IMG/VR virus record: IMGVR_UViG_3300036398_002853
Span: 1 to 44,386 of that record
DNA length: 44,386 nucleotides
Reading direction: 5' to 3' (one strand)
DNA from: a virus
The notes beneath the pieces were generated by a model that had not been told where the DNA came from, did not search any database, and worked only from the letters and a program-made list of their open reading frames with translations. The translations under genes were made by a program, and so were the position numbers. Below, piece by piece: positions 1 through 44,386 of this stretch. Within the stretch, counting starts at the first letter, position 1; each line of letters begins with the position of its first letter.

Positions 1-156
1 TTTTGCTAATTCTAAAAGTCCGTCAATGCTCCGTCCCTTGTGAACAATCCGCCAAGTGTCGCCGCCGTCGTGAGACTCACATAAACCATAAAGCCCACCC
101 CCGTCGTCGTTGCTCAACAAATCAATGCCGACGATTGGGATGGGCTTTTCACTCAT
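1..156 (-). CDS. Hypothetical protein, 3' end beyond the window
   Basis: The ATG at 156-154 is preceded by a strong AGGAGG Shine-Dalgarno (163-168) and a CTAAATA late-type box (172-178). The frame stays open through all 52 codons to the window edge. The product starts MSEKPIPIVGIDLLSN and continues with a Gly/Asp-rich stretch (DDGGGLYG) and SHDGGDTWRIVHKG. The 'HDGGDTW' segment is reminiscent of the Asp-box (S-x-D-x-G-x-T-W) of sialidase/BNR beta-propellers, but one copy proves nothing. No function is assigned. Its own promoter box separates it from the early-type genes just upstream. Confidence 0.7.
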   Translation of the reverse strand, partial: MSEKPIPIVGIDLLSNDDGGGLYGLCESHDGGDTWRIVHKGRSIDGLLELAK

Positions 157-171
157 GCGTAGCCTCCTACT

Positions 172-178
172 TATTTAG
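172..178 (-). promoter_or_regulatory. T4-type late promoter box (CTAAATA)
   Basis: The minus strand reads CTAAATA 16 nt upstream of the ATG at 156, followed by AGGAGG. The same box precedes many other genes here and resembles the T4 late consensus TATAAATA. Confidence 0.55.
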
Positions 179-216
179 GAAAGCGTTGCTCGGCAATTGC
201 TCTCATTTAGACCAAT

Positions 217-474
217 TCATGCTCCACCTTCTTCCGCAAAGATTTGACCCTTTTCGTGAAGTTCAGAAACACGCAGAATGGGATGGGCAAGAGCGTCCCG
301 AAACCGATTGAGTGATTCGTGCAGCCCTTCAATTGTGTCTCCCAACACGCTTGCAAAATGCGGAGACACAGTAGTAAGCGTTCCGTCTTGATACCCTGCT
401 TCGTGAATTGCAAAGTATTCGTTCTCGGGGTCGGTGTCGTGGTGAACCACGCGATGATTCCATGTGAATTCCAT
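217..474 (-). CDS. Small conserved-looking hypothetical protein (85 aa)
   Basis: I start at the ATG at 474-472 (MEFTWNHRVV), which has AAGGA 10 nt upstream. An in-frame TTG two codons earlier is less likely. The protein resembles a widespread small family that I recall only as hypothetical. Its pattern is 'WNHRVV', then 'FAIHEAGYQ', a Gly turn, then an amphipathic helix (TIEGLHESLNRFRDALAHPIL). There are no catalytic signatures and no membrane segment. It is last in the chain 1103-1891, 790-1083, 497-790, 217-474, with short gaps or overlaps, so it is probably co-transcribed from the promoter at 1898-1925. Confidence 0.75.
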   Translation of the reverse strand: MEFTWNHRVVHHDTDPENEYFAIHEAGYQDGTLTTVSPHFASVLGDTIEGLHESLNRFRDALAHPILRVSELHEKGQIFAEEGGA

Positions 475-496
475 TTTCAATTTTCCTTGCTTGGTG

Positions 497-790
497 TTAG
501 TTAATTATTTTTTGAAAGTCGCTACGAGTCTCGGTCATGTGAGGCATAAACAAGCCCTTCTGCTTGGTCAAGTAATGTCCCCACAGTTGGCGAGCATTTT
601 CCACATCGCAATTCCACCTGCTGAGAATCCTACCGGGTTTGCCGTCGTCGTCTTCCCGAACAACCACTTTGGCTAGATTGAGTTTATTAGACGCGGTTTT
701 GTTGTGAATGACAAACTGCACCCATTCTTGTCGCTTGCCCTTGAATTCGTCTTCAATCTGCATCCAATAGTGAATCACTTCCCATTCCAT
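497..790 (-). CDS. Hypothetical protein with C-terminal ARxLW motif (97 aa)
   Basis: The start ATG at 790-788 overlaps the stop of the upstream gene (TGATG) and has AGGAGG 7 nt upstream, so translational coupling is likely; an in-frame start 48 nt further out is rejected. The protein begins MEWEVIHYWMQIEDEF. Near the C-terminus it has VENARQLWGHYLTKQ, a version of an [A]-R-x-L-W helix shared with four other small minus-strand proteins here. In the middle a basic beta-type segment (NKLNLAKVVVREDDDGKPG) precedes the helix, as in the others. Function unknown. Confidence 0.75.
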   Translation of the reverse strand: MEWEVIHYWMQIEDEFKGKRQEWVQFVIHNKTASNKLNLAKVVVREDDDGKPGRILSRWNCDVENARQLWGHYLTKQKGLFMPHMTETRSDFQKIIN

Positions 791-1083
791 CAGTTGTCCT
801 CCTGATTGTCCATCCATTCCGCAGCAGCAGTCAACCACGCTGCCATTTCGCGCAAATCCAACGAACTCTCAATATCCACATTCACAATGTGGTCATCGTC
901 GCTGCTCTGAACCCGAACAATTCTCTGCTGCCATGTTCGGTCAAACCAAGTGAAAAACTCAACTGTCCTGCCAATCTTTCCGGGTATGCTTATCGTGCCG
1001 GGGGCAGAACGGTTTGCTCGCTCTTCTCGCAGTTTGTTCTTGTTGTTGCGAACTGTCTTGGTCTTTTTCTTTTTGCTTTTCAT
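790..1083 (-). CDS. Lysine-rich small hypothetical protein (97 aa)
   Basis: The start chosen is the ATG at 1083-1081 (MKSKKKKTKTVRNN), 20 nt after the stop of the preceding gene; upstream in-frame codons would run into that gene. The Shine-Dalgarno is weak (AGAAAAG). The first 30 residues are very Lys/Arg-rich, suggesting nucleic-acid contact. They are followed by a predicted beta region (RTVEFFTWFDRTWQQRIVRVQS) and a helix with an AAWLTAAAEWMD segment. The stop overlaps the next start (TGATG). Function unknown. Confidence 0.7.
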   Translation of the reverse strand: MKSKKKKTKTVRNNKNKLREERANRSAPGTISIPGKIGRTVEFFTWFDRTWQQRIVRVQSSDDDHIVNVDIESSLDLREMAAWLTAAAEWMDNQEDN

Positions 1084-1102
1084 TTGTTTTTCTTTTCTGT
1101 AA

Positions 1103-1891
1103 TCAGTTGATTGTATCGCACGGCTCGTATCCACTAGCGATAAGATTGTCCCAAAGCGCACGAGCGTCTTGGACATTCAAAAAATTGTGGATGATACCCG
1201 TGATATCATACTGCTTCTCGCCGTTCTCGTAACGGGTAATCATCACCGTATTATCCCCGTTCTCGTTGTAGACGAATCGCACGACCATGCTGCCATTACG
1301 CAGCATGTAGGTTGCGCCACCCCGCTCCTCTTCGTCCGCAGGAACCGCAGCAGGAACCGCAACAACAGGAGCGGCAGTAGCGGTGCTGCCGTCGTCTTCG
1401 GTGAAGAAGTGGATGTCGCCCGCGATGCCCTTGGCAGACATACGGTCAATGGCTTGCATCTTTGCGTACTTGTCAAACAAGGCTTCGTTGAACTTGCTTG
1501 AGGACGAGAACCACCAGCACTTGCCCACGCTGTCCCACATTGCGCCGTCAGCCTTCGCAATGTCCTTCTGCTCGTAGGGCAGACGCAGCACCACATTGTA
1601 CGGGTGCGTGTGGTTCAGATCGCTCCACTTGATCGCGGAGTTGAACACGGGCGACTTGCGCTCGCCACGGAACATGTTGTGCTTGTTGAACCAGTTCACG
1701 CTGTCCTGCGTGATACGACGCTGCGGAAGCCACCAAGACCACTTCTTGCCGTTGGGCAGGTAACGCGCACCGCGACCCTTGGCTTCGCTGCGAAGAGCGG
1801 TTGCGCCCTTGGTGCGGAACGGAATGTCCAGCCACAGACCGTAGGGAAGCGGCTTGGACGCATCAAAAGTGAAAGTGTAAGAGTTCTGCAT
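1103..1891 (-). CDS. DUF5710-like repeat protein (262 aa)
   Basis: Start at ATG 1891-1889 (MQNSYTFTFDAS). Only 6 nt separate it from a TATACT box, so the mRNA is probably leaderless. Residues about 13-60 (YGLWLDIPFRTKG...WSWWLPQ) and about 95-130 (VVLRLPYEQKDIAKADGAMW, then KCWWF) are two copies of a short domain resembling DUF5710 ('LxVPyxEKDxAKxxGAxWD...W'), which I recall from primase/topoisomerase-associated proteins. An Ala/Pro/Val linker follows. The C-terminal domain (NTVMITRYENG...QDARALWDNLIASGYEP) carries the ARxLW helix shared with small neighbours. It heads a four-gene leftward operon. A nucleic-acid-related role is plausible but unproven. Confidence 0.8.
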   Translation of the reverse strand: MQNSYTFTFDASKPLPYGLWLDIPFRTKGATALRSEAKGRGARYLPNGKKWSWWLPQRRITQDSVNWFNKHNMFRGERKSPVFNSAIKWSDLNHTHPYNVVLRLPYEQKDIAKADGAMWDSVGKCWWFSSSSKFNEALFDKYAKMQAIDRMSAKGIAGDIHFFTEDDGSTATAAPVVAVPAAVPADEEERGGATYMLRNGSMVVRFVYNENGDNTVMITRYENGEKQYDITGIIHNFLNVQDARALWDNLIASGYEPCDTIN

Positions 1892-1897
1892 GTTTCT

Positions 1898-1925
1898 AGT
1901 ATACCAGAACGGGAAACAAAAACAA
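1898..1925 (-). promoter_or_regulatory. Early sigma70-like promoter with almost no leader
   Basis: Minus strand: TTGTTT (1920-1925), 16 nt, TATACT (1898-1903), 6 nt, then the ATG at 1891. The expected transcription start falls on or next to the initiation codon. Confidence 0.65.
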
Positions 1926-1992
1926 GCCCCGCTAGGAGCCTGTTTTCGCAAATAAATTACCGAGTTATCGGACGCTCCGTAAACGCGGTGGT

Positions 1993-2253
1993 TTAGGCGG
2001 GAGGATGCACCTCGACTGCCTTCAAAGAGTCGGGCTTGAAAGAACGCCAACCCTTTGCCTCCAAATCGTAAACAGGAAGCGTATCGCTCTTGCGAGACTG
2101 TTCGCTGCCCTTGGGATGGTGGTCGGACGGAATCATCGTGATGTTCCGTGTGCCGACCAGCACTCGCTCCGTTCCGTCCTTCTTGGTAAACACCAAGCGA
2201 ACGACTGCTCCATTGTCAAGGTACTGCTTCGCGGTTTCGTAGAGAGATGTCAT
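1993..2253 (-). CDS. WYL_2 (DUF2693)-like small protein (86 aa)
   Basis: Start ATG 2253-2251, 6 nt from a consensus TATACT box, so probably leaderless. The pattern 'VRLVFTKKDGTERVLVGTRN', then 'IP', then 'LPVYDLEAKGWRSFKPDSLK' matches what I recall of the WYL_2/DUF2693 family found in T4-like phages: a small beta-barrel with a K-x-D-G-x-x-R hairpin and a 'vyDl..kGWRsf..dsi' end. The length fits the family. The molecular role is unknown; WYL-type folds often bind nucleic acids or nucleotides. It is a single-gene unit with its own promoter, upstream of the 1103-1891 operon. Confidence 0.8.
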   Translation of the reverse strand: MTSLYETAKQYLDNGAVVRLVFTKKDGTERVLVGTRNITMIPSDHHPKGSEQSRKSDTLPVYDLEAKGWRSFKPDSLKAVEVHPPA

Positions 2254-2259
2254 GTGAGT

Positions 2260-2287
2260 AGTATAGCGTGTTGTGGGTGGTTGTCAA
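2260..2287 (-). promoter_or_regulatory. Early sigma70-like promoter, near-perfect consensus
   Basis: Minus strand: TTGACA (2282-2287), 16 nt, TATACT (2260-2265), 6 nt, then the ATG at 2253. This is the best example of the leaderless class in the window. Confidence 0.8.
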
Positions 2288-2315
2288 GTGGGTGGGTGGA
2301 GTTTTGTATATTTAA

Positions 2316-2807
2316 TTACTCGTCGTGCAGTTCGCCAACCTCGTCATCACCCAATTCCCAAGTAATTTCGGGTTGAGGAATCCCTGAACCGTCACCGTCT
2401 GCAATAAGTGAAATCATATCACCGTCAAATGTGTAGAACGCCACAGGTCGGGCAGGGTAGCCAGCCCTCTTCAGGATTTGAACCATTCGCATTCGTCCCA
2501 CAGGATTCAACGAGTGGCAAATTGCTTCTCCAATATGTGGAGTGTGTTCACGAATCCAATCAGCAATAGCCGTACCGTCACGCCACCCCTGCTTTTCGCT
2601 AGAGTAGTGAGCGTCCTCAAGATCGTGATCCAAAAACACCACATCCCACTTTCCGTTTTGAAGTTGTGTAATGGCTTCGTCGTAATTCTGCGCCCACACA
2701 AATTCCACATGGGCGGTTTCAGCCCGCTTATACAGGTCTGTGAAAATATCCCAACGCTCGCGCATGTCGTCTACAAAAAGAATTCGTCGCTTGTTTTTTG
2801 TGCTCAT
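2316..2807 (-). CDS. Cyclic-phosphate processing receiver (cREC)-like protein (163 aa)
   Basis: Start at ATG 2807-2805 (MSTKNKRRILFVDDM); the further in-frame start lacks a ribosome site. Residues 9-15 (ILFVDDM), 56-63 (VVFLDHDL) and 97-103 (CHSLNPVG region) form the DD / DHDL / HSxNPxG signature that I recall for the cREC receiver-like domain ('cyclic-phosphate processing receiver'). That domain has been linked to RNA-repair or cyclic-phosphate conflict systems. Acidic residues D13, D14, D60 and D62 and His98 would form the active site. The C-terminal 40 residues are acidic and not part of the fold. Family recall is fairly firm; the biochemical role is inferred only. Confidence 0.75.
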   Translation of the reverse strand: MSTKNKRRILFVDDMRERWDIFTDLYKRAETAHVEFVWAQNYDEAITQLQNGKWDVVFLDHDLEDAHYSSEKQGWRDGTAIADWIREHTPHIGEAICHSLNPVGRMRMVQILKRAGYPARPVAFYTFDGDMISLIADGDGSGIPQPEITWELGDDEVGELHDE

Positions 2808-2900
2808 TTTATCTCTTGTTTGAAAGTAGTAAACGGGTAAGAAACGCCCAAAACAGAAATCGTCCAAGATTTCTCCAATTGATTTCAGGAAAATTCGTGT

Positions 2901-3446
2901 TCATGCTTCTAGGGCGTAAGTATCATGTGTGTATATTTTCCGCGAACTCTTTCGCTTTTGTATACGGGACAAACGGGGCATTCGGGTCACGGGATGATAC
3001 GAATCAATTCCGTTGGGATGCTCTGAAACGCGAAAGAATTCCGAAGGCAGGTCTGATTGCCCCGTATAGTCGGGATATCCGCCCGTGAAGTGGTTCCAAC
3101 TGAACATGTTTGAAACCACATCACGATATTTACAGGCTCGCAAGTAATTCAACACAGTCTCACATCTCTCTGGAGTAACCGTGCCCACAGGAATCCATCC
3201 GTCGCTGATGAAACCGTCCCACAGGTCGCGTGACACCGTTGTATCACACCGCACAAGGTGTACAGGTAAAGAGTAGATGCCGTTGGAAGGAGGATTGGCG
3301 TAATCGTAGAACTGCCTAGACGAGTATTGGCAAACCACAAACCGATTGGTCACGGTGCGTTCAAAGCACACGCAGTCGGGCAGCGATGGGTCGTTAATTT
3401 TGGGGTGACGCAGCAGCCACATGTCTACGAGTTCAGGCTTGTCCAT
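2901..3446 (-). CDS. Hypothetical protein (181 aa)
   Basis: Start at ATG 3446-3444 (MDKPELVDMWLLRHP), 7 nt from a TATATT box; an in-frame ATG two codons upstream would lie inside the spacer. The protein is unrecognised. It has a central 'VHLVRCDTTVSRDLWDGFISDGWIPVGTV' region (residues about 69-97) containing the R-x-L-W-x-x-[FL]-[IV]-x-x-G-W motif also seen in the products of 1103-1891, 497-790, 10040-10480 and 10484-10879. The C-terminus is basic (RLSRIQKRKSSRK). It is probably a monocistronic early gene. Confidence 0.75.
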   Translation of the reverse strand: MDKPELVDMWLLRHPKINDPSLPDCVCFERTVTNRFVVCQYSSRQFYDYANPPSNGIYSLPVHLVRCDTTVSRDLWDGFISDGWIPVGTVTPERCETVLNYLRACKYRDVVSNMFSWNHFTGGYPDYTGQSDLPSEFFRVSEHPNGIDSYHPVTRMPRLSRIQKRKSSRKIYTHDTYALEA

Positions 3447-3453
3447 ACACACA

Positions 3454-3481
3454 AATATACCACATTTCCTGCACGGGTCAA
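3454..3481 (-). promoter_or_regulatory. Early sigma70-like promoter
   Basis: Minus strand: TTGACC (3476-3481), 16 nt, TATATT (3454-3459), 7 nt, then the ATG at 3446. Same geometry as the other leaderless promoters. Confidence 0.7.
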
Positions 3482-3589
3482 GCCCTACGGATATTTTTTT
3501 CTCAAAGCAGACAAAACAAATATTGCGCTGCTGGTTTTGTTGTGGACTTTAGGGATTAGTAATAGGTCAAGTTTACTTTCATAAATTTT

Positions 3590-3617
3590 TTGGTGAACAC
3601 ACAGAGTTCTATATACA
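3590..3617 (+). promoter_or_regulatory. Sigma70-like promoter for a candidate small RNA
   Basis: TTGGTG (3590-3595), 16 nt, TATACA (3612-3617), so a transcript would begin near 3624. No gene follows on this strand before the terminator at 3667-3698. Confidence 0.4.
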
Positions 3618-3623
3618 TAACCT

Positions 3624-3698
3624 TTACCCGTATTGTTGAAAGTAGCGAAGCATCACTCCCGTAGAGCAGCCCCTCCACCCGAGGGGCTGTTTCTTTTT
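3624..3698 (+). ncRNA. Candidate small RNA (~75 nt)
   Basis: A 16-nt-spaced promoter and a strong intrinsic terminator enclose about 75 nt with no usable reading frame. The stretch from 3447 to 3754 otherwise holds only the promoter of the 2901-3446 gene and terminators. The RNA would have a free 5' part with a weak CTTT/AAAG pairing and a 9-bp terminator stem. The only evidence is this arrangement; a decoy or antisense role cannot be judged from sequence. Confidence 0.35.
3667..3698 (+). terminator. Intrinsic terminator (plus strand)
   Basis: The 9-bp stem CAGCCCCTC / GAGGGGCTG (3667-3675 with 3681-3689) is followed by a T-rich tail (3690-3698). Confidence 0.75.
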
Positions 3699-3700
3699 GG

Positions 3701-3730
3701 AAAAGAAAAAGGGCGGCATTTCTGCCGCCC
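3701..3730 (-). terminator. Intrinsic terminator of the adhesin genes
   Basis: Minus strand: GGGCGGCA-GAAA-TGCCGCCC (3730-3711) followed by TTTTTCTTTT. It lies 25 nt past the stop of the 3755-5422 gene. Confidence 0.85.
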
Positions 3731-3754
3731 CCTTCTTTGTGTATTGTTTTAATT

Positions 3755-5422
3755 TTATTCGAACTGATCGCCAATATCTGCTTCCAATTGGGTAGAAGAT
3801 ATGTTGATGTTGGTTCCGTCCTTTGGAATCAACCGTGAAGCAGTACTCTTGAATGCAACAGTAGTGTCCATTCCCTTGTGATTGGGTGCTTGGCTCAAAT
3901 CCAACACAGAGTCGCCAAACATGGTGAGTTGAGCGACTTCCACATTGTTTTGATCGGCAATTCCGGAAGCAGGATAGAAACTGCCTCCGTACATTACCGC
4001 CTCGTTAGTGTTTAGATTGCCAAGAACTCCAATGTTCCACTCGTATCCGCTGCCGTTCATGTTGTAGATGTAATTTATCGTAGACAGGTTAGTTCCCTTT
4101 GTGTTTGCATCACTTGATGGGTATCCAACCGTACAGATAGAACCAGCACTCAAACCATTTGAACCTAGTACTCCACTAACGGTTGGATTTAGTATCAGGT
4201 TTCCATTGGTTGTAACTATCACTGTTCCTGCTGTGCCACCTGATGCACCGCCCTCGTATTGCGGATATGTGCAAACGAATCCACTGGTTGATGTGATATC
4301 GCCTTCCACATTCAGTGTTGATACTGATTTTACAATACCGTTTGAAGAGTCTCCAATTCGTAGTGTTCGTGTGTTGCTGCTTTGGTCAAACGAAATGATA
4401 TTATAATCGGTATAACTAAAAGGTTGTCCACCAGAGAATCCATTAGACACAAAAACTGGACTATTGGAACTAGTTGAATAAGCGTATCCAAATGCTGGTG
4501 CTAATACAAACTTATTGCAAACAAGCCCATTACCAAAAACGCTTCCTGATTTGGTGGATATCTGTCCCGTAACCGAATTCCAAAAACCAGCAATAATAGA
4601 ATCACCGTGTGGCAAAACATCGCCAATCGTGGTTGTTACGCCGGGTATTGCTCCATTATAAGCAGATTTATTTTGTTCAGTGCCTAATTTTGGAAGATTA
4701 CCAACCGATGCTATCGAATAAAAATTATACGAACCGTCGTATGCGTAAGTTACCCCACCGAATGTGAATCCACTTCCAGCAGTATACCCACGGAAATAGC
4801 AACGAGTCGGATAGAAGGAACCATCGTATACATATCCCATTGTTCTAATAAACTTTTCACCTTGGAATTGGGTTGGCTTTGATAGTGTAAGAGTTGCAGC
4901 AGTTGCACCAGTGGAACCAAAATTTGAACTAAAGTATGCTGCGGTTTCTTCTCCGTCAGCGGTGCTTCCAGTTACACCGAACGCTTGTGCGGTAAACCCT
5001 AGTCTTCGGCATTGTGCTGCCCATTCGTTCAGAATGGTAGTGTTCAATTCACCACCAATTTGCGAGAACGGATATGAGGGTTGTACAGTAATATAAACTG
5101 ATCCTTTTTTAGCACTAATGGTTGAGCCTGCCGTGGTTCCACTCCAAGTCAAAGTAAGTCCAGTACCAGTACCAGTGGTTAAACCACCAAAAAGACACGG
5201 CGAAAATGTGGGAATAGCAACAGGAGTATAAGCACTTGCTGCACCATAAACTGATCCAAAATAGACATAATCTCCACCGTATGGTAGACGAGATGGAGTA
5301 ACCCATTTTGCAAGAGTTGATCCTGCAACTGCGCTACTTGTGATTCGCCAATTCCCCAAACTGTGCCAAGACAAAGAGTTGATGTTTCCAGCGGTTGATC
5401 CTACCCAGTAGTAATTTGCCAT
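3755..5422 (-). CDS. Glycine-rich adhesin-like structural protein, paralog of its upstream neighbour (555 aa)
   Basis: Start ATG 5422-5420, with AAGGAAAC upstream. The N-terminus (NYYWVGSTAGNINSLSWHS) is a W-V-G-S-T-A...W motif I associate with phage and bacterial surface or fibre proteins. The rest is Gly/Ser/Thr/Asn-rich with short beta-type repeats, no signal peptide and no membrane segment. It aligns along its whole length with the product of 5450-7063: shared YPFSQIGG...LNEWA (about 115-135), C-F-R-G near 210, TIGYPS-type turns, and a C-terminal DLSxAPxxxG...RLIP block. It is probably a receptor-binding or decoration protein of the virion. It ends at a strong terminator and is likely the second gene of a two-gene late operon. 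Confidence 0.75.
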   Translation of the reverse strand: MANYYWVGSTAGNINSLSWHSLGNWRITSSAVAGSTLAKWVTPSRLPYGGDYVYFGSVYGAASAYTPVAIPTFSPCLFGGLTTGTGTGLTLTWSGTTAGSTISAKKGSVYITVQPSYPFSQIGGELNTTILNEWAAQCRRLGFTAQAFGVTGSTADGEETAAYFSSNFGSTGATAATLTLSKPTQFQGEKFIRTMGYVYDGSFYPTRCYFRGYTAGSGFTFGGVTYAYDGSYNFYSIASVGNLPKLGTEQNKSAYNGAIPGVTTTIGDVLPHGDSIIAGFWNSVTGQISTKSGSVFGNGLVCNKFVLAPAFGYAYSTSSNSPVFVSNGFSGGQPFSYTDYNIISFDQSSNTRTLRIGDSSNGIVKSVSTLNVEGDITSTSGFVCTYPQYEGGASGGTAGTVIVTTNGNLILNPTVSGVLGSNGLSAGSICTVGYPSSDANTKGTNLSTINYIYNMNGSGYEWNIGVLGNLNTNEAVMYGGSFYPASGIADQNNVEVAQLTMFGDSVLDLSQAPNHKGMDTTVAFKSTASRLIPKDGTNINISSTQLEADIGDQFE

Positions 5423-5449
5423 TGTGGTGTTTCCTTTTTAGATTTTAGA

Positions 5450-7063
5450 TTACTGCTCGCTTGCTAATTCGTCCGAACCAAGAGTGAGACGGGTTCCAAT
5501 GTTTGGAATGATTCGTACACCCGTGGAATAGCACTTGACGGTACTGACGAATCCACGGTACGAAGGTGCTCGGCTCAAATCAACCACGGCTACACCGTTT
5601 GCAATAATATTGGTTATGGTTAGAGTGTCGTTGTTTCCGATGTACGGCGACACATACACAGTTCCACCAAACGAGTACAGATTTGTGGTGGTAAAGTTGC
5701 CCTGAATCTCAATGTTCCATTCTGGGCCAACTCCTGCATTGCTGTACAGGTTGGTAATGGTGGTAAGGTTTTGTTCTTTCAGATTTGCTGTGGTTGACGG
5801 ATAGCCAATGGTGCAAACGGGTGGCACAGAATCGTCTTCTCCGATTGGTGGAGACAACCACAGGCTACCGGGGAACACTTCAGTATTGGTTGATCCACCT
5901 GATAGTCCGGCAGAAGCCTGTACGGCACAAGTAAATCCTCCATTGGGAGTAATATCACCTTCAATATTGACTACCCCAATAGAGTTCATGTAACCCACGG
6001 TTCCGTATGTGCCAAGAATCAAATACCGAGCAGTACTGGTTTGACTCATGGTCAGATTACCTAGATTAAATCCACTATACGATGTGCTGTTGGTGCGTGT
6101 GGTGTAGTGGTTGGGATACGAGGCTGTGGTATTTTCGTAACCGTGATTGGGTGACAACTGAATCAGGTTAGCGTTGAGTGAATCCAGTTCAATGTCTCCA
6201 CCGGTGCTGTTGTTGATTTGAGTAATGCTGTTCCAATTTCCAGCAAGTGACACAGAACCGTGAGTGTATATGCTGCCGTTTGGGGTAGGAACTGTTCCGG
6301 TAGATGCTCCGCTGTTTTGTGCGGTTCCGTATGGGCGCACTATCGCGCTGCCACGCTTATAGAAATTTTCAGAACCGTCAACCTTGTATGCGGTAATGCC
6401 TGAACCGCAAGCACCAGTTACACCACGGAAAAAGCACTTGGTTGGGCTTTGTGAGTAATCAGTAACCGTTCCCTTTACACGAATGTATTTTTCATTTTCA
6501 AAATCTGTTGGTCTGGAAACACCAAACCCGCCGGTTCCACTAAACACACTAATCGAGAATGTTGCAGAAGTTGTGCCTTCCACTTTTCCGGGATCCAAAA
6601 CAAACAATGAAGTGTTTGGATACCCATTGTTTCTAACAGTTTCCGCCCATTCGTTTAGAACGGTGCTAGTCAAATCGCCACCTATTTGTGAGAACGGGTA
6701 TGTGGGGCGAACAGTCAGATAAATTTCTCCAAACCTTTCAAGAGTGGTTCCGCCTGCTGTGGAACCGTACCATTGTGCTGTTGCGCCGTCTGCAAGGGTG
6801 TTTCCTGTTGATGTTCCACCAAACAGAAGTGGAGAGTAGATTACTGGTGCTACTGGTTCATATTTCCCTGCGGGTTCGGTGCTGTGTCCAAAATATACAA
6901 TATCGCCACCCATAGGAAAACGGTCTGCTGCCGATAGAGTTGCAACTGTGGCTCCGGGTGTGTTTGGAATAACCAAAGTTCTCCAATTTCCTAGACCGCT
7001 CCAAGACAGAGAATCGTTGCTGTCAGCAGTAGAACCTACCCAGTAAAATGTTTGTGATGGCAT
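5450..7063 (-). CDS. Glycine-rich adhesin-like structural protein (537 aa)
   Basis: Start ATG 7063-7061, preceded by AAGGAAATCC and, 54 nt upstream, an ATAAATA late-type box. The N-terminal motif is FYWVGSTADSNDSLSWSG. The body is beta-rich, Gly/Thr/Ser/Asn-rich and ends with DLSRAPSYRG and a RIIP segment that matches its downstream paralog. The gap between the two genes is 27 nt. Tandem duplication followed by divergence is typical for phage receptor-binding or fibre-tip proteins, but no chaperone or defined fibre domain is visible. The exact virion position is unknown. Confidence 0.75.
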   Translation of the reverse strand: MPSQTFYWVGSTADSNDSLSWSGLGNWRTLVIPNTPGATVATLSAADRFPMGGDIVYFGHSTEPAGKYEPVAPVIYSPLLFGGTSTGNTLADGATAQWYGSTAGGTTLERFGEIYLTVRPTYPFSQIGGDLTSTVLNEWAETVRNNGYPNTSLFVLDPGKVEGTTSATFSISVFSGTGGFGVSRPTDFENEKYIRVKGTVTDYSQSPTKCFFRGVTGACGSGITAYKVDGSENFYKRGSAIVRPYGTAQNSGASTGTVPTPNGSIYTHGSVSLAGNWNSITQINNSTGGDIELDSLNANLIQLSPNHGYENTTASYPNHYTTRTNSTSYSGFNLGNLTMSQTSTARYLILGTYGTVGYMNSIGVVNIEGDITPNGGFTCAVQASAGLSGGSTNTEVFPGSLWLSPPIGEDDSVPPVCTIGYPSTTANLKEQNLTTITNLYSNAGVGPEWNIEIQGNFTTTNLYSFGGTVYVSPYIGNNDTLTITNIIANGVAVVDLSRAPSYRGFVSTVKCYSTGVRIIPNIGTRLTLGSDELASEQ

Positions 7064-7116
7064 TTGGATTTCCTTGAATGGCGGGGGGTATCACGACAAA
7101 TTTGTCAATTTTAGAG

Positions 7117-7123
7117 TATTTAT
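7117..7123 (-). promoter_or_regulatory. Late-type promoter box (ATAAATA)
   Basis: The minus strand reads ATAAATA 54 nt upstream of the adhesin-like gene starting at 7063. Confidence 0.45.
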
Positions 7124-7227
7124 GCTTGCAGACGCTCCCACTATCCAACAATAAAAAATACACCAGTCCCCGTTTCTGCACCAAAAACAGGCAACACCGA
7201 ATAAAGTATGGGATGGGGTTGTGTGAT

Positions 7228-7269
7228 CCTCCACAAGCCACGCTAGATACTGCACCCTTCGTGTGGAGG
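7228..7269. repeat. Inverted repeat in the leader of the outer-membrane protein gene
   Basis: CCTCCACA (7228-7235) pairs with TGTGGAGG (7262-7269) across a 26-nt loop, ending 11 nt before the AAGGAGA ribosome site. It could form an mRNA hairpin or serve as an operator. I saw no clear promoter in 7124-7227. Confidence 0.5.
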
Positions 7270-7293
7270 GCATTTTCTTAAAGGAGAAGATTG

Positions 7294-8049
7294 ATGAAGA
7301 CTACTTTTGCAACTTTACTACTCGGCGCACTTGCCACCGTGGCTAGTGCACAAACGGCTCCTGAAGCCAAGGCTCCCGTCACCGCTCCCTCTGCTGCTCT
7401 GTTCAACAGCGTGAGTGTGGACGAGACTTTGGTCTTCTGGGGCAAGACCAATGTTGACACCGTTGTGGAACTTGACTCGTCTGTAAAGGGCAAGTTGTAC
7501 GACCTCGTGGGTTGGCACATTACTGTTCCCGTGTACTCGCAAGACACCACTGGATACGGTGCAATCGACCTTGGTGTTGACTACGCTCTGGTCAAGGGCG
7601 TAAAGTTTCTTGGTGCTGACACCAACTTTGCCGTTGAAGGTGGCGCGTGGATGCCCACAGGCTCGGCTGGTTACGGCACTGATAATGTGAATCCCCATGT
7701 TGGTTTCAATTACGACATGACTTGGGGTTCGATGGTATACGCTCAAACCTTTGATGTGCGTTGGGTTGGATCGTATGCGTATAGTCCCGTGTTTGGTAAT
7801 TTTAACAACTACGGTTTGAATGCCGAGTCGTTTGTTGCCTACAAGTGGAGCAGCCTACAGGTCGGCGTAGACCTGAACCAATGGTACACCGAGGGCAGCA
7901 ATGTGGCTTTCCTTGGCCCAAAGGCGGAATGGGCTGTTTCACACAATGTTGACCTGAACGCAGGCTTCGGCGTTCCCGTATGGCAGGAAGTAAACGCTGC
8001 CAACGAGAACTCGTGGGCTGTGACTCTGGGTCTTGGTATCAAGTTCTAA
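7294..8049 (+). CDS. Outer-membrane beta-barrel protein with signal peptide (251 aa)
   Basis: Start at ATG 7294 with AAGGAGA 7 nt upstream; a TTG one codon earlier is ignored. Residues 1-19 (MKTTFATLLLGALATVASA) form a textbook Sec signal peptide with an A-x-A cleavage site. The mature part is made of alternating polar/aromatic strands (GAIDLGVDYALVKGVKFLG, WSSLQVGVDLNQWYT) and ends in the strand TLGLGIKF with a C-terminal Phe, the hallmark of BAM-assembled outer-membrane barrels. About 8-10 strands are likely, so a small OmpA/OmpW-like or phage Lom-like barrel. It would be made in the infected cell and placed in the host outer membrane, possibly to alter receptors or block superinfection. 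It is followed by a small membrane-protein gene with a similar ribosome site. Confidence 0.8.
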   Translation: MKTTFATLLLGALATVASAQTAPEAKAPVTAPSAALFNSVSVDETLVFWGKTNVDTVVELDSSVKGKLYDLVGWHITVPVYSQDTTGYGAIDLGVDYALVKGVKFLGADTNFAVEGGAWMPTGSAGYGTDNVNPHVGFNYDMTWGSMVYAQTFDVRWVGSYAYSPVFGNFNNYGLNAESFVAYKWSSLQVGVDLNQWYTEGSNVAFLGPKAEWAVSHNVDLNAGFGVPVWQEVNAANENSWAVTLGLGIKF

Positions 8050-8068
8050 TTCTTAAAGGAGAATACAA

Positions 8069-8221
8069 ATGAAGAACACTAATTGCCCCGTTACTGGTTG
8101 CTTCTGCTGGAAGAACCCACTACAACTCGCTGGTTTTCTTGCTCTGCTGCCCTTCGCTGTGAAGGGTGCTGTGTGGGCATGGAACGCGGTGGGTGCGGCT
8201 CTTGCTGCGTGCTGCAAGTAA
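8069..8221 (+). CDS. Cysteine-containing small membrane protein (50 aa)
   Basis: ATG at 8069, 19 nt after the outer-membrane protein gene, with AAAGGAGAA upstream; it ends TAA at 8219-8221. The protein starts MKNTNCPVTGCFCWKN and then has a long hydrophobic stretch (residues about 18-48, LQLAGFLALLPFAVKGAVWA and on) ending ACCK. Five cysteines in 50 residues (6, 11, 13, 48, 49) are notable. The good ribosome site, the gene pair and the terminator right behind it support it as real. Function unknown; it may act with the barrel protein. Confidence 0.7.
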   Translation: MKNTNCPVTGCFCWKNPLQLAGFLALLPFAVKGAVWAWNAVGAALAACCK

Positions 8222-8244
8222 TCTGTAACTGTACAGACACGAAG

Positions 8245-8275
8245 GGGACGGCAGAAATGCCGTCCCTTTTCATTT
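8245..8275 (+). terminator. Intrinsic terminator after the outer-membrane protein operon
   Basis: The 9-bp stem GGGACGGCA / TGCCGTCCC with a GAAA tetraloop (8245-8266) is followed by TTTTCATTT. Confidence 0.85.
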
Positions 8276-8576
8276 AGATTTCACCGCCGTCAATCACATA
8301 CACAACCGCACCTGTTGCGCCGTTGAAACTGCTGACACCCTGCACATGCCCTGTTGCACCGTTAAACGACAACACACCGGCTGAGCCGGTTGAGCCTTGT
8401 GACGGTAATGGAATTTCTCCCGCTATCAGTTCATCTCTAAAAATAGCATCCAAATCGCTTGCAACAATGAACGAAAGATTGTTTACTTCAACCACTTGAT
8501 TGACGCTCAACGCATCGCTGGTTAAAATTTCAGCGTGCCCTGTTGCGCCATCAAGCCTTGGATACTGTAGTGTCAT
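8274..8576 (-). CDS. Small virion-type protein with SFNGATG repeats (100 aa)
   Basis: Start ATG 8576-8574, with GGGAG upstream. The C-terminal third repeats 'SFNGATGHVQGV' and 'SFNGATGAVVYV', and the N-terminus has a third 'DGATGHAEIL'. S-F-N-G-x-T-G-x-V repeats are common in fibre and neck-whisker-type proteins of marine phages. The middle (VVEVNNLSFIVASDLDAIFRDELIAGEIPLPSQ) is a predicted beta/helix segment. It lies downstream of the tagged gene 8595-9137, probably in the same late operon. A minor structural protein is the best guess. Confidence 0.7.
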   Translation of the reverse strand: MTLQYPRLDGATGHAEILTSDALSVNQVVEVNNLSFIVASDLDAIFRDELIAGEIPLPSQGSTGSAGVLSFNGATGHVQGVSSFNGATGAVVYVIDGGEI

Positions 8577-8594
8577 GTGCGCTCCCGTTTGTGG

Positions 8595-9137
8595 TTAGCG
8601 GCAGTTCCACTTTCGCAGCGACTTGTTGATTCGTGAATCAGGATCGTTTGCAGTTTTAGCAGAAGTAAGTTTGTTCTTCATGCCCTGCATTCGTGAGCAA
8701 AACGATTTGCGACGCTTTGCACTCTTGGAACCGGGTTTGAGTTTACTGGGCTTGGTGGTTACAGCCGTTTGCAGTTTGCTGCCCGGATTGGCTCGGCGAT
8801 ACGATTCCACGCCCGCCTTGTTTAGCCCGCCTTCAGGATTCTTGCCTTCCTTGCGCTGCCATGCAGCCACGGCTTCGTTCACGGTATCGCCCACCATGTA
8901 GTTGCGAACACTTGAAATGTAGTCCGCAGCCTTGGTGATTTTGCTCTGTACCCACGCTTCAATTTCCTCGTCTTCACCCAGCATCTTGAGGAGTTCTTGT
9001 GCGTTGGCAATCAATGACTTGAGTTCGCCACGAGACATCTCGCCTTCGTAGTCGCCTTCCACACCGCTGCCCGGAGCCTCGTCCAAACGGGAAATGCTTT
9101 CATTCAGTGCACGGTATTTGCTGGAATTAAATCGCAT
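8595..9137 (-). CDS. Tagged virion-type protein with DUF6321-like C-terminus (180 aa)
   Basis: Start ATG 9137-9135, GGAGGA upstream, late box at 9152-9158. Residues 1-20 (MRFNSSKYRALNESISRLDE) form the N-terminal tag seen on many proteins here, with L-N-E and L-D-E prohead-protease-like sites. Residues about 60-85 (EAWVQSKITKAADYISSVRN) are a helical motif I recall from marine T4-like phages. The basic C-terminus (LNKAGVESYRRANPG..., KRRKSFCSRMQGMK, DPDSRINKSLRKWNC) matches the family I remember as DUF6321. It is likely carried in the virion; the function of DUF6321 is unknown. Confidence 0.8.
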   Translation of the reverse strand: MRFNSSKYRALNESISRLDEAPGSGVEGDYEGEMSRGELKSLIANAQELLKMLGEDEEIEAWVQSKITKAADYISSVRNYMVGDTVNEAVAAWQRKEGKNPEGGLNKAGVESYRRANPGSKLQTAVTTKPSKLKPGSKSAKRRKSFCSRMQGMKNKLTSAKTANDPDSRINKSLRKWNCR

Positions 9138-9151
9138 AGAATCCTCCGCTG

Positions 9152-9158
9152 TATTTAG
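9152..9158 (-). promoter_or_regulatory. Late promoter box (CTAAATA)
   Basis: CTAAATA on the minus strand, 15 nt upstream of the start of the tagged gene at 9137, with GGAGGA in between. Confidence 0.6.
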
Positions 9159-9197
9159 ATTTTTTTATGGGTGTTCTACATACGGTGGAGGAAATAT

Positions 9198-9872
9198 ATG
9201 ACAAATTGGAACACAACCAAATCCCTGAAAGCCGCACGAAACAACGCATTGGCTGGTGTGCAGCCACCCACTCCTCCTGATTTTTCAGATATTGGTACTC
9301 CCCCAACCATTGATGTGGGTGGAGTCACTACTGATTTTGTGTTTGGTATACCGGGTGTGGTTCCCCAACGGGCAGACATTAGTGAGGCTGTGGTGGAAGA
9401 AACGATTGAACGGTGGCCCGCTCGTCCGCGTCCAGCCGGATTCCCGTTGAAATATCAAGGCTTGGATGCCGGTGGTTTGGACGCAGAATTCATCACGGTA
9501 ACAGGTCTGACCGCTTCAGTAATCACCGCAAACACATGGGTGGGTTACTATCCGGGGCTGTCGTCCACTACTCAAGTAGGCGTGGCGAGCCAACTCACAG
9601 CAGGCGTGCCTGTGTCGTTCACCATTGCAGGTGGTGTGTCGTTGTACGGAACTGCGTATACGCCTCCTGTCACAACGGTGTACGCAGTGGACGGCAGCAC
9701 TGCAGGCACGCAATGGAACGGAACTATTAGCGCGGTAAACTACTCCACCAATACGCTTACCGTGATTCCTGCGTATGTCAGCAGAACTGTGCTGATTGGC
9801 GATCCCACACAGGTGTGGTCGCTGTACCACACCGCCGCAGAAGCAGCCGAAGGCGAAGCCGAAGCCGAATAA
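9198..9872 (+). CDS. Beta-rich hypothetical structural protein (224 aa)
   Basis: Start at ATG 9198 (MTNWNTTKSLKAARNN), preceded by GGAGGAAATAT; an upstream in-frame start lacks a ribosome site. After a short helix come Pro-rich stretches (QPPTPPDFSDIGTPPTIDVG), then Thr/Val/Gly-rich beta segments (FITVTGLTASVITANTWVGY, PVSFTIAGGVSLYGTAYTPP). The C-terminus is an acidic Ala/Glu tail (AAEAAEGEAEAE). No enzyme motif, signal peptide or membrane segment is visible. Its composition and neighbours suggest a minor virion component. No late box is visible directly upstream on the plus strand. Confidence 0.7.
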   Translation: MTNWNTTKSLKAARNNALAGVQPPTPPDFSDIGTPPTIDVGGVTTDFVFGIPGVVPQRADISEAVVEETIERWPARPRPAGFPLKYQGLDAGGLDAEFITVTGLTASVITANTWVGYYPGLSSTTQVGVASQLTAGVPVSFTIAGGVSLYGTAYTPPVTTVYAVDGSTAGTQWNGTISAVNYSTNTLTVIPAYVSRTVLIGDPTQVWSLYHTAAEAAEGEAEAE

Positions 9873-9908
9873 AAAAAGAGGGGAGTCCCGTTACCCGTGG
9901 GACTCCCC
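9873..9908 (-). terminator. Intrinsic terminator (minus strand)
   Basis: Minus strand: GGGGAGTCCC, 9-nt loop, GGGACTCCCC (9908-9880), then CTCTTTTTTTATT. The plus-strand side lacks a T tail, so it serves leftward transcripts. Confidence 0.75.
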
Positions 9909-9989
9909 CTACTATGGCGGTCGAAAGGTAGCGAAGTTCCTTTGCATGAGTAGCGTAATCTGTTCGCACAGTCCACGCCAACCCAGACC
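9873..9989 (-). ncRNA. Candidate structured small RNA
   Basis: A minus-strand CTAAATA box (9995-10001) is followed by about 115 nt without a convincing reading frame, then a strong terminator. The RNA could fold into a hairpin with stem CTGT-GCGA-ACAG flanked by GCGT/ACGC, a second stem AAAGG/CCTTT, and the terminator hairpin. The promoter box may be fortuitous, and the terminator could simply serve the genes at 10040-10879. Confidence 0.3.
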
Positions 9990-9994
9990 GTAAC

Positions 9995-10001
9995 TATTTA
10001 G
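9995..10001 (-). promoter_or_regulatory. Late-type box (CTAAATA) with no gene behind it
   Basis: The same motif as upstream of structural genes, but here it points into 9873-9989, which is non-coding on this strand. Confidence 0.4.
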
Positions 10002-10039
10002 GTTTCCTGTGGTTGCAACTTTACGATTTTTTTATCGCC

Positions 10040-10480
10040 TTACACCGCGTCCCACTTGCCCTCCCACCGATACCAAATCTTGCGGTTGGCCCAATACTCT
10101 AAACCAAAATTCATGCACGCGCTCCACAACTCTCGTGCCTGACTCCATGTCATGCTAGCCTTGCCGTCAACAAACAGGTGGGGAATGTGGATGGTGTACA
10201 CACTACGCAACCACACCTCGCGCTTCAGGCTTTGCGGATTCAGCCATGCGCGTGCGTGTGCCCCGTAACCACAAACCGTAACATCCATGCCGTCCACACG
10301 CCACTTGCGACGGTGGCACACCCAACTAGGCGTGAACGCCAAAACGGTGGTGGTGTCGCCGCCCACAACACCGTCACACACCCGCCACCCGTGCATGGTG
10401 GGCAGCGGGTACTCTTGCGTAATATCTAGTGGCTCCTTTGGTGGCAGCGGCGTGAGTAATGTGGACGAGAAGTAGTTCAC
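10040..10480 (-). CDS. Hypothetical protein with ARELW motif (146 aa)
   Basis: A GTG start (10480-10478), 3 nt after the stop of the upstream gene, is preferred; the next ATG lies 28 codons in. The protein is Trp-rich (WRVCDGVVG, HRRKWRVDGMDVTV, LKREVWLRSVYTIHI), with a final helix SQARELWSACMNFGLEYW of the ARxLW type shared with four other small proteins here, then a basic/aromatic C-terminus (ANRKIWYRWEGKWDAV). No catalytic motif was recognised. It is co-transcribed with 10484-10879 from the promoter at 10886-10913. Confidence 0.7.
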   Translation of the reverse strand: MNYFSSTLLTPLPPKEPLDITQEYPLPTMHGWRVCDGVVGGDTTTVLAFTPSWVCHRRKWRVDGMDVTVCGYGAHARAWLNPQSLKREVWLRSVYTIHIPHLFVDGKASMTWSQARELWSACMNFGLEYWANRKIWYRWEGKWDAV

Positions 10481-10483
10481 GGT

Positions 10484-10879
10484 TTACGCCTTGACCTCTA
10501 CCGACACCACCGCATCCAACTCTGCTTGTGAAAGCAGCACCGTGGGCGCGCATCGGCTTGCGTCCGCAACACTGGTGTGCCAACCGCTACGAATCAGCAG
10601 TCTCCACGCAAGACGAGCGGTTTCCGTGTATATAATAATCGTGCCAGATTCGGTCTTGTGCTTGCGATTGTACCTACGCGCCAGCGTGCCTATGATTGGT
10701 GTGCGTGCCCACAGCGGTGATTCCGGCGATGCCATAGTCATGGTGCACTTTCGGGTTTCGTGGTCAGGAGCGAATTCCACATAGTAGTTGTACGGATGCA
10801 CGGTGGTGATGTTGTGCTTTGCACCGGGTGTGCGTGGTTCCGCGAATCGTGCCCACAAGCGGTAAACGGGTTGTGTCAT
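10484..10879 (-). CDS. Hypothetical protein with ARLAW motif (131 aa)
   Basis: Start ATG 10879-10877 (MTQPVYRLWARFAEPR), 6 nt from a TATACT box and without a Shine-Dalgarno, so probably leaderless; an in-frame ATG further out lies inside the promoter. The N-terminal half contains HPYNYYVEFAPDHETRKCTM (beta-type). The second half has ESGTIIIYTETARLAWRLLI followed by RSGW, the ARxLW-helix module found in several neighbours. Function unknown. First gene of a two-gene early unit. Confidence 0.75.
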   Translation of the reverse strand: MTQPVYRLWARFAEPRTPGAKHNITTVHPYNYYVEFAPDHETRKCTMTMASPESPLWARTPIIGTLARRYNRKHKTESGTIIIYTETARLAWRLLIRSGWHTSVADASRCAPTVLLSQAELDAVVSVEVKA

Positions 10880-10885
10880 GCCCCT

Positions 10886-10913
10886 AGTATAACACACCCC
10901 TGTGGGAGTGCAA
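10886..10913 (-). promoter_or_regulatory. Early sigma70-like promoter
   Basis: Minus strand: TTGCAC (10908-10913), 16 nt, TATACT (10886-10891), 6 nt, then the ATG at 10879. Confidence 0.7.
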
Positions 10914-11008
10914 TGGTGTGGAATATTTTTTTCGTCCAGTGTGGAATTAAAACTTTACCTGTTACCGTAATAGTTTAAGTGCTTCCCGCACCAGCGCGTG
11001 CCGTGCCC

Positions 11009-11276
11009 ATATTTGAAAACACGGGCAGTAACCGATTAGAGAGTGGGCATGGGGTTCCGTATAGGGATAGGGGACGGGGCTACGCGCCGTTGTACGGGGC
11101 TGCGCTGTGTGGGGTGGGGCTGATGGGGGTACAGGCGGGGCAGCGCGTGTGGCGGCACGCCGTGCGTGTGCTGATGAATATTTGAAAAGGTGGAAGGTAA
11201 AGTTCGCCAAAAGCGAATTCCGTAAACGAATATTTGAAATCTTGGGAGAGACTCATAGGAGTCCCAATATTTGAAA
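11009..11276 (+). repeat. Four exact copies of ATATTTGAAA
   Basis: Copies at 11009-11018, 11178-11187, 11230-11239 and 11267-11276, all in the same orientation. The last two lie in a degenerate tandem unit of 37-38 bp (starting at 11229, 11266 and 11304) in which AATATTTGAAATCT is followed about 20 nt later by AGGAGTCCC. Such a 10-mer is expected less than once by chance in this window. Confidence 0.8.
11111..11140 (+). other. Canonical G-quadruplex motif
   Basis: Four runs of four or five G separated by loops of 1, 5 and 7 nt. A looser set of G runs precedes it at about 11050-11076. All G runs are on the plus strand. Confidence 0.6.
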
Positions 11277-11473
11277 TCTACTTTAGGCATTTCTAGGAGT
11301 CCCAATTTTTGAATTGTGGCTTCGGGATTCTTCGCGGTACGGCTAGCCGGCCCCCCTCCACCCCATAGGGGCCCGAAATGACTGGTCCGCAAACGCCCGA
11401 CTCGCGTGACCCGTAACAACCGTGTTTGTAGCGCGTGTTCAGGGCTTCCACACACGCGGGAAACCCCTGTAGA

Positions 11474-11508
11474 AATAAAAAAACCCTGACCGCACTACGC
11501 GATCAGGG
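11474..11508 (-). terminator. Intrinsic terminator of the tRNA operon
   Basis: Minus strand: CCCTGATCGC, loop, GCGGTCAGGG (11508-11484; 10 bp with one T-G pair), followed by TTTTTTTATT. It lies about 50 nt past the tRNA-Leu gene. Confidence 0.85.
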
Positions 11509-11555
11509 CTGTTGCCCGCAGAACTCTACTAATGGGGGCAAAGTATCTATTAGAA

Positions 11556-11628
11556 TAGGTGCGGTGGGATTCGAACCCACACTGTGGAGATTTTGAGTCC
11601 CCTATCTCTGCCGTTGGATTACGCACCC
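11556..11628 (-). tRNA. tRNA-Leu(CAA), short variable loop
   Basis: The cloverleaf can be drawn completely: acceptor GGGTGCG/CGCACCT (one G-T pair), D arm with a 3-bp stem and GG in the loop, anticodon stem GGGGA/TCTCC with loop CTCAAAA (anticodon CAA, reading UUG), a variable region of only 5 nt (ACAGT), T arm GTGGG-TTCGAAT-CCCAC, discriminator A73. CCA is not encoded. Bacterial leucine tRNAs normally have a long variable arm, so this is an atypical type I body with a Leu anticodon. Confidence 0.8.
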
Positions 11629-11636
11629 GGGTGCAT

Positions 11637-11840
11637 TTATTCCGCGTCGGTGTCCCACGGTTCATCGGGGAATTCATCAGCAGAATCGGTCACATCGGCT
11701 TCCATGTCTGTGCCGCCTTCGTCATCGCTGGGGAATTCGATCCAATCATCGTCCCAATCCGCATCAGGATCGTGCGGGTACATGGGCGAATCGGAACGGA
11801 TGGAACGCTCAAAATCACTCATTCGGAGTTGCTTGCACAT
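11637..11840 (-). CDS. Very acidic small protein between two tRNA genes (67 aa)
   Basis: ATG at 11840-11838 with AAGGAAAC 11-12 nt upstream. After a short basic N-terminus (MCKQLRMSDFERSIRSDSP) the protein is overwhelmingly Asp/Glu (DPDADWDDDWIEFPSDDEGG, then EADVTDSADEFPDEPWDTDAE). Such polyanionic proteins in phages can be DNA mimics that inhibit nucleic-acid-binding host enzymes, but this one has no recognised family. It lies between tRNA-Arg and tRNA-Leu in the same transcript. Confidence 0.65.
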   Translation of the reverse strand: MCKQLRMSDFERSIRSDSPMYPHDPDADWDDDWIEFPSDDEGGTDMEADVTDSADEFPDEPWDTDAE

Positions 11841-11881
11841 GCTGTGTGTTTCCTTGTAGGTTTGCGAGTGTACGGGGGAAG

Positions 11882-11954
11882 CGTCCCCGAGTGGATTTGA
11901 ACCACTGACTTGCCGCTTAGAAGGCGGCTACTCTATCCACTGAGTTACGGGGAC
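11882..11954 (-). tRNA. tRNA-Arg(TCT)
   Basis: Complete cloverleaf: acceptor GTCCCCG/CGGGGAC, D arm ACTC/GAGT, anticodon stem GCCGC/GCGGC with loop CTTCTAA (anticodon TCT, reading AGA), 5-nt variable loop, T arm AGTGG-TTCAAAT-CCACT, discriminator G. CCA is not encoded. Confidence 0.92.
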
Positions 11955-11961
11955 GGGTAAT

Positions 11962-12321
11962 TTACGCCTTGACGGGAGCCGGAGACGGAACCGCAGCCGG
12001 AGCCGTGCCCTTGACATTCTTGCTGCCAGCCTTGCGTCCGCGATTATTGGTGTTCACGACCAGCGTCTTGATCTCTGCATTAATTTCAGGAATCAAGTAG
12101 TTTCCGCGACCACTACGGCGCGACTTGGGCGCAGCAATCCACGCAGGCACGGCAATGTACGCAGAATCACTCTGGAGCAGTGCCAGCAGTTCCTTGCGGC
12201 TCACGGTGCATTCGTCAAAAACCGTGATCTTGCTGCGGTTCTGCTGAATCCACTGAATAAAGGCGATCTGACCGGGGGTGTACGAGGGGAGCATGATGTT
12301 GGTGTTGGTGTTGGTGTTCAT
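11962..12321 (-). CDS. Stand-alone paralog of the CobS N-terminal domain (119 aa)
   Basis: Start ATG 12321-12319 (MNTNTNTNIMLPSYTPGQIA), AAGGAAAC upstream. The body aligns with residues about 8-95 of the CobS-like protein at 12749-14098: helix 'GQIAFIQWIQQ' against 'TQHAFVTAVRP', then 'YIAVPAWIAAPKSRRSGRGN' against 'SAVPAWCMTASRKSGRGFY', 'IPEI' against 'LPEI', and 'RGRKAGSK' against the AT-hook-like 'RGRPAGAK'. An Ala/Pro tail follows. It thus carries the putative DNA- or partner-binding domain without the ATPase. It could compete with or recruit CobS; it lies in the same operon. Confidence 0.8.
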   Translation of the reverse strand: MNTNTNTNIMLPSYTPGQIAFIQWIQQNRSKITVFDECTVSRKELLALLQSDSAYIAVPAWIAAPKSRRSGRGNYLIPEINAEIKTLVVNTNNRGRKAGSKNVKGTAPAAVPSPAPVKA

Positions 12322-12353
12322 TGTGTTTCCTTTGTGTGTGTGAGTTGAGAGAT

Positions 12354-12728
12354 TTAGACAGTAGCAGCAAGTGGCGGCAGAGACGCTGCCCACCACACGA
12401 TTCCAAGCATGGTGTCCATATCAGTGTATCCGCGAACCTCTTCGCTGTCCTTGAAGGGCACAAACTTGCCCATAGGATCAAGCACCGCGATTTCCACAGC
12501 CTTGGCTTCAGGCGTGGTCAGCCCGCCGGGGGGTGTATCACCGTGGCGTTCACCGTTCAGAGTGTGCGAGTACATGCCTGTGCCGTACACCATGCTGATG
12601 GTGTATCCGTTTGCGAGATACAAGCGCATACGCCGCTTGAACGAATCCTTGTATTCATCGGATTCAATGGTGATGCCTGTGAGTAGTCCTTTTGTGGGAT
12701 TCATTGTGGGATTCATTGTGGGATTCAT
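12354..12728 (-). CDS. Hypothetical protein with repeated MNPT start (124 aa)
   Basis: Start ATG 12728-12726, AAGGAAAACC upstream, 20 nt after the cobS stop. The first 12 residues are MNPTMNPTMNPT, coded by three perfect 12-bp repeats, each with its own ATG. The rest has RRMRLYLANGYTISMVYGTG (beta-type), a Gly/Pro loop and KAVEIAVLDPMGKFVPFKDS. No known family was recognised; it resembles a compact single-domain protein. It is in the cobS operon. Confidence 0.75.
   Translation of the reverse strand: MNPTMNPTMNPTKGLLTGITIESDEYKDSFKRRMRLYLANGYTISMVYGTGMYSHTLNGERHGDTPPGGLTTPEAKAVEIAVLDPMGKFVPFKDSEEVRGYTDMDTMLGIVWWAASLPPLAATV
12693..12728 (-). repeat. Three perfect 12-bp tandem repeats at a gene start
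   Basis: On the minus strand ATGAATCCCACA occurs three times in a row. A gain or loss of a unit keeps the frame, so the N-terminus may vary in length. Confidence 0.9.
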
Positions 12729-12748
12729 TGTGGTTTTCCTTTCGTGGA

Positions 12749-14098
12749 TCAGAAGGGGCACTTGGTGGAAGCAGCAGGAGCGGCATCAACAGGAGCCGCA
12801 ACAGGATCAGGAGTCTTGGCAGTCGCGTCGATCTTGGTGTAGAACTCCGTGAACGCATTCTTCGTCTCCTCATCGAAGCGCGACACGCAACGCTCAATGG
12901 CTTGCATCTTGTCGCCGAACACGCTGAACGCGAACACGATGTCACGCAGACGGCGCGTGGTGATGATCTCGTTCACGATCTGCTGCTTGAACGACTTGCG
13001 AACCAGATCAGCCCAGTTCACGAGATTGTCCATGAAATCATCGTCGCTCACACCGAGCGAACCCGCGTACTTCTTGAGAATCTTCTTCTCAACCTTCGGC
13101 TCTGCGTAGTCCTGTTCGTAGCAGAAGTGGAAGCGGTCAAGGAACGCCTCGTTCAACTGATTCGTGCCAGCGAAGCGACCGTCTGCGCTGCCCTTGCCCT
13201 TGGTGTTTGCGGTTGCCACGATGGTGAAACCCGCAGCAGGACGCACATACTGACCAATCTTGGGGATGAACTTGCCCTTGCCCTCCAGCACCGACTGCAA
13301 GCACATGATGGCGTGACCGCCCAGATCCACCTCGTCAAGCAGCAGCACCGCGCCACGCTCCATTGCCACAAGCACGGGACCGGGAACGAACTTGGTTTCG
13401 CCTGCAATCAGACGGAAACCGCCAAGCAGTTCGTCTTCATCCGTCTGCACGGTGAAATTCACGCGAATGCACTCGCGTCCCAACTTGGCGCACACCTGTT
13501 CCACCATCGTGGTCTTGCCGTTGCCGCTCATGCCCGTGATGAACACAGGGCAAAACGCCTTGGACGCGATAATCGTCTCGATTTCGCTGTGGTAGCCCCA
13601 CGCAATGTAGTTGCTGTCGGTGTCAGGCGTGAACGAAGTGCGCTCGCCGCCCGTCAGGCTTGCCACCATGCACGCCGCATCAGCAGTGAGCGACACGCCG
13701 CTGCCCGTGGTGATGCGCGTAGCCACCGAGGAGTCCGCAACCACGGACGCAAGCGCAGCAGCAGCGCGAGACGCAGGAGCCGCAGCAGGTGCGGGAGTCT
13801 TGGTTGCGCTGTTTGCGGTCTTTGCACCCGCAGGGCGACCACGCTTCACCGCGATCACGGTGATATCCGAGTCGCTTGCCATGATTTCGGGCAGCATGTA
13901 GAAGCCACGACCGGACTTGCGGCTTGCGGTCATGCACCACGCGGGCACTGCGGAGTAGCCAGCGCGCTTGGCAGCAGCAAGCAGTTCGCTGTACATCACG
14001 CCGCCGCCCTTGCCGAAGTTTCCTCCGTGGAAATACGGGCGAACGGCGGTAACGAAGGCGTGCTGGGTCGAAGTAAGAGTGTAGGTAGAGTTCTTCAT
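12749..14098 (-). CDS. cobS: CobS-like MoxR-family AAA+ ATPase (449 aa)
   Basis: Start ATG 14098-14096, 6 nt from a TAAATT box. The N-terminal domain (1-95) has SAVPAW, SGRGFYMLPEI and an AT-hook-like RGRPAGAK. An Ala/Pro linker follows (about 100-125). The AAA+ core has Walker A GMSGNGKT (about 189-196), Walker B VLLLDEVD (about 251-258), sensor-1 type TIVATANT (about 292-299) and an arginine-finger/sensor region AFLDRFHF. CobS acts with CobT on the cobalt chelatase in aerobic B12 synthesis, but no CobN is seen here. In phages the pair may instead remodel another target. It heads an operon running through the two tRNAs. The partner gene 14232-16514 is directly upstream with its own promoter. 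Confidence 0.88.
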   Translation of the reverse strand: MKNSTYTLTSTQHAFVTAVRPYFHGGNFGKGGGVMYSELLAAAKRAGYSAVPAWCMTASRKSGRGFYMLPEIMASDSDITVIAVKRGRPAGAKTANSATKTPAPAAAPASRAAAALASVVADSSVATRITTGSGVSLTADAACMVASLTGGERTSFTPDTDSNYIAWGYHSEIETIIASKAFCPVFITGMSGNGKTTMVEQVCAKLGRECIRVNFTVQTDEDELLGGFRLIAGETKFVPGPVLVAMERGAVLLLDEVDLGGHAIMCLQSVLEGKGKFIPKIGQYVRPAAGFTIVATANTKGKGSADGRFAGTNQLNEAFLDRFHFCYEQDYAEPKVEKKILKKYAGSLGVSDDDFMDNLVNWADLVRKSFKQQIVNEIITTRRLRDIVFAFSVFGDKMQAIERCVSRFDEETKNAFTEFYTKIDATAKTPDPVAAPVDAAPAASTKCPF

Positions 14099-14104
14099 AT
14101 CAAT

Positions 14105-14133
14105 AATTTACCCGATTTTTGGGTTCCTGTCAA
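14105..14133 (-). promoter_or_regulatory. Early sigma70-like promoter of cobS
   Basis: Minus strand: TTGACA (14128-14133), 17 nt, TAAATT (14105-14110), 6 nt, then the ATG at 14098. Confidence 0.7.
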
Positions 14134-14178
14134 GGGTTTTTTGCGAAAAACGATTCAAAAAGTCCGATAATCCACTTC

Positions 14179-14205
14179 GTAAACCCCTGTGGGGAGGGAA
14201 TTTAC
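14179..14205 (-). terminator. Weak hairpin after the cobT-like gene
   Basis: Minus strand: GTAAA ... CCCC-ACA-GGGG-TTTAC. The inner 4-bp stem plus outer GTAAA/TTTAC and a short T run could terminate or attenuate transcription, but it is weak, and read-through into cobS is possible. Confidence 0.3.
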
Positions 14206-14231
14206 GCTGTTTTTGCAGAATGTGCTGCGGC

Positions 14232-16514
14232 TCACGCCAGTGCAAGGTACTCGCCGATGATGGTGGACAGCGAACGCATGGAATTTGCCATGGCCTGCTT
14301 GTTCACCACAGCCGTCACCAGCGTGCGGGCACTCTTTGCCGCATCAATCTTCTCGTCCATCTTGTGCATCTGCCGTTCAATCCACGCATTATTGCCTGCG
14401 TCACCGAAACGCGCTGCCACAGCCACCACCGCAGTGTCAAAACCACACGCAGTACCACGGGCAAAACCGTCACGGCTCCAGTTGTTGCCCTTGGCAGACG
14501 GCACAAAGCCACCCATGTTGGGCACATTAGTGCTTTGACGCTCGGTCAGACCGATCCAGTGCACCTTGGAACCCGTGCGACGGCGCAGAATGTCAATGGC
14601 AGCACACACCGAAGCGTTGTACGGGTTTTCCCAACGCACAGTGCCACGCTGGAAACTGCCGTACTTGCCGTCAGCACCCGTGCAGTAGTGCGTATCAATA
14701 TCATACGACACGCCAGTCTGCGGGTCTTGCATCACATGGTGGGTGCGATACCCACTACCACTGGTGTTCGTGAAGAACCCATCGGTGGCTTCGCCGTCAG
14801 TCAGCACCACGGTGTGTGCAATCTGAATGCGGTTCACCTTGAGGAAGTTCTCCACAACAGGCACAATGTGGTACAGTGCCGAAACGGTGGGCGTGGAACC
14901 CATGCGGTAGCAGCGATCATTGGTGATCGTGCCCCAGTGCCGCCACAACATGCTCTTCATGCGCTCGTACTGCGGAGCGGTCATGCGACTGCTAAAGAAA
15001 TTCAGCAGACTCACCTGCACGGTTGCAGCCTTGCCAATCATGGGCTTTTCCCACGCTTCGCGCTGTGCCTTGTACTGCGTGTACACATCGTCGCTGTACG
15101 GATCAACCCCCTTCTCCAACTTGAGGTACGGCGAATCGGTGAACGCAAACACTTCAAAGGGGATGCCAGCCATGCGGCAGAAATCAGTCAAGATGATCAA
15201 CTGACCCAGAGTCTGCTGCATGATGCTGCACATGGAGCCGCTCCAGTCAAGCAGAATCACGATGCCGTGGTTCTTGCCAGTGGTGACGCGAGCGGTGCGA
15301 CGGAAAATGTCTTCGTTCCACTTGTACTGCGTCATGCGGAGAGGATCAACGCCACCAGTCTTGGCAATCACGGTGCGCTTCCAAATATCCGCAGACTTGC
15401 GACGATCAAACGCGGTAGCCATCGCGGTGCTGGCAGTCTTGTACTCTGCGCTGCGGAACGGCTCCACAACGGGATTGAGACGAGCCACGATGCGCTCCAC
15501 ATCAGCGAGCACGCTCTTGAAGTCCACAACAGCGTCCTGTGTATCGCACACGCGCAGCGTCTTGACATCGTAACCGCTGCGGCTGGTGTCGTTCAGCGTC
15601 TTCATGGCATTCTCAAAAGCACTCTGCGTGGTGGGCATGGGCATATCGCTCTGCGGCTTCTCGCTCTGCGAATTGCCGTGCGACGGCTGGTTGCCACCAG
15701 TGTCGCCACCCTGCGAGTCTTCAGGGCTACCGCCGTTGCTAGCGGATTCGTCGCCACCATCAGTAGTGGTGCTGCCGCTCTCGCTCTTGGCTTCGCCTTC
15801 ACCGCTGCCCGACTGTGACTGGCTCTCCTGCTCTTCGCCTTCGCCCGAGCCACTCGCGCCGTCCGACTGGTCGCTGTTGCTGTCCTGCTTTTCCTTCATC
15901 CACTTGCCAGCGTCCACCGCAAGCATGGCATCAGCAGCAGCAACAGCGTCTTCCCAAGTCTGTGCAGCATCAAGCGCGTCCACGATGCCCTGCTCGTGCG
16001 CGTTGAAAGTAATGCTTGCACCAGTGTGCAGACCCAACTTGAAGTGGAGGTTCACGCGGTCGCCGCAGCACAGGGTGTTCCAGTCGCTGCCCTGCGTCTT
16101 GAAGAAGTCCTGCGCGAGCAGTTCACCGTAACCCTTGAAGAAGTCTGCACGCAGACCGGGGAACTGATTCTTAATCAGTCGCTCAATGCGAGCGTCTTCT
16201 GCAATGTTGAGGTACTGACGCGCCACACCCTCGCTCACGCCGTGCTTGGCGGCAAGCGTCTTGGAGTCCGTGCTCCAGCCGGTCTGCGGCGTGTGCAGCG
16301 CGTGCGACACTTCGTGACCCACAAGCATATCGTAGAGCGCGTTGCTCATATCCTTCCAACGGGGCAGGATGAGGGTGCGGGTCTTCAAGTCGAACGCAGC
16401 GGTGGGCACATTGCTGTGCTCCACGGAAATGTTTTCAGTGGCAAGAAGACGCGCAAGCACGCTCTTGGTGGAGGTGTTCGGGGCGGTGGTAGCCGTAGCG
16501 GTAGAGTTCTGCAT
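14232..16514 (-). CDS. cobT: CobT-like VWA protein with HExxH domain (760 aa)
   Basis: Start ATG 16514-16512 (MQNSTATATT), directly behind a promoter. The N-terminal domain contains MLVGHEVSHALH (H67-E-V-S-H71), a zincin-type HExxH, preceded by PRWKDMSNALYDM, as in VWA-linked putative metallopeptidase domains. Residues about 205-320 are a low-complexity Ser/Gly/Glu/Asp/Gln linker, typical of CobT. The C-terminal VWA domain has VILLDWSGSM (MIDAS D-x-S-x-S, about 418-427) and later TVVLTDGEATDG. CobT is the VWA partner of CobS; like other MoxR-VWA pairs (RavA-ViaA, NorQ-NorD) it would activate a metal-containing or multisubunit target. Whether the HExxH is catalytic is unknown. Confidence 0.85.
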   Translation of the reverse strand: MQNSTATATTAPNTSTKSVLARLLATENISVEHSNVPTAAFDLKTRTLILPRWKDMSNALYDMLVGHEVSHALHTPQTGWSTDSKTLAAKHGVSEGVARQYLNIAEDARIERLIKNQFPGLRADFFKGYGELLAQDFFKTQGSDWNTLCCGDRVNLHFKLGLHTGASITFNAHEQGIVDALDAAQTWEDAVAAADAMLAVDAGKWMKEKQDSNSDQSDGASGSGEGEEQESQSQSGSGEGEAKSESGSTTTDGGDESASNGGSPEDSQGGDTGGNQPSHGNSQSEKPQSDMPMPTTQSAFENAMKTLNDTSRSGYDVKTLRVCDTQDAVVDFKSVLADVERIVARLNPVVEPFRSAEYKTASTAMATAFDRRKSADIWKRTVIAKTGGVDPLRMTQYKWNEDIFRRTARVTTGKNHGIVILLDWSGSMCSIMQQTLGQLIILTDFCRMAGIPFEVFAFTDSPYLKLEKGVDPYSDDVYTQYKAQREAWEKPMIGKAATVQVSLLNFFSSRMTAPQYERMKSMLWRHWGTITNDRCYRMGSTPTVSALYHIVPVVENFLKVNRIQIAHTVVLTDGEATDGFFTNTSGSGYRTHHVMQDPQTGVSYDIDTHYCTGADGKYGSFQRGTVRWENPYNASVCAAIDILRRRTGSKVHWIGLTERQSTNVPNMGGFVPSAKGNNWSRDGFARGTACGFDTAVVAVAARFGDAGNNAWIERQMHKMDEKIDAAKSARTLVTAVVNKQAMANSMRSLSTIIGEYLALA

Positions 16515-16520
16515 ACCTAA

Positions 16521-16548
16521 AATATACCATAAAAACGGGGCTTTGCAA
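16521..16548 (-). promoter_or_regulatory. Early sigma70-like promoter of the cobT-like gene
   Basis: Minus strand: TTGCAA (16543-16548), 16 nt, TATATT (16521-16526), 6 nt, then the ATG at 16514. Confidence 0.7.
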
Positions 16549-16622
16549 GGGGTATTTCCATTTAAAGTATTCCAATGTCCGGTAATAGCGCGTATAACTG
16601 CTTTCAAATAAAGGGTTTACGC

Positions 16623-16650
16623 TTTTCTTCCATTTTCCTTGTGGTAGAAT
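16623..16650 (+). promoter_or_regulatory. Divergent rightward promoter with normal leader
   Basis: A weak TTTTCT (16623-16628), 16 nt, TAGAAT (16645-16650). Transcription would begin near 16657, leaving about 20 nt of leader with GGAGGA (16665-16670) before the ATG at 16678. Confidence 0.5.
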
Positions 16651-16677
16651 AGCAACATACCTCTGGAGGATTCCCGC

Positions 16678-17112
16678 ATGGCGTACCTAAAGAACCCCCG
16701 TGTCCGCGACTTCATCCGCACCATCCGCTCACAGTGCCGCAAGTGCAATATTCGTTTTGTAATGAGCAGCGGCTACCAAATTAATTCATTGGACGGCGAA
16801 CGCTGCCAAGGCATTTTTGAACCGCCTGACCACACTGCAAAGAGTACCTCTGCTGCACGCGGTGCTTTAAAGGTAGCCACAGGTGGTCGCCGTACTAGCG
16901 AATGGCTGTTCTCACTAGCACACGAATACGCCCACTTTCTACAGTGGATGCGTGATGACCCTATTTTCAACGAGAAAGACTACTACACCTTGGAAGAAGC
17001 CACCGAGCGGGAAGCACTGGAAATCTGCCGAGAATTCAGATTGCCCATGCCTCGCCGTGTACTGCTGCGAGAAAAAAAGAATTACCTTAAGAAACTCAAG
17101 GGGGGTGTGTAA
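16678..17112 (+). CDS. Small zincin-like putative metallopeptidase (144 aa)
   Basis: ATG 16678 with GGAGGA 8 nt upstream. Residues 75-90 (EWLFSLAHEYAHFLQW) hold H82-E-Y-A-H86, a HExxH motif in a hydrophobic helix. About 20 residues later LEEATEREALEI offers the third-ligand Glu of an HExxH...E zincin, as in ImmA/IrrE- or SprT-type minimal peptidases. The N-terminus is basic with C-R-K-C. Phage proteins of this kind may cleave repressors or host proteins. It is the first gene of a rightward unit and is followed 24 nt later by a zinc-ribbon gene. Confidence 0.75.
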   Translation: MAYLKNPRVRDFIRTIRSQCRKCNIRFVMSSGYQINSLDGERCQGIFEPPDHTAKSTSAARGALKVATGGRRTSEWLFSLAHEYAHFLQWMRDDPIFNEKDYYTLEEATEREALEICREFRLPMPRRVLLREKKNYLKKLKGGV

Positions 17113-17136
17113 TAGATAGAGCGGAGGATTTACACT

Positions 17137-17424
17137 ATGCCCGTATACGAATACCATTGTGAGAAATGCAGCGGCGCGTGGGAGACGGTGCTGCCTATCC
17201 CAGAACGCGACTCCCCGTGTGCTGCCCCGTGTCCCAAATGTAAAAAGCGGAAATGCGTGCGGCGTGGGGTGAGTGTGTGTACGATGGGGGTGGACGCTAC
17301 CAAGGGGCCAGGCAGCGAGTTCAAGGCGTTAATGAATAAAATGAAGCGGGGACAGCCCAAGTCCACACACAACACTTTAGATAAAGCCGCAAGTCTGCGT
17401 GGTAAAAAATACGGCGCAATGTAA
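17137..17424 (+). CDS. FmdB-type zinc-ribbon protein (95 aa)
   Basis: ATG 17137 with GGAGGA upstream. MPVYEYHCEKCSGAWETVLP followed by CAAPCPKCKKRKC gives the N-terminal 'Y-x-C-x-x-C ... C-P-x-C' zinc ribbon of the FmdB/CxxC_CxxC_SSSS family (small putative regulatory proteins). The C-terminus is basic (NKMKRGQPKSTHN, SLRGKKYGAM), fitting nucleic-acid binding. It probably shares a transcript with the zincin upstream. Family assignment is good; function in a phage is unknown. Confidence 0.8.
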   Translation: MPVYEYHCEKCSGAWETVLPIPERDSPCAAPCPKCKKRKCVRRGVSVCTMGVDATKGPGSEFKALMNKMKRGQPKSTHNTLDKAASLRGKKYGAM

Positions 17425-17564
17425 AGCCGTATCACACGCTCAACCCTATTATTTCAGGTATTCCGTAATGTGGGGCAGAGTGGGGCGATGTGGTGCAATA
17501 TTCTCAAATATTAGACAGAAACGCCCATAGCATTCAGATATAGGGGTTTCCTACATATTTGCAC

Positions 17565-17978
17565 ATGAAATCGTTTTCTGCACACCTCGCCACCAACACA
17601 CACAGCCCACGCCCTCGTGGCGAGTACTTTGTTAGTAGATTTACCATTACTGGAACCGTGATCTCTGCGGTAGCCGTACACGGGCGGCTAACCAAAAACT
17701 ACAGAAATAAAAAACTGTTTTGGCGGTGGCGTGTGCGTATACACACATCCGAAGGGTGGATGCTCATGGGGTATATCGGCACGAGCGAAACACGGGAAGA
17801 CCTGCCTCCGCTCCGTGTGGGCGACACCGTGGAAGTACGCGACCTTGTGCTGTCCAGAACCACAGGCGGTGCTTGGGCAGAACGAAACGCAGTAGTGGGC
17901 GCACCACTAGACTACCGCTCCAACCTGTTCTCTCGCCAACTACACGGCACGATTAAAAGGGGTACAACCACCGTATGA
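17565..17978 (+). CDS. Tagged hypothetical protein (137 aa)
   Basis: Start ATG 17565 (MKSFSAHLATNTHSPRPRGE); the in-frame TTG two codons earlier is unlikely. No Shine-Dalgarno is visible; a CATATT 5 nt upstream could be a -10 box of the leaderless type, but its -35 is poor. The N-terminus resembles the 'MKxFxxHL' tag of other proteins here. The body has beta-type segments (FVSRFTITGTVISAVAVHG, FWRWRVRIHTSEGWMLMGYI) with LRVGDTVEVRDL, like an OB- or KOW-like small barrel. The stop overlaps the next start (ATGA). Confidence 0.65.
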   Translation: MKSFSAHLATNTHSPRPRGEYFVSRFTITGTVISAVAVHGRLTKNYRNKKLFWRWRVRIHTSEGWMLMGYIGTSETREDLPPLRVGDTVEVRDLVLSRTTGGAWAERNAVVGAPLDYRSNLFSRQLHGTIKRGTTTV

Positions 17979-18394
17979 AACGCTTTGCCGCCCACATCAC
18001 CGAAGCCGCCACCGACGCAGCACGCCGTAAAAGCCGTATGGAGTCGTCCATGAGTGCGTTCATGGAAAAGGTACGGCACAGTTCGCGTACCCACGCAGTC
18101 ATTCACGCGTGGATACTAATGGAACCCGAACAGCACAGTGGCAACAGGCTTACACCTGCTTCCAGTGGCAAAACGCCTGTACACGCATGGGTGGAAGACG
18201 CTACCGATTCCCAATATGTGTACCACTACCGTGGGGAGTACTGGTGGAATCCGTCTCGTGGTGACTGGTGGATGCGTGGGCGTACCCGTGTACACAAGAG
18301 TGACGCACGAGCGGACTGGGACAAATTGGAACGCACCGCTGTGGGCACAGGCGAGTGGAGTGACGGTGTGCTGACAGTGTTGAGTGTCAAGTAA
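17975..18394 (+). CDS. Tagged hypothetical protein (139 aa)
   Basis: ATG 17975 overlaps the upstream stop (ATGA), suggesting coupled translation. The N-terminus MKRFAAHITEAATDAARR matches the tag pattern with an I-T-E site before A. The middle is Trp/Tyr/His-rich (YHYRGEYWWNPSRGDWWMRG), followed by a charged helix (KSDARADWDKLERTA). No known domain was recognised. It belongs to a compact rightward gene set from 17565 to 18626. Confidence 0.7.
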   Translation: MKRFAAHITEAATDAARRKSRMESSMSAFMEKVRHSSRTHAVIHAWILMEPEQHSGNRLTPASSGKTPVHAWVEDATDSQYVYHYRGEYWWNPSRGDWWMRGRTRVHKSDARADWDKLERTAVGTGEWSDGVLTVLSVK

Positions 18395-18398
18395 AAGT

Positions 18399-18626
18399 AT
18401 GAAATGCCCCCACACATTCTTTGCCGAAGCACGGCTCGCACGCGACTCGCTTAGTGCTTTGGGTGCGGCAAACACAAACGATTTGCGGGAGTATCCGGGC
18501 GCACGGGGTGAGCGTGCCCACAAGCGGTTGCACCGTGAAATTGCTAAAGTGCTGAAGGGGCGGCTGTCCAAGACTGGAGCCGAACTTGCAGTGGGTATGA
18601 ACGAAGCGCGGAGCCGTAAACACTAA
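18399..18626 (+). CDS. Small basic hypothetical protein (75 aa)
   Basis: Start ATG 18399 (MKCPHTFFAEARLARDSL), 4 nt after the upstream stop. The Shine-Dalgarno is poor, so translation may be coupled. The protein is helical and basic (RGERAHKRLHREIAKVLKGR). It ends in MNEARSRKH, and its TAA is part of the CTAAATA late box of the next gene. Function unknown. Confidence 0.65.
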   Translation: MKCPHTFFAEARLARDSLSALGAANTNDLREYPGARGERAHKRLHREIAKVLKGRLSKTGAELAVGMNEARSRKH

Positions 18627-18629
18627 ATA
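18623..18629 (+). promoter_or_regulatory. Late promoter box (CTAAATA)
   Basis: It overlaps the stop codon of the previous gene and lies 24 nt upstream of the ATG at 18654. Confidence 0.6.
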
Positions 18630-18653
18630 ATAAAAACAGGAGAACAACCCCAC

Positions 18654-19595
18654 ATGAACCCCATCCACAACCCCTTTTCTCGTGACGAACACCCTGATCT
18701 GACCGCTGCCATTAACGGCGTGGTGAACGGGCAACCCCGACCTGTAGAGGAAGACATCCAAACCCCTGCTCGTGAGCGGCAGATGAAGCGCAAGATGAAG
18801 GCAGCAGAACACGGCAGCGACGCAGCGTCTAGCCGCTACATTCAGGCATGGGACGCAGAAGCCAAGTCTCCTGACACCAACCCCAAGGCAGCAAAGGCAC
18901 TTCGTGCGGCTGGAGAGCGTTTCAACGCAGCAGTAAAAAAGCGAAATGCACTGTACACCACTCAACGCAAGGAAGGCAGCAGCAAAAAGACATACGGTGT
19001 GGGCGGCAAGGTGGTGCGTGAATCCGCGTCTCCACAAGGCGGTGACAAAAAGCCGTTCAACCCATTCAACCCCACGCTGGGCGATCTGCTCCGCTCAAAG
19101 CAACAGGACAAAAAAGCACCAAAGGGCAAGCCTGTAAAGGAAGCCGTGACACCTGCTCAACAAAAGGTGTTTGCCCGTGAACGGGAGCGGATGCTGAACG
19201 CACTCAACAACCCCAAGCAGAAACTCTCACCCACCGAGCGTGAAGCAGTGCTGGCTCGTGGGGCGCGCAATGCTGCTGCCGAAACCCGCAAAGGTGCGGT
19301 GTCACCCACTGGTGAGAAGTCACCCATCCATTCCGCAGCCAAGGCACACCACGAGTACGCTCGTCGTGAAAGCAAGAAACTGGATGCAATAGCCAAGCGC
19401 AAGGTACAGGAAGGCGCACAACTAGACGAACGCATCATTGACGAAGTGGATTTCTTTCAAGCGTCCAAGAATCTGCTTACAGGCAAAGGCTTCAAGACCA
19501 ACCGTGAGGTGAGTGGCGCACGAGTAAACGCCAACATGGCAGCAATGCAGCGTCGTAAAGCACGAGCAGCCAAGACAGCCAAGAAAACTAAATAA
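18654..19595 (+). CDS. Basic virion-type protein with QTPxRE / YGxGGK module (313 aa)
   Basis: ATG 18654 with CAGGAGAA upstream. The protein is Lys/Arg/Ala-rich and probably largely helical or disordered. Residues about 33-47 (EEDIQTPARERQMKR) and about 112-122 (KKTYGVGGKVVRE) are the two ends of a module also found in the products of 19616-20176, 33163-34827 and 38103-38714. Later 'RRESKKLDAIAKRKVQE' and the end 'RRKARAAKTAKKTK' are strongly basic. [LI]-x-E sites (AQLDE, IIDE) could be prohead-protease targets. It is likely a DNA-associated internal head protein; no enzyme domain was seen. Confidence 0.75.
   Translation: MNPIHNPFSRDEHPDLTAAINGVVNGQPRPVEEDIQTPARERQMKRKMKAAEHGSDAASSRYIQAWDAEAKSPDTNPKAAKALRAAGERFNAAVKKRNALYTTQRKEGSSKKTYGVGGKVVRESASPQGGDKKPFNPFNPTLGDLLRSKQQDKKAPKGKPVKEAVTPAQQKVFARERERMLNALNNPKQKLSPTEREAVLARGARNAAAETRKGAVSPTGEKSPIHSAAKAHHEYARRESKKLDAIAKRKVQEGAQLDERIIDEVDFFQASKNLLTGKGFKTNREVSGARVNANMAAMQRRKARAAKTAKKTK
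19588..19594 (+). promoter_or_regulatory. Late promoter box (CTAAATA)
   Basis: It overlaps the end of the upstream gene and lies 21 nt before the ATG at 19616, with AAGGAGAT in between. Confidence 0.6.
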
Positions 19596-19615
19596 CAGCA
19601 CAAGGAGATACACTA

Positions 19616-20176
19616 ATGGCACGATTCAACACCAACACATTCCGTTCGCTCAACGAGAGCATTGCACGCATCCAAAACCCAATTGCTGCACTGGACGAGG
19701 CTATGGAGTACACCAGTATTCTTGAAGCAGTAATTCTTGACCTTTGCGAAGCACTAGACCTTGATCCACAGGCACTACTAGAAGACTTGCAGACTCCTGA
19801 ACGAGATTACGAAATGTACTCAAGCATCCGTAAAAAGAAACAGGCAGCGGATAAGCATAGACTCAAGGCAAAAGACACATCAACGCCTGCACGCAAGCGA
19901 GCAGCGGTTGCACATAAACTCAAGGCAAAAGACGCAGCAGCGGATGCACGCAAACTCAAGGCAACAGACGCAGCAGAAAAGGCTGACAAAGAGAATGTGT
20001 ACGGCACGGGTGGCAAAGTGGTGGATACTCGTACAGCGTACAATCAGCGAGTAAATCGTAAATGGACTGCCGCAGACAAGAAAGAGTGGGCACGAACTCA
20101 CTACGGTAATACGGGGCGAGAAATAGAGTACGATGACAGCAGGAGCACCATCCCTTACAGGAATTACAAACGGTAA
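19616..20176 (+). CDS. Tagged basic virion-type protein, paralog of 38103-38714 (186 aa)
   Basis: ATG 19616 with AAGGAGAT upstream. The N-terminus NTFRSLNESIARIQNP is nearly identical to that of the protein at 38103-38714, then AALDEAMEY and an acidic helix (LCEALDLDPQALLEDLQTPE). Next comes a repetitive basic part (HRLKAKD, HKLKAKDAAADA, RKLKATDAAEKAD) and VYGTGGKVV. L-N-E and L-D-E after the tag fit T4-type prohead-protease sites. It probably enters the head during assembly and remains with the DNA. A GCAA-loop terminator follows. Confidence 0.8.
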   Translation: MARFNTNTFRSLNESIARIQNPIAALDEAMEYTSILEAVILDLCEALDLDPQALLEDLQTPERDYEMYSSIRKKKQAADKHRLKAKDTSTPARKRAAVAHKLKAKDAAADARKLKATDAAEKADKENVYGTGGKVVDTRTAYNQRVNRKWTAADKKEWARTHYGNTGREIEYDDSRSTIPYRNYKR

Positions 20177-20204
20177 ACCCAAAATCAATTTGTAAAAAAG
20201 AATC

Positions 20205-20230
20205 CCCCCGCAAGGGGGTTTTTCTTTTGC
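20205..20230 (+). terminator. Intrinsic terminator
   Basis: CCCCC-GCAA-GGGGG (20205-20218) followed by TTTTTCTTTT. Confidence 0.8.
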
Positions 20231-20237
20231 CTAAATA
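20231..20237 (+). promoter_or_regulatory. Late promoter box (CTAAATA)
   Basis: It directly follows the terminator tail and lies 21 nt before the ATG at 20259. Confidence 0.6.
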
Positions 20238-20258
20238 ATTGCTATAACGGAGAAGCAC

Positions 20259-21179
20259 ATGCCATCAAACACAGACCTAGCAGATGTGAATGAAATTTAT
20301 GTTGGTTATTTACTGGCAGGTAGTAAATGGTGGGATGCCGAAGCAAAAAATCAATTCAATCGCAAATCCAAGGTGATTGGTGCGTCACGAACTGCTATTC
20401 AAATTGAACGGGCAGAACGAATGGTTGAAGAGTTTTTGATATGGGCAAAAGCACACAAATACTCTGGAAAAGTAAAAAAGGTGTGGTGGACTGCACGACC
20501 GGGTGTGCTGTCTCGTGCGGTTGGACGAGAAGTAGACTCACGCAAGAATCCCACAGACATTCTTATACAATTCACCAGAGGGCCAGTTGACGGATTCTTG
20601 GGTCTGTCCGCAAAATCCACATCAGGTGGGGGTGATATTGGTTTCAAGAATCCGGGTATTGGAACCGTGGAAGCCGCACTTGAAGTGGATTTGAGCACTG
20701 TGCTCACAGAAGCAGTAACCACTGCTGTAAAAAAATTTAAACTACCAGAAAACTCAAAAGCACGAAAAGACGCTATTCGTAACAAACCCGGCGTACAAAA
20801 ACAAACACAAGAGATAGGATCACAAGTGCTTGCCAAGGTGCGAGACATCATGTACACCCGCTTGAACGAACTTGATAGTTTAAAGTTGCGTGATTACATA
20901 TTGAAAAATTGGTTGGATGCCAGTAATGATTTATACCCACCGTATGTTAAAGTCACGGGCATGGGCGACAAACCGGGAAAGATTACTGCCAAAGTAGACG
21001 ACCCGCTCAAGAACAAAAAACTTGACGCAATTATGAAGGGTGAAATTTCAATAGAAAAAGTTGGAAACGAATCAATAGGTGTGAGTGCAAGTGGTAAAAA
21101 AATCCTGAAAATGAGAGCCAAGTTTGAATCTGAAAAATTAGCGTCCACCATTAAATTTTCGGGTGATCCGTGGAGTTGA
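20259..21179 (+). CDS. Putative PD-(D/E)XK-type nuclease-like protein (306 aa)
   Basis: ATG 20259 with GGAG upstream. Residues about 96-125 read NPTDILIQFTRGPVDGFLGL then SAKSTSGGGDIGFKNPG: an Asp in a strand, then a strand with 'S-A-K', the spacing of the D...(D/E/S)-x-K core of restriction-endonuclease-like folds, followed by a Gly-rich loop and 'FKNPG'. The N-terminal third is helical and basic with WWTARPGVLSRAVG. A related layout occurs in hypothetical proteins of large aquatic phages, as far as I recall. It may process packaged or host DNA. The catalytic assignment is tentative because the acidic residue before K is replaced by S. Confidence 0.7.
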   Translation: MPSNTDLADVNEIYVGYLLAGSKWWDAEAKNQFNRKSKVIGASRTAIQIERAERMVEEFLIWAKAHKYSGKVKKVWWTARPGVLSRAVGREVDSRKNPTDILIQFTRGPVDGFLGLSAKSTSGGGDIGFKNPGIGTVEAALEVDLSTVLTEAVTTAVKKFKLPENSKARKDAIRNKPGVQKQTQEIGSQVLAKVRDIMYTRLNELDSLKLRDYILKNWLDASNDLYPPYVKVTGMGDKPGKITAKVDDPLKNKKLDAIMKGEISIEKVGNESIGVSASGKKILKMRAKFESEKLASTIKFSGDPWS

Positions 21180-21210
21180 AACCTGCTCTACATATTCTAA
21201 AGGAAAACAC

Positions 21211-21981
21211 ATGAAAGACTATTTCCAATTTATCCGTAATCTACACGAGCGTCTAGGCATTTACGATAACCCTAATGCTTTTGACCCAGCGAGTGCTGAT
21301 CCTGAATCTCCTCGTGCTCGTAAACTAACACACGAATTTGATCGCAGGATGCGTGCAGCAGGCACAAGCAAGGGGTACAAGCAAGCCCTGTCCGCAGCGT
21401 GGGCAGGAATTCGTGCCAAGCGTAAAGCAGCAGCACAAAAGCCGTCTCGTACTCCGTATCCGTGGGGCAACAAGACCAGCATTGCAGGCTGGTGGAATCC
21501 CAAACTGGAAAACTACACATTCTCGCACAGCAACGGCTACCATGTAACACAATTGGTAAGAAACCCGTCTCGTTTCGGTATTAGTCAGCAAGAATTGTAT
21601 GAAGGATTAAAAAAAGAGGGATACTACTATAATCAAAGGGGTTTGGGTTGGTACGACAAAAACGGAGACGAGCACATGTACACTGCTGAACGAGTCAAAG
21701 AGCGAATAGAAAAAGAGGACATGGATTTGGCTTACGAAGTCCAGCGTGTTGCGTACATAAAGGGTTGGCTCAAAGTGTACAGCGGTGGAGAAAAAACACC
21801 GTCTCTTGAAGGCATTGATCGCAGTTCCATTAAAGCCGCACTTCGTGAAATACTATCCGTGCGACCAGAAATAATAGATTTGGGCGGCAGCGTAGAAATC
21901 TTTGAAGTAGGCTTGGTACGAAACACACAGAAACTCCGCTGGCTGCGTGGCAAAGAAATACTAGATTACCTGAACTCGTAA
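21211..21981 (+). CDS. Tagged hypothetical protein (256 aa)
   Basis: Start ATG 21211 (MKDYFQFIRNLHERLGIYDN) with AAAGGAAAAC upstream; the earlier in-frame ATG lies inside the preceding gene. The N-terminal 15 residues fit the tag pattern with an L-H-E site. Residues about 33-70 (SPRARKLTHEFDRRMRAAGT and following) are a basic helix. The rest mixes aromatic segments (GWWNPKLENYTFSHSNGYHV) with helices. No known domain was recognised. Its stop overlaps the next start (TAATG), so it is translationally coupled to 21981-22466. Confidence 0.7.
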   Translation: MKDYFQFIRNLHERLGIYDNPNAFDPASADPESPRARKLTHEFDRRMRAAGTSKGYKQALSAAWAGIRAKRKAAAQKPSRTPYPWGNKTSIAGWWNPKLENYTFSHSNGYHVTQLVRNPSRFGISQQELYEGLKKEGYYYNQRGLGWYDKNGDEHMYTAERVKERIEKEDMDLAYEVQRVAYIKGWLKVYSGGEKTPSLEGIDRSSIKAALREILSVRPEIIDLGGSVEIFEVGLVRNTQKLRWLRGKEILDYLNS

Positions 21982-22466
21982 TGCACCACGATTTCCGCTC
22001 ATATCTGACTGAACTGTACGACAAGCCGTTTCGGGTTGTGAAAAAGGTGGAAGCCCCCGATCACGCTGCGTACCACTACACAGACGGTGACGAAGCCGAT
22101 CCCAAAGCAGACTACTTGGTTATAAACTTTGGGTACATTCAGCCACAAGACGAAGGTTGGGACATGGATTTTACACGCGGTGGTTCTACTGCACTCACAG
22201 GTGAAGGCAAGGCTACACAGGTGTTTGCAACAGTCATGGACGGGTTCAAACGATTTGTTAAACGCTACGCTCCAAAAACGGTTTCATTCACCGCAGCCAA
22301 ATCAGAAGTAAACGCAAAAACATATTCGTACAGTTCAGGCTCGCGTGTAAAACTGTACAACTCGCTTATCAAGCGATACGCTGCACAAGCAGGATACCGT
22401 CTTGAGTCAACAAAATCCTTGGGCATGGGGCGTGAACTGTTTGTGTTGGAGCGAATTGCCCAATGA
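21981..22466 (+). CDS. Tagged protein with acetyltransferase-like C-terminal domain (161 aa)
   Basis: ATG 21981 overlaps the upstream TAA. The N-terminus MHHDFRSYLTELYDKPF is a clear tag with L-T-E. Residues about 70-155 (TGEGKATQVFATVMDGFKRF, 'KTVSFTAAKSE', 'SRVKLYNSLIKRYAAQAGY') follow a pattern I recall from cyanophage proteins: a GNAT-like layout with helix, strand, then 'SRxKLYxxLxxRxAxxxGY'. Whether it binds acetyl-CoA cannot be told. The downstream gene contains a diverged copy of the same segment. The stop overlaps the next start (ATGA). Confidence 0.7.
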   Translation: MHHDFRSYLTELYDKPFRVVKKVEAPDHAAYHYTDGDEADPKADYLVINFGYIQPQDEGWDMDFTRGGSTALTGEGKATQVFATVMDGFKRFVKRYAPKTVSFTAAKSEVNAKTYSYSSGSRVKLYNSLIKRYAAQAGYRLESTKSLGMGRELFVLERIAQ

Positions 22467-23413
22467 GCCGTCTACAGTTCAAATCGTATCTGACCGAAGC
22501 GTTTACTCGCCCTGCACCGTGGCTAGAACTCACCAAGCCCACAATATGGGGTCGGGTTGGCAAGTACGAAGACTTGATGCACCACAGGTACTTTGCAGTT
22601 AGCCGCAACGAAGGCTTGGACACCGAGATTGGTGTTGACAAGGGAAACGCAGGCAGAAAATACCACAGCGGCTACGGTGTTCCTGTACAAAGCGGTGAGC
22701 AGATGGACAAGTGGGTACAGGAAAAGGTTTCGCCGCTTCTGATTCCCCAAGGCATGTTATACTTGCCCAGTATTCAAGCCCACATTTTCCGTGTGTCGTT
22801 TGGGCACGCATTTGTGTGGGGCGAGAACAAGGGCAGCGAAATTCGTCCACTCGTGACAGCAGACGGTAAACGGATATACGAATTGTCTTTTGCCCGTCTA
22901 GCGTTTCCTGTCCATTTGGACAAGATAAGCGGACACTACTACTGGTCAGACGAACACATTGCGGACTGGAACACTAGTAACGATTTTGTGGACAACGATG
23001 TGGGCGACCTGAACCCACGCCAGTCCATCGGGGTGTTTGGCACGGTGATAGAGATTGCCAAAGCGTTTACCCGCCGACCTGATTTTGGTGGGCTACTGTT
23101 TGGTCGCAAGCAGGACGCTAAATCGTCTCGTGGGCGCATCTACGGTGGGCTAGCCCAACGGGTGGGTGCGTCTATTGGGCTAAAGTCCTACGAATTCCCA
23201 CAGGGTGATCGCCATTTCAGCGATATGGGCGGGCCGAGCACAGACACGGTGCTGGTGGTGAAAAGCAAAAGTATTTACGACGAGTGTGTGGCTATTGCAG
23301 ACGAAGCGTCCCGAGCACAACGGGGCGTGGACTCTATGGTTGCAGGGCTACAAGCGTATGGTGCGTCGCTGAACAAGCCTAAATATAAACCCATACAACA
23401 AATCAAATATTAA
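22463..23413 (+). CDS. Tagged hypothetical protein with a diverged copy of the neighbour's domain (316 aa)
   Basis: ATG 22463 overlaps the upstream stop. The tag is MSRLQFKSYLTEAFTRPAPW (L-T-E before A). The central region is aromatic-rich beta-type sequence (AHIFRVSFGHAFVWGENKG). Residues about 190-240 (GVFGTVIEIAKAFTRRPDFG, SSRGRIYGGLAQRVGASIG) align with the 'VFATVMDGFKRF ... SRVKLYNSLIKRYAAQAGY' segment of the preceding protein, suggesting a shared fold. No catalytic residues were recognised. It is the last gene of a three-gene coupled set starting at 21211. Confidence 0.7.
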   Translation: MSRLQFKSYLTEAFTRPAPWLELTKPTIWGRVGKYEDLMHHRYFAVSRNEGLDTEIGVDKGNAGRKYHSGYGVPVQSGEQMDKWVQEKVSPLLIPQGMLYLPSIQAHIFRVSFGHAFVWGENKGSEIRPLVTADGKRIYELSFARLAFPVHLDKISGHYYWSDEHIADWNTSNDFVDNDVGDLNPRQSIGVFGTVIEIAKAFTRRPDFGGLLFGRKQDAKSSRGRIYGGLAQRVGASIGLKSYEFPQGDRHFSDMGGPSTDTVLVVKSKSIYDECVAIADEASRAQRGVDSMVAGLQAYGASLNKPKYKPIQQIKY

Positions 23414-23440
23414 ACTCCGTGGGTGACGCTACAGAAATGA

Positions 23441-23447
23441 ATAAATA
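23441..23447 (+). promoter_or_regulatory. Late-type box (ATAAATA)
   Basis: ATAAATA 43 nt before the ATG at 23491; a further CTAAATA lies at 23379-23385 inside the preceding gene. Confidence 0.45.
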
Positions 23448-23490
23448 AGTAGACAAGGCAATTACTCCCCCCAATCGAAAGGACATTCCG

Positions 23491-24300
23491 ATGGCATTTA
23501 CCGCAGGATCAGTAGAACTAGCACGAGCCAACAAACTAGGCAACATTCTCGCCCACCTTTTTACCTCTCACGGTGTAAGCGGTGCAATTGGTCGCACAGG
23601 CGCACAGATGATTGAAAAAATGGCGAGAAAACTGGGCTTTGGTATTACTGGTTTGACTACCGGTACTGGATTCCCTCCTTTTGGCACAATCTATCCGGGA
23701 TTGCTACCTAATACACCAGAATTTGCCACGGAGGCTGAACTACAGAATCCCCGTGGTAGCACTCTGCCAAATGGAAATATAATTGGAGCAAATGAAGGAC
23801 AAACTGTTGGTATTTTCCTAAAGAAGTTTGTTCGTAGCGGCGCAGACCATAGGGCTGTCATGTATTCCGGCATTTCATTGGGTGGAACACTAAGTCCCGG
23901 TGCAACTGGTGCAACTGCTTGGGGAATAGTTGGTGGGGTAACACTAGACACTGGAGACAGAATTAATTTCGGTGGGGCTTTCAGCAATAATGATTTTGCG
24001 GTTGTTGGTAGTCCAAGAGGATTCACTTTGGCTTCGGCAGCAACACGACAAATTGCTTTTGCATCTCCGTGGGCTGGTGCTACAAAATCCCCAGGAACTC
24101 TTTTTACCGTTGAAACAATTGGAGTAAATGCTTTTACAGGTGTTGCTGGGCCTACAGGTGGTCAGCCTAACAATACTGCTGTAGTGGCAGGAGCAACTTT
24201 TGAAAACTTCGCAAGCGGAACACAAGTAAATGCAGGATTTACCGCAATGATTTATTTCAATGCTCCTGTTAGTGGTAGCGGTACTTGGAACATAAACTGA
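23491..24300 (+). CDS. Probable virion structural protein (269 aa)
   Basis: ATG 23491 with AAAGGA upstream. After an N-terminal helical part (MAFTAGSVELARANKLGNIL, then AQMIEKMARKLGF) the protein is Gly/Thr/Ala-rich and beta-type (ISLGGTLSPGATGATAWGIV, GDRINFGGAFSNNDFAVVG). It ends with a hydrophobic beta segment (GFTAMIYFNAPVSGSGTWNIN). No signal, membrane or catalytic motif is visible. Composition, late box and position at the head of the next set suggest an abundant structural or decoration protein. Unrecognised otherwise. Confidence 0.7.
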   Translation: MAFTAGSVELARANKLGNILAHLFTSHGVSGAIGRTGAQMIEKMARKLGFGITGLTTGTGFPPFGTIYPGLLPNTPEFATEAELQNPRGSTLPNGNIIGANEGQTVGIFLKKFVRSGADHRAVMYSGISLGGTLSPGATGATAWGIVGGVTLDTGDRINFGGAFSNNDFAVVGSPRGFTLASAATRQIAFASPWAGATKSPGTLFTVETIGVNAFTGVAGPTGGQPNNTAVVAGATFENFASGTQVNAGFTAMIYFNAPVSGSGTWNIN

Positions 24301-24307
24301 GTGGTAT

Positions 24308-24799
24308 ATGGGTGATACCGAATTTGATTTCGGTTTCACAGCGGTTGATGAAGACGAGTTAAAGGTACTTGCCCCTTCACCACCGCAACCACCACCGCAA
24401 CCGGCGGTGTCAAGTGCTGCCATTTCGGCTATACAGGCTAGACTTGCAGAAATAGACGCTAAACTTGTGGCTTTCAAGCCAGCGTCTCCTGCACAACTAA
24501 CCCGTGTGGAAGAAAAGATTGATCGTGTACTAAACATGGAGTTGGGGGAACTCAGTGCTTCAGTACACGCTCAAGGCGAAAACTTGAGTGCAGTTTTGGA
24601 TGAGGTTGAAGAACGATCTAATGCTATGCGTGAGGACTGCAAAACCAAACTGTTGGAGTTGGAAGCCATGATACTTCCTCTACTAACTAATTTGATGAAG
24701 AACCCACAGAAAGAGTACATTCACTGGCCCAACCGTTCGGAAAAACTACAGACTCAAATTGACAGGATCACCAAACTGACACGCAGTTACGGAGCATGA
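24308..24799 (+). CDS. Coiled-coil protein conserved in T4-like marine phages (163 aa)
   Basis: ATG 24308, 7 nt after the upstream stop; the Shine-Dalgarno is weak (GAGTGG). The N-terminus EFDFGFTAVDEDEL is followed by a Pro-rich linker (PSPPQPPPQP) and a long coiled coil (RLAEIDAKLVAF ... RVEEKIDRVLNMELGEL ... VLDEVEERSNAMREDC). The end, MILPLLTNLMKNPQKEYIHW then PNRSEKLQTQID, is a signature I remember from many cyanophage/T4-like hypothetical proteins. It is probably a virion assembly or structural component. One nucleotide separates it from the next gene. Confidence 0.8.
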   Translation: MGDTEFDFGFTAVDEDELKVLAPSPPQPPPQPAVSSAAISAIQARLAEIDAKLVAFKPASPAQLTRVEEKIDRVLNMELGELSASVHAQGENLSAVLDEVEERSNAMREDCKTKLLELEAMILPLLTNLMKNPQKEYIHWPNRSEKLQTQIDRITKLTRSYGA

Positions 24800-24800
24800 T

Positions 24801-26660
24801 ATGAGCGACCAATACAAGAGTCTACGCACAGTAATCCTTGAACTTCAAGCAGCACCCGTAAAAACAGGGCACAAAGAGCGAGAAGTGTGGAAGACCGCTA
24901 GTGGTCACTACGGTGCAAAGAATCCATCTGGAACCGTGGACTACTTTGATGACGAGCAAAAAGCAAAGGTGTACTCAAAAGGACAGGGACGCGGTGGCAG
25001 CGTGGATCACGGCACAGTTGACTCTTCTCGGGAAGTGTCACTAGATCAAGACGGGTACGCAAAAGACAAGACTGTGGATCAAAAGCAAAAACCACAGGCA
25101 CAGGCTGCTGAAGCACCTGCTCCCGCTGCTGCATCTCAAGCCAAACCACAAGCAGCACCACAACAAGGCAAGCCCGCAGATCAGCCCACCAAAACCGCTA
25201 AAGATCAACCACAGCCTGAAGAAGAGCATCCTGATGTAGCCGCAGAAGACCCACAAACAGTTTTTGATGCAGCGTTTCGTGAAGACCCTGTGGGCAGCGG
25301 AAAACTAAAACCTGATATTCGCAAGGCTAATGTGGTAGCCAATGCTATCAAAACCGAAACCTTTGCTGGCCCACGAGACGACAGCGAATCCGTATTCGGT
25401 GACGCAAACGCAGAAAAACAATTCACCGATGAAATGAACCACGCAGCACTTGCTGCTCTGCGTGGGCAAAAAGTGATTGACTTTGAGTTGTGTGACAAGA
25501 TGTTTTCTCAAGTTGGTTTCTGCTACGACCGCAAGGGTGAAAAGACCACAAAGGGTATTGTGCGTAAAGAGATGCCGCAATTCTCTTCACAGGTTGATCC
25601 CAAGAAGCCTGATTCGCCTGCATTCAAGGCTCTCATGGCAGGCAAGGGATACACTAGTCCTGAACAAGTAACTCCCGAAGACTTGAAACTAGAAGTCAAC
25701 ATGGAGAAGGCGTATCAGGAAGCACTCAAAGACGCAGGCTACGAGATCAACGATCAGGAAGTGGATGCCACTTCACTCAAGCCTATTCAGGGTGAACTAC
25801 TAGGCTCCAAAGTTGCAGCCATGTACGGCACACTCGTAGCCGCACAGCAAGACCCACAAAACTACGGCAAGGCTGCTGCTCGCCTGCTTGAACCCATCTA
25901 TGTAAGCGACGGCTATGTGATTGACGGGCATCACCGTTGGGCAGCACAATGTGCAGTAGATATTGCAAACGGTCAAGGCACAAATGCCAAGATGAGAACC
26001 CGAACCATTACCAAGGGTGGCAAGGCAGTACCTATTGATGAAATTATCCAGTTCTCAAACAAGTTCCAACAGGATGCAGGACTAATGAGCCAAAGCCGCT
26101 CGGGTGCAACTGTGGGTGAGAAGCCAAAGGAAGAAAAGAAGGAGAAGCCCATGAAAGAAGGATTCGTAGACCCCCGTTCGTCTCGTGAGCGTTTGGTTGA
26201 GTCGCTGCTTGAAGCCGTAAAGGTAAAGCGTGATCGCAACCCACAACTAGGAACCATTGGCTACGGTGTAGACACCGATGACCCTGCACGATTCGTGGGA
26301 TCAAACAAACCACTCAAGACTCGCAAGACTGATGCAATGGGCAACCTGCTTCCCAAGCCAAGCGCAAAGGGGTGGAAGGCAAGCGCAGCAGCCACAGGTA
26401 ATGCCATTGAGATGGCACAGCAACTCATTGCCACCATGAACATCAAGCCCGCAGGCACAAAGTTTGAAGTGTACGGAGAGAAAAACGGTAAGCCGTATAC
26501 ACTCAAGGTCAAGAAGATCAAGAAGATGGGCATAGATACTTACGAGACTGCTGGTAGCCGAGAGGTTGAACTCAAAGCAGCAGGCACAGGGCTACAGGTT
26601 CTAGACAAGCGTACCCGCAAAATTGTACTAGATCGTGGCAACGACATGTTGTGGGACTAA
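24801..26660 (+). CDS. Tagged large protein with ParB-like DGHHRW domain (619 aa)
   Basis: ATG 24801 with GGAG upstream. The N-terminus MSDQYKSLRTVILELQAAP is tag-like with I-L-E. Next come a SGHYGAKNPSGTVDYFDDEQ segment and a disordered Ala/Pro/Gln/Lys linker (about 90-150). A folded core (about 155-440) contains IYVSDGYVIDGHHRWAAQCA (about 366-386), the G-H-H-R-W signature of ParB/sulfiredoxin-type domains, which bind or hydrolyse nucleotides (CTP) or cleave nucleic acid. The region MKEGFVDPRSSRERLVESLLEA (about 450) repeats a tag-like L-L-E site. The basic C-terminal domain has TLKVKKIKKMGIDTYETAG. It is possibly an ejected virion protein acting on DNA. Confidence 0.75.
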   Translation: MSDQYKSLRTVILELQAAPVKTGHKEREVWKTASGHYGAKNPSGTVDYFDDEQKAKVYSKGQGRGGSVDHGTVDSSREVSLDQDGYAKDKTVDQKQKPQAQAAEAPAPAAASQAKPQAAPQQGKPADQPTKTAKDQPQPEEEHPDVAAEDPQTVFDAAFREDPVGSGKLKPDIRKANVVANAIKTETFAGPRDDSESVFGDANAEKQFTDEMNHAALAALRGQKVIDFELCDKMFSQVGFCYDRKGEKTTKGIVRKEMPQFSSQVDPKKPDSPAFKALMAGKGYTSPEQVTPEDLKLEVNMEKAYQEALKDAGYEINDQEVDATSLKPIQGELLGSKVAAMYGTLVAAQQDPQNYGKAAARLLEPIYVSDGYVIDGHHRWAAQCAVDIANGQGTNAKMRTRTITKGGKAVPIDEIIQFSNKFQQDAGLMSQSRSGATVGEKPKEEKKEKPMKEGFVDPRSSRERLVESLLEAVKVKRDRNPQLGTIGYGVDTDDPARFVGSNKPLKTRKTDAMGNLLPKPSAKGWKASAAATGNAIEMAQQLIATMNIKPAGTKFEVYGEKNGKPYTLKVKKIKKMGIDTYETAGSREVELKAAGTGLQVLDKRTRKIVLDRGNDMLWD

Positions 26661-26661
26661 A

Positions 26662-27207
26662 ATGAAAGACTTCAAGGACTTACGAGATCACGCATTCAAC
26701 TCACTTCAGAGATTATTCTTTGAAGAGTTTGATGCTGAACTCACCGAAAGCAAAATAGTTCTTGATATGCCTAATTTTGATCGTGAAGATGTGATTGCGT
26801 ATCTTGACGAAGAAGGCATTGAGTGGGAAGAAAAAGACGGCGTGATTGAGATTCTTGATCCTGTGGAGCAAGCAGATATTGATGTGGAAATTGAAGCCGA
26901 AGAAGACGAAGAGATTGAAGAATCGGTTGAAGTGCAAACCGAAATGATTAACGAGGCTGCTGCTCGTCGCAAGATCGTGGTTCGTAAAGGCAAGAAGCGA
27001 ATCATTTTCAAGTGCGGACCGGGCATGATGAAAAAGGGCGCAAGAGTGTGTGTGCGACGACCGGGTTCTCAACTACGCAAACTCAAGATGCGCTCCAAGC
27101 GGTCTGCTCGCAAGGCTCGTTCCAAGCGTAATGTGGCTAGAAGACGGCGTAAAATTTCTATGCGTAAACGGCTCTCGTTCGGCTTGCGTCCACGCAAGCG
27201 CAAGTAA
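26662..27207 (+). CDS. Bipartite acidic/basic protein, possible head-core or DNA-condensing precursor (181 aa)
   Basis: Start ATG 26662 (MKDFKDLRDHAFNSLQRLFF), 1 nt after the upstream stop; the more upstream in-frame start lies in the previous gene. Residues 1-94 are acidic (DVEIEAEEDEEIEESVEVQ). Then MINE-AAARRK (95-104) gives an I-x-E site right before a very basic half (KIVVRKGKKRIIFKCGPGMM, VCVRRPGSQLRKLKMRSKRS, RRRRKISMRKRLSFGLRPRK). The C-terminal half resembles Lys/Arg-rich proteins of cyanophages. A scaffold-like acidic pro-part removed by the prohead protease, leaving a protamine-like DNA-binding half, fits the sequence. This is inference. Confidence 0.75.
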   Translation: MKDFKDLRDHAFNSLQRLFFEEFDAELTESKIVLDMPNFDREDVIAYLDEEGIEWEEKDGVIEILDPVEQADIDVEIEAEEDEEIEESVEVQTEMINEAAARRKIVVRKGKKRIIFKCGPGMMKKGARVCVRRPGSQLRKLKMRSKRSARKARSKRNVARRRRKISMRKRLSFGLRPRKRK

Positions 27208-27224
27208 AAACAGGAAACTACACC

Positions 27225-28043
27225 ATGATTCAATGTGACAAGACACCCAACGGTGGTCGTATACAGGTTCGCAGCAACGATTCCCAAGCGGATATTGGTT
27301 TCGTGCTTTCCGATCAAACTGAAACTCCGCTGACTCTATACATCAACGAAGAGTACGGCAGCGATCCACGCCTCACACTGGCAGTAATCGACAGTCTTGT
27401 GGAGCGTTACGCTTCTCCTGTTGTGTGGTTCCGTACAGGCAACGCAGAGTTGCGGTATCTGCCGTACATATCAAACACAGTCTACAGGCACTCCACAGTT
27501 CACGAACAGTCGCTATTCACTCGCCCGTTCAACGACAGCAAAGCGTTTACACGAATCTATTCTCTTGCAGAAGCCATGAGCAATTACGCACTGGTTCGTT
27601 CTGTAAACGAAGAACTACAAATATTTGACAGATACGCTGTGCTGTCCAAGTTTAGGAAAGCGTTAAAACCACTGGAATTCATCACCATGAAAGAAGAGTG
27701 TGACTACAATATACAGACCGCGTGTGTGGACGCAACCCGTAACACCATTCAGCACGGCAAGGAGAACTTGGATGCCACAGGCTCGTACTCGGCGGCTTTT
27801 CAAAAAGTGCTACACGAATTGGAAGCGAAACAGGCGAGCGGCTCGTATTCGTTTGACGCAAAAACCGCGTATCTGCGTGAAGTCGTGGTTGGAGTGTGTC
27901 TACCAGCAATCGTCCTGTTTGGTAGCAGCAATCCATTCACACAGGCTGTGACCGAATCATTTATTCGTGGTGCTGCGGAGTACGCACGAATATCGGAAGA
28001 GTTGCTAGAAGGCTACGAAGCCGCACTCAAGTATTCAAACTAG
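27225..28043 (+). CDS. Hypothetical protein (272 aa)
   Basis: ATG 27225 with CAGGAAACT upstream. The first part (IQVRSNDSQADIGFVLSDQT, LYINEEYGSDPRLTLAVIDS) is beta-rich; the rest is mainly helical (FTRIYSLAEAMSNYALVRSV, AVLSKFRKALKPLEFITMKE). It contains ECDYNIQTACVDATRNTIQH, and the final 60 residues are hydrophobic helices (YLREVVVGVCLPAIVLFGSS) without a clear transmembrane span. No family was recognised. Its neighbours are virion-type and DNA-processing genes. Confidence 0.7.
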   Translation: MIQCDKTPNGGRIQVRSNDSQADIGFVLSDQTETPLTLYINEEYGSDPRLTLAVIDSLVERYASPVVWFRTGNAELRYLPYISNTVYRHSTVHEQSLFTRPFNDSKAFTRIYSLAEAMSNYALVRSVNEELQIFDRYAVLSKFRKALKPLEFITMKEECDYNIQTACVDATRNTIQHGKENLDATGSYSAAFQKVLHELEAKQASGSYSFDAKTAYLREVVVGVCLPAIVLFGSSNPFTQAVTESFIRGAAEYARISEELLEGYEAALKYSN

Positions 28044-28100
28044 ATACTTTGTTGAATATTTCATAAATTACACACCTAGATACTATTAGGAGATTAAACT

Positions 28101-28268
28101 ATGCCAAACATGAGAGATATGCTGCTATGGATGCAACAGCAACAGAACAAGCCTGAATTCGCTGCTGCCAAGCGGTGGATGGAACGCAACCAAACTCCAC
28201 TTCCCCAACAGCCCAAGACTGAACCCGAAGTGGAAGCGGTTGATGAACAGCCATCTGAAGACGAATAA
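28101..28268 (+). CDS. Small hypothetical protein (55 aa)
   Basis: ATG 28101 with AGGAG 10 nt upstream; TAA at 28266-28268, 2 nt before the next start. The protein is MPNMRDMLLWMQQQQNKPEF, then AAAKRWMERNQTPLPQQ, and an acidic Glu/Pro tail (EPEVEAVDEQPSEDE). A helical N-terminus and acidic disordered C-terminus suggest a small adaptor. A degenerate late-type box (CTAGATA) lies upstream at 28076-28082. It fills the gap between 28043 and 28271. Confidence 0.7.
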   Translation: MPNMRDMLLWMQQQQNKPEFAAAKRWMERNQTPLPQQPKTEPEVEAVDEQPSEDE

Positions 28269-28270
28269 GT

Positions 28271-28936
28271 ATGAAATCTTTTCGTCATGCTTTTGTGAAT
28301 ATTTCGGGGGATATAACAGCCGCAGAGGCAAACGGCTCTCGGCAGTACACAACACCCGATGGAGTTTTCCCGTCTGTGACTACTGTTACAGGATGGGCAA
28401 AGCGAAAGTTCTTCGCAAAATGGCGACGAGAGAATCCCGAAGAGTCCAAACGAATCCTGTCTCGTGGCACTCGGGTTCATGCTCTTATAGAGGACTATTT
28501 ACAGAACCGTTTTGAGGCTTCGCTGCAAGAAGCCGCAGGCACGGAAGAGTTGGATATGTTCCACACCATGCAGCCGTATTTGGACTGCATTGACAACATT
28601 CGTGCGGTTGAAGTACCCCTGTGGTCAAAGAAAATTGGATTGGCAGGACGCACCGACTGTATTGCAGAATACAACGGCAACCTGTCCGTGGTGGACTTCA
28701 AGACTTCCAAGAATCCCAAGAGTGAAGACGCAATTGGTGATTATTTTACTCAAGGAGCCGCATACGCGCTCATGTGGCAAGACCTGACAGGGCAGCGAGT
28801 GGACAATATTACAATCATCATGGGTGTAGCCAGCACAGGCGAGTGCCAAGTGTTTGAAGCCCACACCCGCGATTGGGTGGAACCCCTCGTGGACGCTATT
28901 GCACTATGGAAATCCGAACAGGTTTCTACGGTCTAA
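28271..28936 (+). CDS. RecB/Cas4/MGME1-like PD-(D/E)XK exonuclease (221 aa)
   Basis: ATG 28271, 2 nt after the upstream stop. The nuclease core is easy to follow: RGTRVHALIEDYL (H70; motif I helix), EVPLWS (E114), GLAGRTDCIA (D129), LSVVDFKTSKNP (D142-x-K144) and QGAAYALMW (Q161...Y165). This is the arrangement of RecB-family/Cas4/MGME1 5'-3' or single-strand exonucleases, about 220 aa as is usual for phage versions. The N-terminus MKSFRHAFVNISGD resembles the tag but lacks L-x-E. It probably works on phage DNA ends during replication, recombination or after entry. Confidence 0.85.
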   Translation: MKSFRHAFVNISGDITAAEANGSRQYTTPDGVFPSVTTVTGWAKRKFFAKWRRENPEESKRILSRGTRVHALIEDYLQNRFEASLQEAAGTEELDMFHTMQPYLDCIDNIRAVEVPLWSKKIGLAGRTDCIAEYNGNLSVVDFKTSKNPKSEDAIGDYFTQGAAYALMWQDLTGQRVDNITIIMGVASTGECQVFEAHTRDWVEPLVDAIALWKSEQVSTV

Positions 28937-28939
28937 ATA
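28933..28939 (+). promoter_or_regulatory. Late promoter box (CTAAATA)
   Basis: It overlaps the nuclease stop codon and lies 14 nt before the ATG at 28954. Confidence 0.55.
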
Positions 28940-28953
28940 ATGGGGTGAAACCC

Positions 28954-30171
28954 ATGAATTCCTTTATTCCCTTTCTAGCCGAATCCCTGAAAAGCACAGG
29001 GGGCAAGAATGTACATTTAGAGCATCTTGAAGACGAAATCTTCAACAGCGGTTTTGCAGGCTTCTCAAAAGCAATGAACTCTCTGCGTGGTGTGGTGCAG
29101 TCTCTACACGGCAATGAAACCGTGCCATACGATATTTCAGTCAAGTGGGACGGTGCGCCTGCTGTCATCATGGGCATCAACCCCGAGAACGGCAAGTTTT
29201 TTGTGGGCACAAAGAGTGTGTTCAACAAGACACCCAAGATTAACTACACCGATGCAGACATTAATGCCAACCATCCTGCTGACGGGCTGAACGCCAAACT
29301 CAAACTGGCACTCAAGTATTTCAAGACACTCCGCATCAAAACCATTCTGCAAGGCGATCTGCTGTTTGACAGCGAGACACGCAAGACTGAAACCATTGAC
29401 GGCAAGCGGTACATTACATTCCAGCCCAACACCATCAAGTACGCGGTTGATCCGCAGTCCCATTTGGGCACACGAATCGGAGGAGCCAAGATTGGTATTG
29501 TGTTCCACACCGAATACGGTGGTGACAGCATGGCTGATCTGCGTGTTGTGCGGTTCAACCCTTCACTTGAAGGACTAGCCAAAAGCAAAACCGTATGGTA
29601 CGACAACGCCACCTACCGATTCTCTCGTGGTGACGGCTTGTTTACCACCAAAGATATTGCACACATCAATACCCAAATAGACGATATTATTCGTGAGGGT
29701 ATTGGGTTGCGAGCAGTAATGAACGGGCTAGCCAAAAACACAGCAGTTGTAGCCGAGATCAAGATGTATTTCAACAGCATTATCCGTAGCGGCCGCGAAC
29801 TAGGCGATACCAATGAACTGCTAACATTCCTGTCTGCTAAAGTGGATGCCAAGCGTAAAGAACGAAAAACCAAAGTTCCTGCCAAAACACCAACCCCAAC
29901 ACTGGATTATGTGCGTAACAACCGCAACCAAATCAATCGGCTGTTCACGCTACATAATCGTGTAGCACAGATCAAGAAGTATGTGCTAGGCAAATTGGGA
30001 ACCCTGTCCACAGAGTTTGGAACATTTGTGCAGAAGGGTGACAAGTATGTGGCAACAGTTCCCGAAGGGTTTGTTGCAATAGATCGTTTGAGTAACGATG
30101 CGGTGAAATTAGTTGATCGCATTGAGTTTTCAAAGGCTAACTTCACGATTTCCAAATCGTGGAAACAGTAA
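28954..30171 (+). CDS. Tagged nucleotidyltransferase/ligase-like protein (405 aa)
   Basis: Start ATG 28954 (MNSFIPFLAESLKSTGG), GGGGTGAA upstream; the N-terminus is a perfect tag with L-A-E before S. Residues 60-71 (DISVKWDGAPAV) contain K64-W-D-G, the adenylation motif I of ATP-dependent DNA/RNA ligases. RIKTILQGDLLFD (about 128-139) resembles motif III, GIVFHTEYGG motif IV, and VVAEIKMYF motif V. I recall this family in cyanophages as DUF6267. It may seal nicks, and the tag suggests delivery with the virion. The C-terminal 130 residues are helical. Ligase activity is inferred from motifs only. Confidence 0.75.
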   Translation: MNSFIPFLAESLKSTGGKNVHLEHLEDEIFNSGFAGFSKAMNSLRGVVQSLHGNETVPYDISVKWDGAPAVIMGINPENGKFFVGTKSVFNKTPKINYTDADINANHPADGLNAKLKLALKYFKTLRIKTILQGDLLFDSETRKTETIDGKRYITFQPNTIKYAVDPQSHLGTRIGGAKIGIVFHTEYGGDSMADLRVVRFNPSLEGLAKSKTVWYDNATYRFSRGDGLFTTKDIAHINTQIDDIIREGIGLRAVMNGLAKNTAVVAEIKMYFNSIIRSGRELGDTNELLTFLSAKVDAKRKERKTKVPAKTPTPTLDYVRNNRNQINRLFTLHNRVAQIKKYVLGKLGTLSTEFGTFVQKGDKYVATVPEGFVAIDRLSNDAVKLVDRIEFSKANFTISKSWKQ

Positions 30172-30213
30172 AGAGTTGGTGCACCGCAAGTGCATTACGG
30201 GAGGTGATCTAAA

Positions 30214-31497
30214 GTGGCTAAATCTATAAAGGATACACGACGAAGCAAAACTATTGTAGTTGCTTTCGGTCGTTTTCAGCCACCAACTTCGGGACACCAA
30301 CTCCTTTTCAACAAGGTGGTAGACACGGCACACAAAATGGGAGCAGATCACGCGATTGGGTTTAGTCGCAGTCACGATCCCAAAAAGAATCCGTTGTCGC
30401 CATCTCGTAAATATTTTTGGTTGAAACGCCTATTCCCGGGAGTACATTTTTTAAACTCTGAAAAGATAAAGACCCCATTTGATCTGCTGTACACGCTTGC
30501 AGAGATGGGGTACGAGCATGTGGTGTTTGTGGGTGGCGAAGATCGCAGCGAAGACTACGATGACAAAAACATCCGTAAACTAATGAAGCACTCTGATCCT
30601 AAACGCCGACTAAAACTAAAGCGTTACGATTTCGTCATGGCAGGCAAGCGTGATCCCAAAGCAACAGGTGTGCAGGGCATGAGTGCCAGCAAGATGCGAG
30701 CCGCTGCCGAACAAGACAACAAGAAATCGTTTGCACAAGGAATGCCGTCTGCTGCGAGTCGTGACGATACTGTTCGCCTGTTTGATGAACTACAGCGTGG
30801 AATGCGTAAGGGCATGAAAGAAGAGTTTGACTTTACTGAACTGTACCATACCGCTGCTGCCAATATTATTGAAAGCGACAAGAACAAGCGTCGCCCACCC
30901 ACACCCGGTCAGACAGGTGGATTCTCCAAGCACAACACACAGTTCCCAACCCCACCGTGCAAGATTGACGAAGACTTGGGTGATTGGTTCAAGCAGAAGT
31001 GGGTAAACATTGGTGGCAAGCGTGATCCAAAAACTGGAGAGTACCCCCCGTGTGGTCGCAAGAGTGCCAGCGAAGGCGGTTCGTACCCCAAGTGCCGACC
31101 TATGCGTAAGGTGGGCAAGACTCCTGAAACTGTGGGCGAGATGTCACCCAAGGAACGCAAGGCTGCTGTGTCACAAAAGCGACGAGCAGAATCCAAAGCG
31201 TCCAAGAGCGGCAAGGGCAACAAGCCTGTAATGACCAGCCACAAGTCTTTAGAAGAGGACTCGTCGTGCCCACGCACTCCGCAAAACAATGCTGAAAACA
31301 CATGGGTAGCAGTAAAGGGCGGCAAGGTATATTTTTATATTGGTCGGTGCAGCCAGCCGTATCAAATATTCGGCAACGACGCAGTTTCAGCCATCCGTTA
31401 CGGGGAAGAAATCTATGTAACACTCCGTAACGGCAAAACCGCTATTTACCGAATAAACAACGGGCGAACGGTTTACGGTCCCGTCCGCATGACCTGA
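30214..31497 (+). CDS. Cytidylyltransferase-fold (NMNAT-like) nucleotidyltransferase with basic C-terminal modules (427 aa)
   Basis: GTG start at 30214 behind an unusually long Shine-Dalgarno (GGGAGGTGATC) and a small TGCAC/GTGCA hairpin. Residues 14-30 (IVVAFGRFQPPTSGHQL) give the HxGH-type G-R-F-Q-P-x-x-x-G-H motif. HVVFVGGEDR (102-111) and GMSASKMR (155-162, equivalent to ISSTxxR) complete a nucleotidyltransferase like NadR/NMNAT or CTP:glycerol-phosphate enzymes. The C-terminus holds a Cys/Lys-rich segment (LGDWFKQKWVNIGGKRDPKT ... CGRKSASEGGSYPKCRP), as I recall from other marine phages, and a final beta-type repeat (VAVKGGKVYFYIGRC). A role in NAD metabolism or nucleic-acid modification is possible. 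Confidence 0.82.
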   Translation: MAKSIKDTRRSKTIVVAFGRFQPPTSGHQLLFNKVVDTAHKMGADHAIGFSRSHDPKKNPLSPSRKYFWLKRLFPGVHFLNSEKIKTPFDLLYTLAEMGYEHVVFVGGEDRSEDYDDKNIRKLMKHSDPKRRLKLKRYDFVMAGKRDPKATGVQGMSASKMRAAAEQDNKKSFAQGMPSAASRDDTVRLFDELQRGMRKGMKEEFDFTELYHTAAANIIESDKNKRRPPTPGQTGGFSKHNTQFPTPPCKIDEDLGDWFKQKWVNIGGKRDPKTGEYPPCGRKSASEGGSYPKCRPMRKVGKTPETVGEMSPKERKAAVSQKRRAESKASKSGKGNKPVMTSHKSLEEDSSCPRTPQNNAENTWVAVKGGKVYFYIGRCSQPYQIFGNDAVSAIRYGEEIYVTLRNGKTAIYRINNGRTVYGPVRMT

Positions 31498-31514
31498 CAG
31501 GAATATTTCACAGC

Positions 31515-31521
31515 CTAAATA
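31515..31521 (+). promoter_or_regulatory. Late promoter box (CTAAATA)
   Basis: 30 nt upstream of the ATG at 31552, with AAGGAAT in between. Confidence 0.6.
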
Positions 31522-31551
31522 CTGAAAACACATTTACAAGGAATTCCACTC

Positions 31552-33156
31552 ATGGACTCTGCTATCAAATCAAAACTTCAAACCCTGTTGCGCCTTGGTC
31601 TAGTGTCACAAAACAATGTGCGTCGTGCTATGACCATGTTCCAAGACCCAGAGAAGTACAGCAAGAGTCCTGCTTACCGCACTCTCATGCAGGAACTAAT
31701 GGTGGATGTGGTGGACAAGATTGTGAACAACCGTGCCATGTACACCGCACTACGCTCCAGCCTGACCAAAGACAAGGGCGTAAAGGAAGCAGACGAAACC
31801 ATTGCTGCCACCACACAAAAGATTGGTGAAAGCGTTGAAACAGATCGTACCACAACCCTGCTGCGTAGTGGACTGGTTGACAAGACCCAAATCACCGCTG
31901 CTCGCAAAGCACTAAAGTCCAAGAGCAATCTCAAGCAAATGAGCATGGGCAAGGTGTACCGTGAAATGATGATTAATATGCTAGACAGCCTTGTAAAGAA
32001 GATTACAGGTAGCCCTGCCCTGTTCAACGCTTTCAAGTTCACTATGGGCAAGGAAGGCAAGATTGAAGAGGCGTTTGACGGTGGAGACACAGACATTATT
32101 GCGCTGTTTGATCTGCACGAAGACGCACAAGAAATCCTTGAAGCCAACAAGCCCACCAATCCGTCTCTGTGGTCAAAAGCCAAGAGCATGGCAAGAAGCA
32201 AGTTTGATGTGTACCCGTCTGCGTATGCCAACGGATGGGCAGTCAAGTGGTACAACTCCAAGGGTGGCGGTTGGAAGAGCGTGAGCGAAGGCAAGACTTT
32301 CTTCCAGTTTGCAAATGATCTTGAAGAAGCCCTGACTCCTGCTCGTAAGGCAGTGATTGATCGTGAACGCAAGAAGGCTTCCGAAACCATGAATCGTGCT
32401 AGCACTCCTACACCTGAACGCAACAAGGCATACGCTCGTGGCTCACGAGTCAACTACCTTGAACTCAAGGGACTAGCAAACAAGTCTGACAAACAAGGCA
32501 GTGATTATCAGATCAACAAGCGTGAACACGCCAAGTGGCGTAAGACTGAAAAGAGCATGAAAGAAGAAACCCAAAGACTTGATGAGGTATCTCCACCAGA
32601 CATGGAGCACATGACTGGTTCCAAGAACGCCAAGGCTTCGTTCACCAAGCAGTACGGCAAGCGTGGCAAGAGCGTGATGTACGCCACTGCATGGAAACTC
32701 CACAACAAGAACAAGAAGAAGCGCGAAGTCAAGGAAGAGATTGAACAGATTGACGAGTTGAGCAAGGCGACCAAGGACTCGTATGTTGCCAAGCGTGGCT
32801 CACAACTCTCGTCCATGATGTACGGTTCTGGAAAGCACTACGCTTCGCTCACAGGCAGACAGCAAAAGAATGCCGTGAAGGGCATCAAGCGAGCCACAGG
32901 TGTCAAGGAAGAAGCCGAGCAGATTGACGAGTTGAGCAAAAAGACCCTTGCCTCGTATGTGCAAAAGGCACACGATTCCCAATCAGAAAAAGAGTTTCTG
33001 AAGGGACACAGCATGGGCAAAAAGTATCAGGCAGCAAGAGAAGCAGAGAAAAGAGGCGTGTCTACCCCACCAAGCAAAAAGACACCACTAGACAAAAAGT
33101 ACAAAAATCGTGAGATGGGAATCGGTCGCGCACTAAAGCGTCTCCAAAAGGACTGA
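31552..33156 (+). CDS. Repetitive basic virion-type protein with EQIDELS repeats (534 aa)
   Basis: ATG 31552 with AAGGAATT upstream. Residues about 9-75 and 98-170 are two copies of one helical unit (LLRLGLVSQNNVRRAM ... LMQELMVDVVDKIVNN; LLRSGLVDKTQITAAR ... MMINMLDSLVKKITG). SLWSKAKSMARSKFDVYPSA then YANGWAVKWYNSKGGGW is a motif I know from marine T4-like phages. After a PTPERNKAYARG segment come YGKRGKSVMYATAWKLHNK and two repeats 'EEIEQIDELSKATKDSYVAK' / 'EEAEQIDELSKKTLASYVQK'. Each I-D-E is a possible prohead-protease site, so the protein may be cut into several packaged peptides. Confidence 0.75.
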   Translation: MDSAIKSKLQTLLRLGLVSQNNVRRAMTMFQDPEKYSKSPAYRTLMQELMVDVVDKIVNNRAMYTALRSSLTKDKGVKEADETIAATTQKIGESVETDRTTTLLRSGLVDKTQITAARKALKSKSNLKQMSMGKVYREMMINMLDSLVKKITGSPALFNAFKFTMGKEGKIEEAFDGGDTDIIALFDLHEDAQEILEANKPTNPSLWSKAKSMARSKFDVYPSAYANGWAVKWYNSKGGGWKSVSEGKTFFQFANDLEEALTPARKAVIDRERKKASETMNRASTPTPERNKAYARGSRVNYLELKGLANKSDKQGSDYQINKREHAKWRKTEKSMKEETQRLDEVSPPDMEHMTGSKNAKASFTKQYGKRGKSVMYATAWKLHNKNKKKREVKEEIEQIDELSKATKDSYVAKRGSQLSSMMYGSGKHYASLTGRQQKNAVKGIKRATGVKEEAEQIDELSKKTLASYVQKAHDSQSEKEFLKGHSMGKKYQAAREAEKRGVSTPPSKKTPLDKKYKNREMGIGRALKRLQKD

Positions 33157-33162
33157 ACCCAA

Positions 33163-34827
33163 ATGATTAAGAAGCAAGGCAACAAGTTTGTAGTAACGAA
33201 CAAGGCAGGCACTAAAGTATTGGGAACACATCCGTCCAAGGAAAAGGCACAGAAGCAACTCGCAGCAATTGAAATATCAAAGGCAAAACACATGCACGAA
33301 AACAAATCATTCAAGTCGTTCCGTAGCACTCTTAACGAGAGCGAGTACAGCGAAGTTCTAACAGGTTACGGCAACCGCTCTGCTCACAAGGACGATGCAG
33401 GTTTGCACCACCTACAGTCTGCGGGTGCTCTTGCTGGTATTAATGCCATGCTTGCCACCATCAGCAAGGGCACTTACCTTGATCCCAACGAAGCGTTCCT
33501 CAAGATGAAGGTGCGTCTCAATGTGGTGCAACTAGACTTCCCGTGGAAGCCCCGTTCATGGGACGGTGGCGTGGGTTCGTTTGATATTCCTGTGGTGCAG
33601 TTTGGTCGCGTTGACGGCTACGACGCACAGACAGGACAGATTCGCTTTGACGGCAAGGCTAACCCCACAGGCGGCTACACCGAACTAAATCTGCATGTTG
33701 AGGTTGGACTAAACGCGGATTCGCTGTACACCGTGAGTGCCAAACTAACTCCTGCCGTGCCTGTAGCGGAAGAGGTTGAAGTTGCAGAAGACTACCAGAC
33801 TCCTGCTCGTGAACGGGAAATGGATCGCAAAATAGCCAAACACGATGATGCTGCTGATAGTGCGTACAGAACTAGAATGACCAAATACGGCAAAGTTGCT
33901 GATCGTGCCTCTAAATCAGAAGACAAGCACGACAAGGCAATTGCTCGTCTTCTCAAGCGTTCCCAAAAAGAACAAGAGTCGTCCCGTACTTACGGTCGTA
34001 GCGGCAAACTTGTAAAGCGTGGTAGCCGTGCAGAGGTAAAGGAAGAGATGGAGCAGATTGACGAAGCAGGCGCAGCCAAACTGGCTCGTATGGGATACGC
34101 ATACGACCGCGCACGAGTCGGTGCTCGTGGTGTTCTGAATCCCGAGCGCAAAAAGCAAATGGGTGATGCGTACTACAAGCAGCGTGAAAAGGTAGAAGCC
34201 AACAAAGCCAAGCGAGTTGCAGCAGGCAAATTTGACAAGGGGCGTGAACTAGAAGCCCTCCACAAGAAGTACGAAATTCGTCGTGCTAAAAATACCGTAA
34301 AGGAAGCACTCATTGGCGGTCAGAAGAAACTAGACCTGAACAAGAACAAGCGTCTTGACTCACAAGACTTTGCCATGCTTCGTGCCAAGAAAAAGTCGGT
34401 AAAAGAAGAAGCCCTTGTCGGCGGTCAGAAGAAACTAGACCTGAACAAGAACAAGCGTCTTGACTCACAAGACTTTGCCATGCTTCGTGCCAAGAAGAAG
34501 GCTATGAGCGAAGCCAAGAAGCCCATGATTAAGATTGGTCTAAACCCCAACAAGAAAATTGGTTACGAGGTTGCTTCAATCGGAGCAGGTGGCAAGAAGA
34601 CTGTAGAGAAGTCTGTTGACTACACCATGCCCCATGTGAGGCGCGACACCACCAAGAAGGGTGTAAACGAAGCGAAAATGAAAACATGGAGTCCCCGCTT
34701 GGACAGACTAATGGCAAATCGTGACGCGATTCGCAGCAGACCCAAGAAGAGCATCCTGACCCAAAAAGTACAGGACGGCAAGAAGATTGGTGCTGCTCGC
34801 CCAATAGCCAAGTACGAGGGCAAGTGA
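33163..34827 (+). CDS. Tagged modular virion-type protein with EF-hand-like repeats (554 aa)
   Basis: ATG 33163. Residues 1-43 (IKKQGNKFVVTNKAGTKVLG ... KQLAAIEISKAK) are a small beta-beta-alpha module seen in phage proteins. Then an internal tag (KSFKSFRSTLNESEYSEV, L-N-E) precedes a folded domain (about 60-205, YGNRSAHKDDAGLHHLQSAG). AEDYQTPAREREMDRK and RTYGRSGKLVKRGS are the shared module, and EEMEQIDEAGAAK another I-D-E site. Two nearly identical 27-residue repeats (GGQKKLDLNKNKRLDSQDFA) resemble EF-hand/dockerin loops (D-x-N-x-N...D). The C-terminus is basic. It is likely virion-internal; the function is unknown. Confidence 0.75.
   Translation: MIKKQGNKFVVTNKAGTKVLGTHPSKEKAQKQLAAIEISKAKHMHENKSFKSFRSTLNESEYSEVLTGYGNRSAHKDDAGLHHLQSAGALAGINAMLATISKGTYLDPNEAFLKMKVRLNVVQLDFPWKPRSWDGGVGSFDIPVVQFGRVDGYDAQTGQIRFDGKANPTGGYTELNLHVEVGLNADSLYTVSAKLTPAVPVAEEVEVAEDYQTPAREREMDRKIAKHDDAADSAYRTRMTKYGKVADRASKSEDKHDKAIARLLKRSQKEQESSRTYGRSGKLVKRGSRAEVKEEMEQIDEAGAAKLARMGYAYDRARVGARGVLNPERKKQMGDAYYKQREKVEANKAKRVAAGKFDKGRELEALHKKYEIRRAKNTVKEALIGGQKKLDLNKNKRLDSQDFAMLRAKKKSVKEEALVGGQKKLDLNKNKRLDSQDFAMLRAKKKAMSEAKKPMIKIGLNPNKKIGYEVASIGAGGKKTVEKSVDYTMPHVRRDTTKKGVNEAKMKTWSPRLDRLMANRDAIRSRPKKSILTQKVQDGKKIGAARPIAKYEGK
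34315..34496 (+). repeat. 77-bp exact direct repeat (period 105 bp)
   Basis: Positions 34315-34391 and 34420-34496 are identical. Each encodes GGQKKLDLNKNKRLDSQDFA followed by MLRAK. The absence of silent differences points to a recent duplication. Confidence 0.9.
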
Positions 34828-35006
34828 AAGGTTTTTGGGAATACATCCGTCTGCGTCCAAACAAACCACTAGTGTTTGAGGACATCTTTATAGATCAGGG
34901 AGTTGAACTCCAATCACCTGTGCCCGGTTCAAATGTTTCCGATGTGGACTTGACACCCAAAGAAAAGCAGAACAAGTTCAAGAAAAAGCAAGCCCTGAAG
35001 AAATAA
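34824..35006 (+). CDS. Small tagged protein (60 aa)
   Basis: A GTG start at 34824 overlaps the preceding stop (GTGA), with GAGGG upstream. MKGFWEYIRLRPNKPLVFED has the aromatic/basic start of the tag family but no clear L-x-E. The second half is polar with a basic end (KEKQNKFKKKQALKK). Function unknown; probably translationally coupled to 33163-34827. Confidence 0.6.
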   Translation: MKGFWEYIRLRPNKPLVFEDIFIDQGVELQSPVPGSNVSDVDLTPKEKQNKFKKKQALKK

Positions 35007-35024
35007 ACGGTAAACCTATTCGTC

Positions 35025-35408
35025 ATGGATTTCAAGACTCTGAACCGAGACAATTTCATGCTTTACGCTATGGGGCAATACACCAACCCCCAGTGTAATG
35101 GCATGACTGAATTCACAGAAGACCTGAATCGTATAAAATATGTAAAGCGTCTTCTTAAAAAATACAACCGCAGCGGCAAGATTCGCCCCATCCTGCTCCT
35201 GAATCACTTGACTATTTTAGGAAATGTGTTTGGGCCTCGTGGTGCAGCACGAATGCTATTATTTAAATTGGAACCCAATCTGTACCCACCCCTGAAAACC
35301 GCACTTCTATATTTAAACTACATAGGAGAGGGCATGGTGCTTGAAAGCATACGCTTGGATACCATTCCCGTGGACGGACGGCTTGCAGAGGCTCTACGGA
35401 GCCTATAG
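35025..35408 (+). CDS. Conserved helical protein of T4-like marine phages (127 aa)
   Basis: ATG 35025, 18 nt after the upstream stop. The pattern FMLYAMGQYTNPQC ... EFTEDLNRIKYVKRLLKKY ... LLLNHLTILGNVFGPRGAAR ... LKTALLYLNYI is one I recall from many cyanophage and pelagiphage genomes as an unnamed conserved family. It is all-helical, with no catalytic motif. Conservation in both spacing and residues suggests a core function, but I cannot name it. Probably late, next to virion-type and lysis-type genes. Confidence 0.8.
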   Translation: MDFKTLNRDNFMLYAMGQYTNPQCNGMTEFTEDLNRIKYVKRLLKKYNRSGKIRPILLLNHLTILGNVFGPRGAARMLLFKLEPNLYPPLKTALLYLNYIGEGMVLESIRLDTIPVDGRLAEALRSL

Positions 35409-35416
35409 GAGCGATT

Positions 35417-35632
35417 ATGAAGCGACTCAAACGGTTTGCACAGTTCATGGAACAGGACGGTGGCTTGCCCACCTCCGCTCCCACAAATATAACAGGGGCA
35501 GATCGTATTGCAGGCACAGGCAGCGATATTCCTCCCGTATCTCCCAAGAAGCGGTTTAATATTTTAAAGAGGAAGACCGCTAAACTCATAAATAATAAGG
35601 TGATTGAAAACACTGATTTAGAAAGGAAGTGA
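35417..35632 (+). CDS. Small tagged protein (71 aa)
   Basis: ATG 35417 with AGGAGC upstream. MKRLKRFAQFMEQDGGLPTS is a tag with F-M-E; then NITGADRIAGTGSDIPPVSP and a basic end (KKRFNILKRKTAKLINNK). The 'N-x-T-G...IAG-x-G-x-x-P-x-V' pattern occurs in small proteins of related phages, as far as I recall. If cleaved after the tag, a 60-residue peptide would remain in the head. Function unknown. Confidence 0.65.
   Translation: MKRLKRFAQFMEQDGGLPTSAPTNITGADRIAGTGSDIPPVSPKKRFNILKRKTAKLINNKVIENTDLERK
35588..35594 (+). promoter_or_regulatory. Late-type box (ATAAATA)
   Basis: It lies within the end of the preceding gene, 40 nt before the ATG at 35635. Confidence 0.4.
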
Positions 35633-35634
35633 AT

Positions 35635-36072
35635 ATGTTTACACCTGAACTACTTTCGTTGGTTGGCGGCGGCGCAGCAGGATTCCTGTTTCGCTACATG
35701 GCACAAAAGTCGCAAGACCAAAAAGAACTGTTCCAACAGATGATGGCTGCAAACGCGCAGACCACCAGTAACCAAGATAAAGCCGCAGAGCGTGTTCCCT
35801 ACGATGTGGGGCGTGGCGTTCGTCAAGTAATCGTGCTGTCCATACTGTTCGGCACTTTCTTGGCTCCGTTCATCCTGCCGTTCTTTGGTCTGCCCACTTT
35901 TGTGGAAGTAGACGCAACCACTCCTGAAGGGCTGTTTGGGCTGATTCCACAAAGCACCAAGAAGTTTTTCGTGGAAATCAACGGCTACCTGTTCACCTCT
36001 GAAAACCGTCAAATCTTGTTAAGCATCGTAGGATTCTATTTTGGTTCTGCTGCTGCGTCCAACAAGTCATAA
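35635..36072 (+). CDS. Membrane protein, holin-like (145 aa)
   Basis: Start ATG 35635 (MFTPELLSLVGGGAAGFLFR) with AAAGGAAG 6-8 nt upstream; a GTG two codons earlier overlaps the previous stop. It has an N-terminal hydrophobic/amphipathic Gly-rich segment, a charged middle (KSQDQKELFQQMMAANAQ), a clear transmembrane helix (about 70-92, QVIVLSILFGTFLAPFILPF) and a C-terminal hydrophobic segment (ILLSIVGFYFGSAAA). This three-segment layout resembles the '3TM' phage holins. The next gene encodes a lipoprotein, so a lysis pair is plausible but unproven. Confidence 0.7.
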   Translation: MFTPELLSLVGGGAAGFLFRYMAQKSQDQKELFQQMMAANAQTTSNQDKAAERVPYDVGRGVRQVIVLSILFGTFLAPFILPFFGLPTFVEVDATTPEGLFGLIPQSTKKFFVEINGYLFTSENRQILLSIVGFYFGSAAASNKS

Positions 36073-36082
36073 GGAGTACACC

Positions 36083-36370
36083 ATGAAAGCCGTATACACA
36101 ATTCTGCTTGGACTACTGCTGACTGCCTGCAACACCGTTCCACAAATCGTTCCTGATTCCAGTGGCGACAGCGTGATTATGAAGCGATTGGATCACGAAA
36201 TTCAGCGTGGTGACAGCGGAAACTCTTGGGGATGGGTGCTATGGTATTTGCCCATCGTGCTGATTGCGTTTGCTTGGGCGTGGAAGGAATGGGTTCGCCC
36301 GTCCATCAATGCTCTTGAAAACGAAGACATTGACACCATCAAGAAGTACGACAACACACCCAAGCCTTAA
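36083..36370 (+). CDS. Membrane lipoprotein, possible lysis accessory (95 aa)
   Basis: ATG 36083 with AAGGAGT upstream. The signal peptide ends in a lipobox (LLGLLLTAC, Cys18), so it would be lipidated. A second hydrophobic helix (about 50-68, WVLWYLPIVLIAFAWAW) and a charged C-terminus follow. It could be a spanin-like or holin-accessory protein; the extra membrane helix is unusual for an outer-membrane o-spanin. Its stop codon overlaps the stop of the convergent resolvase gene by 3-4 nt. Confidence 0.7.
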   Translation: MKAVYTILLGLLLTACNTVPQIVPDSSGDSVIMKRLDHEIQRGDSGNSWGWVLWYLPIVLIAFAWAWKEWVRPSINALENEDIDTIKKYDNTPKP

Positions 36371-36945
36371 TCCCCATCGGGATTCGCAGCGCGGATGTTT
36401 TCGTACATCTTCTTGCAGATATAGTACGAGTCCACAATATCTGAAACGGGGCTACCAATCTCTTTACGATTGGGTGCTAGTACTGCTTTCAGGTGCATTC
36501 CTGTTTCCCACACAAACGCATCGTACATTTGGGTCTTGTCTGCGTTGCCCTTGCCTGATGCAAATTTCTTAACTTCGGTGGGTGGAATAATCGTGACAGG
36601 AACCCCTAGATGGTACAGTTTGTATTTCAGGATGCCTGTGTTTTCTGCAATATGAAATACTCGCCCACTTGCAGAATACGCATACCCCTCAAGTGCCACA
36701 TGGGAGCAACCCATCACAATGTCAATAGCCCAATCTGCAATGCTCTCGTAGCGTTCCTGATCGGAGTTCCAATCGGACAGCCGCTCGCCGTAAATATTCA
36801 GGGTACGAATTTCTGATTGTTTTTTGTTTTCGGTCAGGAAATAGAATGAACACTTGGTGTGATCCCACGGCAGCGAATCGTCTGGGTTGTTGTACAAACA
36901 GACGGCGGGACCACAAAGAGAATAATCAATTCCTGCTATAACCAT
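36367..36945 (-). CDS. RuvC-like Holliday-junction resolvase (192 aa)
   Basis: ATG 36945-36943; no Shine-Dalgarno, a CTAAATA box only 5 nt upstream. The RNase H-fold acidic residues are in place: VIAGIDYSLCG (D7), VALEGYAYSASG (E86), GSPVSDIVDSYYICKK (D179/D182), with VTIIPPTEVKKFASGKGNA-type substrate loop in between. Length and motifs fit RuvC-type resolvases of marine T4-like phages, which replace T4 endonuclease VII. The role is resolving branched replicative DNA before packaging. Confidence 0.85.
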   Translation of the reverse strand: MVIAGIDYSLCGPAVCLYNNPDDSLPWDHTKCSFYFLTENKKQSEIRTLNIYGERLSDWNSDQERYESIADWAIDIVMGCSHVALEGYAYSASGRVFHIAENTGILKYKLYHLGVPVTIIPPTEVKKFASGKGNADKTQMYDAFVWETGMHLKAVLAPNRKEIGSPVSDIVDSYYICKKMYENIRAANPDGD

Positions 36946-36950
36946 AACAG

Positions 36951-36957
36951 TATTTAG
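36951..36957 (-). promoter_or_regulatory. Late-type box (CTAAATA), minus strand
   Basis: It lies 5 nt upstream of the resolvase ATG and forms a divergent pair with the plus-strand box at 36967-36973. Confidence 0.5.
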
Positions 36958-36966
36958 GGAACCTGA

Positions 36967-36973
36967 CTAAATA
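36967..36973 (+). promoter_or_regulatory. Late promoter box (CTAAATA)
   Basis: 20 nt before the ATG at 36994, with AAAGGAGGA in between. Confidence 0.6.
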
Positions 36974-36993
36974 CGGTAAAGGAGGATTCAATA

Positions 36994-37209
36994 ATGATTC
37001 CAGAAAACAATGCAGAAAATTACAATGAAACTGTGCTGATCCCTCTGTTGGAAAAGAAGGTACACGCTCTGACTAGCAGCGTGATTCTAGCCGAAGCCAA
37101 ACTAGAGATTGCCAACAAGGAAAAGGCTGAACTACAGAAGCAGTTGGACGCAGCACAGGCAGCAGCACAGTCTGTGCCTGTGACTGATGTGCTAGACGAA
37201 GGGGACTAA
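36994..37209 (+). CDS. Small coiled-coil protein (71 aa)
   Basis: ATG 36994 with AAAGGAGGA upstream and its own late box. Residues 14-55 form one continuous coiled coil (IPLLEKKVHALTSSVILAEA then KLEIANKEKAELQKQLDAAQ), with a short acidic tail. No other features. It resembles small oligomerising structural or chaperone-like proteins. It converges on the protease gene 37222-37986. Confidence 0.75.
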   Translation: MIPENNAENYNETVLIPLLEKKVHALTSSVILAEAKLEIANKEKAELQKQLDAAQAAAQSVPVTDVLDEGD

Positions 37210-37221
37210 ACCCCATCGCAT

Positions 37222-37986
37222 CTATAACGGGTTTCCTGATAACTCTAGAACTACTGCTCGCACCCACTCCGCTACAAGGTCTACCCGAGTAGCGGAGTTT
37301 TCATATATGGTAGAGTCTTTGGTGGCTAGTGAGGAAATGATTCCAACCAGCACGCCCCTGCTGTTCAGGACTGCGCCGCCTGAATCGCCAAAATACAGGG
37401 TTCCGTTGATTGGCAGCATTTTGAATACTGTGGGTTCTTCAATCAGGGTTCCGTAGTACCAAAACACATCAGGATTGCTACGGCGTTTGTAGCCTCCACC
37501 AAAACCAATCAGAGTAAGCGACTCGCCTTGAATGTATCGGTTACTTTTGCCCATGATGGGAACAGGAGTAACAGGGCAGTTACGCTCAAGCAGCCCAACT
37601 GCTGCGTCTTGGAACAAGCGATCCCCAATTTTGTATTTGGGGTGCATACGGTAGTCCACAATCTTGTACGATTCGCACCCCACCACGAACAGGTCAGCGT
37701 CACCGTCTTCCATGCAATGCCCTGCGGTAATGAAAACATTGGGTGCAATAAGTACTGCACTACCAATTTCAGAGCCATCGGCTTTGGCAAGCATACCAAC
37801 TGCCAATTCCTCTGTTTGCTCGTCCAGTAGGGAAAAGCCGCCCATGAACCACGGAAGGTGTGTAGCGGGAATCCCTACTGGAGTTTTTTCCTGTGGTGTG
37901 TCGTATACCGACACCGATGCCTCGTCACATGCCCCGAAGAGTAGTGAGAGGGCCAGCAGAAGAGATGGAACATAGCCTCTCTGCAT
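37222..37986 (-). CDS. Secreted trypsin-like serine protease lipoprotein (254 aa)
   Basis: Start at ATG 37986-37984 (MQRGYVPSLLLALSLLFGAC); an in-frame start 9 codons upstream would spoil the signal peptide. The lipobox L-F-G-A-C20 predicts lipidation. The chymotrypsin fold has all triad motifs: FITAGHCMED (H90), FQDAAVGLLE (D127) and YFGDSGGAVLNS (S202), plus a typical LIGFGGG and GVLVGIISSLA. Such S1 proteases are common in bacteria and predators but rare in phages. It might process surface proteins of the infected cell or neighbours. The start is weakly promoter-like (TAGATA, 5 nt before the ATG), so expression may be early. Confidence 0.85.
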   Translation of the reverse strand: MQRGYVPSLLLALSLLFGACDEASVSVYDTPQEKTPVGIPATHLPWFMGGFSLLDEQTEELAVGMLAKADGSEIGSAVLIAPNVFITAGHCMEDGDADLFVVGCESYKIVDYRMHPKYKIGDRLFQDAAVGLLERNCPVTPVPIMGKSNRYIQGESLTLIGFGGGYKRRSNPDVFWYYGTLIEEPTVFKMLPINGTLYFGDSGGAVLNSRGVLVGIISSLATKDSTIYENSATRVDLVAEWVRAVVLELSGNPL

Positions 37987-38043
37987 ACAAATATCTAGCC
38001 CACCCACCAACACAAAAATGTTGGAATTTCTTGAAGGTTTGTG

Positions 38044-38072
38044 CTAAAAGAAAAACCCCCTTGCGGGGGTTT
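38044..38072 (-). terminator. Intrinsic terminator
   Basis: Minus strand: AAACCCCC-GCAA-GGGGGTTT (38072-38053) followed by TTCTTTT. It lies 30-60 nt past the stop of 38103-38714. Confidence 0.8.
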
Positions 38073-38102
38073 GGTGTGTGGGATCGGTTTTCAGCCTTCC
38101 AT

Positions 38103-38714
38103 TCAGTCACCGTACTCTGGGCCACGCCCGCCTGTGTAGGGACCACGCCGATGTGCTGCGTCTTCATAGCCTTGCATCTGTGCGTGATGATCCCGATCTC
38201 CTGCCCGACTCCTGTGCCATGCTTCGCTTTCTCTTTTCTGCCGTGCGTGTCGTTCAGCATCGGCTCGCTTTTTGGCACCCATATCCTGTTTGCGCTTCAT
38301 GGCTCGCTTGTGGTCTTCTGATCCCTTGCGGACAGGCTTGCCGCCCTTGCCGTAAACGGTCTTTGACTTTTGTTCCTTGCGATGACGATCCTCCGCTGAT
38401 TGAAGTTCCGCGTCAGCCTTTACTTGTCTTTCCCTTGCTGCTTTGCCTTTGGTCTGGTTACGGAGGCGAGTCGCCCAGTCTCCTGCACGGCGCGACAGTT
38501 TCCGCAGATTCTTTTCGCTTTCCGCTTCGCGTTCTGGTGTCTGGATGTCTTCCAGCAGGGCATTAGGATCAAGTTCTAGTTCTTCACATAGAGCCAACAG
38601 CACTGTTTCTAGCAGTTCGTTGTACTCCATAGCCTCATCCAAAGCGGCTTGTGGGTTTTGGATGCGTGCAATGCTCTCGTTGAGCGAACGGAATGTGTTG
38701 TGGTTGGTTCTCAT
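38103..38714 (-). CDS. Tagged basic virion-type protein, paralog of 19616-20176 (203 aa)
   Basis: ATG 38714-38712 with AGGAGATT upstream and a CTAAATA box at 38735-38741. NTFRSLNESIARIQNPQAAL then DEAMEY, LCEELELDPNALLEDIQTPE and TVYGKGGKPVRK match the product of 19616-20176 almost position by position in the N-terminal 65 residues. The C-terminal part is unrelated: charged and rich in Arg/His/Lys/Gln (RHARQKRESEAWHRSRAGDR), ending in a Gly/Arg tail. Predicted L-N-E and L-D-E cleavage sites follow the tag. It is likely a head-internal protein; dispersed on the opposite strand 18 kb from its paralog. Confidence 0.8.
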   Translation of the reverse strand: MRTNHNTFRSLNESIARIQNPQAALDEAMEYNELLETVLLALCEELELDPNALLEDIQTPEREAESEKNLRKLSRRAGDWATRLRNQTKGKAARERQVKADAELQSAEDRHRKEQKSKTVYGKGGKPVRKGSEDHKRAMKRKQDMGAKKRADAERHARQKRESEAWHRSRAGDRDHHAQMQGYEDAAHRRGPYTGGRGPEYGD

Positions 38715-38734
38715 TAGAATAATCTCCTATACTA

Positions 38735-38741
38735 TATTTAG
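38735..38741 (-). promoter_or_regulatory. Late promoter box (CTAAATA)
   Basis: 20 nt upstream of the ATG at 38714, directly after the nrdJ terminator. Confidence 0.6.
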
Positions 38742-38772
38742 GAAAAGAAACAACCCCCATTTACGGGGGTTG
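38742..38772 (-). terminator. Intrinsic terminator of nrdJ
   Basis: Minus strand: CAACCCCC, 6-nt loop, GGGGGTTG (38772-38751) followed by TTTCTTTTCC. Confidence 0.8.
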
Positions 38773-38817
38773 TCGGGCGGGAGATGCTATCTCCTGCGGG
38801 GCACAAGCCTGCGAAGT

Positions 38818-40740
38818 TTATGTGGTCAGGTCAACAATCTCACACTTGTCGCCAGTGCACGAGAATGTTTGGGTTCCAACAGTCTTGTCTTCCTTCTCGT
38901 AGTTCACCATTTCACTCCAGTCCACGCCCTGTGGCATGGCAGCAAGAGCGGCTTCGTACTGCTCCTTGGTGCAGTCCTGATACGGTGCTTGCTTGTACGA
39001 GTGATCGGAATGGGGCAGGAAAGAAATACCGCTGATCTCGTCAAAGTGCTTATACACCCACGCACCCACCTCCATCCACTCGTGCTCACGCACAGTAACA
39101 GTAATACTGGGCTTGTGTTCGCACCAGTGCCGCTGATACGCCAGCCACAACTCCAAGTGCTGAATAGCAGTCATGTGGTTGCGGGTCACAGAACCCACAG
39201 CCTTCATGGGGAACGAGAACACCATTGTGTGGTCGGGACGCATATTGCACACTTCGTGTGGGAAGCCCTTGTCAATCATAAACTGACACAGAGGGTCTTT
39301 GCGATCTGCACGAACGGTGCGAATGTAGTACTCGTTGTGACGAGCGTGGATGCCGCTTGCAGAATCAGTCAACTGCGATACGGTTCCACTAGGCTTGACA
39401 CAAGTAATAGCCGCTGCGGGGTTGATGCCAATCCGCTTTGCCCACTCCTTGTTGGTAGCCACGGCATGGTCACGAAGCGATTCAAGAATGTGCTGCAAGT
39501 TTTCGGTGTTGTCACGCATCATGGCGTTGTCAAGAATACCTGTGAGTGACACACCAAGCAGTGCTTCCTCTTCACAGTTCTTCTTCCAATCACTAGACAG
39601 GTACGGAAAATGGGTAAGACTAGCCTGCCATGTGCCAAGAATGGCAGCAAGCCGTACCTTACGCTTCAAGGTTTCTTCTGTATCGTCCTTGCGAACAATT
39701 ACTTCAGACAGATTGCAGAACTGCTTGTCACGCAGAATAATTTCAGAACACGGATTAGTGCCGAACTCGTAGGTGGCATCACGACGCTCACCCAACTTTT
39801 CCACAGTCTTCTGTGCAGCCTCACGGTTAAAGATGCCACGCTCACCGCTCTTGCTGTTGTACAGAGACAGCCACTCTTCCATGAATGTGCCAATCTCGGG
39901 CTTCTCCTTGTACGCCACACTGTTGTTAGCCAGTGCACGCTGTGGGTTCTCGTTCCACCACGCACCGCTCTTGGCATTACGCATACGCTCGTCTGTCAGA
40001 TTGGACAGAGAGATGAGTGCAGAACGACGCACACCACCCACCACAACCACTTCTGCTACCTTGCAAATAATGTCATGGCATTCCATTGAGGTGAGTTTGC
40101 GTCCTGCTGCTCGCTTGAAAGTATCAACGGTGAAACCGAACAGTTCTTCAAGTGGGCGAGGACCGCTTGCACGACCGCCAAATGTTTTTAGTCTTGCACC
40201 AGCGGGGCGAATCTTACTGGTGTCCCACGACGGAATCTGCCCACCAATCAGGAGTGAAACCAGTTCACGATACGCTTTTGCCCATCCTTCTTTGGAGTCC
40301 TTCACCACGATAACGGTATCGCTACTGCTGAACTGCTCTGCAATAGTGGGTAGTTTCTCCACATACTGCCGCTCCACAGAGAAGCCCACGCCTGTGCCGC
40401 ACATAAGCACATACAGGATTTCATCAAACGCACGCACCTTGTTTACTGCCACATACGAGCAGTTGTAGCCTGCGGTGTTGTCACGCTTTAGTGCTTCGCC
40501 TGCGGTCATTAGCGAACGCATGGACGGCATGATTTCTTGATTCAGGATAGCGGATTCCAATTCTTCACGAACAGACTTGGGAATCTTTATGCCCTTCTCT
40601 TCCCAATGCTCGTCAAAGAAAAGGAAATAACGAGCAACCGTTTCTTCCCATGTTTCGCGTCTGCCTTCGCTTTCAATCCACCGCGAGTACCTTGAAAGAT
40701 GGATGAATTGCTGATAGAAACTGGGAAGAGTCTTGGTCAT
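38818..40740 (-). CDS. nrdJ: Class II (adenosylcobalamin-dependent) ribonucleotide reductase (640 aa)
   Basis: I start at ATG 40740-40738 (MTKTLPSFYQQFI), because GGAGG lies 5 nt upstream; an ATG 4 codons earlier overlaps that site. The sequence follows the monomeric RTPR type: TAGYNCSYV (C94), VLMCGTGVGFSVER, GGVRRSALISLSNL, GTNPCSEIIL (C331, E333), FCNLSEV (C342), and a C-terminal SCTGDKCEIVDL thiol pair. C94/C342 would be the redox pair and C331 the thiyl-radical site. At 640 residues it is about 100 shorter than the Lactobacillus enzyme. It makes dNTPs for phage replication and needs B12 from the host. A weak GTGAAC-16-CATACT promoter lies upstream. Confidence 0.92.
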   Translation of the reverse strand: MTKTLPSFYQQFIHLSRYSRWIESEGRRETWEETVARYFLFFDEHWEEKGIKIPKSVREELESAILNQEIMPSMRSLMTAGEALKRDNTAGYNCSYVAVNKVRAFDEILYVLMCGTGVGFSVERQYVEKLPTIAEQFSSSDTVIVVKDSKEGWAKAYRELVSLLIGGQIPSWDTSKIRPAGARLKTFGGRASGPRPLEELFGFTVDTFKRAAGRKLTSMECHDIICKVAEVVVVGGVRRSALISLSNLTDERMRNAKSGAWWNENPQRALANNSVAYKEKPEIGTFMEEWLSLYNSKSGERGIFNREAAQKTVEKLGERRDATYEFGTNPCSEIILRDKQFCNLSEVIVRKDDTEETLKRKVRLAAILGTWQASLTHFPYLSSDWKKNCEEEALLGVSLTGILDNAMMRDNTENLQHILESLRDHAVATNKEWAKRIGINPAAAITCVKPSGTVSQLTDSASGIHARHNEYYIRTVRADRKDPLCQFMIDKGFPHEVCNMRPDHTMVFSFPMKAVGSVTRNHMTAIQHLELWLAYQRHWCEHKPSITVTVREHEWMEVGAWVYKHFDEISGISFLPHSDHSYKQAPYQDCTKEQYEAALAAMPQGVDWSEMVNYEKEDKTVGTQTFSCTGDKCEIVDLTT

Positions 40741-40821
40741 TAGTGCCTCCATTGTTAGGGTTGGTAGAGTATGTAGCCCCTACCACGAGGTTCACAGGCG
40801 TTCAAATATAGTTTTGAATTT

Positions 40822-41613
40822 TTAGTTTTCTTCGGGACACCAAACGATTGCACTATTTGTTTTTCCCCACTCGCCCGTAATCAAATTTGAAATATGAAGA
40901 GGGAAACTTCTATTTGTAAGGGAGTTAAGTAGTTGCCATCTTTCTAAAATTCCTTCATGCCCACCATACCACCTATCTTTAAATTCTACATCCCGTTCAA
41001 AGTAGTAGTTGTAATGAGTGAATCTTGGCGTGAGTAATACCGCTTCTTTGCCTGCACCTTGAAGCAGAGGAGGTTCGTGGCAAACAAAATCTTGTCCACA
41101 CCATTTCCACAAGCGAATGTAACCGTATGTGCGGCACTCACCCCAATCACCTATTGCTCGTAGGTTCTTTCCAACACGACAGTCAGCAGCGAATGCTCCT
41201 GCAATTTCTCCTGAAGCCTCTAATTGGTTTTCTGCTGCGGTCATGGATTCCGCAGTCCATTGCTCGTCTATGTCTATCTGCCACAGATAGCAGGAGTCTG
41301 TGAGTTTACGAACTTCTTCTATTGCACGGTTCACCTGTACATCTTTGGAATGCCAAAAGCCGTCAGACTGAACATACACCAAGTTGGGATGGTGCTGTTG
41401 CAACTCCAACAAGTATTCATGCGTTCCGTCCACGCTTCTGCCGTTGTCGTGAAGGTGCGAAGGAAACTCCTTGCACCAACGAGTGCTGCCGTTTGACCGT
41501 GCAGCACCTTCCACCACAACCCACCAATCACAGTCACGAAGTATGGATTCTGCTTGCTCGTTATGCTTCAGGTGATGAAGCCCATTATGAATAATAGTGA
41601 ACGCTATTCGCAT
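40822..41613 (-). CDS. Glycosyltransferase-like protein (263 aa)
   Basis: ATG 41613-41611 overlaps the stop of the upstream gene (TAATG). MRIAFTIIHNGLHHLKHN and DWWVVVEGAA resemble the start of family-2-type glycosyltransferases, with YLWQIDIDEQWTAESM (about 109-124) as the D-x-D metal/nucleotide-sugar motif and a variable C-terminal half rich in His/Trp/Tyr (RFTHYNYYFERDVEFKDRWY). Such enzymes in a tail-fibre region could glycosylate virion proteins or host surface. It forms an operon with 41613-42026 and the sulfotransferase-glycosyltransferase fusion. Confidence 0.75.
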   Translation of the reverse strand: MRIAFTIIHNGLHHLKHNEQAESILRDCDWWVVVEGAARSNGSTRWCKEFPSHLHDNGRSVDGTHEYLLELQQHHPNLVYVQSDGFWHSKDVQVNRAIEEVRKLTDSCYLWQIDIDEQWTAESMTAAENQLEASGEIAGAFAADCRVGKNLRAIGDWGECRTYGYIRLWKWCGQDFVCHEPPLLQGAGKEAVLLTPRFTHYNYYFERDVEFKDRWYGGHEGILERWQLLNSLTNRSFPLHISNLITGEWGKTNSAIVWCPEEN

Positions 41614-42026
41614 TAAGGATTGTTTGTTATGTAATCGTCTATCTGTTGGTGAGTGGTAAGAGCAGCCACAACCGCTTTATCGGCTTGCTTGTCGATCATG
41701 GCTTGTAGAAAGGCTTGTGTGCTTTCTGCTGGATCGTTTGCTGTGTTCACGACATCTGTGAGTTGCTGTTTATACTTTTGATCTACGGCAGAAAGTAGAG
41801 GCTGCTTTCGATCTTCCACACTCAAGTCCTTAACATTCCAAAGAATTTCTACAGGAGTCTTGGTTAAGTCAAACCAATGCCCATCGGTGACTTGTTTTCC
41901 TGCAACTAGTTCAGGTTGAACCTCCACCGCATCGCGCCAATCGCCTGTGTTCATGGCTCCTTCAGGAACCTCGTCTGCATTCATGCACTCAACCACAGAG
42001 TTGTTTTCTATTCGTATTTTCTTCAT
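41613..42026 (-). CDS. Small protein of tail-fibre regions (137 aa)
   Basis: ATG 42026-42024 with GGAAGGAGAC upstream, inside the end of the previous gene (38-nt overlap). MKKIRIENNSVVECMNADEV, 'GDWRDAVEV' and 'HWFDLTKTPVEILWNVKDLS' then 'EDRKQPLL' follow a pattern I recall from fibre-associated proteins of marine T4-like phages. The C-terminal half is helical (STQAFLQAMIDKQADKAVVA). It may be a fibre connector or assembly factor. Translation coupling to both neighbours is likely. Confidence 0.7.
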   Translation of the reverse strand: MKKIRIENNSVVECMNADEVPEGAMNTGDWRDAVEVQPELVAGKQVTDGHWFDLTKTPVEILWNVKDLSVEDRKQPLLSAVDQKYKQQLTDVVNTANDPAESTQAFLQAMIDKQADKAVVAALTTHQQIDDYITNNP

Positions 42027-43782
42027 TTGCTTGTCTCCTTCCGTATGTAGTTACAAGTTCAGTACCCAACTTTTCTATCGGAGCATTCCAGTCTCCAAAT
42101 TTTTCTTGACGGAACAACCGCACGGAATCATAGAAGGGAGATGTTTCTCCTTCAGGACTCCAAATATAATAATTCAGCACAGGTAACACCACCCATGTAG
42201 GCACACCCATAGCACCCGAAAGATGGGCAATACTTGTGCAGGACGATATTACAAGATCACAGCCTGATATGACTTCCCGTGTTTGTTCCCAATTATTCAA
42301 GGCTACCTTACGAATAAAATCAGGGCAGTCTTCCTCACCTTCATCCCGTTGCAGACACACAAAGTCTGCGTCTATGTCTCGTAGTGCTTCAAAGAACGGC
42401 TCCAATGGAAACCTGCGATTCTGCTCGTCTTCAAACTTGGGATTACCTTGCCAACGCACACCAATCACAGGACGGGGAGCATTGGGCATATGTGTGCGTG
42501 GAATGTATGACTTGCCGTTAATATCTGAATACTCGTATCCCAAAGGAGTGAGAACAGACATGGCAGGAATCCAAAAATCGTGATACACCAATCCTGCGGC
42601 ACGATGATCAATAATCATTTTCACGCCTGTGCAAGTCTTCACAATGGGACACAGTTCAGGTGAACACGCCACTATAACATCACAACCACGGCGATTCAGA
42701 TCAGAAATGTATTTCAAAGAATGAATCTGATCACCCAAACCGCCTTCAAGATAATACAAAATAGTTCCCATGCTCTTGCCGTCCCATATGGGTGTAGGCA
42801 CATCAGGCTTGGGATTTCCAAAAGCGTTTTCGTATCGTCCCCGCGACATGAGGTTCATGCCGTCTTGAAGTTTTCCTTCACGCAAGGCAAACCATCCCAT
42901 GTTGAATGCTATCTTGTTGCACTCAGGGCGTTCTGCCTGTGCTGCTTGGAGTACACGATACGACTCTTCAAACTGTCCTTGTTTGGAAAGTTCCACGGAG
43001 ATATCAATTTTCTTCTTTGGTATCTCTGCTTGTGTTTCACCCATCCAGAATCGTGGCTTGTGAAACGAGTCCCAATGATACCCAAGAATATCTTTTGCTG
43101 TTTTGTTGTGCTGTCTGCCCAAGCGAGGAGCAATGCTGTGCAGATTGGGAATGCCCCATGCAGCATCATCTCGTTCTGCTACCACTTGGGTATCAATACA
43201 GTTAAAGTCAAACTGATGGGGAGGCAACTCCAAGAACTCCAAAACTCGATTCATTTGTGTCTGTGGAGATTGCAGCAACTCGTCATAGTCCACAAACAGA
43301 AAGCATTCAGGATTGTCTTCGTAACCTTCTTGCAGGGTGGCATACGAAGACTTCAGGTGTGAAATGATGTGAGAGCCGTTCAGGAATACTGTGAGATTGT
43401 CTGGCTTGATCAGACGCACAAAGGATGCCGCACAATCAGCAGGATGACGAACCGTAGCAATAATTTTTGGTGGTCTGCCAAGAACTTGGTGCATGGTTTT
43501 CATAATGACAGGATTTGCCCACCCTCGGCTCTTGTCTATGATGACTGGTTTGGGTTCCGTTTCGTATTTTCCGTCAACCACGGAACGAAGCAAACGATGT
43601 ACTTCTGCTGTGGAAGCATCTCCTTTTGTGGGAGAACCTTCCCATGCTGCACACACCGCGCCCATAATGTCTATGAGTCCACTTGTGGATGTGGCTTTAA
43701 TTTGCGGATGCTGATTCAACAGCGCAGCAAGAACCGTGGAACCGCTGCGAGGAAGACCTGATAGAAAGTGTAGTGATTTCAT
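41989..43782 (-). CDS. Sulfotransferase-TPR-glycosyltransferase fusion (597 aa)
   Basis: ATG 43782-43780 with GGAG upstream. Residues 1-250 are a PAPS-dependent sulfotransferase: LSGLPRSGSTVLAALLNQHP (5'-PSB loop, 11-17) and KIIATVRHPADCAASFVR (3'-PB motif, about 106-123). Residues about 260-325 are TPR-like (ELSKQGQFEESYRVLQAAQA, IAFNMGWFALREGKLQDGMN). Residues about 335-575 resemble the TPR-linked family-9 glycosyltransferase/heptosyltransferase end domain: YYLEGGLGDQIHSLKYISDL, VIGVRWQGNP, GCDLVISSCTSIAHLSGAMG and P-T-W-V-V-L-P. The combined enzyme could sulfate and glycosylate a surface polymer or the fibres. All motifs are intact. Confidence 0.85.
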   Translation of the reverse strand: MKSLHFLSGLPRSGSTVLAALLNQHPQIKATSTSGLIDIMGAVCAAWEGSPTKGDASTAEVHRLLRSVVDGKYETEPKPVIIDKSRGWANPVIMKTMHQVLGRPPKIIATVRHPADCAASFVRLIKPDNLTVFLNGSHIISHLKSSYATLQEGYEDNPECFLFVDYDELLQSPQTQMNRVLEFLELPPHQFDFNCIDTQVVAERDDAAWGIPNLHSIAPRLGRQHNKTAKDILGYHWDSFHKPRFWMGETQAEIPKKKIDISVELSKQGQFEESYRVLQAAQAERPECNKIAFNMGWFALREGKLQDGMNLMSRGRYENAFGNPKPDVPTPIWDGKSMGTILYYLEGGLGDQIHSLKYISDLNRRGCDVIVACSPELCPIVKTCTGVKMIIDHRAAGLVYHDFWIPAMSVLTPLGYEYSDINGKSYIPRTHMPNAPRPVIGVRWQGNPKFEDEQNRRFPLEPFFEALRDIDADFVCLQRDEGEEDCPDFIRKVALNNWEQTREVISGCDLVISSCTSIAHLSGAMGVPTWVVLPVLNYYIWSPEGETSPFYDSVRLFRQEKFGDWNAPIEKLGTELVTTYGRRQANEENTNRKQLCG

Positions 43783-43809
43783 AATATGAACTCCATTGTG
43801 TAGACCGAC

Positions 43810-44386
43810 TTATGTAGTAGGATTCTGTGTAGTGAAAATCTTTAATGCTGCGTTATGTGCCTGTCCACTTGGTGATATTTTCCAGTTTGTTGCTGTTTGT
43901 ACCTGAACTGGCGATGAAACATTTTGAATAATGAGCACACCACTTTTCCCTAAGGTTCTCGATCCCCACGACCACAAACTTCCGTCTGTTTTTCTTGCTA
44001 ATGTAAAGGAACTACTCCCCGCACTTACTGATGACCAATTCGTATCAGTTCCCACTTGAACAGGAGAAGAACGAGCGGTGGTATCACCAAGACCTAATTG
44101 ACCGCTGGTGTTGCTCCCCCATGCCCAAAGAGATCCTGTGGTTTTGATGGCTAGTGTATTCTGACTACCCGCACTTACTGATGACCAATTCGTATCAGTT
44201 CCCACTTGAACAGGAGAAGAGCGATTAGTGACATCACCAAGACCCAACCGACCGTTGGTGATATTGTTCCCCCACGCCCAAAGAGATCCTGGAGACTTGA
44301 TTGCCATTGCATGGTAACCACCCGCACTTACTGATGACCAGGTCGCATCAGTTCCTACTTTAACAGGAGAAGAACGATTAGTGACA
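43810..44386 (-). CDS. RCC1-repeat protein, 5' part beyond the window
   Basis: The reading frame is open to the window edge; an internal ATG at 44307 is not the start, because the repeats continue upstream (SSPVKVGTDATWSSVSAGGY). Units of about 50 residues repeat: 'SLWAWGSNTSGQLGLGDTTA' and 'RSSPVQVGTDTNWSSVSAGS'. These are typical RCC1/BNR-like beta-propeller blades (G-x-x-L-W-x-W-G-x-N...G-Q-L-G-x-G-D). Phage proteins of this type are usually fibre or adhesin parts. The C-terminus (HNAALKIFTTQNPTT) lies 27 nt upstream of the fusion gene, suggesting one fibre/modification operon. Confidence 0.85.
   Translation of the reverse strand, partial: VTNRSSPVKVGTDATWSSVSAGGYHAMAIKSPGSLWAWGNNITNGRLGLGDVTNRSSPVQVGTDTNWSSVSAGSQNTLAIKTTGSLWAWGSNTSGQLGLGDTTARSSPVQVGTDTNWSSVSAGSSSFTLARKTDGSLWSWGSRTLGKSGVLIIQNVSSPVQVQTATNWKISPSGQAHNAALKIFTTQNPTT
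44019..44376 (-). repeat. RCC1-coding DNA repeats (period 150-153 bp)
   Basis: A block beginning GCACTTACTGATGACCA recurs at 44021, 44171 and 44324 on the plus strand and is nearly identical between the first two copies for about 60 nt. It codes one propeller blade per period and continues past the window. Confidence 0.85.

Follow-up and report, generated by a model that had tools for sequence, protein, structure and literature searches.

The cREC family was defined in PMC7824862, passages of which predict cyclic ADP-ribose or 2',3'-cyclic nucleotides as substrates of its members and link the family to RNA ligases and WYL domains. This prediction is repeated in PMC9503650, which in 2022 termed the family experimentally uncharacterized. 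According to passages of the latter paper, cREC occurs in up to 18% of jumbo phages, its site is metal-independent, and it forms sirtuin–T4-like tRNA ligase–cREC neighborhoods in Escherichia phage V5 and Proteus phage Mydo, with calcineurin-like partners and Nudix fusions as occasional associates. Passages of both papers predict repair of tRNAs cut by anticodon nucleases for part of the family, and the sensing of cyclic nucleotides by WYL domains is an idea put forward in PMC9503650. The 2H phosphoesterases covered there have the predicted substrate class in common with cREC but, per that paper, an unrelated fold. A literature search, in which subscription papers and bioRxiv preprints were sparsely represented, returned no experimental study of cREC. 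The family and its general function hypothesis are already published; the long branch, the direct adjacencies to HAD_PNKP, NADAR and WYL_2, and the counts reported below come from the present analysis.

The window, that is, the whole stretch of DNA analyzed here, is an entire IMG/VR record of 44,386 bases and carries a single cREC gene. This gene and its immediate neighbors are as follows.

2316..2807, minus strand: cREC gene, ATG at 2807, 163 amino acids (Pfam PF20274, AlphaFold fold, dN/dS)
1993..2253, minus strand: WYL_2 protein, encoded directly downstream of cREC (PF10902, E = 1.3e-16)
1103..1891, minus strand: DUF5710-containing protein, after WYL_2 (PF18974, E = 7.3e-8)
2901..3446, minus strand: fast-evolving protein of unassigned function, next gene upstream of cREC (no Pfam match)

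Membership of the product of 2316–2807 in the cREC family is secure. A profile search, the check named by the first-pass annotation for its family assignment, bore that assignment out: PF20274 (cREC_REC) matched residues 9 to 114 with 65.8 bits against a cutoff of 27 (E = 5.7e-18), and the same profile gave zero matches across 14 control genomes. The receiver profile PF00072 (Response_reg) scored 22.2 bits, under its cutoff of 30.2. The protein also matched PHROG 1479, whose function is unassigned in PHROG (E = 3e-15). Among the window and its nearest relatives among the matches listed, L002 (76% identity, 36.7-kb record) and L007 (66%, 147-kb record), dN/dS was 0.15 to 0.25, which indicates purifying selection on the gene. 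No NCBIfam model exceeded its cutoff for the window protein and no 2H family was present among its Pfam matches. Solved structures searched by sequence yielded no cREC relative, the best E values being 0.55 for the protein and 0.3 for the profile.

The AlphaFold model of the protein had a mean pLDDT of 85.9 and a pTM of 0.80, with strands at residues 7 to 12, 34 to 39, 54 to 59 and 92 to 97 and a short strand at 119 to 121. The best solved matches in Foldseek were response-regulator receivers (E = 1.6e-5), and VIA-align superposed the model on LuxO (5ep0) with a Z score of 14.8 and a root mean square deviation of 2.3 over 119 residues. In the viral structure library BFVD, the top match was a cREC protein of an uncultured phage (E = 3.3e-9). 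The window protein is thus modeled as a receiver-type fold. D13/D14, D60 and H98 directly follow strands 1, 3 and 4, at the active-site positions of receivers.

Using the protein alone, 5 viral relatives were found. An alignment of six sequences extended these to the best 80 of 90 relatives in viral contigs and returned 4 in bacterial genomes, and a second set comprised the best 80 of 208 relatives obtained with an alignment of the long branch described below. Searches of named phages by tblastn gave no match at an E value of 1e-5; at an E value of 10, weak matches appeared in 44 records, many by chance. The DD, DHDL and HSxNPxG residues that had been pointed out as the cREC signature were present as stated, at D13-D14, D60-H61-D62-L63 and H98-S99-x-N101-P102-x-G104. 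Their codons lie at the following positions.

2766..2771, minus strand: D13-D14, acidic pair after strand 1 (joint alignment)
2619..2630, minus strand: D60-H61-D62-L63 (DHDL), directly after strand 3 (residues 54 to 59), at the phospho-acceptor place of receivers
2496..2516, minus strand: H98-S99-L-N101-P-V-G104, directly after strand 4 (joint alignment)

In the joint alignment, D14 and each of D60, H61, D62 and L63 were found in 108/108 relatives, while position 13 held D in 93 of them and E in the other 15. Serine or threonine occupied position 99 in all 108; H98 was retained in 106, N101 in 107 and G104 in 98 of the 108, the two relatives without the histidine being L116 and L117. Because the searches had used DHDL or HSxNP patterns, each motif was checked in loci matching the other pattern alone. 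DHDL was present in 75 of the 77 loci found by the HS pattern alone and H[ST]xN in 65 of the 67 found by the DHDL pattern alone, near copies included in both counts. The conservation is therefore not purely an artifact of the search patterns.

A maximum-likelihood tree of 51 sequences, rooted at the midpoint only and with some long branches, placed 8 long sequences, including that of the window, apart from the other 43, most of them short "FLDDxRxP" forms (support, 94/92). Most of the short forms stop soon past the HSxNPxG helix and so have no fifth strand. Judged by alignment and tree, the window cREC is a member of an abundant phage branch that retains the fifth-strand region. It resembles the PF20274 family at large in its profile match, its DD, DHDL and HSxNP residues, its location in a phage and the lack of any kinase partner seen, but it belongs to the branch that keeps strand 5 and adjoins WYL_2 rather than the repair or NADAR genes that were sought.

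With canonical receivers (PF00072), the window protein has the fold, the acidic pair and the acceptor aspartate in common. It differs from them, beyond its score under the cutoff, in its His-Ser-x-Asn after strand 4, its extra D62, the missing lysine and the absence of a partner kinase among the genes scanned. The window protein has no lysine beyond residue 113. In the 8 long-branch sequences there is none ahead of the PF/PW/AF pair, and the receiver-lysine column of the joint alignment held K in only 5/65 rows. Since this lysine is missing, receiver switch chemistry is incomplete. Pfam scans of the window genes, the record being a fragment, found no family of two-component kinases. For these two reasons a working phospho-receiver is unlikely, which agrees with the first-pass view that the family does not belong to two-component signaling.

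The order upstream protein–cREC–WYL_2 was the same in 3/3 records, namely the window, L002 and L007 (the latter two are G045 and G001, respectively, in the neighborhood counts). The upstream neighbor was 39% and 36% identical to its homologues in L002 and L007, and its structure model, built with 3 sequences, was of such low confidence that no use was made of it (pLDDT, 52.5). WYL_2, small and SH3-like, had no match to a DNA-binding domain; a scan for it returned 8 relatives, the L002 and L007 records among these. The 40 further window proteins matched 14 Pfam families, none of them a two-component kinase, RNA ligase or end-healing enzyme. The tRNA genes mentioned by the first-pass annotation were confirmed as tRNA-Leu at 11556–11628 and tRNA-Arg at 11881–11954. 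A further gene at 7294–8049, which is also near cREC in L002 and L007, encodes a protein with a signal-peptide-like start and the look of an outer-membrane beta-barrel; it had no strong Pfam match.

Sigma-70-like promoters and closely spaced -10-like boxes were found on the minus strand.

3454..3481, minus strand: sigma-70-like promoter TTGACC-16-TATATT, 10/12 consensus bases, at the same place in L002 and L007
2260..2287, minus strand: sigma-70-like promoter TTGACA-16-TATACT for WYL_2, 11/12 consensus bases, -10 box 6 nucleotides before the ATG, conserved in L002 and L007
Minus strand: genes with a close -10-like box, encoding the DUF5710 protein, WYL_2, the upstream neighbor of cREC, the product of 10484–10879, an AAA ATPase and a VWA protein

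The promoter at 3454..3481 probably serves both the 2901–3446 gene and cREC. The cREC gene has an AAGAGA-like site and only a weak promoter-like match of its own and is therefore probably cotranscribed with the gene upstream. In the six minus-strand genes listed, the -10-like box ends 6 to 7 nucleotides before the ATG. A strict scan detected 4 such sites before frames of at least 60 amino acids, compared with a mean of 0.53 in shuffled sequence, and the stored stretches of L002 and L007 held 4 and 5 close-promoter sites, respectively. Inspection of the starts at 1891, 2253, 3446, 10879, 14098 and 16514 (minus strand), as well as of L002 and L007, placed the end of a sigma-70-like -10 box 6 to 8 nucleotides before the ATG. 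Several plus-strand genes have instead a CTAAATA motif and a GGAG-like site, an arrangement resembling T4-type late promoters. The position of the -10 boxes so near the ATG, conserved in two relatives, would imply leaderless early mRNAs. A literature search combining leaderless mRNAs with early promoters of phages pointed to one paper, on phage AR9. The placement of cREC among early genes by the first-pass annotation holds to the extent that the minus strand carries sigma-70-like promoters, support that is limited to promoter type.

Across the family, the gap between the end of HAD_PNKP, which is a polynucleotide 3'-phosphatase domain, and the cREC match that follows it was 10 bp in G004 and 9 bp in G038. 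Assuming uniform placement, ignoring relatedness and entering several large gaps, all above 6 kb, as rounded values, a position within 300 bp of cREC was found for HAD_PNKP in 2/4 records versus 0.06 expected (P ~0.0009), for WYL_2 in 3/10 versus 0.25 expected (P ~0.0014) and for NADAR in 3 of the 21 NADAR-bearing records versus 0.29 expected (P ~0.0026). The HAD_PNKP count is based on 4 matches above cutoff, with six weaker matches excluded. Some of the records are kin: G000, G001 and G045 form one lineage, G005 and G020 are near copies, and G004 and G038 belong to one clade. WYL_2 adjoined cREC in G000, G001 and G045 and was 1.9 kb away in G017. In G093 it was 1.5 kb away with NADAR between, giving a cREC-NADAR-WYL_2 run on one strand, and in five other WYL_2-bearing records the distance was at least 9.7 kb. 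NADAR itself was 54 to 241 bp from cREC in G083, G093 and G070 and was carried by 18/50 records of the second set and 3/51 of the first. In the first 50 relatives' records, the distance between RNA_ligase and cREC was 0.7 to 0.8 kb in G048 and G049 and did not exceed 6 kb in 6/12 records. Rnl1 was 179 bp from cREC in G087 (L147, second relative set) and at most 6 kb away in 7/23 records, which was significant at 6 kb only; at 300 bp or 1 kb, its adjacency was no more than chance. RtcB occurred in 1/51 and SIR2 in 2/51 records, neither near cREC.

Among the first 25 Pfam families listed for each gene set, the commonest neighbors were calcineurin-like phosphoesterases. Metallophos_2 was found in 7/150 near versus 2/134 far genes in the first set and in 6/149 versus 2/149 in the second, a modest excess among records that are not independent. 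NAD_synthase was also listed among the near genes of the second set and SLOG and WCX among those of the first, and the far genes of the second set included one NADAR and one SLOG. Neighbor genes were called simply as longest open reading frames, spurious frames included, and the first near-gene set undercounts WYL_2, the window WYL_2 being replaced by an antisense frame. The neighbor sets exclude L065 and L066 (frames longer than 2000 amino acids, no DHDL), and ten loci were without a called cREC gene. For the first set, the nearest 150 of 204 near genes and 134 of 420 far genes were scanned (150 drawn, 16 window genes excluded); for the second set, 149 of 236 near genes (one long frame excluded) and 149 of 490 far genes (489 after the length limit) were scanned. 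A weak relative (E = 0.3) in Aeromonas phage AhSzq-1 lies immediately before the gene for nicotinamide-nucleotide (NMN) adenylyltransferase, overlapping it by one base, and a nicotinamide riboside transporter gene follows the latter. In Cellulophaga phage phi17:2, a macro-domain gene and a metallophosphatase gene lie 3 kb and 5 kb, respectively, from the match. No named partner gene stood directly beside the match in phages XacN1 (Xanthomonas), f2b1, DLP6 (Stenotrophomonas) and SCTP-2 (Salicola). The neighbors of the family are enzymes of phosphate ends and of NAD/ADP-ribose, and the counts of conservation and of neighbors support end-healing and NAD/ADP-ribose roles at the level of the family.

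Conservation and context together make catalysis of cyclic-phosphate opening likely. The fuller proposal, that the window cREC is an early enzyme that opens terminal cyclic phosphates and acts without a ligase of its own, is one that we hold with about equal measures of confidence and doubt. A receiver-fold domain would have kept the acidic pocket (D13/D14) and the acceptor D60, gained D62 and lost the receiver lysine, with H98-S99-x-N101 occupying the place of the receiver Thr/Ser. Predicted substrates are the 2',3'-cyclic end of a cleaved RNA or ADP-ribose 1'',2''-cyclic phosphate. D60 may attack the phosphorus, or it may hold a metal together with D13/D14, and H98 would protonate the leaving oxygen. 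The gene would be expressed early from sigma-70-type promoters, with that of the small WYL-like protein following it. The enzyme would probably clear cyclic ends or signals of host attack, and re-ligation would be left to others because no phage ligase was seen. Against a cyclic-phosphate enzyme stand the lack of matches to the family's partner genes in the incomplete records of the window lineage, the 2/108 relatives without H98, the modest size of the Metallophos_2 excess among related records, the weakness of the AhSzq-1 match, and the metal-independent site described in passages of PMC9503650, which sits poorly with a protein in which the three acidic positions of receivers are all kept. 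If the activity is real, the protein would exemplify clearly how a signaling fold became a hydrolase used in phage-host conflict. The present data name candidate residues and substrates for the cREC family and point to a large REC-like phage branch.

The first-pass annotation had suggested that the enzyme may mend tRNAs cleaved by anticodon nucleases of the host, an idea that is supported in part. In its strict form, cREC would open the 2',3'-cyclic phosphate of the cut tRNAs, which would then be sealed by a 3'-phosphatase and an RNA ligase of the phage. At the level of the family this idea has support: passages of PMC7824862 and PMC9503650 predict it for some members, HAD_PNKP is adjacent to cREC in G004 and G038, and an RNA ligase lies within about 0.8 kb in G048 and G049 and Rnl1 close by in G087. 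The window phage also has two tRNA genes. For this phage the support is weaker. A cREC by itself could open cyclic ends but would be insufficient for complete repair. Pfam scans of the window genes, from an incomplete record, gave no match to a ligase, RtcB, HAD_PNKP or sirtuin, and the 66% and 76% relatives, G001 (147 kb) and G045, both fragments, had no match to Rnl1, RNA_ligase, HAD_PNKP, SIR2, RtcB or NADAR. The ligase negative for the window record comes from the Pfam scans, and profile searches with PF09511 and PF09414 covered the first 50 relatives' records. Passages of PMC9503650 describe phage cREC genes in V5 and Mydo too, but the sirtuin and ligase found beside those have no match in the window lineage. 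The window data count against a tRNA repair kit that is complete in itself, and strict tRNA repair is unlikely here. An enzyme that clears cyclic ends or derivatives of ADP-ribose, possibly in partnership with WYL_2, fits this phage better than complete tRNA repair.

A related possibility is that cREC serves counter-defense by degrading a soluble immune signal, either a cyclic ADP-ribose derivative or a cyclic nucleotide, and that WYL_2 senses the same ligand. The 3 records in which NADAR lies no more than 300 bp from cREC, NAD_synthase near cREC in the second set and SLOG and WCX in the first, the WYL_2 gene directly downstream in the window lineage and the cREC-NADAR-WYL_2 run in G093 all speak for it, as does WYL sensing of cyclic nucleotides as proposed in passages of PMC9503650. 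However, WYL_2 is small and SH3-like with no DNA-binding domain match, its ligand sensing is hypothetical, and one NADAR and one SLOG were also among the far genes; we regard this version as rather improbable. The receiver fold and the retention of every receiver acidic residue could alternatively reflect a receiver, either catalytically dead or signaling, whose role is to intercept a histidine kinase or phosphotransfer protein of the host. The lysine is missing from the window protein and K occupies only 5/65 rows of its column, the near-invariant DHDL and HSxN would be needless for a plain switch, and no kinase family was among the window genes scanned, and we consider such a receiver very improbable. 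Within the preferred reading of an enzyme that opens terminal cyclic phosphates, a more specific and doubtful extension is that the long branch, which is common in phages but sparsely annotated, stands between signaling and catalysis, with the receiver scaffold and strand 5 kept and the Thr/Lys switch changed to His-Ser-Asn, and that it forms with WYL_2 a two-gene, ligase-independent unit for clearing and sensing cyclic-phosphate or ADP-ribose signals.

Elsewhere in the window, a MoxR/CobS-like AAA ATPase adjoins a VWA/CobT-like protein at 12749–16514, and a similar pair was seen by eye near the cREC gene of L009. A B12-dependent (class II) ribonucleotide reductase is encoded at 38818–40752. 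By eye, a trypsin-like peptidase family is represented at 37222–37986 by a secreted-looking protein with a GDSGG motif, and the sulfotransferase PF13469 that was found is likely located in 41989–43782 (597 amino acids), the C-terminal part of which looks different. The frame at 43810–44385, cut off at the record end, contains repeated SLWAWG...GQLGLGD units that resemble RCC1-type repeats. An "(A)R-x-LW"-like stretch near Gly/Trp was noticed by eye in the products of 497–817, 1103–1891 (C terminus), 2901–3446, 10040–10480 and 10484–10879, and possibly represents a repeated small early domain.
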